Source of the DNA: Gemmatimonadota bacterium
GTDB taxonomy: Bacteria > Gemmatimonadota > Gemmatimonadetes > Gemmatimonadales > GWC2-71-9
NCBI GenBank assembly: GCA_003223395.1
Contig: QHUZ01000032.1
Coordinates: forward strand, 1-56,045
DNA length: 56,045 nucleotides
Direction of reading: 5' to 3'
This document shows, one piece after another, positions 1 to 56,045 of the stretch. Made by a program: the position numbers and the translations under genes. Numbering within the stretch: position 1 is the first letter of the stretch; every line of letters begins with the position of its first letter. Below the pieces are notes generated by a model that had not been told where the DNA came from, searched no databases, and saw only the letters and a list, made by a program, of their open reading frames with translations.

Positions 1-2
1 TC

Positions 3-494
3 GGCCTCACGCTGGCCGCGCACGGCGCCCAGAAGCTGTTTGGATGGTTCGGGGGCTACGGCCTGACCGGCACCGGCGGCTTCCTGGAACAGCTCGGCTT
101 CGTGCCCGGACGGCGCGCCGCACTGGCGGCTGGACTCGCCGAAGTAGGCGCCGGCCTGTTGCTGGCACTCGGCCTGGCGACCCCGGTGGCCGCAGCGCTC
201 GCACTCGCCGTCATGGTCGTCGCCGGCGTGAGCGCGCATGCTCAAAAGGGCTTCTTCGCTCACAACGGCGGCTACGAGTACACGCTGATTCTCGGGATCG
301 CGGCGTTGAGCCTCGCGTTCACTGGTCCCGGCCCACTGTCACTCGACGCCGTGCTCGGCGTCCGCGATGCCGGGGCGGGGTGGGGGCTGGCCGCGTTGGT
401 CGTCGGACTTGCCGGCGCAGGCTTGCAGCTCGCCAGGCGGCGGTTTCCCCCGCCAAGCACGCCTGTTACAGTGGAAACTGTTACCGGTGACTAA
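3..494 (+). CDS. DoxX family membrane protein (5' truncated by window edge)
   Basis: The reading frame is open from base 3 and the true start lies outside the window. The visible part is about 163 residues. It begins with the DoxX-typical stretch AAHGAQKLFGWFGGYG, followed by GTGGFLEQLGF, and then three hydrophobic helices that would complete the usual four-helix DoxX bundle. A GTG at 102 could start a shorter frame, but it would cut off the most conserved part. DoxX proteins are small inner-membrane proteins of poorly defined function, some linked to redox or thiol stress. The family call is firm; the physiological role cannot be read from the sequence. Confidence 0.85.
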   Translation, partial: GLTLAAHGAQKLFGWFGGYGLTGTGGFLEQLGFVPGRRAALAAGLAEVGAGLLLALGLATPVAAALALAVMVVAGVSAHAQKGFFAHNGGYEYTLILGIAALSLAFTGPGPLSLDAVLGVRDAGAGWGLAALVVGLAGAGLQLARRRFPPPSTPVTVETVTGD

Positions 495-518
495 GCGTTG
501 AGGTCTTGATCGGTCACC

Positions 519-1355
519 ATGAGCGCAACCCTGCGTTTGACTCGAGCGGCCTTCGGCGCCGTGCAGCGGGCATCCCCCCGCCTCGCGGCGCTGTGGGCCG
601 AGCGGATTTTCTGCACGCCGCCGCGCCGTCCCATCAGTGAGCGGATGGCGCGCTGGCTGCGCGAGGCGAAGCGCTCCACGGTTCGCGTCGGCGGACGACG
701 CGTCGCGGTGTGGTCGTGGGGCGAGCGCGGTCCGGGAGTCCTGCTGGTCCATGGCTGGGGGAGCCGCGGCGCCCGCTTCGTCGACCTCGGCAACGCACTC
801 CTGAATCAGGGCTACCGCGTGGTGACGTTCGATGCCCCGGGACACGGCGCATCTGCGGGTCGGCTCAGCTCCGGCCCCGAGGTTGCCCGCGCCGCGCAGG
901 CCGTGGTGAATGCCGCCGGGCCCGTCAGCTACGTCGTCGGGCATTCGGTGGGCGGGTTCGCGTCGGCGCTCGCGATCGAGCGAGGTCTCGACATCCGTCG
1001 CGCCGTGTTCCTCGCCCCGTCGGCCAACGTGAACAGCTACAGCGCGCAGTTCGAGGCGCTGCTTGGCATCGACAAGCCGGTCATGGCGTCGATGCGCGGT
1101 CGGCTCGAGCGGCGGCTCGGCTTTTCCTGGAAGGATCTGAACGTGCCCGCATTCGCTCCCGACATGCGGGTGCCGCTGCTCGTGATCCACGATCGGGACG
1201 ATCGTGAGGTGGGCTGGGGTGATGGCGCGGCGATCGCACGGACCTGGCCGGGCGCCGAGCTGGTGACGACGAGTGGGTTAGGGCACCACCGGATCGTGAG
1301 CGATCCGGCCGTGATCCGTCAGGTTGTCACGTTTCTCAGCACAACCGCCTCATAG
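519..1355 (+). CDS. alpha/beta hydrolase
   Basis: A 278-residue alpha/beta-hydrolase fold protein. The oxyanion-region motif LLVHGWG is at about residues 75-81. The nucleophile elbow GHSVGG puts the catalytic Ser at 143. An acidic strand end, HDRDD, lies at 224-228 and the catalytic His at 256 or 257 in GLGHHRI, so the triad is complete and correctly ordered. The first 50 residues are basic and have no clear signal peptide, which suggests a cytoplasmic esterase or lipase-like enzyme. The substrate cannot be inferred. Its 3' end overlaps the convergent zinc-finger gene by 6 bases. Confidence 0.9.
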   Translation: MSATLRLTRAAFGAVQRASPRLAALWAERIFCTPPRRPISERMARWLREAKRSTVRVGGRRVAVWSWGERGPGVLLVHGWGSRGARFVDLGNALLNQGYRVVTFDAPGHGASAGRLSSGPEVARAAQAVVNAAGPVSYVVGHSVGGFASALAIERGLDIRRAVFLAPSANVNSYSAQFEALLGIDKPVMASMRGRLERRLGFSWKDLNVPAFAPDMRVPLLVIHDRDDREVGWGDGAAIARTWPGAELVTTSGLGHHRIVSDPAVIRQVVTFLSTTAS

Positions 1356-1631
1356 TGGCCGTGGGGCGGGCTCAAACATCAGCTGATCCACGAAGCAAAA
1401 GCCCCAATCTTCTCCCGGCTCGAAGCTCCGCATGACGGGATGCTTGGTCTTGTAGAAATGCTTCGTAGAGTGCCGATTCTTCGAATCATCGCAGCAGCCG
1501 ACGTGGCCGCACTCGAGGCAGAGCCGCAAGTGCACCCACTCGTCGCCGCTCGCCAGACACTCCTCGCACCCGTCAGGCGTTTTCGCCTTGACGTCGCGAA
1601 CCTGCGCCAGATGCTTGCATTGTTGAGCCAT
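1350..1631 (-). CDS. UBP-type zinc finger domain protein
   Basis: A 93-residue protein that is essentially one ZnF-UBP domain. Candidate zinc ligands run in order: C5/H7, C22/C25, C38/C41, C46, H54, H58 and H64, with the family hallmark LRLCLECGHVGCC. In eukaryotes this domain binds the C-terminal Gly-Gly of ubiquitin; the bacterial ligand is unknown to me. The ATG at 1631 overlaps the possible ATG at 1630 of the divergent oxidoreductase. The pairing of a UBP finger with a cNMP-binding oxidoreductase suggests that the two act together, which is an inference from position only. Confidence 0.88.
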   Translation of the reverse strand: MAQQCKHLAQVRDVKAKTPDGCEECLASGDEWVHLRLCLECGHVGCCDDSKNRHSTKHFYKTKHPVMRSFEPGEDWGFCFVDQLMFEPAPRPL

Positions 1632-3357
1632 GTCGGAAGCTCTTCCCTTGGGGGATAGTATTCAAGCCATGACCGCAGCCCCAGCCGCTCCAGCAACCCC
1701 GGCCCAGGCCGCCCGAGCGGCCGAAGCGTTTCCACGACTGACGCCCGCGCAGATCGCGCGCATCGAGCCCCATGGCCGGCACCGCACAGTCGAGCCGGGC
1801 GAGGCCGTCGGCGAAGCCGGCCAGCCGGTGACGAAGATATTCGTGGTCGTGTCGGGCCGGCTCGACCTCGTCCGCCCACCGCGCTGGGTCGGTGAGGAAG
1901 TACCGAGCTTCAGCGAGGGGATGTTCACGGGCGAGCGGTCGATCCTGGCGGGCGGGCGCTTCCTCGCCCGCATTCAGGCGAGCATGCACTCTGAGGTCAT
2001 CGAGGTCGCCCGGGATGATCTGCTCCAGCTCATTCAGACCGACTCCGAGTTGAGCGACATTTTCCTCCGCGCCTTCATCCTGCGCCGCCTCCAGCTGATC
2101 GATCAGGGCCTCGGCGACGTGCTGTTGCTCGGCTCGAATCACTGTCAGGGATCACTGCACATCCGCGAGTTTCTCACCCGCAACGGACATCCCTACAAGT
2201 TCGTCGACCTCGACACCGACGCCGACAGCCAGGCGATGCTCGACCAGTTCCAGGTCAAGGCCGGCGACATCCCGGTGGTGATCTGCCGCGGCACGGTCGT
2301 GCTGCGCAATCCCACCATTCAGCAGGTGGCGGACTGCCTGGGATTGAATCCCTCGATCGACCGGACCGCGGTCTGCGACCTCGTTATCATCGGCGCGGGT
2401 CCTGCAGGGCTGGGCGCGGGCGTGTACGCGGCGTCGGAAGGCTTGAACGTCGTAATGATCGAAGGGAACGCGCCCGGCGGTCAGGCGGGAACGAGCTCAC
2501 GCATCGAGAACTACCTCGGTTTCCCGCTCGGCATCTCCGGCCAGGAGCTGGCAGGGCGCGCATACGACCAGGCGCAGAAGTTCGGCGCGAAGATCCTCAT
2601 CGCGAGGAAGGTCGCCCGGCTCGACTGCAGTACGAAGCCGTACCGCGTGCAGTGCAGCGAGGCGACCGGCGATCCGTTGCTCACCCGCGCGATCATCATC
2701 GCGAGCGGGGTCGAGTATCGGCGCCTCGCGGTCGAGAATCTGTCGCGCTTCGAGGGCGCCGGCGTGTACTACGCCGCCACGCGCATGGAAGCGCAGCTCT
2801 GCGCCGACGAGGAGATCGCCGTCGTCGGCGGTGCGAACTCCGCGGGCCAGGCCGCGATGTTCCTGGCGGAGACCGCGAAGCGCGTGCACATGCTCATTCG
2901 CGGGGATGGGCTGGCACAGACGATGTCGCGCTACCTGATCAGCCGCATCGAAGCACATCCCGCGATCGAGCTGCACACTCGCACGGAGATCGTGGGTCTC
3001 GAAGGCAACGGGCATCTCGAGCAGATCGCCTGGCGCACCGGTCGCGGTGGAGCCGTGGAGAAACAGAAAATCCGGCACGTGTTCACCATGACCGGCGCCG
3101 AGCCGAGTACAAAGTGGCTCGCCGGCTGTTTGGCGCTCGATGACAAAGGATTCATCAAGACGGGCGCGGCGCTGACTGCCGACGACCTTGCGGCCGCGAA
3201 GTGGCCGCTGCGCCGGCCGCCACATCTGCTCGAAACGAGCCTTCCCGGCGTCCTCGCGGTGGGCGACGTGCGGAGCGGCAGCACTAAGCGCGTCGCGTCG
3301 GCCGTCGGCGAGGGCTCGATTGCGGTCGCGACCGTGCATCAGATCCTGGCGGAGTAG
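1630..3357 (+). CDS. cNMP-binding / glutaredoxin-like / thioredoxin-reductase-like fusion oxidoreductase
   Basis: In the 575-residue form there is a cyclic-nucleotide-binding domain (about 35-155), a glutaredoxin-like middle (about 163-238, LLLGSNHCQG then IPVVICRG) and a thioredoxin-reductase-type flavoprotein (about 248-575). The flavoprotein part has the FAD motif IIGAGPAGLGAG, GGQAG, the NADPH-site motif VVGGANSAGQ and the FAD-terminal GVLAVGDVRSGS. The CxxC dithiol expected of thioredoxin reductase between the two nucleotide motifs is replaced by YYAATRMEAQLC, so classical thioredoxin reduction is unlikely. The start is uncertain: ATG 1630 overlaps the divergent start codon, while ATG 1669 follows a G-rich stretch and gives a 562-residue protein with all domains intact. 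Confidence 0.88.
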   Translation: MSEALPLGDSIQAMTAAPAAPATPAQAARAAEAFPRLTPAQIARIEPHGRHRTVEPGEAVGEAGQPVTKIFVVVSGRLDLVRPPRWVGEEVPSFSEGMFTGERSILAGGRFLARIQASMHSEVIEVARDDLLQLIQTDSELSDIFLRAFILRRLQLIDQGLGDVLLLGSNHCQGSLHIREFLTRNGHPYKFVDLDTDADSQAMLDQFQVKAGDIPVVICRGTVVLRNPTIQQVADCLGLNPSIDRTAVCDLVIIGAGPAGLGAGVYAASEGLNVVMIEGNAPGGQAGTSSRIENYLGFPLGISGQELAGRAYDQAQKFGAKILIARKVARLDCSTKPYRVQCSEATGDPLLTRAIIIASGVEYRRLAVENLSRFEGAGVYYAATRMEAQLCADEEIAVVGGANSAGQAAMFLAETAKRVHMLIRGDGLAQTMSRYLISRIEAHPAIELHTRTEIVGLEGNGHLEQIAWRTGRGGAVEKQKIRHVFTMTGAEPSTKWLAGCLALDDKGFIKTGAALTADDLAAAKWPLRRPPHLLETSLPGVLAVGDVRSGSTKRVASAVGEGSIAVATVHQILAE

Positions 3358-3388
3358 GCCCTTCACAACCCGATTATGATTCACACGG

Positions 3389-3406
3389 ACGCGCGGCGAC
3401 GCGCGT
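3389..3406. other. small hairpin in nadA leader
   Basis: ACGCGC, a 6-base loop and GCGCGT form a perfect 6-bp stem in the 144-bp gap between the oxidoreductase and nadA. It has no U-tract, so it is not a classical intrinsic terminator. This gap holds no open reading frame that I can support. Confidence 0.4.
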
Positions 3407-3420
3407 TCCAGGCTGGGAGC

Positions 3421-3442
3421 GGTTCGTCATCCCCGACGAACC
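3421..3442. other. perfect 8-bp hairpin in nadA leader
   Basis: GGTTCGTC, the loop ATCCCC and GACGAACC form a perfect 8-bp stem 60 bases before the nadA start. No T-run follows, which argues against a standard terminator. It could be a Rho-associated hairpin, an operator-type dyad for a repressor of NAD synthesis, or a leader-RNA element. Only the symmetry is directly visible. Confidence 0.5.
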
Positions 3443-3501
3443 GAGGCGTTACCCAATCGGCCCCTCAGCCTCGGCACCAATAACAATGGGAGCGGTATTC
3501 G

Positions 3502-5214
3502 ATGGGCGCCTCCACACGAACCACTACGACTCAGGATCTTCTCGCTGAGATCAACGCGCTGCGGACGCAACGCCATGCTGCGATTCTCGCGCACAATTAC
3601 CAGCGGCCCGAAATCCAGGACATCGCCGACGTCGTCGCCGATTCGCTCGCCATGGCTCGTCGCGCCACGGAGCTCGATGCGCCGATCCTCGTGATCTGCG
3701 GGGTGCACTTCATGGCCGAGACGGCGGCGATCGCGAATCCGGAGAAGCGGATTCTGAGTCCCGATCCCACCGCCGGCTGCTCGCTCGCCAGCACGATTCA
3801 GGCGGCGGACGTGCGAGCCTGGCGTGCGACGCACCCCGACGGGCTCGTGGTCGCGTACGTGAACACCGCAGCCGCGGTGAAGGCTGAGGCCGACTACTGC
3901 TGCACCTCGGGGAACGCGGTCGCCGTGATCAATGCATTGCCGCCCGACGTTCCCGTGCTGTTCCTGCCGGATTTTTACCTGGGCAACTACCTGCGCAAAG
4001 TGACGGGCCGACCGCTCGACGTGTGGCTCGGTGAGTGTCACGTGCATGCCGGGCTGACCCGGGAGACCCTCGAGCAACGGCGCGTCGAAAACCCCGACGC
4101 CGAGTTCCTCGTGCATCCCGAGTGTGGCTGCGTGACGAGCGCGATGTACTATGCCGAAACCGAGGGCGACCGGGCCGCGGGGCGTGTCCAGATCGTTTCC
4201 ACCGAGCAAATGATGCGGCGCGCACGCCTGTCTCCCGCCCGGCGCTTCGTCGTGGCGACGGAGACGGGCGTGCTGCATCGATTGCGGCGCGAGAATCCAG
4301 GGAAGGAGTTTATCGCCGCCCGGGAGTCGGCCGAATGCCGCTACATGAAGCAGATCACGCTGGAAAAACTGCGCGACGCGCTTCGCGACTTGCAGTACGA
4401 TGTGACCGTCGCACCCGAGGTCGCGTCTCGTGGTCGCGGGTATTCCCATCCTGGCGACGGTCTTTCAGCAGCTCGACGCCGACGCCGCGATGACGCCCTG
4501 TCTCCCGGAGGGAGCGTGGACCGACGCCGGAGCGACGCTGGCCGTGGTCCGCGGCGCCGCGGCGGCCGTGCTCGCGGGCGAGCGTGTCGCGCTCAACTTC
4601 GTCCAGCGACTATCGGGGATCGCGACGCTGACGCGACGCGCGGTGGATGCGGTGCAGGGGACCGCTGCGCGGATCACCCACACGCGCAAGACGACTCCTG
4701 GTCTCCGCGAGCTCGAGTTGTATGCCGTGCGGACGGGTGGAGGCGTCGAGAACCGGGCGTCGCTCGCGGCTGCCGTGCTCTGGAAGGACAATCATTGGAC
4801 GTTGGTAACGCAGGCCGGTCAGTCGCTCGCTGGCGCGTTGCGCGCCGCGCCCCGCGGGTTGCCGGTGATCGTCGAGGTGGAATCGGATGCGCAGCTCGAG
4901 GCGGCGCTGGCCGCCGGCGTCACGCACCTGCTCGTGGACAACCAGCCGCCCGAGCGGGTCGCCGCCTGGGCCCAGCGGGCCGGTCGCGCCGTCACGATCC
5001 AGGCCTCGGGCGGCATCACCGTCGATGTCGTGCGCGCCTATGCCCAGGCGGGTGCGTCACTGATCGCCATCGGCGCGCTCACGCACTCGGCGCCCGCCGC
5101 GCCGATCCGGTGCGACATCGACGCCGGGAGCTGAAACCAGCGCCACCATCCGGCGCACCGCTTCCTCCAATCCCCAGAACACCGCGTTACTCACAATTGC
5201 ATGCCCGATGTTGA
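3502..5214 (+). CDS. nadA: quinolinate synthase NadA, 3' end fused out of frame into nadC
   Basis: NadA condenses iminoaspartate with dihydroxyacetone phosphate to quinolinate, using a [4Fe-4S] cluster. Residues 1 to about 308 match the family well: [10 protein letters not shown] at 31-40, and cluster cysteines C93 (AGCSLAS), C208 (ECGC) and C279 (AECRYMK). NadA normally ends shortly after this point. Here the frame runs on from about 4430 to 5214 through Arg-rich sequence that is simply nadC read in the wrong frame. The real protein therefore ends near 4430 and has an unnatural tail of about 260 residues, unless the assembly is wrong. A natural deletion or an assembly error at the nadA/nadC junction would explain this. 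Confidence 0.85.
4430..5134 (+). CDS. nadC: nicotinate-nucleotide pyrophosphorylase NadC, N-terminally truncated
   Basis: NadC converts quinolinate and PRPP to nicotinate mononucleotide, the step after NadA. The 234 residues start at the position equivalent to VAGIPI, about 45-50 residues into a normal NadC (about 280 residues). The N-terminal segment with the usual GD-T-T motif is absent, and upstream in this frame a TGA lies at 4403-4405. TRKTTPG (85-91) and KDNH (119-122) are intact. However, the family's NHR triad reads ENR (107-109), so a usually invariant His is missing. The GTG at 4430 is the first possible start but sits inside the nadA frame. It is either a damaged gene or one side of an assembly collapse. 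Confidence 0.75.
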
Positions 5215-5884
5215 GCTCCTCGATCTCCGGAATCGCGGCGACCGGTTGGACATTCTGATAGGTGAGGCCGTGGCCCGCGTGGACGGCAAGTCCAATCGTT
5301 TTGGCATGCGCCGCAGCCTTACGCAGTTCATTCAACGCTTTCTCGCGATGTTCTTCTCTTGACGCATCTTCTTTTGACGCCGTCTTTTTCGACGCAGTTA
5401 TTTTTGACGCATTTGCATATGTGCCGGTATGGATTTCAATCGCAGGGACACCGAGTTGCTGCGCGATATCGATGGTCTTCAAGGACGGGTCGATAAACAA
5501 ACTCACACGTATCCCGGCGTCTTTGAGGCGCGCGATGGCGCCCGCGAGCCTCCTGTCGCCCTTGCGCAGCGCGAGGCCGCCCTCGGTCGTGATCTCCTGT
5601 CGCTTCTCCGGGACGAGCGTTGCTTGAAAGGGCTTGATGCGCGCCGCGATCCGGACGATTTCGGCGTGGGCGCCCAGTTCCAAATTGAGGACGGTGCGCA
5701 CGCTGCGCGCGAGCGCGGTGACATCGGCGTCCTGGATATGGCGCCGGTCCTCGCGCAGATGAACCGTGATGCCGTCGGCGCCCGCACGCTCGGCGGCGGC
5801 GGCCGCCTGGACGGGATCGGGCTCGTCCGTTTTGCGCGCTTCACGGATCGTCGCGACGTGATCAATGTTGACGTAGAGACGCAT
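5057..5884 (-). CDS. pdxJ: pyridoxine 5'-phosphate synthase PdxJ
   Basis: PdxJ condenses 1-deoxyxylulose 5-phosphate with 3-amino-2-oxopropyl phosphate in DXP-dependent vitamin B6 synthesis. The N-terminus [17 protein letters not shown], then [26 protein letters not shown] and GHGLTY are textbook family motifs, and the protein (275 residues) is slightly longer than usual. The extra length has two sources. One is a pentapeptide repeat encoded by 5351-5410 after the IEIHTG motif. The other is a tail of about 25 residues that runs 78 bases into the convergent nadC. Catalytic motifs lie on either side of the repeat, so activity is plausible. Confidence 0.95.
5351..5410. repeat. four 15-bp tandem repeats inside pdxJ
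   Basis: The core GACGC recurs at exactly 15-bp spacing (5361, 5376, 5391, 5406) in four degenerate units that are T-rich on the plus strand. On the minus strand they encode [15 protein letters not shown] and DASRE. The unit is a multiple of three, so copy number can change without a frameshift. The tract is clearly more AT-rich than the surrounding gene. Confidence 0.85.
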
Positions 5885-5926
5885 GGTGTCTTACCTTCGG
5901 GTCACCTTGTCGACAGGTCGTGCCTC

Positions 5927-6397
5927 GTGAAGCGACGACTCGCGCTTGCTCTGCTCGTGCTCGCCGGCAGCGCCGCCTGCGGGAAGAATCCTGGGGCAGG
6001 AGCGCCGGTCCCGCAGTCGATGAACGAGTCGGTCGCACAGTTTTTCACTGCAGTCAAGGGAAACGATCTCACGCGCATGGGCCAGCTCTGGGGCACCGAG
6101 CGGGGGCCGGCGGCCGACAACATGAATCCCGCCGTCCTGCACCAGCGCCTCACGGTGATCCAGAAGTACCTCGACCACACCGGCTATCGCATCATCGAAG
6201 GCCCGCTGGTCGTGCCCGGTCACGACGAGCTGCGGACCTTCCGCGTGGAGCTCCAGCGCACGAATTGCAATCAGGTGCTGCCGATCGACCTCGTGCGCAC
6301 GCGCAGCGGCGGCTGGCTGGTCTACGACGTGCACCTCGAGAGTGCGGGGAGTCCGGGCGGGCGTTGCCCGCAGGCGGGGACGGGAACCAGGCCCTAG
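5927..6397 (+). CDS. putative lipoprotein of unknown function
   Basis: The GTG at 5927 gives 156 residues starting MKRRLALALLVLAGSAACGK, a basic n-region, a hydrophobic core and a lipobox-like end with Cys at about residue 18, which predicts export and lipidation. The mature part has a SnoaL/NTF2-like feel (AQFFTAVKGNDLTRMGQLWG, then a basic GGWLVYDV strand), but I cannot assign a family firmly. The open frame extends further upstream, but that part lies antisense to pdxJ and lacks coding character. It is divergent from pdxJ with a 42-bp gap. Confidence 0.75.
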   Translation: MKRRLALALLVLAGSAACGKNPGAGAPVPQSMNESVAQFFTAVKGNDLTRMGQLWGTERGPAADNMNPAVLHQRLTVIQKYLDHTGYRIIEGPLVVPGHDELRTFRVELQRTNCNQVLPIDLVRTRSGGWLVYDVHLESAGSPGGRCPQAGTGTRP

Positions 6398-6412
6398 CGA
6401 CGGGCGTTCCAC

Positions 6413-6802
6413 CTACTCAGTCAGCTCCAGTAGAATGCCGTTGGTGGTTTTGGGATGCAAAAAAGCGATGCGCCGTCCGCCGGCCCCGCGCCGGGGCGTT
6501 TCATCGACCAGCTGATAGCCGGCTGCCCGGCACCGCGCGAGCGTGGCGTCCAGATCCGACACGCGGTAGCACACGTGGTGGATGCCGGGGCCGCGTTTCG
6601 CGAGGTATTTTGCCACGGGACTCGTGGGATCGCTCGGCTCGAGTAGCTCGACGTCCACGTCGCCGAAGTGGAGGCTGATGATCGTGGCGCCATCAGCGGT
6701 TTCGGACCGTCCCGGCGTGAGTCCCAGGACGTCGCGATAAAAGGCCAGTGCGTCTGTGATACTGGTGACTGCGATGCCGACGTGAGCAACAGACGGGTTC
6801 AT
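6413..6802 (-). CDS. mce: methylmalonyl-CoA epimerase
   Basis: A 129-residue vicinal-oxygen-chelate (glyoxalase-fold) protein. It shows the paired half-motifs of the family: VAHVGIAVTSI with the first metal His at about residue 7, DVELLEP, GPGIHHVCYRV with His near 75, and NGILLELTE at the end supplying the last Glu. This combination is typical of methylmalonyl-CoA epimerase, which interconverts the 2S and 2R epimers in propionate and branched-chain catabolism. The mutase is not in the window. It is divergent from the thioredoxin gene with about 40 bp between the starts. Confidence 0.85.
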   Translation of the reverse strand: MNPSVAHVGIAVTSITDALAFYRDVLGLTPGRSETADGATIISLHFGDVDVELLEPSDPTSPVAKYLAKRGPGIHHVCYRVSDLDATLARCRAAGYQLVDETPRRGAGGRRIAFLHPKTTNGILLELTE

Positions 6803-6843
6803 AGAAAGTGAAACTAACGTCTATCGAGGGAGCGTGAAGGGTT

Positions 6844-7179
6844 ATGGAAGATGTGAAGCATCTCGCCGCGGTCACCGACGCCACATTCCTGGTGGAAGTG
6901 GAGCAACACAAGGGGCTCGCGGTGGTCGATTTTTGGGCGATCTGGTGCGGGCCGTGCCACATGGTGGCGCCGATCATGGACCACCTCGCCGGCAAGTACA
7001 ATGGCAAGGTGAAGATCGTGAAGATGGACGTGGACGCCAATCAGGGGACGGCGATGCGCTTTAACGTCCGCTCGATTCCGAGTATTCTATTCTTCAAGGA
7101 CGGACGCCACGTGGACACGCTGGTGGGTGCCTATCCGGCGCAGGCGTTCGAGCAAAAGATCGACCAACATCTTCTGTAG
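6844..7179 (+). CDS. trxA: thioredoxin
   Basis: An 111-residue, single-domain thioredoxin. The active site is FWAIWCGPCHM (canonical WCGPC), the cis-Pro segment is SIPSILFF, and KMDVDAN precedes it. No signal peptide is present, so it is cytoplasmic. It is the first gene of a rightward series that continues into an uncharacterised gene and rsmI. An ATG at 6844 gives normal family length. Confidence 0.95.
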   Translation: MEDVKHLAAVTDATFLVEVEQHKGLAVVDFWAIWCGPCHMVAPIMDHLAGKYNGKVKIVKMDVDANQGTAMRFNVRSIPSILFFKDGRHVDTLVGAYPAQAFEQKIDQHLL

Positions 7180-7197
7180 CTTCCGCACCGGAGGACG

Positions 7198-8211
7198 ATG
7201 CGCGCGAGCACCGCTCGCCTGACGAATTCGCCGGTTCGCCTCGCGGATCTCCAATTTCCGCAGGTGAACCGGCTTATTCATCGTACCCGCCTCGCATTCA
7301 TTCATCTCGACAACCTGCTCGCCTATGCCAAGCGCGATCGCGACGGCCGCATCGACGGCTATCTCGCGGCGCACCTGCCCGACGAGTGCGTGTTGCTGTT
7401 CTTCCGGAAGGGTGAGGCGGTCAACGCGGCGTCGCTGCACACCGCAGGACGTCACGTCATCACGATCACCGAAGCGTTGAAGCGCATGCGCACGGAAGTG
7501 GAACGCGGCGATCTCACCTATTGCGCCGCGCCGATGGAGCAGCTCGCGTGGATGTACACGGCCTGCGCGGGCGCCTACCAGCCACGCGGCATCGACGTCA
7601 AGGAGCCGGAGAAATTCTTTCCGGTGTTGCAGCAAGAAAAGGTGACGGGCGTGCTGGAACTGATTTCGAACGGCCGGGTCTCCTACCTGAAGTTCGATCA
7701 AGGCAAATATCTGAGCGGGCATTTCTGCGACAAGCCCGACAACGTGCCGCCCGCCCGCTATCTCGAGTCGTTGTTCGATGCAGGGCCCGGCGGTGCGCCC
7801 GCGATGTCCGCGGGCACATTCCCCGCTGCCGACGATCTCCCGGCCCAGGCCGCGACCGCGTTGGTCAGCACGTACCGCGAGCTCTACTGGCGGATCGTGG
7901 ACGCGGTCGAGCGCGAGTTTCCCGGCGAAGCCAGGCGACGCGCGCAGAAAGTCACGGCCGCCATCGTGGACACGCATGAGGCACTCGCGCTGCTCAGCGT
8001 GCCGCGCGGCACCGATACACCCGACGCCGTGGTGCGGCCCGAGGACCTGTCGGGCGCGCTGACCGACTGGGCATTGCAGCTGCTCGAAGGCGCGGAGGTG
8101 ATGATGCCGGGCACCGCGACGAAGGTGCTGAAGGACGCAACCCGGGAGCACCGCTATGTCCTCCAGGCCGCCGGGTTTTATGGGAAGCTCCCCTGGCGGG
8201 TGACGTGGTGA
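7198..8211 (+). CDS. conserved hypothetical protein between trxA and rsmI
   Basis: A 337-residue soluble protein that I do not recognise with confidence. The N-terminal half contains LLFFRKGEAVNAASLHTAGR, and the middle contains TGVLELISNGRVSYLKFDQGKYLSGHF. The second stretch resembles the short 'tests a feature, reports a value' strands of DUF4388/roadblock-associated proteins, but this is only a resemblance. No membrane segment or signal peptide is visible. GGAGG lies three bases before the ATG. Its stop codon is one base from the rsmI GTG, so translation is probably coupled. Confidence 0.7.
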   Translation: MRASTARLTNSPVRLADLQFPQVNRLIHRTRLAFIHLDNLLAYAKRDRDGRIDGYLAAHLPDECVLLFFRKGEAVNAASLHTAGRHVITITEALKRMRTEVERGDLTYCAAPMEQLAWMYTACAGAYQPRGIDVKEPEKFFPVLQQEKVTGVLELISNGRVSYLKFDQGKYLSGHFCDKPDNVPPARYLESLFDAGPGGAPAMSAGTFPAADDLPAQAATALVSTYRELYWRIVDAVEREFPGEARRRAQKVTAAIVDTHEALALLSVPRGTDTPDAVVRPEDLSGALTDWALQLLEGAEVMMPGTATKVLKDATREHRYVLQAAGFYGKLPWRVTW

Positions 8212-8212
8212 C

Positions 8213-9040
8213 GTGGCCGGCACCCTCTACGTCGTCGCGACGCCCCTCGGCAACCTCGGCGACCTCTCACCACGGGCCGCCGACACGCTGAAGCGTGTGG
8301 CGGTGGTCGCCGCCGAAGACACGCGCCACAGTAAACCGCTGCTGCACCACGCCGGCTCGCACGCCGAGCTGATCAGTTTCCACGAGCATTCATCGGACCG
8401 CGCCCTCGAGCGTATCCTGCGCATCCTTACAGATGGCCGTGACGTCGCGCTGATCACCGATGCCGGCACACCCGCGATCAGCGATCCTGGGGTCGCGCTG
8501 GTGGCCGCTGCCAGAGAACGAGGCATTCAGGTCGTCACAATCCCTGGTCCGAACGCCGTCGCTGCGAGTGTCTCAGTATCAGGGATCAGCGGCGACCGCT
8601 ATTTGTTTCTCGGTTTCCTGCCCCGCAAAGGGAGCGACCGCCGCCGTTTCCTTTTGACCGCCGCTCAGTCGGAGTGGACGGTGGTGCTGTTCGAGGCACC
8701 CAATCGCGTCACGCAACTGCTCGGCGACCTGATGGAGGTGTGTGGTCCTGAACGCCAGGCAGCCGTCTCTCGAGAGTTGACCAAAGTGTTTGAGGAGACA
8801 CGTGCGGGGACGTTGCAGGAATTGTCAGAGCACTATGCAGGGGCCCCGGTGCGGGGAGAGGTTACAGTAGTGCTCGCGGGGACCGGGAAGCAGCGCGTCG
8901 CAGCGCCGCCGCCCGACCCGGGCAAACGCGCCAAGGCTCTGCTCGCCGAGGGGCTCTCGCGGAAGGATGTGGCTCATCGATTGGCGGAAGAAACCGGAAT
9001 CTCACGAAACACCGCGTACCGGCTGGTTAGCGAACTCTGA
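8213..9040 (+). CDS. rsmI: 16S rRNA (cytidine1402-2'-O)-methyltransferase RsmI
   Basis: A 275-residue SAM-dependent tetrapyrrole-methylase-fold enzyme that 2'-O-methylates C1402 in the ribosomal P site. Diagnostic motifs are LYVVATPLGNLGDL, VAAEDTRHSK, LITDAGTPAISDPG, VVTIPGPNA, FLGFLPRKG and LFEAPNRV. The C-terminal helix-turn-helix-like end (LSRKDVAHRLAEETGISRNTAYRLV) is usual for RsmI. The start is a GTG one base after the upstream stop. Repeat DNA begins directly after the rsmI stop codon. Confidence 0.96.
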   Translation: MAGTLYVVATPLGNLGDLSPRAADTLKRVAVVAAEDTRHSKPLLHHAGSHAELISFHEHSSDRALERILRILTDGRDVALITDAGTPAISDPGVALVAAARERGIQVVTIPGPNAVAASVSVSGISGDRYLFLGFLPRKGSDRRRFLLTAAQSEWTVVLFEAPNRVTQLLGDLMEVCGPERQAAVSRELTKVFEETRAGTLQELSEHYAGAPVRGEVTVVLAGTGKQRVAAPPPDPGKRAKALLAEGLSRKDVAHRLAEETGISRNTAYRLVSEL

Positions 9041-9119
9041 GGGAACGATGGAACGATGGAAAGTTGGAATGACATTGCTGATAAGCGTCGGTTCCATCAT
9101 TCCATCATTCCATCATTCT
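9041..9119. repeat. octamer repeat A, inverted-arm copy at rsmI/DUF4159 junction
   Basis: The left arm (from 9042) has two GAACGATG octamers followed by GAAAGTTG. The right arm (9092-9118) has three tandem TTCCATCA octamers plus TTC. The arms are imperfect complements, with about one mismatch per octamer. The repeat supplies both candidate start codons of the DUF4159 gene and is translated as part of its N-terminus. Related copies are at 14755-14790 and 51734-51806. Confidence 0.88.
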
Positions 9120-9722
9120 CTCGCCTCTTTGACAATAGGTCGCCTCCACTACGACGGCGGCGGCGACTGGTACGCGAACCCCTCGAGTTTGCCGAACCTG
9201 CTCACTGCGCTGCGCGAGCGGACGACGCTGCCCGTCACCGATCGCGAGCGCGTCGTGACGCTAACGGGGCCGGAGCTCTGGGACGTCCCTTACATCTATA
9301 TGACCGGTCACGGGAACGTGCACTTCTCCGACGTCGAGATGAGGAATCTGCGGCGCTACCTGGAGCAGGGCGGCTTTCTGCACGCCGACGACAACTACGG
9401 CATGAACGCGTCGTTCCGGCGCGAGATCGCCCGCGTCTTTCCGGACCATCCGTTGGTTGAGGTGCCGTTGACGCACCCGATTTACAACCTGGTGTACGCC
9501 TTCCCCAAGGGGATTCCCAAGATCCACGAGCACGACGGGCTGCCCGCGCAGGGGTTCGGCATTTTTTTGGGAGACCGCCTTGTCGTATACTACTCCTATC
9601 AGTCCGATCTCGGGGACGGGTGGGAGGATCCCGATGTCCACCATGACCCCCCTGAGCTTCATGAGGCGGCGCTGCGGATGGGCGTGAATCTCTTCACGTA
9701 CGCGGTAAGCGGGACCAAATGA
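9048..9722 (+). CDS. DUF4159 domain protein
   Basis: A protein of 224 residues from ATG 9048. The DUF4159 core is clear: IGRLHYDGGGDWY, YIYMTGHGNVHFSD, LRRYLEQGGFLHADDNYG, and HPIYNLVYAFPKG. DUF4159 proteins are predicted to adopt a class-I-amidotransferase-like fold and are commonly encoded near DUF4175 and MoxR-type genes; their function is undefined. ATG 9069 (MTLLISVGS) is an alternative start leaving a short hydrophobic signal-like segment. The N-terminal 25 residues, including SIIPSFHHS, are encoded by octamer repeats. The stop overlaps the next ATG (ATGA). Confidence 0.88.
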   Translation: MERWKVGMTLLISVGSIIPSFHHSLASLTIGRLHYDGGGDWYANPSSLPNLLTALRERTTLPVTDRERVVTLTGPELWDVPYIYMTGHGNVHFSDVEMRNLRRYLEQGGFLHADDNYGMNASFRREIARVFPDHPLVEVPLTHPIYNLVYAFPKGIPKIHEHDGLPAQGFGIFLGDRLVVYYSYQSDLGDGWEDPDVHHDPPELHEAALRMGVNLFTYAVSGTK

Positions 9723-12700
9723 CCGAGACGGCGCGCCGGCTGCGTCGCCTGGGGGCGCCCCACGCACGCGCGCGGGCGTTCGCCGTGCTGCTCGGAGGCG
9801 TCGGCGCGGCGCTCGCGGCGGCTGCGCTCGGGCTCGCGTTGTCGCCGGCGGTGTCGGGCGTGACGCTCGCGTGGGCCCTCATCGTCGCGAGTGCCGCGGC
9901 GGCGACGTGGGCGGTGCTCCGCACGCGCCATGAAGCCGCCGCGCCAGCGCTGGGCAGGCTCATCGAGAGCGCGGCTGGTGGCCGGGCCGGAAGCATCGTC
10001 GGAGTCGTCAGTCCCACCGCAGGCAAGGGCACTGGTTCGAGCACCGCACTGCTCCTCGCTGCGGACACGCGGGCCGCCGCCGTGGTGTCGCTCGCGGCCC
10101 CAGGCGTCTCGAGCGCCATGCGGCGCACCACGCTGCGACGGGTGTCGTACGGTGCGGGCGCGGCGCTCACGGGCGGGCTGCTCTTTCTTGCGGGCTCGCC
10201 CGCGTCTGGTCGTGCGGCGGCATTCTGGCATCCGGTGCGCACCTGGCGGGAAGCGCGCGCGCCGGTCCGCTTGGTGGTAGATCAGCGCACGGTGCGTCGC
10301 GGTGGCAGTGTGACGGCGACTGTCACCGTCCCGGGCGCGGTGCGCGCGACGTTGTGGACGCGCGGGCCCGGCGAGCCGTGGAAGCCGATGCTGCTTGCCC
10401 TCGATCAAGACGGCCGCGTCGTTCAGCATGTCGGCCCGATCGAATCCGATCTGTATCTCCGCGCGTCGAGCGGCGGACGCCGCAGCGCCGAGGTCAAGAT
10501 CGACGTCGCCCTGCCGGCGTTCCTCGCCGATCTCGGACTCACCGCGCGCTTTCCTTCATATCTCAGCCGCGCCGACGAGCCGCTGCTGGTCGGTCCCGAT
10601 GTGGTTCCGCTACCGGCCGGTACGACCGTCCTGACCAACGGGACCGCGAGTGTGCCGCTCGGGAGTGCCGCCTGGACGCTCGACTCGCGCGTCGAGCAGC
10701 TGCGCGTGGTGGGCACGCGCATCGACGGCCGCTTCACGCCCGCGGCGAGCGGCACCTGGAGACTGCGCGCCCTGAGTGCCGACGGGTCCGTGCTGGAAGG
10801 CGTCGCGCCGGAGCTGCGGCTGCTGATCGTGCCCGATTCGGCGCCCGTCGTCACGTTGCCCGTCCCGAGCCGGGACACGACGCTGCCGCTTTCGCTGCAC
10901 CAGCCGCTCGTCGCGGATGTGCGCGACGATCACGGGATCTCGCGGCTCTCCGTGGTGAGCTGGCGAGTGAGCCGCACCGGCCGCGTCTTCGACGCGGTCC
11001 GGGAGTCGCTCGACGTGAGCGGGGTCGGGGACCGGGCGATCGTGCAGGGACGGCTCGATGCCGAAAAGCGCGGGCTGCTCCCTGGCGACACGCTGCGTCT
11101 GTACGTCGAAGCGCTCGACAACGCGCCGACGCCGCACCCCGGCCGCAGCGCCGAAATCGCGTTGCGGCTGCCGAGCATGGAGGAGCTGCGGGCCCAGGCG
11201 CGCGAGGCGGCGCGGTCCGTCGCCCAGGCGGCGGACTCCGTGTCGGCCGCGCAGCGCGAGTTGAGCGACCGGACGCGCGATCTCGCGTCGGAACGAAATC
11301 GAGACCAGGACGGCCGGACGGCCGGACGGCCTGAGGGCCGCAGTAGCCAGCAGCAGCAGGGCTCGATGTCGTTCCAGTCCACGCAGCGGGCTGAGGAAAT
11401 TGCGCGCGATCAGGCGGCGATGTCGCAGCGCGTCCAGGAGCTGGCGCAGGCGGTCGAAGAGATCGCGCGGGCGGCGAAGGCCGCGGGCGTGGACGACAGC
11501 GCGTTCCAGAATCGCTTGCGCGAGGTGCAGGAGCTGCTGCAGCGGGCCCTCACGCCCGAGCTCGAGCAGCGGCTCCGCGAGCTGCAGGAAGCGCTCGCGC
11601 GCCTCGATCCCGAGGCGACCCGCCAGGCCCTGCAACGCCTCGCCGAAGCGCAACAGGAGCTGCGGCGTGAGTTGGAGCGGAGTCAGGAGCTGTTCAAACG
11701 GGCCGCGCTCGAGGGCGAGCTGGCGTCGCTTGCCAAGGACGCCGAGGACCTGGAGCGCCGCCAGACCGAGTGGACCAGGGAAGAGGCGCAGCGTCCCGAT
11801 TCCGCGGCGGCTGCCGCCGAGCGCGATCTCGCCGCGGCCACCGATTCGCTGGCCAAAGGGGTGGACCGTGCCGGCGAGACCGTGCCCCTGAAGAATGCGC
11901 AGAGCGCCGCGCGCCGCGCGCAACGCGCCATGGAGGAAGCCGCGAACGCCGCGAGCCAGCGCGACTCGCGCGGCGCGAGGACATCGGGACAGGAGGCCGC
12001 CGACTCGCTCGCGCAGCTCCCGAATGCGTTGCGGCAGCGGCGCGATTCGCTGGCGGCCGCGTGGAGACAGGAAACGCTGGACGCCCTGAATCGCGCGCTC
12101 GCCGAAACGGCGGCGCTCGCGCGGCGGCAGGAGGAAGTTGCCGACGCCTTGCGCGACGGTGAAGCGGGCGCGTCCACGCGCGCGCGCCAGGCCGCCGTCG
12201 AAGAAGGGACGCACGCGATCGAGCAGGAGATCAGCGCCGCCGCGGGACGGCACGCGCTGGTATCGCCGCAGCTCGAGGCCGCGCTGGGGTATGCGCAGAA
12301 CCAGATGAAGCAGGCGCGCGAACAGCTCGAGCAGGGCGATCCCAATCCCGCCACCGCCGCCCCGTTCGCGGAGCAGGCGCTCGATGCGCTCAACGCGACG
12401 GCGCACGCACTCGTGCGGACCGCGGAGCGCGTCGCCGGAGCGCAGTCTGGATCCGGCTTCCAGGAGGCGATCGAGCAGCTCGCCCGCATGGCGCAACAGC
12501 AGCAGGGCATGAACGGTGACGCGCAGGGACTTCTGCCGATGATGGGGATGGGCGGCGACGCGATGATGCAGCGGGTGCGGGAGCTCGCCAACCGCCAGCG
12601 GCAACTCGCCGAGCAGCTGGAACGCCTCCAAGCCGGCGGCGATGCCGGCGCCGCGGGTGCGCTCGCGCAGGAAGCGCGCGAGCTCGCGCGGCAGCTCGAA

Positions 12701-12988
12701 GCGGGACGGCTCGACGCCCGAACGATCGCACGACAGGAGCGCCTCTACCGCAAGCTGCTCGACGCAGGCCGCAGCCTCTCGGGCGACGAGCCGGATGAGC
12801 AGAAGGAACGCACCAGCCGCTCCGCGAGCGGTGACAGCGTCCACATTCCGGCCACGCTCCTCCCGGGGGCGACGGGCACAGGGCCAAAGGTCCGCTATCC
12901 CACGTGGGACGAGCTCACCGGTCTCACGCCCGAGCAGCGGCGCATGGTGCTCGAGTACTTCCGCCGCCTGAATGAGCCTAAGAAGTAA
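9719..12988 (+). CDS. DUF4175 family large membrane/coiled-coil protein
   Basis: A 1089-residue protein. Two or three hydrophobic segments lie in the first 170 residues (AVLLGGVGAALAAAALGLAL; LIVASAAAATWAVL; ALTGGLLFLAGSPA). They are followed by beta-rich Ig-like periplasmic sequence to about 480, then a long Gln/Arg/Glu/Ala-rich helical region to about 1020. This layout is that of DUF4175 proteins, whose role is unknown. It is translationally coupled to DUF4159 by a 4-base overlap and overlaps the TPR gene by 17 bases. Residues of about 530-541 (DGRTAGRPEGR) are encoded by octamer repeat B. Confidence 0.8.
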   Translation: MTETARRLRRLGAPHARARAFAVLLGGVGAALAAAALGLALSPAVSGVTLAWALIVASAAAATWAVLRTRHEAAAPALGRLIESAAGGRAGSIVGVVSPTAGKGTGSSTALLLAADTRAAAVVSLAAPGVSSAMRRTTLRRVSYGAGAALTGGLLFLAGSPASGRAAAFWHPVRTWREARAPVRLVVDQRTVRRGGSVTATVTVPGAVRATLWTRGPGEPWKPMLLALDQDGRVVQHVGPIESDLYLRASSGGRRSAEVKIDVALPAFLADLGLTARFPSYLSRADEPLLVGPDVVPLPAGTTVLTNGTASVPLGSAAWTLDSRVEQLRVVGTRIDGRFTPAASGTWRLRALSADGSVLEGVAPELRLLIVPDSAPVVTLPVPSRDTTLPLSLHQPLVADVRDDHGISRLSVVSWRVSRTGRVFDAVRESLDVSGVGDRAIVQGRLDAEKRGLLPGDTLRLYVEALDNAPTPHPGRSAEIALRLPSMEELRAQAREAARSVAQAADSVSAAQRELSDRTRDLASERNRDQDGRTAGRPEGRSSQQQQGSMSFQSTQRAEEIARDQAAMSQRVQELAQAVEEIARAAKAAGVDDSAFQNRLREVQELLQRALTPELEQRLRELQEALARLDPEATRQALQRLAEAQQELRRELERSQELFKRAALEGELASLAKDAEDLERRQTEWTREEAQRPDSAAAAAERDLAAATDSLAKGVDRAGETVPLKNAQSAARRAQRAMEEAANAASQRDSRGARTSGQEAADSLAQLPNALRQRRDSLAAAWRQETLDALNRALAETAALARRQEEVADALRDGEAGASTRARQAAVEEGTHAIEQEISAAAGRHALVSPQLEAALGYAQNQMKQAREQLEQGDPNPATAAPFAEQALDALNATAHALVRTAERVAGAQSGSGFQEAIEQLARMAQQQQGMNGDAQGLLPMMGMGGDAMMQRVRELANRQRQLAEQLERLQAGGDAGAAGALAQEARELARQLEAGRLDARTIARQERLYRKLLDAGRSLSGDEPDEQKERTSRSASGDSVHIPATLLPGATGTGPKVRYPTWDELTGLTPEQRRMVLEYFRRLNEPKK
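11308..11339. repeat. octamer repeat B in the DUF4175 gene
   Basis: Three exact GGACGGCC octamers followed by TGAGGGCC lie in the coding strand. The same octamer in the opposite orientation occurs at 17578-17617 inside the DinG-like helicase gene. It is translated as a Gly/Arg/Pro-rich insert in an otherwise helical region. Confidence 0.85.
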
Positions 12989-14708
12989 GGGGGCCGCGGT
13001 CGCGGCCATGGTACTGCTCGCCTCGGCTACCCCCGGGCGGGTCGCTCGGGGTCAGGCTATCGGACCGGGATTCGAGTTGGAGCGCTCCGGTCGCTACGCC
13101 GACGCCGCGTCGGTGTACTTCACGACGGTCCGCAGCGATCCCACGAACATCCCCGCGCTGCTCGGTCTCGAGCGCACGCTCTTCGTGCTGAACCGCATGC
13201 CGGAGCTGCTCCCGCTCGTGCAAAACGCCCGCGCGCGCCAGCCCGAGAGTCACGCGTTGCGCAGTCTCGAGCTGCGGGTGTACGCGGCGTTGAACGAACC
13301 AGATTCGCTCGAAGCGATCGCGCGCCGCTGGGCGGCCAGCGTGCCGCAGAGCGAGGCGCCCTATCGCGAGTGGGGCCTCGCGCTCGCCGATCGCCGGATG
13401 TGGGACGAGGCGCGTCGCGCGTTCCTCACCGGCAGGCAGACGCTCGGTGGCGACGGCACGCTGGCGATCGAGCTGGCGGAGCTCGAGCAACGCGTCGGGA
13501 ACTGGGAGGCGTCAGCCACGGAATGGGCGCGCGCGGTCACGCGGTGGCCCGATGCCCTGGCCAATGCGGCGAGCCAGCTCGCCGACGCACCGGCGCCGAT
13601 GCATGACCGGGTCGGCCGCGCACTGATAGCGCCCGGCGCTTCTCCCCGCGCGCGCCGGCTCGGTGCCGAGGTGCTGCTCACCTGGGGACAGCCCACCGCA
13701 GCGTGGGCGGCGCTGGAGCCGACATTGGTCGCCGCGGACAGCGACTCACCGGGCGCGTTGCGACGGTTCGCCGATCTCGCGGGCGCGCTCACGACGCCCG
13801 AGGGCCATCGCGTCCGCGGCCTCGCGCTGGCGCGGTGGGCTGATATGATGGCCGGTTCGCCGGGGGCGGGGCGCGCGCGCGCCGAGGCGGTGCGCGAGCT
13901 GCTGGATGGCGGCGACAAGATCGCCGCGCGCCGCGTGCTCGAAGCACATTCAGATTCGAACGGCGTCGCGCAGGCCGCCCTCATCCAACTGCTGATCGCG
14001 GACAGCCAGCTCGATCTCGCCGAAGAGCGGCTCGCGGCGCCGTCCACGGCGATCACCGCGGACGATCGCGCCGCGCTGCGCCTGACCCTGGCCCGGGCGC
14101 AGATCGCGCGCGGTGATCTGAACCGCGCGACGGCGGCGCTGGCCGACGATTCGAGCGTAGTGGCGATCGCGCAACGCGGCTGGATCGAGCTGTATCGCGG
14201 CAATCTGAAGAACGCGATGGAGGCGTTCCGGGTGGCGGGTCCCTACGGCACGGATCGCGCCGCCGCCACCGATCGCACGGCCATGATGGCGTTGCTGCAG
14301 CGCATCCAGGACGAGACGAGCCCGGAGCTGGGGGCGGCATTGCTCACGCTGGCGCGCGGCGACTCGGTTCAAGCGATCGCGGCGCTGCGGCGCGCCGCGG
14401 CCAAGCTGCCGGAGCAGGGAGGCAGGCTCGAGGTGCAGCTGCTCGCGGGTCAGGTCGCGGCGCAGAAGGGCGGCGATCAGGAGGCCACAGCAATCGCCCT
14501 GTTCGACGAAATCGTCCGAATCGGAGGCGAAGGCGCGGCACCACCCGCCGCGGAGCTGGATTGGGCGCGGCTGCTGGTGCGGAACGGCCGGGCAGCAGAG
14601 GCGGTCCCCCACCTCGAGCACTTGATCCTGACCTATCCGAACAGCGCTTTCGTCCCCGAAGCGCGGCGCGTCTTGGAGCGGGCGAAGGGAGCTATCCCCA
14701 GGTCATGA
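12972..14708 (+). CDS. TPR-repeat exported protein
   Basis: A 578-residue protein with an N-terminal signal peptide (KGAAVAAMVLLASATPGRVARG, cleavage likely near residue 27) followed by many degenerate 34-residue TPR-like helical pairs. The clearest are FELERSGRYADAASVYF near the start and NGRAAEAVPHLEHLILTYPNS at the end. Tetratricopeptide proteins are protein-interaction scaffolds. Sitting between DUF4175 and the next exported protein with overlapping codons at both ends, it probably acts in the envelope with them. This is inferred from position. Confidence 0.85.
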   Translation: MSLRSKGAAVAAMVLLASATPGRVARGQAIGPGFELERSGRYADAASVYFTTVRSDPTNIPALLGLERTLFVLNRMPELLPLVQNARARQPESHALRSLELRVYAALNEPDSLEAIARRWAASVPQSEAPYREWGLALADRRMWDEARRAFLTGRQTLGGDGTLAIELAELEQRVGNWEASATEWARAVTRWPDALANAASQLADAPAPMHDRVGRALIAPGASPRARRLGAEVLLTWGQPTAAWAALEPTLVAADSDSPGALRRFADLAGALTTPEGHRVRGLALARWADMMAGSPGAGRARAEAVRELLDGGDKIAARRVLEAHSDSNGVAQAALIQLLIADSQLDLAEERLAAPSTAITADDRAALRLTLARAQIARGDLNRATAALADDSSVVAIAQRGWIELYRGNLKNAMEAFRVAGPYGTDRAAATDRTAMMALLQRIQDETSPELGAALLTLARGDSVQAIAALRRAAAKLPEQGGRLEVQLLAGQVAAQKGGDQEATAIALFDEIVRIGGEGAAPPAAELDWARLLVRNGRAAEAVPHLEHLILTYPNSAFVPEARRVLERAKGAIPRS

Positions 14709-15982
14709 AACGGCGCGCGTTCCTGAAGACGGTAAGCGCATACAGCTTCGCGTCGATCATTCCGTCATTCCATCATTCCGTCATTCCGTCGCTTTTAGTT
14801 CCGATGGACGACTCCCAAACCGACCACCTCAAGGCGTACGGTCTCACGTACAAGGCCATCCAGGCCGGGCTGAAGGCGGAGTGGCTCCTCAATTATCGCG
14901 GCGGCTCGTTCCTCATTCCCGATCTCGACGCGCTGCGACGCGATGCAGCGCTGAATGGCATCCGCACCGAGCCGGTGGACAGCGCGATGACCGCGGTGCG
15001 CGGTGAGATCGAAGCGAACAACATGGACACGGTGCCGCTCGAGAAGGCGCCGAAAGTCGCCGTCTACGCGCCGCCCAACGCCGCGCCCTGGGACGACGCG
15101 GTCACGATGGCGCTGCAGTACGCCGGGATCCCGTTCACCAAGATTTGGGACGCCGAAGTGATGAACGGCTCACTCAAGGACTTCGACTGGCTGCACCTGC
15201 ATCATGAAGACTTCACGGGCCAGTACTCGAAGTTCTTCCTGATCTACTCGGGAATGTCGTGGCTCGCGGAAATGGTGGCGCGCAACAGCGACATGGCCAG
15301 GCGCCTCGGCTTCCAGAACGTCCCCGAGCTCAAGAAGGCGGTGGCGCGGAGCATCCGGGGATACGTCGAGAACGGCGGCTTTCTGTTCGCGATGTGCACG
15401 GCAACCGAGACGATCGACCTCGCGCTCGCGGCGCACAACGTCGATATCGCCGCGACGTTTGCGGACGGCACGCCGCTCGATCCCGACGCCGATGCGAAGC
15501 TCGATTGGAGTCAGGCGTTCGCGTTCACCGGTGCGCACATCGAGACCAATCCGCTCGTGGCGAGCTTCTCCGATATCGACGGCCACCAGGTGAACGGCGG
15601 CGCGCGGCGCCAGCCGCTTGGCGCGTACACGCTGTTCAACTTCAGCGCCAAGATCGATCCGGTCCCCACGATGCTCGTGCAGGACCACCGGCAGGTCATT
15701 CCCGATTTCTACGGCCTGACGACGTCGTTCACGCGCAACCGGCTGAAGCCGGGCGTCACGATCCTGGCCGAAGAAGAAGGGGCGCCGTGGGTCAAATACG
15801 TCCACGGGGACCTGGGGAAGGGGACCTGGACGTTCCTTGGCGGGCATGACCCCGAGGATCCCCAGCATCAGATCGGCGATCCCCCGACCGATCTCTCGCT
15901 GCATCCACACTCGCCGGGCTATCGGCTGATTCTGAACAACGTGCTGTTTCCCGCCGCGAAAAAGCGCGAGCTCAAGACGTGA
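14705..15982 (+). CDS. exported 'asparagine synthetase B'-like protein of unknown function
   Basis: The start is ATG 14705, which overlaps the TPR stop as ATGA; the upstream open frame lies within the TPR gene. The 425 residues begin MKRRAFLKT, a Tat/Sec-like signal. The mature start LLVPMDDSQTDHLKAYG and WLLNYRGGSF match, from memory, a family labelled 'asparagine synthetase B' in databases, although no AsnB domain is visible. Other conserved-looking stretches are LHLHHEDFTGQYSKF, GGFLFAMCTATET and TWTFLGGHDPED, which resemble a class-I-amidotransferase fold like DUF4159. The segment SIIPSFHHSVIPS just before LLVPMDD is encoded by octamer repeat A. Confidence 0.75.
   Translation: MKRRAFLKTVSAYSFASIIPSFHHSVIPSLLVPMDDSQTDHLKAYGLTYKAIQAGLKAEWLLNYRGGSFLIPDLDALRRDAALNGIRTEPVDSAMTAVRGEIEANNMDTVPLEKAPKVAVYAPPNAAPWDDAVTMALQYAGIPFTKIWDAEVMNGSLKDFDWLHLHHEDFTGQYSKFFLIYSGMSWLAEMVARNSDMARRLGFQNVPELKKAVARSIRGYVENGGFLFAMCTATETIDLALAAHNVDIAATFADGTPLDPDADAKLDWSQAFAFTGAHIETNPLVASFSDIDGHQVNGGARRQPLGAYTLFNFSAKIDPVPTMLVQDHRQVIPDFYGLTTSFTRNRLKPGVTILAEEEGAPWVKYVHGDLGKGTWTFLGGHDPEDPQHQIGDPPTDLSLHPHSPGYRLILNNVLFPAAKKRELKT
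14755..14790. repeat. octamer repeat A, single-arm copy in a signal-peptide region
   Basis: Four tandem octamers of the form TCATTCC(G/A) fall between the signal sequence and the conserved start of the mature protein at 14705-15982. Only the C-rich arm is present. It is translated as SIIPSFHHSVIPS. Confidence 0.85.
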
Positions 15983-18534
15983 GCGTCGAGCGCCTGACGG
16001 CGGCCGCGCGCACCCTCCTGCAGGAGGAGATCGCCGCGGCCCACGGGCGCGAGGTGTCGTTCGTCGTGCGGGCCGATCCAAATGGCGCGCTCACGGACGC
16101 GCGCGTCGTCGCGCGGGGCACGATCGACGCCGTGCTCGCGCTCCCCGGCGTCGCGACGCGCGGCGAGATGCTGATCCACAACCATCCCAGCGGCTTCCTC
16201 GAGCCCTCGGGCGCCGATCTGCACGTCGCGGCGCGGTTGCACGATGAAGGCGTCGCCTTCGGGATCGTCAACAACGACGTTTCGACGCTCTACGTGGTCG
16301 TCGAGTGTCCGCGCGCGCGGACCGTCGCGCGGCTCGACTCCCTCGCGGTGGCGAATCTGCTGACGGAGTCGGGCCCAGTGGCGCGCGTCCTCGGCACGGC
16401 GGCCTTCGAAGACCGGCCGGGCCAGCGCGACATGGCGGCCTACATCGCCGACGCCTACAACGACGGCGGCATCGCGCTGCTCGAAGCGGGCACCGGCGTC
16501 GGGAAATCGTTCGCGTACCTCGTGCCGGCGATCGAGTGGGCGCGCGTCAATGGCGAACGGACCGTCGTCTCGACCAACACCATCAACCTGCAGGAACAGC
16601 TCGTCGGCAAAGATTTACCGATTCTGTCGCGCGCCTTCTCGACCGGCGAGCGGGGCGTCACGTTCGCGCTGCTCAAGGGGTGGCGGAATTACCTCTGTCT
16701 CTCGCGTTTGGAGCAGGCGCGGGCGGGACAGGAGTCGCTGTTCGACGAGGGGCGCGGCGCGGAGCTCGAGTCGATCGCGGGATGGGCCGCGCGGACGGCC
16801 GATGGGAGTCTCTCCGATCTCGTCGAAGAGCCCTCCAGCGAGGTGTGGGATGCCGTCGCGGCCGAAGCGGATCTGTGCACGCGGCTGAAGTGCCCGCATT
16901 TCGACCGCTGTTTCGTGTTCGCCGCGCGGCGCCGTGCGGCCGAAGCCGATGTCGTCGTCGTGAATCACCATCTCCTCGCCTCCGACCTCGCGGTGCGCAT
17001 CGCCTCGGACAACTGGCAGGAGGCGGCTGTGCTCCCGCCGTACCGGCGCCTCGTCCTCGACGAGGCCCATCATCTCGAGGACGTCGCCGCCCACCACCTT
17101 GGCACGCAGGTCAGCATGCTCGGTGTGCAGCGCTTGCTCGGCCGGCTCGAGCGCAATGGACGCGGATTGTTGCCGACGCTCGCCGCCGAGCTCGGCACGC
17201 ATACCGATCTGCTGGGAGCGGCGAGCCGCGACCTGTTGACGCGCACCGTGCTCGACGCGCTCATCGCGGCGCGGCGCTGGGCCGACGAGCTGTTCGGCCG
17301 GCTCGGGCGCCGGCTCGAGACCGAACAGCCTGCGACGCCGGTGCTGCGGCTCACCGATGCGTTCGCCGCCGACGCCGTGTGGCGCGAAGGACTGGACGTC
17401 GCGCTCGACAATCTGCTCGTCGCCTTCAGCAAGCTGCGCGACGGCGTCGAGACGATCGCAGACCGGCTGTCGATCGACGATCCCGCGGAGATGCGCACGC
17501 GATTGATTGGTGAGTTGCGAGGTGTCGTTCGTCGCCTCGATGCCTCGGCTGAGGCACTGAAGGCGACTCTGCAGCCAGTCCGACCGTCCGGCCGTCCGGC
17601 CGTCGGGCCGTCCGTTCGTTGGATGGAACGCCGCGGCCGCCGCACACCGAACCTCACGCTGTCCGCGGTGCCGCTCGACCTGGCGCCTGTGCTGAAGGAG
17701 GCGCTGTTCGATCGCGTCGAGACGGTCGTGCTGACGAGCGCGACGCTCGCGGCCGGCGGCGAGTTCACGTTCCTCGAGGAGCGGCTCGGTCTCTCGTTGC
17801 CGCCGTCGCGCGTGACGGTGCGCGAGATCCTGCCGTCGCCGTTCGACTTCGGCGCGCAGTGCGTCTTCGGCATCCCCACCGACATCCCGGAACCGCGGGA
17901 TGACGAGTCGGGGCACGGGGCAGCCGTCGCGCGCGTGTTGCTCGAGCTGGCGCACGCATCCGACGGCGGCATCTTCGCACTGTTTACGAGCCATGGCGCG
18001 TTGCGGCGCACCGCCGACGCGATCCGGGGGCAGGGGCACGTCGGCGCCCGCTGGCCGCTGCTCGTGCAGGGGGAGGGACAGCGCGACCAGCTATTGCGGC
18101 GGTTCCGCGATGCCGGCTCGGCGATTCTGCTGGGAACGGATTCGTTCTGGGAAGGCGTTGACGTACCAGGTCGCGCGCTGCGCGTGTTGATTCTGGCCAA
18201 GTTGCCGTTCAAGGTGCCGAGTGAGCCGCTAACCGCGGCGCGGCTGGAGCGTCTCACGGAAGCAGGTGTGGACGGCTTCAGCCACTATCTGGTTCCGCTC
18301 GCGGCGCTCAAGTTGAAACAGGGATTTGGACGGCTCATCCGTACCAAGTCCGACGTCGGGGCGGTCGTCCTGCTGGACCGACGGGTCGTGACCAAACGCT
18401 ATGGGGCCACGATGCTGGAGGGCTTGCCGCCCGCCTCCAAGGCGATCGGCAACTGGCCGGACGTGCGACGCGAGCTGGAAGAGTTCTTTGCACTGCACAG
18501 TATCGGCACGCCCGTTTCCTGGACCGGGAGCTAG
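15979..18534 (+). CDS. DinG/XPD-like helicase with N-terminal RadC/JAMM-like domain
   Basis: An 851-residue protein. Residues 1 to about 125 hold a RadC/JAMM-type motif: E25, H67-N-H69-P-S-G, then P-S77 and D80, the HxHP-SxxD signature of MPN/JAMM metal sites. Residues from about 145 are a superfamily-2 XPD/DinG helicase: Walker A EAGTGVGKS (169-177), DEAH in VLDEAHH, and four cysteines compatible with an iron-sulfur cluster (NYLCLS, then LCTRLKCPHFDRC). The C-terminal motifs are GTDSFWEGVDVPG and QGFGRLIRTKSD. DinG-type enzymes unwind DNA or R-loops. Residues of about 534-547 are encoded by octamer repeat B. It overlaps the upstream gene by 4 bases. Confidence 0.88.
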   Translation: MSVERLTAAARTLLQEEIAAAHGREVSFVVRADPNGALTDARVVARGTIDAVLALPGVATRGEMLIHNHPSGFLEPSGADLHVAARLHDEGVAFGIVNNDVSTLYVVVECPRARTVARLDSLAVANLLTESGPVARVLGTAAFEDRPGQRDMAAYIADAYNDGGIALLEAGTGVGKSFAYLVPAIEWARVNGERTVVSTNTINLQEQLVGKDLPILSRAFSTGERGVTFALLKGWRNYLCLSRLEQARAGQESLFDEGRGAELESIAGWAARTADGSLSDLVEEPSSEVWDAVAAEADLCTRLKCPHFDRCFVFAARRRAAEADVVVVNHHLLASDLAVRIASDNWQEAAVLPPYRRLVLDEAHHLEDVAAHHLGTQVSMLGVQRLLGRLERNGRGLLPTLAAELGTHTDLLGAASRDLLTRTVLDALIAARRWADELFGRLGRRLETEQPATPVLRLTDAFAADAVWREGLDVALDNLLVAFSKLRDGVETIADRLSIDDPAEMRTRLIGELRGVVRRLDASAEALKATLQPVRPSGRPAVGPSVRWMERRGRRTPNLTLSAVPLDLAPVLKEALFDRVETVVLTSATLAAGGEFTFLEERLGLSLPPSRVTVREILPSPFDFGAQCVFGIPTDIPEPRDDESGHGAAVARVLLELAHASDGGIFALFTSHGALRRTADAIRGQGHVGARWPLLVQGEGQRDQLLRRFRDAGSAILLGTDSFWEGVDVPGRALRVLILAKLPFKVPSEPLTAARLERLTEAGVDGFSHYLVPLAALKLKQGFGRLIRTKSDVGAVVLLDRRVVTKRYGATMLEGLPPASKAIGNWPDVRRELEEFFALHSIGTPVSWTGS
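17578..17617. repeat. octamer repeat B (reverse orientation) in the DinG-like gene
   Basis: There are five successive octamers: GTCCGACC, GTCCGGCC twice, GTCGGGCC and GTCCGTTC. The unit is the reverse complement of the one at 11308-11339. It is read in frame as VRPSGRPAVGPSVR between the arch-like helical region and the second helicase lobe. Confidence 0.85.
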
Positions 18535-18580
18535 ATTCCCCGGGAGTGTCGAATGTCCAATGAAGAGAGGGGAGACGTAA

Positions 18581-19750
18581 GTGACGGGGTTCAGTAAGCG
18601 CGTCGCACAGCTGCCGGGCTACCCGATGGCCGAGCTACCCGCGATCAAGCGGCGACTGATCGAGCAGGGTGTGGATGTGATCGACGTGGGAGCGGGGGAC
18701 GCGGACTTCCCGCCGCCCGACATCGCCGTGAAGGCGCTGACCCGCGCCGTGCAGGATCCCACCATGAGTCGCTACGCCTTCCAGCTGGGCCTCGCCGCGT
18801 TTCGTGAAGCCGCCGCGGGATACATGCAGCGGCGCTTCGGGGTCAGCGTCGATCCATTCAAAGAGCTGCATCCGCTGCTCGGCTCCAAAGAAGGCATCGC
18901 GCACCTCGCGACCGCGCTGCTCAATCCCGGCGACGTCGCGATCGTGCCGGTGCCGGGCTACGCCGTGTATCACGGCGGCACCATTCTCGCCGATGCCGAG
19001 CCGTATCTCTACAACCTCACGCCCCGGACCGATTTTCTGCTCGAGCTGGAGGAGATCCCGGCGGATGTGCTGAAGAAAGCCAAGCTCGTCTATCTCAATT
19101 ATCCGAACAACCCGACGGCCGCCGTGGCGCCGCGCGAGTATCTCGAGCGCGTGATCGCCGCGTGCAGGAAACACGATCTGCTCCTCGCCTACGACAATCC
19201 CTACTGCGAGATCACGTTCGACGGCTACGTCGCCCCGTCGATCTTCGAGATCCCGGGTGCGATGGACGTCGCGGTCGAGTTTCATTCGTTGAGCAAGAGC
19301 TTCTGCATGACGGGATGGCGGCTGGGGTGGGCCGTGGGCCGCGCCGACCGGATCGCCGCGCTCGCGCGCGTGAAAAACTACATCGATACCGGCGCGTTTC
19401 TCGCGGTGCAGGCGGCGGGTGCCGAGGTGCTGAAGCAGGCGGAGCGGATCGCGGCGGGATATGCCGCGCAGTTCAAGGAGCGGCGCGATGGCGTTGTGCC
19501 GGTCCTCCGCGCGAACGGATTCGAGATCGAGCCGCCGCGCGCCACGCTGTATCTCTGGATCCCCTTGCCGGAGGGGCTGGCGTCGGCAACGTTCCAGAAA
19601 CGCGCGCTCGAAGACGTCGGCGTCCTGACGTTGTCCGGCAGCGCGTTCGGCGCGGGCGCAGAAGGTTTCTTCCGGATTGCATTGACCGTCCCGACGCCGC
19701 GACTCATCGAGGCGACGGAGCGGTTGGGAAAGGTGCTGGCCACTGTTTGA
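18581..19750 (+). CDS. PLP-dependent aminotransferase, LL-diaminopimelate aminotransferase-like
   Basis: A 389-residue fold-type I aminotransferase. Visible motifs are PLLGSKEGIAHLA, VPVPGYAVY, LNYPNNPTAAVA, AYDNPYCEITF and HSLSKSFCMTGWRLGWAVG, where the Lys in SLSKS is the PLP Schiff-base residue. The SKEGIAH and PGYAVY signatures resemble DapL and related aspartate/alanine transaminases. DapL would make LL-diaminopimelate for lysine and peptidoglycan, but specificity within this group is hard to call. The GTG start has a strong AGGGGAG Shine-Dalgarno about 9 bases upstream. It begins a new unit after a 46-bp gap. Confidence 0.88.
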   Translation: MTGFSKRVAQLPGYPMAELPAIKRRLIEQGVDVIDVGAGDADFPPPDIAVKALTRAVQDPTMSRYAFQLGLAAFREAAAGYMQRRFGVSVDPFKELHPLLGSKEGIAHLATALLNPGDVAIVPVPGYAVYHGGTILADAEPYLYNLTPRTDFLLELEEIPADVLKKAKLVYLNYPNNPTAAVAPREYLERVIAACRKHDLLLAYDNPYCEITFDGYVAPSIFEIPGAMDVAVEFHSLSKSFCMTGWRLGWAVGRADRIAALARVKNYIDTGAFLAVQAAGAEVLKQAERIAAGYAAQFKERRDGVVPVLRANGFEIEPPRATLYLWIPLPEGLASATFQKRALEDVGVLTLSGSAFGAGAEGFFRIALTVPTPRLIEATERLGKVLATV

Positions 19751-19766
19751 CCGTCAGGTAGGAAAG

Positions 19767-20582
19767 GTGCCGATCGGGCGTGCGTGGCTCGTCACCGCAG
19801 CCATTCACGTCCTCGCCGTGGTGGTGTTCTTCACGGTGAACCTGGCGGCGCCGTGGCGCAAAGCCGAATACGTCGTGCTGCCGCCGCGCGATATCGGCGA
19901 CTCGATGGTTTTTGTTCCGGGCACCCGCGAGGCGCGCGCGAAGGGTCCAACCGTGCAGACGACGCGGCGCGTGCCTCTTCCCCCACCGGCTGTCCCGCAA
20001 AGCACCGTGCCTGCACCAGTCGATACCGCTCCGACACTCCCGGCCTATGATCCGAATGCCAGTCGCGTGGCGCCCGCGCCGCAGGTCGGCGACGGCCGGC
20101 TGTGGGTGAGCCCGCGCCCGGGCCTGCCCGCGGCGGTGGCCGAGCAGATCTACGGCGACACGGCGGAGCGGCGCACAGCCGCCGTCGACCGCTTGCGGGT
20201 GATGGTGGACTCGCTGAATCAGATACTCGACCAGGAACAGCGCGACCATCGCCGGCCGTCGTGGACGGTCGGCGGCACGCCGGGCAACCCGACGTGGGGG
20301 ATCGACTCGGCCTACATCCACGTCGCCGGGATCAAGGTCCCGACCGCGGTTCTGACGGCACTCGGCTATCTCTTCAAGAACATGCCGCAGGGCAATTTCG
20401 ACGAAGACCTGCGGAACCGGCAGCTCGCCGACATGCGCGCCGACATCCTGCGCGCCGCCGATCGCGCGCAGACGCTGCAGCAGTTCCGCCGCTACGTGCG
20501 CGAGCTCAGGGACCGGAAACAAGCAGAGCGCGACGCCGAGGAACGGCGCCGCGCCCAGGATACGGTCAAGGCAGTTCCGTAG
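19767..20582 (+). CDS. single-pass membrane-anchored protein of unknown function
   Basis: A 271-residue protein with one N-terminal membrane segment (AWLVTAAIHVLAVVVFFTVNL, about 6-26), a Pro-rich linker (about 75-110) and a charged, helical C-terminus rich in Arg, Asp and Glu. The layout recalls energy-transducing or anchored periplasmic proteins (a TonB-like stalk), but no TonB C-terminal motif is present. It overlaps the following peptidase start by one base. Confidence 0.7.
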   Translation: MPIGRAWLVTAAIHVLAVVVFFTVNLAAPWRKAEYVVLPPRDIGDSMVFVPGTREARAKGPTVQTTRRVPLPPPAVPQSTVPAPVDTAPTLPAYDPNASRVAPAPQVGDGRLWVSPRPGLPAAVAEQIYGDTAERRTAAVDRLRVMVDSLNQILDQEQRDHRRPSWTVGGTPGNPTWGIDSAYIHVAGIKVPTAVLTALGYLFKNMPQGNFDEDLRNRQLADMRADILRAADRAQTLQQFRRYVRELRDRKQAERDAEERRRAQDTVKAVP

Positions 20583-21883
20583 TGCATCTCGTTTACGCCC
20601 TTCTCGTCCTCCAAGCTCCGCACCTGGATCGCACGGAGCAGCGCATCCGCGCTGGCATCAACGGGACGCGGGAAGAGCAAATCACCTACCTGCAGCGCGT
20701 CGTCGACATCCCGAGCAGCACGCTCAACTTCGACGGCGTCAAGCACGTCGGCGCCGTGTTCCGCGCGTCGCTCGACTCGCTGGGCTTCAAGACGAGCTGG
20801 GTCGCGGTCCCCGATGCCGTTGGGCGCGCGGGCCATCTGGTCGCGGAGCATCGCGGCAAGCCGGGAACGGTGCGGTTTCTCCTGATCGGCCATCTCGATA
20901 CCGTCGTGGAGCCCGCCGGCCCGAACTTCGTGCGTGAGGATTCGACCGCACGCGCGGTCGGGGGCGCCGACATGAAGGGCGGGGACGTGGTGATCCTCTA
21001 TGCCCTCAAGGCGCTGCAGCAGGCGGGCGTGCTGCGCGATCTCAACATCACCATCGTGTTCACCGGCGATGAAGAGCATCCCGGGGAGCCGCTCGCCGAC
21101 GCGCGGCGTGCGCTGATCGATGCCGCGAAGCTGAGCGACATCGCGCTCGCGTTCGAGGCAGGCAACCGCGCCGATGCGACCGTGGCGCGCCGCGGCGCGA
21201 GCGCGTGGCGCGTCACTGCGACGGGGCACCAGGCGCATTCGGCGGGGGTGTTCGGGAACGCGGCGGGCTACGGCGCGATCTACGAAGTCGCGCGCATCCT
21301 CGACGCCTTCCGCACGCAGCTCGGCGGCGAGCAGTACCTGACGTTCAACTCCGCGATCATCGTGGGCGGCACCGACGTCAATTACGATACCGTCGCGATC
21401 AGCGGCACGGCGGCGAGCAAGCTGAACATCGTGCCGCAGCGCGCCGTCGCGCATGGCGACCTGCGATTCATCTCTGACTCGCAGCTCCAGCGCACCCGCC
21501 AGCGCATGCGCGACATCGTCGCGCAGCACCTGCCCGGCACCGAGGCGACGATCGTGTTCCGTGACGAGTATCCCGCGATGTCACCGACGGCTGGGAATGC
21601 GCGGCTGCTCGCGGTCTACGATTCCGCCAGTCAGGCGCTGGGCTACGGCCCGGTGGCGCCCCTCGATCCCGGTCGGCGCGGGGCGGGCGACATCTCGTTC
21701 GTCGCTCCGCTCATCGACGGGCTCGACGGACTCGGCGCGCTGGGCAGCGGCTCGCACGCGCCGGGTGAGCGCGTCGATCTCAAAACGCTCCCCATGCAGA
21801 CCGAGCGGGCGGCCCTGCTGCTGTATCGGCTCGGCCGTCGCCCAGCGTCGCAGTTCACCAGGGCAGCCACGCAGACCAACTAG
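20582..21883 (+). CDS. M20 family metallopeptidase
   Basis: The GTG at 20582 overlaps the previous stop and gives 433 residues; the longer open frame upstream is an overlap artefact. Metal and catalytic motifs of the M20 family are in order: LLIGHLDTVVEP (His and catalytic Asp), GGADMKGGD (bridging Asp), FTGDEEHPG (catalytic Glu and ligand Glu), FEAGN and a C-terminal GSGSHAPGE (His). The inserted dimerisation domain (RRGASAWRVTATGHQAHS) is present. A hydrophobic start (VHLVYALLVLQAP) suggests export. It is probably an aminoacylase or carboxypeptidase-type hydrolase. Confidence 0.92.
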   Translation: MHLVYALLVLQAPHLDRTEQRIRAGINGTREEQITYLQRVVDIPSSTLNFDGVKHVGAVFRASLDSLGFKTSWVAVPDAVGRAGHLVAEHRGKPGTVRFLLIGHLDTVVEPAGPNFVREDSTARAVGGADMKGGDVVILYALKALQQAGVLRDLNITIVFTGDEEHPGEPLADARRALIDAAKLSDIALAFEAGNRADATVARRGASAWRVTATGHQAHSAGVFGNAAGYGAIYEVARILDAFRTQLGGEQYLTFNSAIIVGGTDVNYDTVAISGTAASKLNIVPQRAVAHGDLRFISDSQLQRTRQRMRDIVAQHLPGTEATIVFRDEYPAMSPTAGNARLLAVYDSASQALGYGPVAPLDPGRRGAGDISFVAPLIDGLDGLGALGSGSHAPGERVDLKTLPMQTERAALLLYRLGRRPASQFTRAATQTN

Positions 21884-23112
21884 TGCTGGCCACACTGCTG
21901 GTGCTCGGCCGCTTGGTAGGGGCGCAGCATGCTGCGCCCCTACAGGAACCGATTGTCATTCGTGCCGCCACAGTTATCGATGGCCACGGTGGCATCCGCC
22001 ATAACGTCGACATCGTCGTCCGCGGCGGTCGCATCGCGGGGATCGTCCCGCGCGGGCCGCTCGCCCCAGGGACGCGCGTGATCGATCTCGGCGACCGCAG
22101 CGTGCTGCCTGGACTGATCGATGCGCACGCCCATCCCGTCTGGTACTTCAATCGTCAGAACCGCCTGCACACGTCGAGCGACGGCGATACGCCTGCGCAG
22201 TCGATGCTCGCGGCGGCGGCCAATGCGTACGCCACGCTCCTGGCAGGGTTCACGACGATCCAGAGCGTCGGCTCGCGCAGCGACGCCGACCTGCGCGACT
22301 GGATCGCGACGCAAGGCCTGCCGGGCCCGCGCATCCTCACGTCACTCGATCCGATCACCGATCCCCGGATCCCGCCCGATTCGTTGCGTGCGCTGGTCCG
22401 CCAGCGTAAGGCGCAAGGTGCGGACCTGATCAAGCTCTTTGCCTCGGCCAGCATTCGCGAAGGTGGCCAGCAGACGATGTCGGACTCGCAGCTGGTCGCC
22501 GTCTGCGGCGAGGCCAAGGCCCTCGGCCTGCGTACGCTGGTGCACGCGCACAGCGCGGCGGCGGTCCGCGCGGCGGCGCTCGCCGGCTGCACGCAGGTGG
22601 AGCACGGCATCTTCGTCACGCAGGACGTGCTGTCGCTGCTCGCGTCGCGCGGCACGTACTTCGATCCACAATGCGCGCTCGTGTTTCAGAATTATCTCGG
22701 GCATCGCGCCAGCTATCTGGGAATCGGGAACTACACGGATTCGGGCTTCGCGGCGATGGAGCGCGCGCTGCCGCTCGTCGCGCAAGACATTCGCATGGCG
22801 TTGGCGACGCCGGGGCTCAAGGTGGTCTACGGCACCGACGCGGTCGCGGGGGCGGACGGCCACAACGCCGAAGATTTGGTCTGTCGCGTGCAGAAGGCCG
22901 GCGAAGCGCCGATGCACGCGATTCAGGCGGCCACGTCGCTGAACGCGGAAGCGATGGGACTCGCCAATCAGATCGGCGCGATCGCGCCGGGGCTGGATGC
23001 CGACATCATCGCGGTCGACGGCGATCCGCTGGCCGACATCACGGCGCTGCGGCGGGTCAGCTTCGTGATGAAGGCGGGGCGCGTGGTCCGGGATGACGGA
23101 GTGATGCGCTAG
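21883..23112 (+). CDS. metal-dependent amidohydrolase, exported
   Basis: A 409-residue amidohydrolase-superfamily protein. After a short hydrophobic leader (MLATLLVLGRLVGAQ) the beta-sandwich RAATVIDGHGG is followed by LPGLIDAHAHPVW (HxH metal site), DLIKLFAS (Lys), TLVHAHS, QVEHGIF and VVYGTDAVAG (Asp). The set matches the imidazolonepropionase/Xaa-Pro dipeptidase-like branch. The GTG start overlaps the peptidase stop by one base, so the two are coupled and may act successively on peptides. The leader is partly encoded by a 28-bp palindromic repeat (VGAQHAAPLQ). Confidence 0.9.
   Translation: MLATLLVLGRLVGAQHAAPLQEPIVIRAATVIDGHGGIRHNVDIVVRGGRIAGIVPRGPLAPGTRVIDLGDRSVLPGLIDAHAHPVWYFNRQNRLHTSSDGDTPAQSMLAAAANAYATLLAGFTTIQSVGSRSDADLRDWIATQGLPGPRILTSLDPITDPRIPPDSLRALVRQRKAQGADLIKLFASASIREGGQQTMSDSQLVAVCGEAKALGLRTLVHAHSAAAVRAAALAGCTQVEHGIFVTQDVLSLLASRGTYFDPQCALVFQNYLGHRASYLGIGNYTDSGFAAMERALPLVAQDIRMALATPGLKVVYGTDAVAGADGHNAEDLVCRVQKAGEAPMHAIQAATSLNAEAMGLANQIGAIAPGLDADIIAVDGDPLADITALRRVSFVMKAGRVVRDDGVMR
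21916..21943. repeat. perfect 28-bp palindrome, copy 1 (inside amidohydrolase gene)
   Basis: The half-site GTAGGGGCGCAGCA is followed directly by its exact reverse complement, with no spacer. An identical 28-bp copy lies at 54910-54937. This copy is translated in the leader region of the amidohydrolase. Confidence 0.93.
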
Positions 23113-23122
23113 CCGGAGGCTC

Positions 23123-23509
23123 TTACTGCGCCACGATTTTCCCCAGCATGTAGGGATGCACCGCGCAGTAGTACCCGAACGAGCCCGTTGTGGCGAAGGT
23201 GTGTGAAAATCGCCCGCCGGTCGTCAAGTTTGGCGAGTTCCACACCGCCGTTTCAGAAGTCGTCGTATGCGGTGCCGTACCGGCATCCTCGCAATCGACC
23301 CACGTTACGGTCGAGCCCGCGGGAACCGCAAGTGAATCCGGATGAAAGGCAAAACTGCGGATCGCGACGATGAAATGCGTCGAATCGATGACCGTGACCG
23401 GTACACGACATTCCCCGCTGACGCCAGGCCCCGCGCTGCGATCCGAGAAGCACGCAACGGCAGTGACGCATCCACCGGCGAGCATCAAACCGACATAGAG
23501 GCGCGTCAT
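23123..23509 (-). CDS. small cupredoxin lipoprotein-like protein
   Basis: ATG 23509 gives 128 residues; the longer frame runs back into the upstream gene. The N-terminus MTRLYVGLMLAGGCVTAVAC is a signal peptide with a plausible lipobox. The rest is one plastocyanin/azurin-like domain with type-1 copper ligands: His in GTAPHTTT, then Cys, His and Met in YYCAVHPYM. It is probably a periplasmic electron carrier or copper-binding protein. It overlaps the upstream gene as ATGA. Confidence 0.88.
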   Translation of the reverse strand: MTRLYVGLMLAGGCVTAVACFSDRSAGPGVSGECRVPVTVIDSTHFIVAIRSFAFHPDSLAVPAGSTVTWVDCEDAGTAPHTTTSETAVWNSPNLTTGGRFSHTFATTGSFGYYCAVHPYMLGKIVAQ

Positions 23510-24558
23510 GGCTGCCTCACGACGATAACGGCCTTCATGAACGGATGCGGCGTACAGTGGAACGCGTACTCGCCCGGCTGCGTGAACGTGTGGCTCCACG
23601 TCTTCCCGGGCTCGATCGGTCCCGAATCCCACGATCGGTCATCGGCGGTGATGGTGTGTACGAGCTGATCGTTGTTGGTCCAGCGAACCGTCGTTCCCAC
23701 GGTAATCTCGAGACGCTTTGGCCCGAACGTCATGGTGCGCATCTCGGCCTGGGTCGCATTTGCCGCCGTTTCACCAGCCGCCCCTTCGCCGCCCTTCGCC
23801 GCCGTCTTGCTTCGCCGCCCGAAGTATCTGCTCAGCGTAAAGGGAATCGTAAACTCAAACCCGCCGCGGACTCGGTCGATGCCCCGGGACGCGCCCTGGA
23901 GTGTGGCGGTGTTGGTGTTCGTGACTTGCACGGAGAACGTGTGCGGCGAGTAGGGAATCGCGATCTGCAAACCTGCGCCCCACGCGGTCTTTTCCCCCGG
24001 ACGCTTGTCGAGCAGCGACGTGACGTCGCCCGCGAGCGCGAACCAGCGATGCAGTCGCAGTGTCGCACCTCCGCCCACGGCGTAGCGCGTGGTGTCGGTG
24101 TGATAGCCGTTGGAAAGCAATCTGCCGATGGCCATCAGCCGCAACCGGCCCACCGACCGAGCGGCGGTGAGCTCGGCATCTCCACTCCCCGCCGCCTGAT
24201 TGTAGCCCGCCTGTAACGCCACGCCCGAACGGCCGTAGCGCGCGAACACTTCCCATTCGTTCGGAAATGCGGCGGCGACGTCGGATGACGTCGCGTAGTT
24301 GAAGCCGATGAGGAGAGGAACGGGAAGCTGATAGGCGAGGAGGAACGTCGGCGAATTCGTGACTTTGCGGAGTGGGGCGTCACCCACTCCGAATCGGTGC
24401 ACGAAGTTGAACTGCAGCGTGCCGCGCGCGCCCAGCCAGCCACCCGACAGGTTGGGTGGCCGATCGAGAACGGATTGGCACGAGGCTACATCGGTGACTC
24501 CCAGAAACGCGGATAGAGCGCAGGGGACGAACACTGCGATCCGACCAGGCAGACGCAA
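23506..24558 (-). CDS. beta-barrel-like protein fused to a C-terminal cupredoxin domain
   Basis: A TTG at 24558 is preferred over the longer frame: GAGGAGG lies five bases upstream, and this start avoids overlapping gltX. The 350 residues comprise a signal peptide (about 1-27), a region of alternating aromatic and polar strands resembling an outer-membrane beta-barrel (about 35-235), a Lys/Ala/Glu linker (AAKGGEGAAGETAAN), and a cupredoxin domain. The copper ligands are H in LVHTITAD and C, H and M in FHCTPHPFM. The fusion would place copper chemistry at the outer membrane. The barrel part is judged by eye only. Confidence 0.78.
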   Translation of the reverse strand: MRLPGRIAVFVPCALSAFLGVTDVASCQSVLDRPPNLSGGWLGARGTLQFNFVHRFGVGDAPLRKVTNSPTFLLAYQLPVPLLIGFNYATSSDVAAAFPNEWEVFARYGRSGVALQAGYNQAAGSGDAELTAARSVGRLRLMAIGRLLSNGYHTDTTRYAVGGGATLRLHRWFALAGDVTSLLDKRPGEKTAWGAGLQIAIPYSPHTFSVQVTNTNTATLQGASRGIDRVRGGFEFTIPFTLSRYFGRRSKTAAKGGEGAAGETAANATQAEMRTMTFGPKRLEITVGTTVRWTNNDQLVHTITADDRSWDSGPIEPGKTWSHTFTQPGEYAFHCTPHPFMKAVIVVRQP

Positions 24559-24563
24559 ACGGG

Positions 24564-24570
24564 CCTCCTC
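24564..24570 (-). promoter_or_regulatory. Shine-Dalgarno GAGGAGG supporting a TTG start
   Basis: GAGGAGG on the minus strand sits five bases before the TTG at 24558 and overlaps the gltX stop codon. This indicates translational coupling of the cupredoxin-fusion gene to gltX. Confidence 0.7.
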
Positions 24571-25852
24571 ATTCGAGAGATGCAGCCTCGAGACGGCGCA
24601 GTGCCGCATCCTTGCCGACGACCGACAGCAGCTCGTTCACAGGCTCCGACACCGTTCCTCCGGTCAGCGCGATACGGATCGGCTGAAAGATCTTGCCCGC
24701 CGCCACGTTGCGTTCCTCAGCGAGATCGCGCAGCACTTTCTCGAGACTCGCGGGCGACCAGTCCGGCGCGTGCTTCAGTGCGACGACGCTGCCCGCGAGC
24801 GATGCCCGATAACCGGTCGGATCTTTGGCGATTTCTTTCTGGGCCTTTTCGTCGAACGTCACGAACCGCTCGTCGAGCCGCACGGCCACTTGGCGCGCGA
24901 CGTCGAGTGTGGTTCGCGACCGCGTCTTGACCGCAGTAATTACTTTGAGCACCGCGTCCTTGTTCCCGTTGAGACCCAGTTTGGCTAGCTCAGGTCTCAC
25001 GAGCGGATACAGCTCGTCGGCCGACTTCGCCGTCAGGTACTGCCCGTTCATCCATTCGAGCTTCGTAGTATCGAAGACGGCGGGCTTTTTCAAGATGCCG
25101 TCGAGCGAAAAGAGGCTTCGCAAGTCCTCTTTGCTCATGATCTCGCGATCGCCGCCCGGACTCCATCCAAGCAACGCGAGAAAGTTGCGCATCGCCTCTG
25201 GGAGAATACCTAGGTGTTGGTAGTCTCCGACAGCCGTCGCGCCGTGCCGTTTCGAGAGCTTTTTCCCGTCGGGCCCGTGAATCATCGGCACGTGACCAAA
25301 GACTGGAGTTTCCGAGCCGAGCGCGCGATAGACGGCCAGTTGCTTGGGAGTATTGGAGATATGGTCGTCGCCGCGCAGCACGTGGGTGATCTGCATGTCG
25401 ATGTCGTCGACCACGACGGCAAAGTTGTACAGGGGCGAGCGATCGGAGCGCAGAATCACGAAATCGCGGATGTCCTCGCCTTTGAAACTGATGCGTCCGT
25501 GCACCGCGTCGTCCCACGCCAGCTCGCCGGGGGGGACGCGCAGCCGGATCGCGTCCTCCTCCATGTAGGCCTTCCCCTCTTTCAGCAGTTGATCGGCGAC
25601 CTGCTGGTGACGGGCGAGTCGAGCGCCCTGGAAGATGGGCGGCTCGTCCCAGTCGAGGCCGAGCCAGGTGAGACCGTCAAGAATGACCTGGGTGTGTTCA
25701 TCGGTGGAACGGGCCTTGTCGGTGTCCTCGATGCGAAGCAGAAACTTTCCGCCCTCGCGGCGGGCGAACAGCCAGTTGAACAGCGCTGTCCTGGCTCCTC
25801 CGACGTGCAAGTATCCCGTGGGGGATGGTGCGAACCGGACTCGAATCGTCAC
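24569..25852 (-). CDS. gltX: glutamate--tRNA ligase GltX (short form)
   Basis: GltX charges tRNA-Glu. The class-I signatures are present: FAPSPTGYLHVGGARTAL (HIGH equivalent HVGG), LRIEDTDKAR, VVVDDIDMQITHVLRGDDH, and KLSKRHGAT (KMSKS equivalent). The protein has only 427 residues against about 465-490 usual. The loss is local: after EGKAY the sequence goes straight to MEEDAIRLRVPPG. About 40 residues normally found there (a segment with Cys/Thr-Pro-Glu-Glu-Leu and a conserved YDGR) are missing. Since flanking motifs are intact, it is probably functional but structurally reduced. tRNA-Ser lies directly upstream. Confidence 0.95.
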   Translation of the reverse strand: MTIRVRFAPSPTGYLHVGGARTALFNWLFARREGGKFLLRIEDTDKARSTDEHTQVILDGLTWLGLDWDEPPIFQGARLARHQQVADQLLKEGKAYMEEDAIRLRVPPGELAWDDAVHGRISFKGEDIRDFVILRSDRSPLYNFAVVVDDIDMQITHVLRGDDHISNTPKQLAVYRALGSETPVFGHVPMIHGPDGKKLSKRHGATAVGDYQHLGILPEAMRNFLALLGWSPGGDREIMSKEDLRSLFSLDGILKKPAVFDTTKLEWMNGQYLTAKSADELYPLVRPELAKLGLNGNKDAVLKVITAVKTRSRTTLDVARQVAVRLDERFVTFDEKAQKEIAKDPTGYRASLAGSVVALKHAPDWSPASLEKVLRDLAEERNVAAGKIFQPIRIALTGGTVSEPVNELLSVVGKDAALRRLEAASLE

Positions 25853-25858
25853 AGGGAA

Positions 25859-25949
25859 CGGAGGAGGGGGGATTCGAACCCCCGATAGGGTTTTAAAGCC
25901 CTATAACGGTTTAGCAAACCGCCGCCTTCAGCCACTCGGCCACCCCTCC
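25859..25949 (-). tRNA. tRNA-Ser (anticodon GCT)
   Basis: This is a 91-nt cloverleaf on the minus strand. The acceptor GGAGGGG pairs with CTCCTCC and is followed by discriminator G. The anticodon stem CGGTT/AACCG encloses loop TTGCTAA, giving anticodon GCT. A long variable arm and a T-arm GGGGG-TTCGAAT-CCCCC are present. The long variable arm and discriminator G are serine identity features. CCA is not encoded. The gene reads AGC/AGT codons. Confidence 0.96.
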
Positions 25950-26032
25950 AACTTCTGCAGCGCGTGAACTTAGCGGCTTCGCTGCTGCTTGGGTACCCGC
26001 CTATGATCGCCACCGTCCACACGGCGATTTTC

Positions 26033-26058
26033 TTGACTTGACCGGTCCCGTTTATAAC
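26033..26058 (+). promoter_or_regulatory. possible sigma-70-type promoter
   Basis: TTGACT at 26033 and TATAAC at 26053 lie in the tRNA-Ser/membrane-protein gap, with 14 bp between them. The spacing is short for a classical promoter, so this is tentative. If real, it rules out the upstream TTG at 26038 as the start of the following gene. Confidence 0.35.
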
Positions 26059-26070
26059 AATGGGCCCGCT

Positions 26071-26613
26071 ATGCAAGACCCCCTGGGCCAGACCCAACAC
26101 GAGATGCTCGATGCGACCTCCCCTCGTCCTGCCGTTCCGTGGGCCCTCGTCCTGCTGATCGTCTGGTGCGCGGTCGAGGGGACGATCTTCACGGTTACGC
26201 TGCGCCCCACGATGAGCGAGCTGCTGGCGGACCTCACCGGCTTCACAGTCAACCCGATCGCGCTCGTCCTGGTGCTGTGGTTTTTCCTGACGATCATCAT
26301 CGCCGGCAGCTACGCCTGCATTCAAGTGCTGCAGGACGCGATCGCCGCGAGACAGATCGGCAACATCGTGCAGATGATCGTGGTGCAAATCGTGGTCGCG
26401 ATGTTCCAAGTGCTCTTCCTATACCGCGAATTGGTCGACCAATTCACGCCATGGCTGGCGCAGCAAGGCGTCACGCTCAGCATTGGGGCTACGTTCGGCC
26501 TCGCGTTCTGCGGATGGCTGGGCGTGCGCGGCATGACGTGGTACCTGTTCGGCCGCTCTGGCGCGCCCGCGTTGATCGCGGTGCTCAACCGCCCAGCCGG
26601 CATGCAGCGCTAG
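26071..26613 (+). CDS. four-helix integral membrane protein, unknown function
   Basis: ATG 26071 is chosen because a promoter-like sequence lies just upstream; an alternative TTG at 26038 adds 11 residues. The 180-residue protein has about four to five hydrophobic segments: WALVLLIVWCAVEGTIF, ALVLVLWFFLTIIIAGSY, IVQMIVVQIVVAMFQVLFLY, and TLSIGATFGLAFCGWLGV. I recognise no family motif. It stands alone, convergent with the M61 peptidase gene with a 4-base overlap of the stop regions. Confidence 0.7.
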   Translation: MQDPLGQTQHEMLDATSPRPAVPWALVLLIVWCAVEGTIFTVTLRPTMSELLADLTGFTVNPIALVLVLWFFLTIIIAGSYACIQVLQDAIAARQIGNIVQMIVVQIVVAMFQVLFLYRELVDQFTPWLAQQGVTLSIGATFGLAFCGWLGVRGMTWYLFGRSGAPALIAVLNRPAGMQR

Positions 26614-28187
26614 CCTTTTCGGCCGCTCAACCAACCCGTTCTGACCCGCAGCTGCTCCGGCGTCGCGCCCGGGATCGCCTCGATGCTCCAGCGGGCGCTG
26701 TCTGAGCGCACGAGCTTCAATCCCGCCCAGCCGAGCGCCTCGTCGTAGTCCATGTCCTCGGTGCCGCCGACGTGCCGTTCGAACCAGTCGTGCATGTTCA
26801 CGCCCGCGGCAGCGCTCACCGCGCGCTCGACGTCGTCTTCCGTGTACCCGCGACCCTGGAGATAATACGACGCATTCGGCGCGTTCCACGACCGCTGCTT
26901 GAGCTCGTTGAACGCGTCGTCGAGCGACTTGGTGTTGCCGGTGCGATTGCGAATGAAGAGATCGAGGTAGAGCGCGATCCCCGCACCCTTCGTGTAGTAG
27001 TCGAAGAAGGTGTTCTGAAAGTTCGTCGGCTGCGCCTGCGGCGCACCGTCCCAGAATGGCGCGTTGAACGACGACATACGTGCCGAGACCACCATGCGGC
27101 CGGGCGCCGTCAGGTTGTCGCGGATCAGGTTCGACATGTCGCGGTAGAAGGCGACGGTGTCTTCAATCCCCGCGCGCAACAGCGTTACCTCGCCGTAGTA
27201 CTGCGTCCACCCCTCGGCGACCCAGAGCGAGGGCTGATACTGCTCGCGCGTGTAGTCGAAGGGCCCCAGCGCCGCCGGCCGCACGCGCTTCACATTCCAA
27301 ACGTGGAAGTACTCGTGCGATGCCGAGCCGATGCCGGGCAAGAACGTCGCCGTGTCGGTCCAGAAGCGACGGCTCTGAATCTGCGTGGAGTACAGGTGCT
27401 CCATCCCGTCGCCGCCGGGGAAGCCGATGTTGAACAGAAACGTGTACTCCTCGAGCGGCGGCGCACCGAAGACGGAATTCTCGTAGCGCACGATCTTCGC
27501 GACGTCGCCGACGAAGCGCGCGCGCGTCGCCGGAGACACCGGCCCGTTATGGTGCACCATCACCCGATAGGTGCGGTTGTCCACCACGAACGAGTCCAGC
27601 ATCAGGGACCCCGCCGGCGCGACCTCGGTGGGTGTGTCGATCAACAGATCGTAGTTGGGAAACTCGAAGTGCCGTTGTCCCGCACTCCTCACGGCGCCGT
27701 TCATGATCGTCCACCCCTCGGGTGGTGAGACGTCGAGCGAGACCGGATCCGGCTTGTGACCCGCGACGTACATGAACAGCGACCCGCCGTTCCAGTTGGC
27801 GTGCGCGCTGTCCAGCACCGAAAACGTGCCCGACATCGGCGCATTGGCGAATACGCGATAGCTGGCGCGCAGGCTGCGGCTCCCGGCAGGGAAGACGCGC
27901 CACAGCGATCCGTCGAGCTTGGTCCAGCGCAGCGGCTTGCCGTCGCTCCCGCTCACCGACAATTCCTGCACGTTCTTGGCGAAGTCCATGCGGCCGTAGC
28001 GTCCCGGTGACCACACGGGCATCTGCAGGTCCACCGTCCCGCCCGTCAGCCCGCTCGCCGAGAGCGTGATGGAGTACAGATGCGAGCCCACGTCGGGCAT
28101 GGCGATCGTGTAGGCGATTGTGTACGGTCGGGCGGTTGGCCGAGCCTGCAGCAGGCTCAGGACAACCAGCGTCGCGTTCGTGAACAC
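26610..28187 (-). CDS. M61 family metallopeptidase
   Basis: A 525-residue exported peptidase starting at GTG 28187, with GGGAG about seven bases upstream. The leader is MFTNATLVVLSLLQ. The gluzincin site HEYFHVWNVKR (HExxH form) is followed by a downstream Glu in WVAEGWTQYYGE. The preceding GGDGMEH is an M61 hallmark, as is the N-terminal beta-domain (MPVWSPGRYGRMDFAKNV). Many M61 proteins are about 600 residues with a C-terminal PDZ domain. Here the protein ends soon after the catalytic and helical domains, so the PDZ appears to be partial or absent. Known relatives are glycyl aminopeptidases. Confidence 0.9.
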   Translation of the reverse strand: MFTNATLVVLSLLQARPTARPYTIAYTIAMPDVGSHLYSITLSASGLTGGTVDLQMPVWSPGRYGRMDFAKNVQELSVSGSDGKPLRWTKLDGSLWRVFPAGSRSLRASYRVFANAPMSGTFSVLDSAHANWNGGSLFMYVAGHKPDPVSLDVSPPEGWTIMNGAVRSAGQRHFEFPNYDLLIDTPTEVAPAGSLMLDSFVVDNRTYRVMVHHNGPVSPATRARFVGDVAKIVRYENSVFGAPPLEEYTFLFNIGFPGGDGMEHLYSTQIQSRRFWTDTATFLPGIGSASHEYFHVWNVKRVRPAALGPFDYTREQYQPSLWVAEGWTQYYGEVTLLRAGIEDTVAFYRDMSNLIRDNLTAPGRMVVSARMSSFNAPFWDGAPQAQPTNFQNTFFDYYTKGAGIALYLDLFIRNRTGNTKSLDDAFNELKQRSWNAPNASYYLQGRGYTEDDVERAVSAAAGVNMHDWFERHVGGTEDMDYDEALGWAGLKLVRSDSARWSIEAIPGATPEQLRVRTGWLSGRKG

Positions 28188-28263
28188 GCTGGATCTCCCT
28201 CGGGGGTAATCGATGGTTAGATGTGGCGAGCCGCCGGAAGCGTTGCAACCCCGATCAACTAAT

Positions 28264-28377
28264 TCAGCGCGCGACGGCGCCCGTAGACACCTCGATCACG
28301 CCGCCCGCGTGGCCCGTTCCAAACCGCTGCTGCGCCTCGGCCGCGTCGTAGTAACGAATCTCACGGACTTCGCTGAG
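28264..28377 (-). pseudogene. 3' remnant of a TonB-plug/receptor-type lipoprotein gene
   Basis: On the minus strand, in a frame different from its neighbour, the last 37 codons read LSEVREIRYYDAAEA, then QQRFGTGHAGGVIEVST and a stop. This is the typical end of plug-domain proteins (RYYDAAEA...RFGTGHAGGVI). Upstream in the same frame coding character is lost, and the sequence belongs to the 3' end of the neighbouring gene. No start is available. The rest of the gap 28188-28263 holds nothing I can support. Confidence 0.6.
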
Positions 28378-29470
28378 CCGAATCTCGCTGCGCCGGAGCA
28401 GGGGCCGAGTCGGAGCGATAGACGATGGTGCCGTTCTGCGTCTTTATCTCGAGCGCGCGGCCGCCGGTTTCCTTGAACCCAACCACTTCCGCCTGCGTCC
28501 CCATCGCCATCGCCCGCTGCTTCATGACGGCCTGGGGCATCCGGATCACCCAATCGCGCACGATCCACGCGCCCGACGGCACGCGCAGAAACTCGATCCG
28601 ACCGCCGGCGCGCGGCGCGACCAAATCATCCGGCAAGCGTGTGTAGCTGAAGTCAAGGTAATGCAGCATCGCCGTCTGCGGGTCGATCCACAGCGTGCCC
28701 GTAATGTCCGGCAGCGTACGGCCGCGGGCCGGTGTGAATGCGAGCCCAATCAATCCTTCTGTGTCACCGCGACCGGATTTGGTCTCGAAACAGTGCGTGC
28801 GCAGGAACTCGGCACTGATCAGTTCGTCCGCGTCAGGCCCGTGATATGTCCAGCCCTCGTTGTCCACGACGACGAAGCCATCCCGCTCCAGCTGCTCGGG
28901 CGGCACACTCTTGATCGGTAGGCGGCGGTAGCCGTCATCGCGCCACGTCGAGTCCGGATCGCGGGTGCGTCCTTGTGGCGTCGTCTCGCGCTCGAAGCGC
29001 AAGATGGCGTACCAGTAGCCGGGGTCCTTCGACGTCCACGAAACCGCCGCGAGCGCTTCGTGGACCTCCTCCCACACTGCGGCGACCGACGCGCCGGCCT
29101 CGACATCGCATTGCCGGTCGCCCTGGACGACGACCTGCGCCAGCGCGACGGGAATCGGATCGACTACGGCATTGAAGGAGCTCGAGCTGCCGGCCGTCAG
29201 GCTGAGCGGGGACGAGACGTAGGGACGAAACCCGATCCGCTTCGAGCGCAGGCGATAGACACCCGGGGCAGGGGCGCTCAGCAGGAATTCCCCGGCGCCG
29301 TTGGTAATCGTCCGCGCCCTCTCGACGCCCTTTTCATCCACTAGAGTAAGGAAGGCACCGGGCAGCGGTGCGCGACTGACGCTGTCGGTCAACTGTCCGC
29401 GAACAGTCTGTGTCGCGAGAACGTTTGGGCAAGTCAATGCGGCGACAAGGAGAATCACCGAGAAACGCAT
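28361..29470 (-). CDS. carboxypeptidase-regulatory-like (CarboxypepD_reg) exported protein
   Basis: ATG 29470 is chosen because AAAGG lies eight bases upstream and a signal peptide follows directly (MRFSVILLVAALTCPNVLA). Residues of about 20-105 form a carboxypeptidase regulatory-like beta-sandwich: VRGQLTDSVSRAPLPGAFLTLVD, GEFLLSAPAPGVYRLRSKRIGF. The rest (about 115-369) is an unassigned domain containing TGTLWIDPQTAMLHYLDFSY, common in Gemmatimonadota-like genomes. It is likely to be periplasmic or surface-associated. Its 3' end overlaps, in another frame, the plug-gene remnant, so the natural C-terminus may be altered. Confidence 0.82.
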   Translation of the reverse strand: MRFSVILLVAALTCPNVLATQTVRGQLTDSVSRAPLPGAFLTLVDEKGVERARTITNGAGEFLLSAPAPGVYRLRSKRIGFRPYVSSPLSLTAGSSSSFNAVVDPIPVALAQVVVQGDRQCDVEAGASVAAVWEEVHEALAAVSWTSKDPGYWYAILRFERETTPQGRTRDPDSTWRDDGYRRLPIKSVPPEQLERDGFVVVDNEGWTYHGPDADELISAEFLRTHCFETKSGRGDTEGLIGLAFTPARGRTLPDITGTLWIDPQTAMLHYLDFSYTRLPDDLVAPRAGGRIEFLRVPSGAWIVRDWVIRMPQAVMKQRAMAMGTQAEVVGFKETGGRALEIKTQNGTIVYRSDSAPAPAQRDSAQRSP

Positions 29471-29472
29471 TG

Positions 29473-30162
29473 CTACGGCCTTTCTTCCCACCACCTGAAT
29501 CGTTGGGGCTCGAGCTTGGCGAGCCGGTACAGATTCCGCGCAAATCGCCCGACGAACAGCACCACCATGCCGGTCAGCAGGATGGCCAGCGTCCAGTTGG
29601 CCACGACACGAATCGCCACGGGGCCCTTGATCTGCAAGAGCGCCGCGACGGCCAGCATCGTGTTCAGCATCACGAGCACCAGCCGGACCTCCGTCGGCCC
29701 GATGCGCCCATACGAGATCTTGAACACGCCGAAGACACTCGACTCGAGATACACGTTGATCGACAGCGCGAGGTAGACGACGACGAGTCCCAGCGCCAAT
29801 CCGAGGTTCACGTACGGCGACAGCCCGATCCCCAGGCCAATGACGGCCGTCGAAAAAGCATCCACGACGTGATCGAGGTAGTAGCCGTATTTGGGACGCT
29901 GGGTGCCGCGCACGCGTGCGAGGGTGCCGTCCAGGCTGTCGCCGAGCCAGTTCACGCCGAGCATCAGGCTGGCGACCCACAGCCAGGCTGGATCGTACGT
30001 CGTGAGCGCGTACGCGGTCCCGGCGCCCGCCGCCCCGAGTGTGCCGAGCACCGTAAGGTGGTTGGAGCGCAGCGTGCGCGGCACGAGCACCGCCAGGCGC
30101 TGCAACACGCGCCGTTCGATGCCGGCGAGCAGGAACGTCATTTCGCGCCTCGCGTCGGCCAC
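29473..30162 (-). CDS. CDP-alcohol phosphatidyltransferase family membrane enzyme
   Basis: GTG 30162 (AGGGG eight bases upstream) gives 229 residues; ATG 30141 is also possible. The family signature is complete: GDSLDGTLARVRGT followed by GYYLDHVVDAFS, i.e. DxxDGxxAR...GxxxDxxxD, which binds the metal ions and CDP-alcohol. Six hydrophobic helices fit an inner-membrane phospholipid-synthesis enzyme that transfers a CDP-activated group to an alcohol. The substrate (inositol, glycerol phosphate, choline) cannot be told. The start lies three bases past the M1 peptidase stop, so the genes form an operon. Confidence 0.9.
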   Translation of the reverse strand: MADARREMTFLLAGIERRVLQRLAVLVPRTLRSNHLTVLGTLGAAGAGTAYALTTYDPAWLWVASLMLGVNWLGDSLDGTLARVRGTQRPKYGYYLDHVVDAFSTAVIGLGIGLSPYVNLGLALGLVVVYLALSINVYLESSVFGVFKISYGRIGPTEVRLVLVMLNTMLAVAALLQIKGPVAIRVVANWTLAILLTGMVVLFVGRFARNLYRLAKLEPQRFRWWEERP

Positions 30163-30164
30163 GT

Positions 30165-32462
30165 TTACCACCCCTCGGTTTTCACCACCGCGAGGACGGA
30201 TTCGAAGGGACTGAGTTCCATCTCCTTCGCCTCGGCCGGCAGCGTGATTGTCTGCTCGGTCAGCGGCCCTTTGACCAAGACGCGGATCAGCGCCTCTCCC
30301 TGATCGAACTTGATGCGCAGCGGGACGTACATGGCGAACGTGTCGGGCACGTCGGTCTGCTTGATCCGGAGGTGCGCCGCGAACTTCCCGCCATCCGCGG
30401 GCTCCACATTCCAGGCGAACGTGTACGTCGGGACGCTCGTCCCGTAGACCCATTCATCGAAGAACCAATCCATCGGCCGCCCGACGTGCTTCTCCACGAT
30501 GCGTTGGAAATCGAGGGTCGTCGCCCGCTTGCCACGGTAGGTCTCGTAGAAGCTGCGCATCATCAGCTTGAACCGGTCCTCGCTCATGGTGCGGGTATCG
30601 ATCATCATGTTGCGCAGCATGTGGAGCACCCAGGCGCCCTTCTGGTAGGTGATGAGGGAGTAGTTCCCGCGCCAGTTCTCGAGGGCCCGGTAACCCAAGC
30701 CGATGGGGACCGCCTTGTCCCGCGTGCGGCGGATCTCGTCGCGCGACTCACGGAGCATTTTGAAGTACTTGTCGTTGTCGCGCAGGATCGTCTGCATGTA
30801 CCACATCCCCGCGAACTCGGCGAAGCCCTCCGACAGCCACACATCGCGATAGCTCGCCGGCTCGACGCCGATGCCCCACCACTGGTGGGCCATCTCGTGC
30901 GCGCGGAAGCTTTCATCGTGGCCGGCGTCCTGGAGGCCCAGGAAGGTCACGAACGACAGGTGGATCATTCCCGGGAAGGCTTGTCCGTGCCAATACGGAA
31001 TCTCGGTTGCGTAGTAGTGCTGGAACAGCGGGGCCCCGAAGGCGCTCGTGAAGAAGGACAGGCTGTTCGCGACGTCCGCGCCCACGTCGTCCGCTGCGCC
31101 GCGCGAGGTGTTAATGAAGCGCCGGATCAAGCCGTGGGCTTCGGTATTGAGCTGAATGGTCACCGGCGGGATGCGCTTATCGGTGATCTTGACCTCGTCG
31201 AAACTGCCGATGTTGAACGACACCTGATTGGTGGGCAGCTCGCTCACCCACTTCGTGACGACGGTGTTGTTCTGCGTATCCGCCTGCACCAGGCGCCCGA
31301 TCGTCGAGAAGCGCAGACTCTTGGGCGTGTGAAACGTGAGGTTCACGTCGAAGACTTGATCGCCGCGGTAGCGGGGATACCACGTCTCCGTGTCCTTGAT
31401 GAACGCCCAGGCGTCGAGCACGGTCCGGTAGTCACCGCGCGAGTCATCCCACATCGCGGGGAGGGCGGATCCGAAGCCGATCAGGTTGCCGTGGTAGACG
31501 ACGCGGATCGCCTGGGTCTTGCCCGTGGCGAGTGGTTCCGCCAGGCGGACCCAGAGCCCTCCGAAGTGGTCTTTGCGGAAGAACGTCAGCGGCGTGCCGG
31601 CATCAGTGACTACGGAATCGACGTCGAGCTCGTCGAACAGATAGAACGGCACCCACTGCTGGGGCTGCTCCGAGCGGCCCGCGAGCTTGATCGTCGTCCG
31701 CGCGGAGAATTTGTAATTGCCTTCGATCGTCGCGTCGATGTCGTAGCCCGTCACCCCCAGCGGCTCGGGCCGCTCGTTCGCGACCGAGACGCCGCTCATC
31801 AAGTCCTCGGCGCGTTCGAACTGGCATACCGTCTCGGTGCGCTGTCCCACCATTTTCCCGCGGCGGTACAGGATGACCTCTTCGGCTTCCATCGGATCGA
31901 CCTGAATCATCACGCTCTCGCCGCGCTTGCGCTGGATGTACGCGGCGAAGAATCCCGTCGTCGTGTGATTGAGCAGGGCGGTGACGAGGCTGCCGTCGGC
32001 ACTGCGGCTGCGGCCGTCCACGATGTAATCGAGCGCGGCCCCGATGGCGTCCGAGGGGTCGGCCGCCCCCTGCGGCGCCGGGCCGAATTTCAGCGACCGA
32101 CCCAGCTCGGCCTCCGTCGAATCCGCAAAGAAGAGCACGACCGCGGTAATCGCCCCGGTGATCGTGGAGTCGCCCAGGACGCGCTTGAGGTTGAACTGCT
32201 CGACCTGCAGCGGGGGAACGAAGGAGATCGATCCCGAGCCCACCCACGCGATGGCGGTCGTGCGGCCGGCGACGGGAGTCAGTTGATACGCGACGCCGTC
32301 ATCGAGCTTCAGCTCCATGACGTCGCGATGGAGCATTAATCCGTGGACTGGGGCGGCGGCGTTCGGGAGTGGCGCGAGCTTCTTGATTTGGTCGAAGACG
32401 GTATCGTAGGGCGTTTGGACGGCAGCACTGCAGGCGAGCACGAACGCGACGACGGCATGCAT
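30165..32462 (-). CDS. M1 family metallopeptidase (aminopeptidase-like), exported
   Basis: ATG 32462 is chosen because GGAGG sits five bases upstream and a signal peptide follows (MHAVVAFVLACSA), giving 765 residues. The zinc site is HEMAHQWWG with the downstream Glu in WLSEGFAEFAG. The classical GxMEN exopeptidase motif is not obvious; PGMIHLSF occupies the corresponding region, so aminopeptidase specificity is uncertain. The first 300 residues are an extra N-terminal beta domain not found in small M1 enzymes. tRNA-Ser(TGA) is just upstream. Confidence 0.9.
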   Translation of the reverse strand: MHAVVAFVLACSAAVQTPYDTVFDQIKKLAPLPNAAAPVHGLMLHRDVMELKLDDGVAYQLTPVAGRTTAIAWVGSGSISFVPPLQVEQFNLKRVLGDSTITGAITAVVLFFADSTEAELGRSLKFGPAPQGAADPSDAIGAALDYIVDGRSRSADGSLVTALLNHTTTGFFAAYIQRKRGESVMIQVDPMEAEEVILYRRGKMVGQRTETVCQFERAEDLMSGVSVANERPEPLGVTGYDIDATIEGNYKFSARTTIKLAGRSEQPQQWVPFYLFDELDVDSVVTDAGTPLTFFRKDHFGGLWVRLAEPLATGKTQAIRVVYHGNLIGFGSALPAMWDDSRGDYRTVLDAWAFIKDTETWYPRYRGDQVFDVNLTFHTPKSLRFSTIGRLVQADTQNNTVVTKWVSELPTNQVSFNIGSFDEVKITDKRIPPVTIQLNTEAHGLIRRFINTSRGAADDVGADVANSLSFFTSAFGAPLFQHYYATEIPYWHGQAFPGMIHLSFVTFLGLQDAGHDESFRAHEMAHQWWGIGVEPASYRDVWLSEGFAEFAGMWYMQTILRDNDKYFKMLRESRDEIRRTRDKAVPIGLGYRALENWRGNYSLITYQKGAWVLHMLRNMMIDTRTMSEDRFKLMMRSFYETYRGKRATTLDFQRIVEKHVGRPMDWFFDEWVYGTSVPTYTFAWNVEPADGGKFAAHLRIKQTDVPDTFAMYVPLRIKFDQGEALIRVLVKGPLTEQTITLPAEAKEMELSPFESVLAVVKTEGW

Positions 32463-32485
32463 ACGACCTCCGCGAGGTGAGTCGA

Positions 32486-32568
32486 CGGAGGGCACAGGAT
32501 TCGAACCTGTAAGGGCTTGCGCCCGCCGGTTTTCAAGACCGGTGCCTTAGCCATTCGGCCAGCCCTCC
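32486..32568 (-). tRNA. tRNA-Ser (anticodon TGA)
   Basis: An 83-nt minus-strand cloverleaf. The acceptor GGAGGGC pairs with GCCCTCC and discriminator G follows. The anticodon loop CTTGAAA gives anticodon TGA. A GC-rich variable arm (GGGC-GCAA-GCCC-like) and T-arm ACAGG-TTCGAAT-CCTGT are present. CCA is not encoded. It reads TCA and related UCN codons. Confidence 0.96.
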
Positions 32569-32635
32569 CCGCCGTTTCTAACCTACCGCGACAACCGCGC
32601 GTACCAAAGTGAGCATATGACGTTTAGGGCGGCCC

Positions 32636-32663
32636 TTGCGGGCTTTTCGAACTTCGGTATATC
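32636..32663 (+). promoter_or_regulatory. candidate promoter for the RND efflux operon
   Basis: TTGCGG at 32636 and TATATC at 32658 are separated by 16 bp in the 254-bp region between tRNA-Ser and the RND gene. No regulator gene or obvious operator dyad lies in this region. The rest of the region (about 32664-32822) has an open frame in phase with the RND gene, but it is poorly supported as coding. Confidence 0.35.
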
Positions 32664-32822
32664 TTCGGGTCCCCAGTTCGAACAAAAACGGGACCGACGG
32701 ATGTCGATTTCCCGAGTTCTTTTTCGACGTACTAGCAGAAGAATCTTGGAACCAGTATGGGACAGGTCCCGTTACGTTCAGGACTGTCCGGCCCGTTCAC
32801 TTTCCTGGGAAAATTCTCGCTT

Positions 32823-35800
32823 ATGAAACTGTCCGAAACCGCGATACGCCGCCCCGTCCTGGCCAGCATGCTGTCGGCTGCGCTGGTGCTCTTCGGGTTC
32901 ATCGGGTACACCCGGCTCTCCGTGCGCGAGCTGCCCGACATCGATCCCCCGGTCATTTCGGTCACGACCGTGCTCCCCGGCGCCAACGCGCAGGTGGTCG
33001 AGACCGCCGTCACCGACGTGCTCGAGGAAGAGCTCTCGACCATCCAGGGCATCCGGACGCTGAGCAGCACGTCGTCGGAGCAGACGAGCAACATCACGCT
33101 CGAGTTCACCCTCGACCGGCCGGTGGACGTGGCGGCGCAGGACGTGCGCGACAAGGTGTCGCGCGTGCGCGGGCGCCTGCCGGTGGACGTGCTCGAGCCG
33201 GTGATCGCGAAGCAATCGGCCGACGCGCAGCCGTTCTTCTGGCTGGCGCTCTCCAGCGACAACTACGACCTGATGCAGCTCTCCGACGTGGCCGACCGGC
33301 TGGTGAAAGCGCGGCTCCAGAGCCTGCCGGGCGTCGGCAGCGCCCAGATCTTCGGTGAGCGCCGGTACTCGATGCGCGTGTGGGTGGATCCGGAGGCGTT
33401 GTCGGCGCGCGGTCTGACGGTGCAGGACGTCGAAAACGCGATCGCCTCGCGCAACGTCGAGATCCCGGCGGGCCGCATCGAATCGACCCGGCGCGAGTTC
33501 TCGGTCCGTTCGCTCGGCGAGCTCAAGACCCCCGGCGAGTTCGGCGAAATGGTGGTCGCGAGCCAGGGGACGCAGCTCGTCAAGCTGAAGGACGTCGCGC
33601 GCGTGGAGCTCGGTCCCGAGGACGATCGCTCGATCTTCCGCTGGAGAGGTACCCCCTCGGTCGCGATCGGCGTCGTGCGCCAGTCGAAGGCCAACCTGCT
33701 CAATGTCGCGCGCAGCATTCGCGAAGAGCTCCCCGGCATTCAGCAGACACTGCCGCCCGGCGTGAGGCTCGAGAGCGCATTCGACGGGTCGGTGTTCGTC
33801 ACGCACTCGATCAACGACGCGAGGCTGACGCTGCTCATCGCGGCGATCCTGGTCGTGCTCATCATCTTCGTCTTCTTGCGAAACGTCCGGGCCACGATCA
33901 TCCCGGGACTCGCGATCCCCGCATCGATCGTCGCGACGTTCGCGATCATGTATTTCCTGGGCTTTTCGATCAACAACTTTACGCTGCTCGCGCTGACGAT
34001 CGCGATCGGCATCGTGGTGGACGACGCGATCATCGTGCTCGAGAACGCCTTCCGGCATCAGGAGGAGTTGCACGAAACCCCCGAGCAGGCGGCGGTGAAC
34101 GGAACCAACGAAATCGGCTTCGCGGTGATCGCGACGACGATCGCGCTGGTGGCGGTGTTTTCGCCGCTTGCGTTCCTGACGGGCACCGCGGGCCGGTTGT
34201 TGAGCGAGTTCGGCATCGCCGTCGCGGGCGCCGTCGTGATCTCGGGCTTCGTCGCGCTGACGCTCACGCCGATGCTCTGCGCCAAAATCCTCAAGATGCA
34301 GCACCAGCACGGCAAGGTCTTCGAGATGTTCGAGCGCGGCTTCACGGCGCTGTCGGAGCGGTATGGGCAGCTGCTGCGGCGCGCCGTCGATCACCGCGTT
34401 GCCGTCCTGCTCGGGACGCTGGCGGTCGTCGCCGTCTCCGTCTTTGCGTTTCTGATTTTCCCGCCGACGCGGCTGCAGAACGAGCTGATCCCGGAAGACG
34501 ATCGCGGCTTCTTCCTGGTCGTGGTCCGTGGACCGGAAGGCGCGTCGCTGCCGTATACCGACGGCTACGTGCGGCAGGTCGAACAGATCATCGATCGCAC
34601 GCCGGACGTGAAAGGGTATTTCACGATCGTCGGGGGATTCGCGGGCGGCGTGAACAGCGCGTTCATCGGCGTGATCCTGAAGGATTTCGGCGAGCGCCAC
34701 ACCAGCGTGCAGCAAATGCTGGGCGGTCTCTTTCCCCAGCTCATGGGGATCTCCGGGGTCATGGCATTTCCGTACGCGCCCGGCGCGATCGGGTTCTCGC
34801 AGCCGATTCAGTACGTTGTGCAGAATCCCGATTTTGCGAAACTCACCGGCTTGATGGGACCGTTCGTCGGCCGCGTTTCGCAAGTCAAGGGCCTCGCGAA
34901 CGTCCAGACCGACCTGTTCGTGAACAAGCCGGAGCTGCGGGTGACGTTCGAACGGGACCGGGCCGAGGATTTGGGTGTGCCCGTTCGCGATGTAGCGAGC
35001 GCGTTGCAGACGTTCCTCGGCGGCCGCCGCGTCAGCACGTTCACGCGCAACGACAAGCTCTATTACGTGATGGTGCAGCTCGATCCCAAGGATCGTGCGA
35101 CGCCGAGCGACATGCGCGGGATTTATTTGCGAGGGAAGGGCGGGCAGCTGGTCCAGCTCGACGCCCTGGCGAACGTGCTGGAAGGGGTCGGCGCGCGGCA
35201 GATCAACCACTTCAACCGGATTCCCTCGTTCACGTTGTCGGCGTCGCTGACGCCGGGGCTGGCGCAGGGCGAGGCGCTCGATTCGATCGATGCGGTCGCG
35301 CGGCAGTTGCTGCCGCCCGGGACCACCACGGCGCTCGCCGGGGAATCACGCGAGTACAAGGAGAGCGGGAGCGCCATCTACTTTGCGTTCGTGATCGCGC
35401 TCATCGTCGTATTCATGGTGCTCGCCTCGCAGTTCGAATCGCTGCTGCACCCGTGGACCGTGCTCCTGGCCGTCCCGCTCGCCGTGACCGGCGCGCTGGC
35501 GACGCTGAAGGTGGTGGCGCTCCTGACACCCACCTTCATCGGGCGGCTGCTGCACTTCTCCGGTGCGACGATGAACCTGTACAGCCAAATCGGAATGATT
35601 CTCCTGATCGGCCTGGTGAGTAAGAATTCGATTCTGCTCGTCGAATACACGAACCAGCTGCGAGACAAGGGCCTCGACACCGTCGCCGCGGTCCTGGAGG
35701 CGGGCCGGATCCGGTTTCGCCCGATTCTTATGACGTCGGTGGCGACGATCATGGGCGCGGTGCCGGTCGCCTGGGGCGTCGGCGCAGGCTCCGCATCGCG

Positions 35801-35957
35801 CAAGCCGCTAGGCTACGCGATCGTCGGCGGAGTCTTCTTCTCTACCGCGCTCACGTTATTCGTCGTGCCCGTGGCGTATGTGATGTTCGACTCCGCGGTG
35901 CAGCGGTTCCGCGCGCGACGTGGCCGGTTAGTCCCGGCGCCTGGGGAGGGCGACTGA
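32823..35957 (+). CDS. RND efflux transporter, permease subunit
   Basis: ATG 32823 (MKLSETAIRRPVLASM) matches the normal N-terminus of the family; the open frame upstream of it adds an unsupported 22 residues. The 1044-residue protein has the two-fold repeat of AcrB-type pumps: TM1, a periplasmic porter domain, TM2-7, and the same again. Proton-relay residues are visible: the Asp pair in IAIGIVVDDAIIVLEN (TM4) and the Lys in LIGLVSKNSILLVEY (TM10). It exports drugs or other small molecules using the proton gradient together with the two following gene products. Confidence 0.96.
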   Translation: MKLSETAIRRPVLASMLSAALVLFGFIGYTRLSVRELPDIDPPVISVTTVLPGANAQVVETAVTDVLEEELSTIQGIRTLSSTSSEQTSNITLEFTLDRPVDVAAQDVRDKVSRVRGRLPVDVLEPVIAKQSADAQPFFWLALSSDNYDLMQLSDVADRLVKARLQSLPGVGSAQIFGERRYSMRVWVDPEALSARGLTVQDVENAIASRNVEIPAGRIESTRREFSVRSLGELKTPGEFGEMVVASQGTQLVKLKDVARVELGPEDDRSIFRWRGTPSVAIGVVRQSKANLLNVARSIREELPGIQQTLPPGVRLESAFDGSVFVTHSINDARLTLLIAAILVVLIIFVFLRNVRATIIPGLAIPASIVATFAIMYFLGFSINNFTLLALTIAIGIVVDDAIIVLENAFRHQEELHETPEQAAVNGTNEIGFAVIATTIALVAVFSPLAFLTGTAGRLLSEFGIAVAGAVVISGFVALTLTPMLCAKILKMQHQHGKVFEMFERGFTALSERYGQLLRRAVDHRVAVLLGTLAVVAVSVFAFLIFPPTRLQNELIPEDDRGFFLVVVRGPEGASLPYTDGYVRQVEQIIDRTPDVKGYFTIVGGFAGGVNSAFIGVILKDFGERHTSVQQMLGGLFPQLMGISGVMAFPYAPGAIGFSQPIQYVVQNPDFAKLTGLMGPFVGRVSQVKGLANVQTDLFVNKPELRVTFERDRAEDLGVPVRDVASALQTFLGGRRVSTFTRNDKLYYVMVQLDPKDRATPSDMRGIYLRGKGGQLVQLDALANVLEGVGARQINHFNRIPSFTLSASLTPGLAQGEALDSIDAVARQLLPPGTTTALAGESREYKESGSAIYFAFVIALIVVFMVLASQFESLLHPWTVLLAVPLAVTGALATLKVVALLTPTFIGRLLHFSGATMNLYSQIGMILLIGLVSKNSILLVEYTNQLRDKGLDTVAAVLEAGRIRFRPILMTSVATIMGAVPVAWGVGAGSASRKPLGYAIVGGVFFSTALTLFVVPVAYVMFDSAVQRFRARRGRLVPAPGEGD

Positions 35958-37246
35958 TGCTGGCGTTGCTACTCGCCCTGCAGACGGTGGCGTCTCTGGC
36001 GCCGGCGGATTCGCTGCCGCAGGTCACATTGCGCGAAGCGCTGCAGCGGGCCGTGCAGCTCGACCCGAACTACGTCGCGGCGGTCGGCCAGGTAGACAAC
36101 GCGGTGTGGGCGCGCCGCAGCGCGTTCTCCGTGTTCATCCTGCCGTCCATCTCACTCGCGACGACGGCCACGCGGAATAATCCGCCGTTCTTCAACTTCG
36201 GGACGCTGCGCCCGGAGAAGTACGCGGTGCAGGGGTCGATCACGGCCTCGTACGATCTGTTCCTCGGCGGCCAGAAGTTCGCTGAGCTGTCGCGCTCGGG
36301 CGCTGCGCTCGAGAGCGCGCATGCCAGCGAGCTCATCCAGCGCTTTACGACCGCGTTCCTGACGGAGTTCGACTACTATGATGTGCTGGCCAACGCCGAG
36401 CTGGATCGCGTCGCGCGTGATCGGCTGCGGCGCGCGCGCGAGCAACTTGGGGTCGCGCGTGCCAAGGTGTCGTCGGGGGCCGCCGTCCAGACCGATTCTC
36501 TCAACCTCCGCCTGGAGCTGACGCGCGCGCAGATCGCGCAGCTGCAGCAGTCCTCCAAGCTGCGCGTCGCCCGGCTGCAGCTCGGCCGCCGCATTGGAGC
36601 GGCGGGCCCGGTGGATGCCGCGCCGCTCGACTCCGCGCTTGCGCCAGAGCTGCCGATCTCGCTCGCGGATGCTATCACGCAGGCGGCCTCGCAGGGCCCG
36701 GAATACCGGCGCGTCGCCGCGGACGAACGCGCCGCGGCCGCCCTCTACCGGTCGCGCCTGGGCAACTATCTGCCGCACGCCACGCTCTCCTGGACCGGCG
36801 TCGGCTTCGACAACAAGTTCATGCCGACGGGCGCCAAGTTCACCCAGTTGTCGCTCGCGATCTCGTTTCCGCTCTGGGATAACATGCGCCGCGAGCTGTC
36901 GGTGTCGCAGGCGCGCGTCAGCCGCGACGTGGCGCGCGCGATTCGGAACGACATGCAGCGGGCGGTGCAGCATGACGTCACCGCCGCCTTCGACGCGTAC
37001 GAGACGACCCGTGAGTCAGTTGGACTGTCGGCCCAGGCCTTGACGGCCGCGCGCGAGAGCTTCCGCATTCAGCAGACCCGGTACCAGAGTGGGGCGACCA
37101 CGATTCTCGACCTGCTCGATGCCGAAGTGAACCTGTCCCAGGCCGAGGCGGACTACGTGGCAGCGCGCTACGGCACGCGTCTCGCACTCGCCGGCCTCGA
37201 GACCATTCTCGGCAAGAGACTCTTTACCGATAAGGAACCTCAGTGA
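35957..37246 (+). CDS. TolC-family outer-membrane efflux protein
   Basis: A 429-residue outer-membrane factor with a short signal peptide (MLALLLALQTVASLAPA). Two internal OEP repeats are visible: VTLREALQRAVQLDPNY near the start and ISLADAITQAASQGPEYR in the middle, each followed by long heptad-rich helices. The end TRYQSGATTILDLLDAEVNLSQAEADYVAARY is a strong family motif. The start overlaps the pump stop by one base. It forms the outer-membrane channel for the tripartite pump. Confidence 0.94.
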   Translation: MLALLLALQTVASLAPADSLPQVTLREALQRAVQLDPNYVAAVGQVDNAVWARRSAFSVFILPSISLATTATRNNPPFFNFGTLRPEKYAVQGSITASYDLFLGGQKFAELSRSGAALESAHASELIQRFTTAFLTEFDYYDVLANAELDRVARDRLRRAREQLGVARAKVSSGAAVQTDSLNLRLELTRAQIAQLQQSSKLRVARLQLGRRIGAAGPVDAAPLDSALAPELPISLADAITQAASQGPEYRRVAADERAAAALYRSRLGNYLPHATLSWTGVGFDNKFMPTGAKFTQLSLAISFPLWDNMRRELSVSQARVSRDVARAIRNDMQRAVQHDVTAAFDAYETTRESVGLSAQALTAARESFRIQQTRYQSGATTILDLLDAEVNLSQAEADYVAARYGTRLALAGLETILGKRLFTDKEPQ

Positions 37247-38391
37247 TGTCATACCGCGCCCTTGCAGTTCTGCTCCTGCTCGCGGCTCCGGCCGCGTGCA
37301 AAAAGGCCAACTCCGCCGCAGGTGGCGGACCGGGTGGTGCCGGCGGCTTCGCCATGCCGGTCGAAGTCTCTCCCGCTATCCGCGACACGGTGGTGGACGC
37401 CATCGCTGCGACCGGCCAGATCGAAGCGATCCAGTCGATCGAGCTGCGCCCCGAGGTCTCGGGACGCATCACCGACATCCTGGTCCGCGAAGGCCAGGAG
37501 GTCGCCGACGGCACGCCTCTCTTCAAGGTCGACGACGCCGAGCTGAAGGCGCAGGTCGCGCAAGCCGAGGCGGAGCGGCAGCTCGCGCGCCAGGCGCTGG
37601 AGCGCACCAAGCAGCTGATCACCCAGAACGCGTCGTCGACCTCGGATCTCGAGCAGTCCGAGGCCAAATCGCGTGGCGCCGACGCCAACTACGATCTCCT
37701 GAAGACCAGGCTCGACCGCACCGTGGTGCGCGCGCCGTTCGGCGGCGTCGCCGGCCGGCGGCTCGTGAGCATCGGGACGTATGTGTCGCCGCAGACGCCG
37801 CTCATCACGCTGCAATCGGTCAATCCCCAGTTCGCGTCCTTCGACGTGCCGGAGCGGTACGCCGACCGGCTGCGCCGCGGCCAGCTCGTGAGCTTCCAGG
37901 TCGCCGCGCTGCCGGGGAAGAACTTCTCGGGCGAGGTCGTGTTCGTGGACCCCGTCGTTGCGCTGCCGGGCCGCACGATTCTCATCAAGGCGCGCGTGCC
38001 GAACAGCGAGCACCAGCTCCAAGCGGGGATGTTCATCGAGGCGCGGCTCGCGACGAATATTCGGCCCAACGCCGTCGTCGTGCCCGAGGACGCGTTGCTC
38101 CCGATGCAGGGCGCGACGTTCGTGTGGGTGGTGAAGGACGGCAAAGCCAATCAGCAGCAGGTGTCGGTCGGCGTCCGCACCGCCGGCTGGGCGGAAATCC
38201 AGGGTGGGGTCGTCGCCGGAGACCAGGTGGTCGTCGGTGGTCTGGAGCGGCTGTTCCCCAACGCGCCGGTGATGGCTCGCGTGGTGGAGCGTCACCGCGG
38301 CGCACCCACGGGCCAGGAGACTACGGCGGCGACGAGCCGGCCGGCCGGCGGTGGAACGCAGCCGGCGGCCAAGGACTCAGCGAAGCACTAG
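37243..38391 (+). CDS. RND efflux periplasmic adaptor (membrane fusion protein)
   Basis: A 382-residue HlyD/AcrA-type adaptor. The lipoprotein signal LLLLAAPAACKK anchors it to the inner membrane. A lipoyl/biotin-like half-motif SIELRPEVSGRITDILVREGQEV is followed by a coiled-coil hairpin (about 100-150), then LDRTVVRAPFGGVAGRR and beta-barrel sequence. A Gly/Thr-rich tail closes it. It overlaps the outer-membrane gene by 4 bases, completing a pump, channel, adaptor operon. Its 3' end overlaps the convergent DUF2723 gene by 4 bases. Confidence 0.94.
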   Translation: MMSYRALAVLLLLAAPAACKKANSAAGGGPGGAGGFAMPVEVSPAIRDTVVDAIAATGQIEAIQSIELRPEVSGRITDILVREGQEVADGTPLFKVDDAELKAQVAQAEAERQLARQALERTKQLITQNASSTSDLEQSEAKSRGADANYDLLKTRLDRTVVRAPFGGVAGRRLVSIGTYVSPQTPLITLQSVNPQFASFDVPERYADRLRRGQLVSFQVAALPGKNFSGEVVFVDPVVALPGRTILIKARVPNSEHQLQAGMFIEARLATNIRPNAVVVPEDALLPMQGATFVWVVKDGKANQQQVSVGVRTAGWAEIQGGVVAGDQVVVGGLERLFPNAPVMARVVERHRGAPTGQETTAATSRPAGGGTQPAAKDSAKH

Positions 38392-40793
38392 CGGACCGGC
38401 CGCTCCGGCAGCGGCTGGAGCGTCATCCGCGTATTGCGGAAGATCGCCTGCGCGATCTGCTGCGCGCGCGCCGAGAGCGTCGGGTCCTTGGGCTGGATCG
38501 CCTCAGCCATCGTGTAGTACGTCAGTCCATACAGATCGAGGATTCCCTTCGACGGCTCGTCCACCCAGCCGCGCGGCCGCTCCCGCGCGGCGGCGTCGGT
38601 GTGGTACACATCGAACAGCAGCTGCGTCGTGCGCGGCACGTTGACGTACCCCAGCGACTGAATCCCCATGATGCTGTCCGACGGCGTGATCTCTTTCTGA
38701 CGGAGCGCGCGCGCGAAGCCCTGGCCTTCCAGGTGTGACGTCAGGCCGAACTGATCGGCGTACAGCCCCACCGTCCGTGAGTAATAGATCGGCCGCTTGC
38801 CGAGCTGATCCTTGATCACCTGCATGACGACGAGATCCGCGCGTTCGACGTAGGGGCGGCCCATCATCTGCGGATCGACCGTGATGCGGACCGTGTCGGC
38901 GCCCGTGCCGAGCTTCGCGGTCCGCTTGTCCTCGACCATATAGTACTGCGGGAGCGCGTCGATCTGTTCGTCCGTGAGATTCATCAGCTTGCCTTGCGGC
39001 TTCGGCCACTGCCTGCCGCGGTAGATCGCGAGCGCGTGCGTCGAATCGAACGCGGCCAGCGGCCGCCGCTGCAGCTGCCGGACGTACCAGTCGGTGTTGG
39101 CGAGCGAAAGGTTGACGACCGTGACGTCCTTCCGGATGCCCTCGACCTCCTGGGCGTACCACAGCGGGAACGTGTCGTTGTCGCCCGCGGTGACCAGCAC
39201 GCCGTACGGCTCCACCGATTGCAGCAAGTCGTATGCGAAATCGCGCGCCAGCGTCTCGCCTTTGCGGGACGCGGTGAGGCGGTTGCCCACGAGGGGAATC
39301 AGTGCCACCGCGAGCAGCGGCGTGCCGTACACCCAGCGGCGCATCGCGTCCGGCTGGCGTTCCCGGAACCAATCGCTCACCGCTTCGAGTCCGGCGGCGA
39401 GTCCCATCGCCACCCAGATCCCCCACAGCGCGAACGACACGATGAAGAAGTAGTCGCGCTGGCGCACTTCGTGATTCGCAAGCGGCTGCTCCGGATGCAG
39501 GGAAAAGCCGTACTTGAAGTTCAGATAAAAGACGAGCATGAAGGTGAACGTGAACATGAGCACCGTCATGGCGAGGGCGGTGCGCTTGTCCGCGCGCCAG
39601 TGGCGCATGGCGCCGGCGATGCCGAGGAACGCGAACACCACCGCCAGGACGCGCTGCAGGCGGTCCGACCAGTCGTGTGCGAACTGCCAGCTGAAGTATT
39701 GCGCGTAGTTGACGAGCTGCGCCCAATACAGCGCCGCCGTATGCCCGACGTTGGCGTCGCCGGGTGGCTGCGTAGGATTGTCGAAGACGGAAGGCTTGCC
39801 GTACTGCACGCGAAAGATGACGTCCCACAGCGTTTTCCAGGTGGTCGGCTCACCTTCGTTGATCGGCGGATAGAAGTGGGCCCGAATCGGCAGATACGTG
39901 TAGACCGAGACGCCCACGACCACTACGAGCAGCGCCGCGGCCGCAAACGAGACGTTGCCGGCCATGGTCGCAAACAGCAGGGCGCCGGCAAAGAGCAGGC
40001 CGGCCACGGCGATCGGTGCCCAGCCTTCGAGTCCGAGCGTCAGCAGTAGCGCCCACACGCTGGTGAACACGAAGAACTGCGACCACTCGAGACGCCGGTC
40101 GGAATCCGCCACGGGCCGCTGCTTCTTGAGCGGCGGATAGAGGAGGATGACCACCACCGGCCCGACGAGCACGCCCATCATGTGATTCGTCGCGGTGAGG
40201 GCGAGCAGATAAATGATCAGCAGCAGGTGATGATCGTGCGCCTCGCCGGCCGGTTGGTCGTCCCAGCGCACGATAAGCCACAGAATCAGCGCGATGGAGA
40301 GCAGGCTCAGCGTGTAGACCTTCTCGTTGACGACCGACTGGTTCCACACGGTGAACGCGGTCGCCGAGACGATCGCGCCGGCGAGCGCGGTCATGCGGCG
40401 CGGCCACACCGCCGGCACGAACGAGCGCAGCCAGCGCTCGGCGACGAGGAACCAGCAGCCCGCCGACACCGCGCTCGTCGCGGCGGCGAACAGGTTGATC
40501 CGCTCCGCATACGCCTGGGCGAGCGGCAGCAATCCCCACACATGCGCCATGAGCACGAACAGCGGATTGCCGGGCGGATGCGGAACCCCGAGCGTGTTGG
40601 CGGCCGCGATGTACTCCGACGTATCCCAGAACTGCGTCGTCGGCGCGAGTGTCAGGATGTAGAGAATCAGCGCGCCGAGTGAGACGCATGCCGCCATGAG
40701 ATAGGGCGGCTTCTCGGCGCTGACCGGCGCAACCGGCGTGGCCAGCGGGCGCCGGTCCGCGGGAGCGGTTCGATTCGGATACGTGGTCGTCAT
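38388..40793 (-). CDS. DUF2723 family multi-pass membrane protein
   Basis: An 801-residue protein with a GT-C-like layout: a conserved acidic loop after the first helix (FWDTSEYIAAANTLGVPHPPGNPLF, with the conserved Asp and Glu), then about ten membrane helices to about residue 480. A soluble C-terminal domain follows (TAGDNDTFPLWYAQ; YYSRTVGLYADQFGL). DUF2723 proteins are predicted sugar transferases that use lipid-linked donors; the acceptor is unknown. It is the last gene of the leftward valS operon and starts 12 bases after the purH stop. Confidence 0.9.
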   Translation of the reverse strand: MTTTYPNRTAPADRRPLATPVAPVSAEKPPYLMAACVSLGALILYILTLAPTTQFWDTSEYIAAANTLGVPHPPGNPLFVLMAHVWGLLPLAQAYAERINLFAAATSAVSAGCWFLVAERWLRSFVPAVWPRRMTALAGAIVSATAFTVWNQSVVNEKVYTLSLLSIALILWLIVRWDDQPAGEAHDHHLLLIIYLLALTATNHMMGVLVGPVVVILLYPPLKKQRPVADSDRRLEWSQFFVFTSVWALLLTLGLEGWAPIAVAGLLFAGALLFATMAGNVSFAAAALLVVVVGVSVYTYLPIRAHFYPPINEGEPTTWKTLWDVIFRVQYGKPSVFDNPTQPPGDANVGHTAALYWAQLVNYAQYFSWQFAHDWSDRLQRVLAVVFAFLGIAGAMRHWRADKRTALAMTVLMFTFTFMLVFYLNFKYGFSLHPEQPLANHEVRQRDYFFIVSFALWGIWVAMGLAAGLEAVSDWFRERQPDAMRRWVYGTPLLAVALIPLVGNRLTASRKGETLARDFAYDLLQSVEPYGVLVTAGDNDTFPLWYAQEVEGIRKDVTVVNLSLANTDWYVRQLQRRPLAAFDSTHALAIYRGRQWPKPQGKLMNLTDEQIDALPQYYMVEDKRTAKLGTGADTVRITVDPQMMGRPYVERADLVVMQVIKDQLGKRPIYYSRTVGLYADQFGLTSHLEGQGFARALRQKEITPSDSIMGIQSLGYVNVPRTTQLLFDVYHTDAAARERPRGWVDEPSKGILDLYGLTYYTMAEAIQPKDPTLSARAQQIAQAIFRNTRMTLQPLPERPVR

Positions 40794-40805
40794 AGGCCCA
40801 ATAAT

Positions 40806-42344
40806 CTAGTGACGGAACTGTCGCATACCGGTCAGGATCATGGCCAGATCGTGCTCGTCCGCCGCTGCAATGACCTCGGCGTCCTTGACCGACCCCCCCG
40901 GCTGAATGATGGCGGTCACCCCAGCCGCCGCCGCCTCGTCCACCCCATCCCGGAACGGGAAGAAGGCATCGCTGGCCAGTACCGCTCCTCGCGGATCATG
41001 ACCCTGCTGGCGCGCCTTATGGACCGCGAGAAACGACGCGTCCACCCGGCTCATCTGGCCGGCGCCGATTCCGATCGCCGCCTCGTCGCGCACCAGGATG
41101 ATGGCGTTCGACTTGATAGACCCCACCGCGGCCCAGGCGAACCGCAAATCGTTCCATTGCGCATCGGTAGGCCGCCGAGTCGTTGCGACGTGCCACTGGG
41201 ACTCGTCGGCCACGCTCGAGTAGCGGAACCGGTCCTGCACGAGGAAGCCTCCCCGCACGCGCTTGAAGTCGAGCGTGGGCTCGTCGCCGAACTTCGGGAG
41301 CTCGACGACGCGCAGGTTCTTCTTCTCCTTGAATACGGCGAGCGCGTCCGCATCGACCCGCGGCGCGACCACGACTTCCACGAACAGGTCGCGCATCGCC
41401 TCGGCGGCGGCGCGATCCACCACGGTGTTGAAGGCGACACACGAGCCGAATGCCGACGTGCGATCGGTCGCGAGGGCGCGCGCAAATGCGTCGGCGGCAT
41501 TGCGGCCCAGCGCGATCCCGCACGGCGTCGTGTGCTTGATGATCACGCAGGCCGCGTGCGCGTCCTTGCTTTGCCACGGCGCCACGGCCATCACCGCGGC
41601 GTCCACGTCGAGCAGATTGTTGAACGACAGCTCCTTGCCGTGGAGCTGGTGCATGTCGCGGATGCCGGGCTCGTCGCTCACGTAGAGGGCGGCGCGTTGG
41701 TGCGGATTTTCGCCGTAGCGCAGTGATTGCCGTTGGTGGAGGATCTGGACGTTGGTGGAGGGCAGGACCTCTTGCGAGCGAACGAGATAGGCCAGAATCG
41801 CCGCGTCGTACGCGGAGGTGTGCGCGAAGACTTTCGTGGCGAGCGCCCGCCGTTTATCCTCGCCGACACCGCCACCCTTGAGATCCTCGATCACGCTCGA
41901 ATAATCCTCCGGATCGACAATCACAATCACCGCCGTGTGATTCTTCGCGGCCGAGCGGAGCATCGACGGCCCGCCGATGTCGATCTGCTCGATGGCCTGC
42001 GCGAACGTGGTCTGCGGTTTCGCGACGGTCTCGCGGAACGGATAGAGGTTTACCGCGACGAGATCGATCGGCGTGATGCCGTGTTGTTTCATGGCCGCGA
42101 CGTCGCCCGCGTTATCTCGTCTCGCTAACAGTCCCCCGTGCACTTTCGGATGCAGCGTCTTCACGCGCCCGTCCATCATTTCCGGGAAGGCGGTGACCTG
42201 ATCGATCGGGATGACGGCGATGCCCTCGCGCTTCAGCACTTCCGCTGTGCCCCCGGTGGAGACGATCTCCCACTTGAGCGCTACGAGCCGACGCGCGAAG
42301 TCTACGATGCCGCGCTTGTCCGAAACCGAGAGAAGCGCCCTCAC
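40806..42344 (-). CDS. purH: bifunctional AICAR formyltransferase / IMP cyclohydrolase PurH
   Basis: GTG 42344 overlaps the upstream stop (GTGA) and gives 512 residues beginning [19 protein letters not shown], the normal N-terminus of the IMP cyclohydrolase domain. The AICAR transformylase domain follows from about 200, with [39 protein letters not shown] (catalytic Lys-His) and SDAFFPFRD. It carries out the last two steps of purine synthesis. purN, an earlier step, is in the same operon. Confidence 0.96.
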
Positions 42345-43402
42345 CAGTCCTCTGCCACGGCACGCACCAAGTCCGCCAAGCTGATCAGGTCTTTCAGGTC
42401 CACCACCTCCGCCGGCGAGTGCGAGTAGCGCAGCGGCCATCCCATGGCGACGTCCACGACGCCGAACTCCAGAAAGGTAGAGCCGTCGTTGCCGCCGTTG
42501 GTCGTGCCGATCTGCAGCGCGATGCCGCGGGCGCGCGCGAGGGCGGCCAGCGAGTCGACGTAGGCGGGCGGCGTGATGGACGAATTGTCGAGCGCCCGCG
42601 CCACGGCGCCGGCGCCGATGGGCGCGACGGCGAAGTTCGGCAGCTCGAGCGGGGAATCTGCCGAGACGAAGGTGTCGATCGCATGCACGCGCCGGGTGGA
42701 TGGGCCGAGCTGCCGCGCCGCTGCACCAGCGCCCTCGAGCCCGATCTCCTCGCGCGTGCTGAAGATGAAAATGACCGGGTGCTTGAGCTTCGCGCGATCG
42801 AGCTCCAGCAGCGCCAGGATCAGCGCGGCGCAGCCCATCCGGTCGTCGAACGAACGGCCGGTGGCGCGCGTACCGGCGAGCCGCACGTACTGCTTCGGCA
42901 TCGTGACCGTCTGGCCGAGCTTCACGCCGAGCGACTCGGCGCCGGCGCGGGAGGTGGCGCCGACGCTCACGTGGAGGGGCGGAGGCGTGCGGCGCGTGAG
43001 CCCGGTGTCGCGCGGCAGGAAGATGCCGGGGATGTCGCCGCCACCCGTGTGGATCAGCGCGGGCTTGGCCTCGAACAGCGACAGGATGAAGCCGCCGCGG
43101 GTGCGCAGGCCCAGCGTCCCGTCGCCATTGATCGTGTCAACGCGGAACCCGATCTCGTCCATGTGTGCGACGATGACGACCGGTCCTCCCCCGTCGCCTT
43201 GCCCCGTGCGAACCCAGAGGTTGCCTGCGGTATCGGTTTCGGTCTTGGCCCAGCTGGGCAGGAGACGTTGCACCGTGGCTCGTACGGGCGCTTCCATGCC
43301 TGACACGCCATAACTCTCGACGAGCTGGGAGAGCACGCTCTGAGCCTCCGACATCCGGCTCGTGTCCTGGATCGCGAGGATCGCTGCGAATGCGAGAATC
43401 AT
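42341..43402 (-). CDS. M42-family metallopeptidase (active-site intact)
   Basis: ATG 43402 follows GGAGG by six bases and overlaps the upstream stop as ATGA, giving 353 residues. Dinuclear zinc-site motifs are all present: IVAHMDEIGFRV (His, Asp), RSFDDRMGC (Asp-Asp), STREEIGLEGA (Glu-Glu), DTFVSAD (Asp) and a C-terminal RYSHSPAEV (His). A short hydrophobic leader (MILAFAAILAIQ) suggests export, unlike the usual cytoplasmic M42 enzymes. It is paired with an upstream paralogue that has lost these residues. Confidence 0.9.
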   Translation of the reverse strand: MILAFAAILAIQDTSRMSEAQSVLSQLVESYGVSGMEAPVRATVQRLLPSWAKTETDTAGNLWVRTGQGDGGGPVVIVAHMDEIGFRVDTINGDGTLGLRTRGGFILSLFEAKPALIHTGGGDIPGIFLPRDTGLTRRTPPPLHVSVGATSRAGAESLGVKLGQTVTMPKQYVRLAGTRATGRSFDDRMGCAALILALLELDRAKLKHPVIFIFSTREEIGLEGAGAAARQLGPSTRRVHAIDTFVSADSPLELPNFAVAPIGAGAVARALDNSSITPPAYVDSLAALARARGIALQIGTTNGGNDGSTFLEFGVVDVAMGWPLRYSHSPAEVVDLKDLISLADLVRAVAEDW

Positions 43403-44238
43403 TGCGAGCCTCCAATCCACTTCACGAGGTCCGCTCGCAGCGCATCGACGTCTTTTAGGCCGACGGTCTCGACGGTGGTGTCGGGGAATTTCGACGGTAC
43501 GGTAACCAACCGGGCTTCGGTGAACGGGCCCTGCAGATTCACGACCGTCTTCAAACCGGCCGAATCCGCATACAGACTCTGCACCGTGAACGCGACGACG
43601 ACCGTGCCGCTGACGCGTGGGCGCGACAGCGCGGCGGACGCGAGCGCGGCACAGGCGGCGCGCCGGCCGGCATTGGGTGCCGCGAGCAAGCCGCCGCGCT
43701 CGCCGTAGCGATGGGGCCGTTTCGCGAGGGACACGGGTGTGAGCATCGCGATACCCAGTCCGAGCACCTGGTCCCGGGAGGAGGCGCCGACGTCCACGTA
43801 GGCATTGTCCACCGTGAACGGCGGCTCGTCGCGCGAAGGCCGCCCGCGCGTGAGATGCGTCGAGCGCACGGCCACGACGCCCGGCACCGCGCCCCGGCGT
43901 CCGAACAGGGTGACCCGGTGGCCCTCGATCTGTTGATCGAACAGGGGATAGAGTCGCGGTCCGCCGCCGACGCGCCGCAGCGTGATGTAGCCGTCGTCCG
44001 TGATGTTGCCGACCACGTAGCCGGTCTCGTCGAGAGTGCAGTAGACGAGGCGTTTGGGCCCGCCGCGGCCGAGGGTCACCGTCACGTTCCCGGTGCGATC
44101 GCGGGTGCTGCCGGGCAGCAGCGCGAGCAGCGAATCGGTGACGGCTTGTTCGTAGCCCGTGACGGCGGTCATTCCTGAGAAGCGAACACTCAGACTATCG
44201 GGATTTTGCAGGGCGACAATTAGCAACAGCAAGTTCAC
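43399..44238 (-). CDS. M42-like protein lacking metal ligands (predicted pseudo-enzyme)
   Basis: A 279-residue relative of the downstream M42 peptidase with a hydrophobic leader (MNLLLLIVALQ). The fold markers align: VYCTLDETGYVVGNI corresponds to the His-Met-Asp-Glu-Ile-Gly segment, and HRVTLFGRRGAVPGVVA to the beta-barrel insert. However, the His is Thr, the Asp-Asp and Glu-Glu motifs are absent, and there is no C-terminal His. It probably binds or regulates rather than cleaves. It overlaps both neighbours by 4 bases. Confidence 0.78.
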   Translation of the reverse strand: MNLLLLIVALQNPDSLSVRFSGMTAVTGYEQAVTDSLLALLPGSTRDRTGNVTVTLGRGGPKRLVYCTLDETGYVVGNITDDGYITLRRVGGGPRLYPLFDQQIEGHRVTLFGRRGAVPGVVAVRSTHLTRGRPSRDEPPFTVDNAYVDVGASSRDQVLGLGIAMLTPVSLAKRPHRYGERGGLLAAPNAGRRAACAALASAALSRPRVSGTVVVAFTVQSLYADSAGLKTVVNLQGPFTEARLVTVPSKFPDTTVETVGLKDVDALRADLVKWIGGSQ

Positions 44239-44813
44239 GAAATCCTCCGAGCAAGATCGAGAACCACCTTCGGGAGCAACCGATGTTCGGCTTCCAGGAC
44301 GCGGGCCGCCAGGGTCTCCGCGGTATCGCCTTGCCGGACCGGCACTCTTTCCTGCGCGATGATCGCGCCACGATCGAAGGCTTCGTCCACGAAGTGTACG
44401 GTCGCGCCCGATTCTTTGGCACCACTCGCGAGTACTGCTTCGTGCACCCGCTGGCCGTACATGCCGGGGCCGCCGAAGTCGGGGAGCAGCGCGGGGTGAA
44501 TGTTGATGATCCGGCCCCGAAACCGCGCGACGACGGAGGCGTGCACGAGCTTGAGGTAGCCTGCCAGGACGACCAGCTGCGCGTCCGCCAGCGCGGACTG
44601 CACTTCGGTGGGGTCACTCGGGTCGCGCAGCACGGTGGTGGGCACGCCCGCGCGGCGCGCGCGGGTCAGCGCGCCGGCATCGGGCCGGTTCGAGATCACG
44701 CGGGTGACGCGGGCGACCGGGGAATCGTGCAGGGCGTCGAGGAGGGCCTGCAAGTTCGTGCCGCCGCCCGATACGAACACGGCGACACGAACCGGTCCCC
44801 CCCGTTCCGTCAC
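44235..44813 (-). CDS. purN: phosphoribosylglycinamide formyltransferase PurN
   Basis: A 192-residue folate-dependent GAR transformylase. Motifs are VAVFVSGGGTNLQAL (phosphate loop), VLAGYLKLV, NIHPALLPDFGGPGMYG (catalytic Asn and His) and GATVHFVDEAFDRGAI (catalytic Asp). A GTG start overlaps the stop of the upstream protease gene. It supplies the third step of purine synthesis, in the same operon as purH. Confidence 0.96.
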   Translation of the reverse strand: MTERGGPVRVAVFVSGGGTNLQALLDALHDSPVARVTRVISNRPDAGALTRARRAGVPTTVLRDPSDPTEVQSALADAQLVVLAGYLKLVHASVVARFRGRIINIHPALLPDFGGPGMYGQRVHEAVLASGAKESGATVHFVDEAFDRGAIIAQERVPVRQGDTAETLAARVLEAEHRLLPKVVLDLARRIS

Positions 44814-46726
44814 TGATTGCTGTTACGACGGCACGGCACGACGGACTTCGGCTTGGATCCACTCGTGACGCTCAACGTGAACAGGCCGGTCACGTAATGC
44901 TCTCCTACCGCCGTATTCACGACGATCTCGTACTCGCCGGTCTGCGGGAACGTCGCGGTGAGCCGCGCGTGGCAGTTTCCGCCACCGTCGTCGTCCTGGA
45001 AGTCGCGGCCGCCGGTGATGCCCGGCCCACGCAGGAACAGGTACGAGTCGAACGCGTCCGACTCGAGATCGATGGTGATCGTCTGGCCGGCGCGACCCTG
45101 AATCGTCCAGGCCTGCGCGTAGGTCGTGTCGCTGTCCAGCAGTACGTCGCGGCGGGTGAGGGCGCCCTGCTCGGTTTGGCCGACGTCGATGGCATGCGTC
45201 GCTTCGCTCGCCGTGGTCGTCTGGCAATCGGCGCTGGCGCGGCTGTCGTCCTGCACCGGCTTTGCGCCTTCCGTGATCGACAGCGAGAACCGACCGGTTT
45301 GCCGCTCGGGCTTGGAGGTGGTGTTCACGAGAATGCGGTAGGGGCCCGTGCCCGGGAATGTGCGCGACACGCGCGAGTAGCAGCCGGGACCGCCATCGTC
45401 ATCCACGATCTGGCGCTCGAGACCGGGGCCGTTGACGATCAGCACCGGATCGAAATCGTCCGACGACAGGTCGATCGTGATCGGCCGCCCCGACGGCGCC
45501 GTGAACTGGTACGCCGTGTAGTAGGTGTTGTCGGGGTAGAGGGAGTCGCTGCCCGTGAGCGAGCCGTTGATCGTCGCGCCGATGCGGATGGACGTCCCGC
45601 CCTGGCCGCTTTCTGCCGCAGCGCCCGCCGGCGAACAGTCGTTCTCGCTGCGCCCCTGCACGTGCTGGCTCCCCTCGGTGATCGAGAGCCGGTAGCGTCC
45701 CGTCTGCTGGTGCGGGGTCGTCGTGGTGTTCACGAGCACGCGATAGGGACCACGTCCCAGAAATGGCTGGGAGACGCGCGACCCGCAGCCCGGACCGCCA
45801 TCGTCGTCCACGATGGTCTGTGCCAGGCCGCCGCCGCTCACGATGAGCACTGGATCGAAATCGCTCGAGCTGACGTCGATGGTGATGTCCTGGCCCGGCG
45901 TCGTCATGAACTGATACGCCTTGTAGTACGTCGTATCGGGGTAGAGCGAATCTGCGCTGCTCAAGGTGCCAGTGATCGTCTGGCCGATGCTGATCTCCGG
46001 CAGGCTCGCCACGCTATCCATCGAGCCGCGCGCGATGGTTTTCGTCGTGAGCAGCACCTGCCCCTCGGCCACCGCGCCCTGATCGTTGTTGAGGTTGCGA
46101 ATCGCATCCGTCGCGGTCGCGAAATTCAGTGACTGGCCCGCTTCGATCGTGCTGCGCACGATGCCGATCACCTGACCCCGCGAGTTGAGCACCGGCGCGC
46201 CGCTCGAGCCGTGCGAGATCGCCGCCGAGATCTGCAACAACTTGGTGCCCTTGACGACGCGCGATGCGGAGATGATCCCGCGCGACACCGTCCCGGGCAG
46301 CTGCCCGAGCGGGTTCGAGATCACCGTGACCTCATCCCCATCCTTCATGCTCTCACTCGAGCCCCAGCGCAGCGTCGCCGGCGGACGCCCGGACACGGTC
46401 AGCATCGCGACGTCCTTGGCGGAATCGGACGCGGCCACCGAGCACCGCAGCTGCTGGCCGTCGCTCAGCTCGATGCGACAGCCGGCGGCGTCCTCGAGCA
46501 CATGCGCCGCGGTGACGACGTACCCCTCGGTCACGAAGAACCCCGTGCCGCTCGCCATCAGCTGGCCGCTCGCATCGAGCGCCTGAATCGTGACGACGGC
46601 TTTCCGCACCAACGGGATGTCGATGGCGGGAGGAGTCGTGCGAGCGGTGCGAGTCGGCTGCTGGGACGCGAGGGAAGGAGCAAGAACCACGAGGGCGACG
46701 AGAGGTGTCAGGCTGCGTCCGCGCAT
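44810..46726 (-). CDS. exported trypsin-like serine protease with three PPC domains
   Basis: ATG 46726 is preferred because AAGGAG sits six bases upstream; a GTG at 46741 precedes that Shine-Dalgarno. The 638 residues comprise a signal peptide, then a HtrA/trypsin-type protease with His in YVVTAAHVLED, Asp in KDVAMLTVSG and Ser in SHGSSGAPVLNS. Three bacterial pre-peptidase C-terminal-type beta domains follow (about 250-355, 380-490 and 510-630). Each has an acidic motif with a conserved Cys (VDDDGGPGC twice, QDDDGGGNC). PPC domains usually aid secretion or substrate binding. Confidence 0.88.
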   Translation of the reverse strand: MRGRSLTPLVALVVLAPSLASQQPTRTARTTPPAIDIPLVRKAVVTIQALDASGQLMASGTGFFVTEGYVVTAAHVLEDAAGCRIELSDGQQLRCSVAASDSAKDVAMLTVSGRPPATLRWGSSESMKDGDEVTVISNPLGQLPGTVSRGIISASRVVKGTKLLQISAAISHGSSGAPVLNSRGQVIGIVRSTIEAGQSLNFATATDAIRNLNNDQGAVAEGQVLLTTKTIARGSMDSVASLPEISIGQTITGTLSSADSLYPDTTYYKAYQFMTTPGQDITIDVSSSDFDPVLIVSGGGLAQTIVDDDGGPGCGSRVSQPFLGRGPYRVLVNTTTTPHQQTGRYRLSITEGSQHVQGRSENDCSPAGAAAESGQGGTSIRIGATINGSLTGSDSLYPDNTYYTAYQFTAPSGRPITIDLSSDDFDPVLIVNGPGLERQIVDDDGGPGCYSRVSRTFPGTGPYRILVNTTSKPERQTGRFSLSITEGAKPVQDDSRASADCQTTTASEATHAIDVGQTEQGALTRRDVLLDSDTTYAQAWTIQGRAGQTITIDLESDAFDSYLFLRGPGITGGRDFQDDDGGGNCHARLTATFPQTGEYEIVVNTAVGEHYVTGLFTLSVTSGSKPKSVVPCRRNSNQ

Positions 46727-46787
46727 GCGCGACTCCTTCACAACGGCGAGGTGCGGCTAATCTGGGGAATGGGATGAGCAAACACAA

Positions 46788-47333
46788 TCACGCAAGAATC
46801 TTTTGAACGGCTTCCCCAATGTCAGCGACGACCATCACACCGAGCGCCCGCGCCTGACCCTGATGCAGGTTGCCTTCCCCCGTCGTCACCAGAACGCCGT
46901 GGCCGCCGAGTACGCGGGCCGGCTGAACATCCGAGAGACGGTCGCCGACCCACCACGACTGCGCGAAGTCGATGTCGAACGCCGCCTGCGCGTCGCGAAA
47001 CAACTTGAGACCGGGCTTGCGACAGTCGCAGGGACCGGTGAGCTGCGGGTGATGCGGGCAGAAGTAGGCGCCATCAAGGCGTGCGCCGTGCGCCGCGAGC
47101 AGTGCGCCGAGTCGTTGCTGCACCGCTTCGTAGTCGGCAACCGTGAAGCGGCCGCGCGCGATACCCGACTGGTTGGTGACAATGATGACGCGGTAGCCGC
47201 CGTCGTTGAGCCGCCGAATCGCCTCGGCGGCACCCGGCAGCAGCTTGACCTTGTCCGGCTCGTGCAGAAATCCTGGATCCTCGATGATCGTGCCGTCGCG
47301 ATCGAGGAAGACCGCGCGGGAGCCGTCAGCCAT
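46788..47333 (-). CDS. gmhB: HAD-family phosphatase, D-glycero-D-manno-heptose-1,7-bisphosphate phosphatase-like
   Basis: A 181-residue HAD phosphatase. AVFLDRDGTIIEDPGFLH carries the nucleophile Asp and the acid/base Asp. NQSGIARG is motif II. CPHHPQLTGPCDCRKP is the structural zinc loop typical of GmhB and the HisB N-terminal domain, and VGDRLSDV is motif IV. GmhB removes the 7-phosphate during ADP-heptose synthesis for lipopolysaccharide. No histidine genes are nearby, which favours GmhB over HisB-N. It overlaps the selA 3' end by 8 bases. Confidence 0.88.
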   Translation of the reverse strand: MADGSRAVFLDRDGTIIEDPGFLHEPDKVKLLPGAAEAIRRLNDGGYRVIIVTNQSGIARGRFTVADYEAVQQRLGALLAAHGARLDGAYFCPHHPQLTGPCDCRKPGLKLFRDAQAAFDIDFAQSWWVGDRLSDVQPARVLGGHGVLVTTGEGNLHQGQARALGVMVVADIGEAVQKILA

Positions 47334-48642
47334 CAGCCGTCAGTGCGGCTTTCACCGTATCGATCTGTTCCGGAAAGATTGTGCGGGCATCAAGCAAGAC
47401 GCGGCTCCCCGCCACGCGCGCGATGATCGGCGGGTCGTTGGCCCGCAGCCGCTCGGCGAGCGATTCGTCCGGGAATCCGGCGAGCCAGGTCCGCAGTTTG
47501 GCCCCCGGGAACGAGCCGCCGCCTACCTCAGAGTCTCCCTCGATCAACTGGCCGCCGAGCCGCTCGGCACGCGCCCGGATGCTGTCCCCGCTCTCGGTGA
47601 GCATCCTCAGTACGGGGATTTCACGAATGGCGACCTCCGGGTCGCGATAGAGTGCGAGGGTAGCCTCGAGCCCGGCCAGCGTAAGCTTGTCGGCACGCAC
47701 CGTGCGCGCGATGGGATCGGCGCGGCAGGCCGCAATCGCGGCCTCGCTGCCGACGAGAATCCCGGCCTGCGGCCCACCGAGCAGCTTGTCGCCGCTGAAG
47801 GCGATCAGGTCGGCGCCGGCGGCGACCGCTTCCGGAACGGTCGGCTCGCCGCTCAGTCCCCAGCCCGAAAGATTCATCATCAGGCCGCTGCCCAGGTCGT
47901 ACACGCAGGCGATGCCGCGCGCGTGCGCCATCTCTGCCAGCTCGACGACCGCGACGTCGGCGGTGAAGCCGGTCACTTGGAAATTGGAGCGGTGGACCTT
48001 CAGGAGCACTCTGCTATCAGCCGTCAGCGCTCTGTCATAATCGTTGGGATGCGTGCGATTGGTTGTGCCCACTTCCACAACCCGCGCACCAGACCGAGCC
48101 ATGATATCCGGTATGCGGAACGAGCCGCCGATTTCGACCAGCTCGCCGCGCGAGACGATCGCATCGCCGCCGCGCGCGAGCGCGCTCAATGCCAGCAGCA
48201 ACGCGCCGGCGGCGTTGTTCACGACGAGCGCATCGGCGGCGCCGGTCAGCTCCACCAGCAGATCGCGACAGATCGCGTGGCGCGAGCCGCGCGTGCCGCG
48301 GCCGAGGTCGTATTCGAGGGCGGAGTAGCCTTGGGCGATCCGGGTGACAGCGGCGATCGCCGCGGGGGCGAGCGGGGCGCGGCCGAGGTTGGTGTGCAGC
48401 ACGACGCCCGTCGCGTTGATCACCGGAGCGAGCGACGGTACCGCGAGCCGGCGGACCGCGGCCCGCACCGCGGCATCCCAGCCCTCGGCCGGCGCCGTGC
48501 CGCCTTTTACGCGCGCCTCGTCCACCGCCGCCCGCGCCGCTTTCACGACGAGTGCGCGGGGATGCGTCGCCAGGAGCGAGGCGATGCCTGGGCCCGCGAG
48601 CAGCGAGTCAACGGACGGCAACTGACGTCTGGGGTCCGTCAT
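47326..48642 (-). CDS. selA: L-seryl-tRNA(Sec) selenium transferase SelA
   Basis: A 438-residue PLP enzyme that converts Ser-tRNA(Sec) to Sec-tRNA(Sec) with selenophosphate. Motifs are RRQLPSVDSLL, INATGVVLHTNLGRAPL, EYDLGRGTRGSRH, VVNNAAGALLLAL and DLIAFSGDKLLGGPQAGI, in which the Lys binds PLP. The full length is typical. Its presence implies that the organism decodes UGA as selenocysteine, but selB, selC and selD are not in this window. It overlaps the Ig-like gene stop by 4 bases. Confidence 0.95.
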   Translation of the reverse strand: MTDPRRQLPSVDSLLAGPGIASLLATHPRALVVKAARAAVDEARVKGGTAPAEGWDAAVRAAVRRLAVPSLAPVINATGVVLHTNLGRAPLAPAAIAAVTRIAQGYSALEYDLGRGTRGSRHAICRDLLVELTGAADALVVNNAAGALLLALSALARGGDAIVSRGELVEIGGSFRIPDIMARSGARVVEVGTTNRTHPNDYDRALTADSRVLLKVHRSNFQVTGFTADVAVVELAEMAHARGIACVYDLGSGLMMNLSGWGLSGEPTVPEAVAAGADLIAFSGDKLLGGPQAGILVGSEAAIAACRADPIARTVRADKLTLAGLEATLALYRDPEVAIREIPVLRMLTESGDSIRARAERLGGQLIEGDSEVGGGSFPGAKLRTWLAGFPDESLAERLRANDPPIIARVAGSRVLLDARTIFPEQIDTVKAALTADG

Positions 48643-50054
48643 CGCGGCGGTTTCGAGGGTGGTTGAATGGGACGTGGTGCGCGGTGCGTGGTGTCTCCGC
48701 GAGCGCGTTGGGTCGAGTCGCGCACGACCGGTTTCGGCACCGTGAAGCCGATATCGCCGTCGCCCGTCTTCCCGATCAGGTTCGTCGCCCTCGTGATCCG
48801 TACCACGTAGCGCGTGTCCGGCCGCAGCCGCTGCACCAGCCGGATCACGATCTTGTCCGACGGAATCGGACGCTGCGCGAGCAGCTTCTTCACGAGCGTC
48901 GAGTCCACGTAGACCTTCACCGGCGTTCGACTCGGCGCCCCGCGGGGGGGCGGGGGCGGGGGCGGGGGCGGGGGCGGCGCGGGGGGGACCGGTGTCCCGG
49001 GGGGCACGGGCGGGTGAATGTTCGGACGCGCCGCGGTGTCGTGCACCATCGCCGGACGCTTGGTCGTGTCGCGCGCCGCGGCGGCGGCCGAATCCGCTTT
49101 CTGCCGTGCCGCGGCGGCCGCAGTGGTCAGCGAATCGTACGCGCGCTGCGTGAGAATGCGTTCGATATCCACGGGCGTCGAATCGGGCAGCTCGATCAGA
49201 TGCACGTGCGTCGTGTCGAGCGATTTGGCGGGGTCGAGCGCCTGGCTGAACTCGACGCGCACCGAAACGGAATCGACGGATGTCGCGGCGCGGGGACGCG
49301 GTGGAACGGTGTCGTGCGGGAAGGTGAAGAGCGCGACGTTGGAGGACGAATCGAGCGTCACGGTGACGGAGTCGTACGCTTCGCGCAGGCCGCGGTGCCG
49401 GTCGCCGTTTTCATCCGCCGTCGCATACACGATGTAGTGCCCTGGCTGCAGGTTCGTCAGGTTGAACTGGCCGCCCGAGTCGGCCATGGTCAAGTAGCCG
49501 ACGCTGTCGGGGAGCGGCACCGCCTCGATCAGCCCGCGTACCAGCACCGCCTGCTCTAGCCACTTGAGCGCGATCCCGCCGATGCGCGCGTGCCCGATCT
49601 CGGGGCCGGTCGAGAACAGCACCACCTTGGCGGAGTCGCTGCGATTGCGGCGCAGGTCGCTAAAGCCCGGCATGATCTCGAGCCGGTAGACGCGCCGCTT
49701 CCAGCCCTCCTTCGGTTTGATGCTGACGCGGGTGCGATGCCAGCTCACTTTTACGGGACCGGCCACTGGCGACAGCAGAACCTGCTTCTCGAGCAGGCTC
49801 ATCGTTCCAGCTCCACCACCACCGGCCATTTCATCGATGACTTCATTGAATTGAATCGCGGCGTCGCCGTGGAAGTTGGGGACCATGGCGCCCGATTCCG
49901 GCTTCACCTGGACGATTTTGGGAGGCTCCTTGTCCGGCGGCCCGCCGGGCGGGGCGCCGACACTCGCGCACGCGAGCAGCAGCGCGCCGAGCGCTCCTAT
50001 GAACAGCCGAGGGACTTGAGCTTGCCGGCCAGGACGTCGCGCTGATCGCGCCAT
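48639..50054 (-). CDS. Ig-like domain lipoprotein with poly-proline linker
   Basis: A 471-residue protein with a hydrophobic leader ending in a lipobox (LGALLLACASV, Cys near residue 29). Residues of about 40-160 form a bacterial Ig-like (SbsA/Big_5) domain: PPKIVQVKPESGAMV and AIQFNEVIDE. A second beta domain follows (GGQFNLTNLQPGHYIVYATAD). The C-terminal part contains an Ala/Asp-rich helix and a proline tract encoded by GGGGGC repeats on the plus strand. The start is uncertain because the first 19 codons lie inside the valS 3' end. It is probably anchored at the cell surface. Confidence 0.78.
   Translation of the reverse strand: MARSARRPGRQAQVPRLFIGALGALLLACASVGAPPGGPPDKEPPKIVQVKPESGAMVPNFHGDAAIQFNEVIDEMAGGGGAGTMSLLEKQVLLSPVAGPVKVSWHRTRVSIKPKEGWKRRVYRLEIMPGFSDLRRNRSDSAKVVLFSTGPEIGHARIGGIALKWLEQAVLVRGLIEAVPLPDSVGYLTMADSGGQFNLTNLQPGHYIVYATADENGDRHRGLREAYDSVTVTLDSSSNVALFTFPHDTVPPRPRAATSVDSVSVRVEFSQALDPAKSLDTTHVHLIELPDSTPVDIERILTQRAYDSLTTAAAAARQKADSAAAAARDTTKRPAMVHDTAARPNIHPPVPPGTPVPPAPPPPPPPPPPPRGAPSRTPVKVYVDSTLVKKLLAQRPIPSDKIVIRLVQRLRPDTRYVVRITRATNLIGKTGDGDIGFTVPKPVVRDSTQRARGDTTHRAPRPIQPPSKPPR
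48947..48990. repeat. GGGGGC-type hexamer tract encoding poly-proline
   Basis: The plus strand carries successive GGGGGC units that read as Pro codons on the minus strand within the Ig-like lipoprotein gene. Runs of five or more G give strong G-quadruplex potential and are prone to length variation and sequencing error. Confidence 0.75.
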
Positions 50055-52690
50055 GCCTTTTCCTTTTCGCGCTCCTTGGCCACAACGTCCTGTGGCGCGC
50101 GGGACACAAAGCTCTCGTTGGTGAGCCGGGCGGCCAGACCCTTGAGCTGATTGTCCAGCCTGCCGAGCTCGTCACTCAGCCGGCGACACTCCTGCTGCAC
50201 GTCGATCGTGCCTTCCAGCGCGACCACGACTTCGCTGCCGTCACCGAAGATGGCGTGCGCTCCCGCGCCGTGCGGCACGCCCCCCCCCTCCCCGTCGAGC
50301 GCGAGGCTGTCGAGCTGCGCCAGCCGCACGATCGTGTCGCGCTCGCCGTCGAATGTCGCGGCCTTGTCGTTGCCGCGGAGTACGATCGTCGCCCGCAGCC
50401 TGGTCTTGGGTGCGACCCGGTACTCCGCGCGAATCGACCGGATCTGCTCGATCACCGTCTTCACGCGCGCAAACTCCTGATCGGCGCGCGGATCCTCGAG
50501 CTCGGGTCGCGGTGCCGGCCACTCCGCCGTCACGAGCAGCTCGCTTGGCTTGCGGCCCGGCAGCTTCTGCCACAGCTCCTCAGTAATGAAAGGGACGATC
50601 GGGTGAAGCAGGCGCAGTGACAGGTCGAAGCAGTACGCCAGCACGGCTTTGGCTGCCGGATCCTCGAGCCTGGGTTTCACCGCCTCCACGTACCAGTCGG
50701 CAAGCTCATTCCAGACGAACTCGAAGCAGCGCTTGGCCGCTTCGTCGAGCCGGAACTGCTCGAGCGACGCGGTCGCTTCGCGGATCACGGCCTGGGCGCG
50801 CGACAGGATCCAGCGGTCGGTCAGGGTGAGCGCGCGGCGATCGACCGCGTCGACCGCGGGCACGCTCTTGGGGAGCTGGCCGAGGACGAACTGCGCGATG
50901 TTCCAGAGCTTGTTCGCGAAGTTGCGGCCCGGCGCGAACGTCGTCTCGAGGTCGTCGGGATCGAGCTGCAGGTCTGCGCCGAGCGCGGTGTTGGCCACGC
51001 AGGTCCAGCGCAGCGCGTCGGCGCCGAACTTCTCCACCACGACGAGCGGATCGATGCCGTTGCCCAGGGACTTCGACATCTTGCGATGCTTGGTGTCGCG
51101 CGCGATGCCATGCAGGTACACCGTCGTGAACGGCTTCTTGCCCATGAAGTGGTAGCCCGACATCAGCATGCGCGCGACCCAGAAGAACAGGATGTCGGGC
51201 CCCGTCACGAGCGTGTGGCCGGGATAGAAGCGCTTCAGGTCGGGCGTCTCTTCCGGCCAGCCGAACGTCGCGAACGGCCACAGCCACGACGAGAACCAGG
51301 TGTCGAGCACGTCGGGATCCTGCGCGACGCCGGCGCCGCATGTGGGACACTGCTCCGGGTCTTCGCGATCCGCCCAGACATGCCCGTTCGCGCAGGTGAA
51401 CACCGGAATCCGGTGGCCCCACCACAGCTGCCGCGAGATGTTCCAATCCCGGATGTTGTTCATCCAGTTCTCGAACGTCGCGTTCCAGCGCTCCGGCACG
51501 ATATGGAACTCGCCCGCCGCGTATCCCTGCATCACGCGCTCGGCGAGCGGCTTCATCTTCACGAACCATTGGTCCGAGAGCCGGGGCTCAACCACCGTAT
51601 CGCACCGATAGCAGCGCCGCACTGAATGGTGATGCTGCTCGGTTTTGACGAGAAGACCTTCCCGCTCTAACTGCTTTACGATCTTTTTTCGAGCTTCGAA
51701 CCGATCAATGCCAACGAGATCCGGTGGCACGCGGGAATGATGGAATGATGGAATGATGGAATGTTGCTTCGTTCCATCGTTCCCACTTTCCATCTTTCCA
51801 TCTTCCGTCAGGATCAACGGCATTTCAGACTGCGGCCACACCCGCCGGGCGATATCAAAGTCGTTTGCATCGTGAGCGGGAGTGACCTTCAACATTCCCG
51901 TCCCGAACGCCTGATCCACCGCGTCGTCCGTCGCAATCGGAATGGCGACACCGGACAGCGGGATCTTCGCCCGCTTGCCGTTGAGCTTCTTGTAGCGTGC
52001 GTCCTTCGGATTGAACACCAGCCCGATGTCGCCGAACATCGTCTCCGGCCGGGTCGTCGCGACCGTCACGAAACCGGAGCCGTCCTCGAGCGGATACTTG
52101 ATGTGATACAGGTTGCCCTGCGTCTCGTGGTGCTCCGCTTCTTCATCGGATAGCGCGGTGAGGCAGTGCGGGCACCAGTGGATCACGCGGTGGCCGCGAT
52201 AGATCAGTCCCTCGTCCCACAGCCGCACGAACACCTCGCGCACGGCACGCGAGTAGTCTTCGTCGAGCGTGAAGCGCAGCCGCGACCAGTCGCACGAGCT
52301 GCCGATCACCTTCAGCTGCTCGATGATCGTGTTGCCCGTCTTCTTGACGAAGCACCAGACTTCCTCGACGAACTGCTCGCGGCCCAGGTCGAACCGGGTC
52401 TTGCCATCCTTGGCGAGACGCTTCTCGACCACGTTTTGCGTCGCGATCCCGGCGTGATCGGTCCCCGGCAGCCACTCGGCGGCGCGGCCGCGCATCCGCT
52501 CGAAGCGGATCAGCACGTCCTGAATGACGTTGTTGAGGGCGTGGCCGACGTGCAGGATGTCGGTGACGTTGGGGGGCGGAATAACGATGACGTACGGCTC
52601 GGCGCCCGCCCCTTCCCGCGGCTGAAACGCGCCGGCGTCGAGCCAGCGCTTGTAGATGCGGGGTTCTACGGGCCGCGGATCGTATGCCAT
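49997..52690 (-). CDS. valS: valine--tRNA ligase ValS
   Basis: An 897-residue class-I synthetase. The ATP-site signature is VTDILHVGHALNN (HIGH equivalent HVGH), followed by the CP1 editing domain with TTRPETMFGDIG, zinc-finger-like CxxC pairs (RRCYRCD; CPTCG), the HRKMSKSLGN loop (KMSKS) and a C-terminal coiled coil (LSDELGRLDNQLKGLAARL). Residues of about 295-319 (between LILTEDGKM and LVGIDRFEARKKIV) form a repeat-encoded insert (SGNDGTKQHSIIPSFHHSR) in the editing region. It is the first gene of the long leftward operon. Confidence 0.96.
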   Translation of the reverse strand: MAYDPRPVEPRIYKRWLDAGAFQPREGAGAEPYVIVIPPPNVTDILHVGHALNNVIQDVLIRFERMRGRAAEWLPGTDHAGIATQNVVEKRLAKDGKTRFDLGREQFVEEVWCFVKKTGNTIIEQLKVIGSSCDWSRLRFTLDEDYSRAVREVFVRLWDEGLIYRGHRVIHWCPHCLTALSDEEAEHHETQGNLYHIKYPLEDGSGFVTVATTRPETMFGDIGLVFNPKDARYKKLNGKRAKIPLSGVAIPIATDDAVDQAFGTGMLKVTPAHDANDFDIARRVWPQSEMPLILTEDGKMESGNDGTKQHSIIPSFHHSRVPPDLVGIDRFEARKKIVKQLEREGLLVKTEQHHHSVRRCYRCDTVVEPRLSDQWFVKMKPLAERVMQGYAAGEFHIVPERWNATFENWMNNIRDWNISRQLWWGHRIPVFTCANGHVWADREDPEQCPTCGAGVAQDPDVLDTWFSSWLWPFATFGWPEETPDLKRFYPGHTLVTGPDILFFWVARMLMSGYHFMGKKPFTTVYLHGIARDTKHRKMSKSLGNGIDPLVVVEKFGADALRWTCVANTALGADLQLDPDDLETTFAPGRNFANKLWNIAQFVLGQLPKSVPAVDAVDRRALTLTDRWILSRAQAVIREATASLEQFRLDEAAKRCFEFVWNELADWYVEAVKPRLEDPAAKAVLAYCFDLSLRLLHPIVPFITEELWQKLPGRKPSELLVTAEWPAPRPELEDPRADQEFARVKTVIEQIRSIRAEYRVAPKTRLRATIVLRGNDKAATFDGERDTIVRLAQLDSLALDGEGGGVPHGAGAHAIFGDGSEVVVALEGTIDVQQECRRLSDELGRLDNQLKGLAARLTNESFVSRAPQDVVAKEREKEKAWRDQRDVLAGKLKSLGCS
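51734..51806. repeat. octamer repeat A, inverted-arm copy inside valS
   Basis: In plus-strand order, three exact GAATGATG-phase octamers (51734-51763) are followed by a loop of about seven bases and a degenerate pyrimidine-rich arm (51771-51806). On the coding (minus) strand the degenerate purine arm comes first, then three perfect TTCCATCA units. It is translated in frame as the valS insert. Confidence 0.9.
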
Positions 52691-52726
52691 TCCTTAATAT
52701 AGAAGCGCCGACTAGAATATCGTCCA
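52691..52726. promoter_or_regulatory. short AT-rich divergent promoter region (valS / thrS unit)
   Basis: This 36-bp gap between divergent starts has TATATT-like and TAGAAT-like elements on opposite strands and is markedly AT-richer than its surroundings. Individual -35 boxes cannot be placed convincingly, so only the region is called. Confidence 0.35.
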
Positions 52727-52927
52727 ATGACTTCTCCCAGCTCGCCGCTCCCGCCCCAGCATCCGTCGGCGTCATCCGAAGAGACGCTGCCGCCGGGACG
52801 CGTCGTGCGCTGGGTGTTGCTCGCGGGCATGATTCTGTTTTCCGTGGGACTCTACTTCCGGTTTGCATTGCACACGCCGCCGATGGAGAACGTCCCGGCC
52901 GGCACTGCGACGACGTCCACGCCCTAG
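52727..52927 (+). CDS. small single-pass membrane protein, unknown function
   Basis: A 66-residue protein with a Ser/Pro-rich N-terminus, one membrane helix (VVRWVLLAGMILFSVGLYF, about 26-44) and a short polar tail. Its position directly before thrS with a one-base gap, in the same direction and with a sensible start, supports it as real. I recognise no family. Confidence 0.6.
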   Translation: MTSPSSPLPPQHPSASSEETLPPGRVVRWVLLAGMILFSVGLYFRFALHTPPMENVPAGTATTSTP

Positions 52928-52928
52928 A

Positions 52929-54881
52929 ATGCCCTCTTCCGAGATTCAGGTCGTCCTGCCGGATGGGAGCAAGAAAGCCCTGCCGGCGGGCGCGACGGGC
53001 GCTGACCTAGCCCGGGCGGTTGGGCCTGGGCTCGCGAAAGCGGCTCTGGCCATTCGCGTGAACGGGGAGATCCGGGATTTGCAGCGCCCGCTCCCCGACG
53101 GTGCCACGGTCGCGATTCTGACGAACAAAGACCCGCAGGCGCTGGAGGTGCTGCGGCATTCGTCGGCGCACGCGCTGGCGACGGCGGTGCGGCAGATCTT
53201 CCCCCAAGCGCAGATCGGCTTCGGACCGCCGATCGAAGACGGGTTTTACTACGACTTCGACATTGGCCGGCCGTTTACGCCCGAGGATATCGAGGCGATC
53301 GAGAAGAAGATGGCGGAAGTGACCAAGGCCGACTACCCGTTCACACGCGAGGAAGTCTCGCGGGCGGAAGCGAAGAAACGCTTTCGCGATGACCCGCTGA
53401 AGCTCGAGCGCATTAGTGATTTAGCTGATAATGAGATTATTTCGATCTACACGGACGGTCCCTTTGTGGACCTGTGCCGCGGCCCGCACGTCCCCAGCAC
53501 CGGGAAGATCCAGCACTTCAAGCTGCTGCACGCCGCCGGCGCGTATTGGCGTGGCGACGAGCGGCGTCAGATGCTGCAGCGCATCTACGGGACGGCGTGG
53601 TTCACCAAACAGGATCTCGATCAGTACATCACGCGCCTCGAGGAAGCCCGCAAGCGCGACCATCGTGTCATCGGCAAGCAGCTCGACCTCTTCTCGATTC
53701 AGGAAGACATCGGGCCGGGACTGATTGTCTGGCACCCGAACGGCGCGATCCTGAACTTCGAGCTGCGGCGCTTCATCGAGGATATCATCCTGCAGCGCGG
53801 CTACCAACTCGTGTACACGCCGAACGTGACACGAGAGCAGCTGTTCCTGCGCTCGGGCCACTTGCCGCTCTACGCCGCAAACCAGTTCCCGGCGATGGCG
53901 GCGGGCGAGGGCGAATCGGAAGAAGTGCGCTATCGCGTCAAGCCGATGAACTGTCCGATGCACATCCTGATCTATGCGAGCCAGCAGCGCAGCTATCGCG
54001 ATCTGCCGATTCGCTTGGCCGAGATCGCGAATGTGTATCGGAACGAGCGGTCGGGGACGCTGCACGGCATGCTGCGGGTACGTGGGCTGTCGATGGACGA
54101 CGCGCACATCTTCCTGCGCGAGGATCAGATCGAGGAAGAGATCTTCAACATGCTCGACATCGTCGAGCTGGTGATGGGCAAGACGTTCGGGCTCCAGTAC
54201 CGGCTCGACCTCGCGACGCGGCCCGACAAGAAACTTGGCACCGACGCGATGTGGGATGTTGCCGAGAAGGCGCTCGAGAGCGCATTGAAGCGGCGCGGGC
54301 TGCAGTACAAGATGGATGTCGGCGGCGGCGCCTTTTACGGCCCGAAGATCGACATCAAGTTCAACGACGCGATCGGCCGCGAATGGCAGGGCGCGACGAT
54401 CCAGCTCGACTACGAGCTGCCGGAGCGCTTCAAGCTCGAGTACACTGGCGCCGACAACAAACCGCACCGCACCGTGATGCTGCACCGGGCGATCTTCGGC
54501 ACGCTCGAGCGCTTCGTCGGCTTTTTGATCGAGCATTTCGCTGGCGCGTTTCCGCTGTGGCTCTCACCGACGCAGGTGCGGGTGCTGCCGATCGCCGATG
54601 GCCAGATGGATGCCGCGCGCGCGGTGCACGAGACGTTGCGCCAGGCAGGGATTCGCTCACATCTCGATGAGCGCTCCGAGACCCTGAACTACAAGATCCG
54701 CGACGCGGAGACGCACAAGATCCCGTACATGGCGGTGGTGGGGCAGCGGGAGGCAGAAGCCAAATCGGTGGCGGTGCGGGGTCGCGGGGCAGGAAACAAA
54801 CAAGTTGTGATGCCGGTTGCTGAGTTTGTGCAGAAACTGAAGGAAGAGGTTCACACCAGGAGTCTCAAGCCGTTAATTTGA
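52929..54881 (+). CDS. thrS: threonine--tRNA ligase ThrS
   Basis: ATG 52929 gives 650 residues with an N-terminal TGS domain (VVLPDGSKKALPAGATGADLA). An editing domain follows (HSSAHALATAVRQIFP; DLCRGPHVPSTG). The class-II catalytic core has MNCPMH (zinc Cys, with later His ligands), FRNE-like YRNERSG, RVRGLSMDDAHIF and the motif-3 region LHRAIFGTLERF. A C-terminal anticodon-binding domain ends the protein. The longer open frame upstream overlaps the small membrane gene and is rejected. Confidence 0.97.
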   Translation: MPSSEIQVVLPDGSKKALPAGATGADLARAVGPGLAKAALAIRVNGEIRDLQRPLPDGATVAILTNKDPQALEVLRHSSAHALATAVRQIFPQAQIGFGPPIEDGFYYDFDIGRPFTPEDIEAIEKKMAEVTKADYPFTREEVSRAEAKKRFRDDPLKLERISDLADNEIISIYTDGPFVDLCRGPHVPSTGKIQHFKLLHAAGAYWRGDERRQMLQRIYGTAWFTKQDLDQYITRLEEARKRDHRVIGKQLDLFSIQEDIGPGLIVWHPNGAILNFELRRFIEDIILQRGYQLVYTPNVTREQLFLRSGHLPLYAANQFPAMAAGEGESEEVRYRVKPMNCPMHILIYASQQRSYRDLPIRLAEIANVYRNERSGTLHGMLRVRGLSMDDAHIFLREDQIEEEIFNMLDIVELVMGKTFGLQYRLDLATRPDKKLGTDAMWDVAEKALESALKRRGLQYKMDVGGGAFYGPKIDIKFNDAIGREWQGATIQLDYELPERFKLEYTGADNKPHRTVMLHRAIFGTLERFVGFLIEHFAGAFPLWLSPTQVRVLPIADGQMDAARAVHETLRQAGIRSHLDERSETLNYKIRDAETHKIPYMAVVGQREAEAKSVAVRGRGAGNKQVVMPVAEFVQKLKEEVHTRSLKPLI

Positions 54882-54909
54882 AATGTGATCGGAACCCATA
54901 CGGGGATGT

Positions 54910-54937
54910 GTAGGGGCGCAGCATGCTGCGCCCCTAC
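54910..54937. repeat. perfect 28-bp palindrome, copy 2 (thrS-thiolase gap)
   Basis: This palindrome is identical to 21916-21943. It lies in the 79-bp gap 54882-54960 between thrS and the thiolase gene. As RNA it would form a very stable 14-bp hairpin minus any loop, but only a weak T-content follows (CTACTAA), so a terminator role is not clear. Confidence 0.93.
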
Positions 54938-54960
54938 TAATCCCGAGACCTGAATCGAAT

Positions 54961-56045
54961 ATGGCCACCAACGACGCCACCATCCCCGTCATTCTGAGTG
55001 CCTGCCGCACACCCATCGGCCGGTACCTGGGCGGCTTGTCGCCGTTACCCGGGCCGAGGCTCGGCGCGCTGGTCATTCGCGAAGCAATGCGCCGAGTCAC
55101 GGTGCCCGACACGACGGTGGACGAAGTGATCATGGGCAACGTGCTGCAGGGGGGCGAAGGCCAAGCGCCGGCGCGGCAGGCGGCGATTCACGCCGGGCTC
55201 CCGGGCACGATCCCCGCGATGACCATCAACAAGGTCTGCGGCTCGGGGCTCAAGGCGGTGATGCTGGCGGCGCAGGCGATCAAGGCGGGCGACGCGCAGT
55301 GCATCGTGGCCGGCGGCTTCGAGTCGATGTCGAACGCGCCGCATTACGTCTACGGCATGCGCGGCGGCATCAAGGCCGGCAACAGCGAGCTGGTCGACGG
55401 CATGATTCGCGATGGGTTGTGGGATTCCTTCTCGAACACGCACATGGGCAACCTCGCCGAGTACACGGCGAAAAAGGCTGGCATCTCTCGTCGTGAGCAG
55501 GACGAGTTTGCGCTGCAGAGTCACCGCAAAGCGCTCAAAGCGATGGAGTCATGTTTCTTCAAAGCTGAGATCGTTCCGGTTGATAAAATTGAGAAGGACG
55601 AGAGCCCACGGGCCGACACGTCGCTCGAAAAGCTCGCCGCCCTGAAGCCGTCGTTCGAGAAAGACGGCACCGTGACACCAGGTAATGCTCCGGGACTCAA
55701 CGATGGAGCAAGTGCCCTGGTTGTTTCGTCATTGGCGTTTGCCAAGGAGCATGGCGTGAAGCCGATGGCGCGAATCACCGGCTATGCAACCGGCGGCGGA
55801 GAACCGAAGGACCTGTTCTTTGCGCCGATCGTCGCGGTGCAGAATCTGATGAAGAAGACCGGGACCAAAATCTCCGACTACGATCTCATCGAGGCGAACG
55901 AAGCCTTCGCGGTGCAGGCGCTCGCCGACGGCAAGGCCCTCGGCTGGGATTGGGCGCGCGTCAACGTCCACGGCGGCGCGATCGCGCTGGGGCATCCGAT
56001 CGGCGCTTCCGGCGCGCGCGTCCTGACGACACTGTTGTACGCCCT
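54961..56045 (+). CDS. acetyl-CoA C-acetyltransferase (thiolase), 3' truncated by window edge
   Basis: The frame is open from ATG 54961 to the end of the window, about 361 residues of an expected 390 or so. Thiolase motifs are ILSACRTPIGRYLGGL (N-terminal), NKVCGSGLKAVMLAAQ (nucleophile Cys), AGGFESMSNAPH, LIEANEAFAVQA (His/Asn-region motif NEAF) and GGAIALGHPIGASGAR (His). The second catalytic Cys would lie just beyond the window. It condenses or cleaves acetoacetyl-CoA in fatty-acid or ketone metabolism. Confidence 0.95.
   Translation, partial: MATNDATIPVILSACRTPIGRYLGGLSPLPGPRLGALVIREAMRRVTVPDTTVDEVIMGNVLQGGEGQAPARQAAIHAGLPGTIPAMTINKVCGSGLKAVMLAAQAIKAGDAQCIVAGGFESMSNAPHYVYGMRGGIKAGNSELVDGMIRDGLWDSFSNTHMGNLAEYTAKKAGISRREQDEFALQSHRKALKAMESCFFKAEIVPVDKIEKDESPRADTSLEKLAALKPSFEKDGTVTPGNAPGLNDGASALVVSSLAFAKEHGVKPMARITGYATGGGEPKDLFFAPIVAVQNLMKKTGTKISDYDLIEANEAFAVQALADGKALGWDWARVNVHGGAIALGHPIGASGARVLTTLLYA

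Follow-up and report, generated by a model that had tools for sequence, protein, structure and literature searches.

An octamer-repeat array translated in the editing-domain linker of valyl-tRNA synthetase, one of many short dispersed arrays in a soil Gemmatimonadota genome

Dispersed heptameric G-rich repeats of the GGGNATC type have been described in Xanthomonas and Nostoc (Rehm 2015, PMC4692102), and heptanucleotide repeats of Calothrix are mentioned in the same paper. These form short arrays, often of about four units, between aligned ORFs. Their unit is 7 bp long, a single main unit was studied in each genome, they are under-represented in coding regions, and 70-75 cases of two nearby convergent arrays are recorded in Xanthomonas (PMC4692102). 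The TAACTGA repeats of Beggiatoaceae (MacGregor 2015, PMC4679880) are direct repeats with one indirect pair only and are mostly intergenic, their stop-free orientation is translated in some ORFs, mostly at protein ends, and a putative RNA polymerase beta' subunit contains one array (PMC4679880). Palindromic elements of Rickettsia occur in frame in unrelated protein genes, are about 150 bp long (the criterion being about 100-150 bp) and have a conserved encoded peptide (PMC10969869), and in REP/REPIN systems two inverted short repeats form a dispersed hairpin (PMC3116915). In heterocystous cyanobacteria, families of short tandem repeats (STRR) are scattered over the genome. Cyanobacterial STRRs invade functional genes, namely rnpB and the tRNA-Leu intron, and REP/REPIN sequences are linked to the RAYT transposase. 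The literature searched, which omits most subscription journals, gave no report of arrays of this kind in Gemmatimonadota.

In this study, we describe a two-armed octamer array within valS of a Gemmatimonadota soil MAG (G000; assembly of 3.41 Mb in 123 contigs, 97.6% complete), on a window that is the whole length of contig C59, 56,045 bases. Like STRR/LSSR repeats, the octamer (octamer A) is a tandem unit within the 5-11 bp range and recurs at many separate loci of the genome. STRR/LSSR arrays are usually intergenic; 14 octamer-A arrays of G000 read as coding and 7 as non-coding in a small set that was classified by hand with start codons inferred from the sequence. Compared with the repeats of Xanthomonas and Nostoc, G000 has units of 7, 8 and 10 bp and many types per genome, and 14/21 octamer-A arrays are apparently translated; compared with Beggiatoaceae, it has inverted pairs, an array in an internal loop of a single-copy synthetase and units that are species-specific at one site. 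The cyanobacterial STRRs belong to another phylum, and the cases above concern RNA genes, not an essential protein. As with the Rickettsia elements, arrays are in frame in unrelated genes (ValS, ImuB-like, DinG-like and the N-terminus of RuvX), but they have neither a defined length nor a conserved peptide, since length and loop are variable and the units species-specific. Unlike REP/REPINs, they consist of tandem octamers, not single REPs, and show no Y1_Tnp association; neither hallmark of the REP/REPIN-RAYT system, a RAYT in repeat-bearing genomes and a RAYT flanked by repeats, applies here.

The features of valS are as follows, in window positions:

49997..52690, minus strand: valS, valyl-tRNA synthetase, 897 aa, intact, an ORF without stop
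51734..51805, minus strand: two-armed octamer array, in frame in the ORF, encoding ValS residues 296-319 (E296-S319), EDGKMESGNDGTKQHSIIPSFHHS
51734..51767, minus strand: pyrimidine arm (of the coding strand), perfect (ATTCCATC)n, encoding HSIIPSFHHS, found by TRF
51768..51805, minus strand: purine arm (of the coding strand), degenerate GATGGAAN octamers, stop-free, overlapping the native EDGKM codons
51734..51790, minus strand: residues 301-319, standing where G006 has four residues (ERSP), net +15 aa, by congener alignment

The coding strand reads GAA GATGGAAA GATGGAAA GTGGGAAC GATGGAAC GAAGCAAC ATTCCATC ATTCCATC ATTCCATC ATTCC, which is five degenerate purine octamers followed by about 3.6 perfect pyrimidine octamers, and on the plus strand TRF reports (GGAATGAT)x3.8 with 100% matches at 51734-51763. 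The array RNA is predicted to form a hairpin of -30.3 kcal/mol, with a z of -4.26 against dinucleotide shuffles. An 18-mer of two octamers, with at most 3 mismatches, was found 10 times in the window versus 0.01 expected, and no shuffle reached 10. The TRF result, this count and the stop-free 897-aa ORF confirm the view of the first-pass annotation that an octamer array is present and translated in ValS. That annotation had also held the purine arm to be degenerate exactly so as to avoid stops. Perfecting the second purine octamer alone creates a TGA in the ValS frame, and perfecting any other single unit creates no stop, thus stop avoidance constrains one unit and does not dictate the arm, and the proposal stands for that unit only. 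A T follows GGAA in 85/142 units across the examined arrays versus 0/4 in the ValS purine arm, a mildly unusual difference (p roughly 0.03).

The enzyme that carries the array appears intact, with the Pfam domains tRNA-synt_1, Anticodon_1 and Val_tRNA-synt_C, both catalytic motifs (HVGH and KMSKS) and a phmmer match to the Thermus thermophilus ValRS structure 1GAX of E=5.7e-223. ValS has itself as its only strong match in the G000 genome, the next synthetase-like matches, taken to be IleRS and LeuRS, being at E about 1e-17 or weaker, and valS is apparently single copy. Alignment to 1GAX and to the isolated ValRS structures 1WK9 and 1WKA, which align to ValS residues 190-352, places the insert inside the editing (CP1) domain, after the TPAHDxxDF segment. 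We take the aspartates of this segment to be editing-site residues, as in T. thermophilus ValRS; D277 is invariant in the ValS alignment. AlphaFold2 (14 ValS sequences) gave a mean pLDDT of 85.7, and the sole segment with pLDDT below 50 was residues 304-317, so that the insert is probably a disordered surface loop in an otherwise well-predicted enzyme. The structure alignment and the low-confidence loop thus bear out that a repeat is read in frame within the editing domain of a synthetase that is essential and apparently single copy. ValS with the insert would be active as an enzyme, and given the intact core it most likely tolerates the insert, which would be near-neutral rather than adaptive.

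Comparison was made with genomes of only 72-87% nucleotide identity to G000, the named congeners being soil Gemmatimonadetes MAGs, e.g. 13_2_20CM_2_65_7, AG14 and AG38. In aligned proteins and DNA, octamer A is absent from the ValS linker of G002, G006, G007, G008 and G009, and the search for sisters that have the same residues without the octamer DNA showed that congeners lack both; the assembly of G005, the closest sister of G000, gave no ValS match. From the conserved M to the conserved R-V-P, G000 has 19 residues versus 4 in G006, and the M-to-G linker has 26 residues versus 11-14 in four measured congeners, a net gain of 12-15 residues in G000. The figure of about 25 added residues proposed earlier is the coding length of the array. 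Linker length ranges from 9 to 28 residues across the family and 1GAX has almost no residues at this position, thus the region is not conserved and continuous as had been supposed. The native EDGxM codons of ValS (GATGGNNNNATGG) are already unit-like.

The ValS linker is a hotspot for unrelated 7-8-bp arrays in other species, which the earlier reading overlooked, as it did the translation of these repeats in many further proteins. Among the ValS genes of 42 family genomes, 12 period-7/8 arrays were counted, leaving out N runs and stretches upstream of the start, and 8 of these, in 7 species, lie within the linker (binomial P about 2e-9, with the linker taken as 35 codons); one of the eight, the L152 array, was assigned by hand where the script missed it because the frame extends upstream. 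At least six other species carry 7-8-bp arrays unlike that of G000. The units are GGAATGAT in G000, GTCGGACN in G019, GGGCGGAC in G046, heptamers of GGGACGG (G047) and GGGAAAC (G042), a GGGGAAG-like unit (G024) and GGGGACG (G002). The congener G001 (L055) shows an imperfect GGCGGTCAA repeat as well. No linker arrays were found in 14 genomes from two sister families.

Beyond valS, the G000 genome holds about 20 further GGAAYGAT arrays, dispersed and mostly two-armed hairpins, and octamer A has 55 forward and 50 reverse matches (at most 3 mismatches) against 0 for the reversed-pattern control. The arms are convergent in all two-armed copies. When the arrays were examined singly, 14/21 read as coding, N-terminal or internal, and 7/21 as non-coding, and among the coding 14, the internal ones are those of ValS and an ImuB-like Y-family polymerase, N-terminal extensions occur in RuvX and a laccase-domain protein, and ten N-termini look like signal peptides, in proteins that include LolA, an M16 peptidase, a SPOR protein, an M19 dipeptidase and a DUF4159 protein. 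In these predicted signal peptides the last residues of the signal come from the pyrimidine arm (often ...SIIPSFHLSAQ), and in many cases the purine arm supplies the putative start codon; purine arms at gene junctions contain stop and start codons. Two such arrays lie in the window:

9037..9123, plus strand: octamer-A hairpin, its pyrimidine arm forming the predicted signal-peptide end of a DUF4159 protein (MTLLISVGSIIPSFHHSLA...)
14752..14791, plus strand: octamer-A array with a single arm, translated as part of a Tat-like signal peptide (MKRRAFLKTVSAYSFASIIPSFHHSVIPSLL)

At 9037-9123, 14752-14791, L035, L038, L039, L040, L042, L043, L046 and L047, octamer A reads as the start codon and the signal-peptide end of proteins that would be exported. 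Repeat-derived signal peptides may be common in the G000 genome, as judged from the reading frames. Within an element, octamer-A arms are no more alike (18.1) than between elements (19.9; permutation p 0.999), and local hairpin copying was therefore dropped for these elements.

Arrays with other units are also frequent. Octamer B has the consensus GGACSGYC, with 49 matches to its pattern in the G019 genome, and it too is read in frame in the window:

11305..11339, plus strand: array of octamer B (GGACGGCC), read in phase within a 653-aa frame that has no Pfam match (DQDGRTAGRPEGR)
17576..17614, plus strand: array of octamer B, read in phase within a DinG-like helicase (VRPSGRPAVGPSVRW)

At the DinG-like site, G000 has VRPSGRPAVGPSVRW, G005 has VRPSGRPTVGPSVRW and five congeners have GYRAPAGPAVRW or similar, in orthologues of 91-94% protein identity. 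About 12 residues are replaced in G000 and G005 (L185-L193) with a net change of +2 aa, thus the native sequence was overwritten and not merely interrupted; the array-free DinG of G001 has a native CCGGCCGCGGGCCCGGCCGTCCG that resembles the unit. The match of the G003 orthologue is split in two, and one of the parts carries a flagged TAA.

Since units differ between species, a search for a single octamer across the family under-counts arrays, and abundance was measured by period-based scans instead. In unbiased samples of 400-450 kb, period-8 arrays numbered 18 in G000, 7 in G002 and 0 in G031, a genome of the same taxonomic order, and period-7 arrays numbered 21, 28 and 1, respectively. The period-7 arrays (GGGACGG, GGATTGC, AGCCGTC and others) are of many unit types, have a frequency like that of the octamers and include some inverted pairs; examples are:

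L098, 575-724: period-7 array
L116, 2650-2729: period-7 array
L125, 4877-4953: period-7 array
Window, 47321-47343: period-7 array

Inverted pairs of period 10 were also seen (GACGGTAAAA / TTACCGTCTC and GGGCGGCGAA / CCGCCCTCCA; L093 18205-18275 and L103 9719-9816). A common unit framework, GGNNNGNN, was set aside because free rotation and strand choice make a match nearly trivial.

The exchange of units at one site is best seen in the signal peptide of LolA, compared in ten congeners (L076-L085), where the array of G008 was identified by inspection and G004 and G006 have none. In the arrays of seven congeners, the arms match better within species (20.9) than between species (8.2; permutation p=0.0003), and the units are GGAATGAT in G000, GGGCGGAT in G005, GGATCGGC/GGGCGGAT in G002, GGCACGTC in G001, G009 and G008, GGAAGGTT in G003 and GGCGGGCT in G007. 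A five-gene tree gives G000 and G005, and G002 and G009, as sisters with full support for both pairs, thus the LolA units do not track the tree. The loop between the arms is MIALVAL versus MIAVLLLVAL in the signal core of the array-free G004, suggesting that the arms flank native-like sequence. Hairpin folding reached z values of -4.3 to -9.0 at ValS and the tested LolA array sites versus -0.3 and -0.6 in array-free LolA. As in LolA, ImuB and RuvX have one site with different units among congeners. At the internal ImuB-like site (L068, L069-L075), G000 has octamer A, G001, G002 and G007 have octamer B, G003 and G006 have GGAATGTT-like units, as judged from the encoded residues, and G008 has no array; the ImuB-like copy of G002 has one TGA inside the matched stretch. 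At the RuvX start (L176 vs L177), G000 and G003, which are not sisters, have different units and a common outer flank, CCCGCAGGGCGC. The start codon of RuvX in G000 appears, from the aligned sequences, to have moved into the array.

Taken together, the valS array is probably one array of an STRR/LSSR-like class, spread by local copying and kept where reading frame and protein survive. In this explanation the class would comprise genome-wide arrays that have 7-10-bp units and in many cases form pairs of inverted arms. The arrays would arise most likely by replication slippage together with template switching or short-homology conversion among copies at different loci, putatively seeded on native sequence that already resembled the unit. 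Selection would retain them at gene junctions, signal peptides and surface linkers only, and in valS an octamer-A array would have taken over the linker between the TPAHDxxDF editing-site segment and the RVP...DRFEAR helix. Against this explanation, slippage alone accounts for neither the genome-wide unit family nor two inverted arms with one and the same unit at a single site, and no donor-recipient conversion event was traced. That the linker diverged and resembles the octamer by chance can practically be discarded, although the linker is variable and its EDGxM codons are unit-like, since 3.8 perfect octamers are identical to a dispersed family found far above expectation in the window, and the octamer is seen at many other loci of G000. 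It is very unlikely that short reads were mis-joined at a dispersed repeat during assembly or binning: the MAG is fragmented and dispersed repeats invite misassembly, but the join preserves the ValS frame with ValS on both flanks, arrays in the ValS linker recur in independent MAGs, the DinG array is common to the sister G005, and the valS array has only 72 bp, which is within the span of ordinary reads.

The two-armed, dispersed form of the arrays, their place at gene junctions and the presence of Y1_Tnp in most congeners recall REP/REPIN-like or MITE-like hairpins moved by a transposase such as RAYT. We nevertheless regard mobile hairpins as unlikely, since G007 (97% complete) has arrays and no Y1_Tnp match, the ten Y1_Tnp genes examined have no period-7/8/10 array closer than about 1 kb, units differ among species at one site, and DinG was overwritten without a clean insertion. 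No target-site duplications were seen at ValS, LolA, RuvX and DinG, in a comparison of genomes that are 72-87% identical at the nucleotide level. RAYT mobility was thus dropped as favoured mechanism, the Y1_Tnp correlation being loose and arrays being absent near the ten Y1_Tnp genes. A functional RNA or DNA element, selected for pairing in translation coupling, mRNA stability or protein binding and merely tolerated by ValS, would be consistent with the strong folding at ValS and LolA, with arms that match within species in LolA despite differing units, and with convergent arms whose purine copies hold the stop and start codons of junctions. However, arms drawn from one unit family pair automatically, octamer A has no excess pairing within elements, several orthologues are array-free at those sites and valS offers no internal junction that could be regulated, so that selection for pairing is a rather improbable cause.

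We therefore return to arrays of an STRR/LSSR-like class, which we read as tolerated or exapted in proteins. Different 7-8-base repeats occur in the same loop and in other proteins across species, suggesting that such repeats repeatedly become protein where they do little harm. It is possible, and we put it forward tentatively, that an active process in the family places hairpin arrays at preferred sites and also converts those already there, altering the two arms jointly, which would give the differing units of LolA, ImuB, RuvX and ValS among species and would be a continuing source of start codons, signal peptides and enzyme loops. Because the same sites bear different units in close species, the creation and replacement of STRR-type arrays can be studied here by comparison of congeners. 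In the arrays of this family, the turning of selfish or mutational repeats into protein sequence can thus be counted in a natural setting, with cases in a loop of a single-copy aminoacyl-tRNA synthetase and in several signal peptides.
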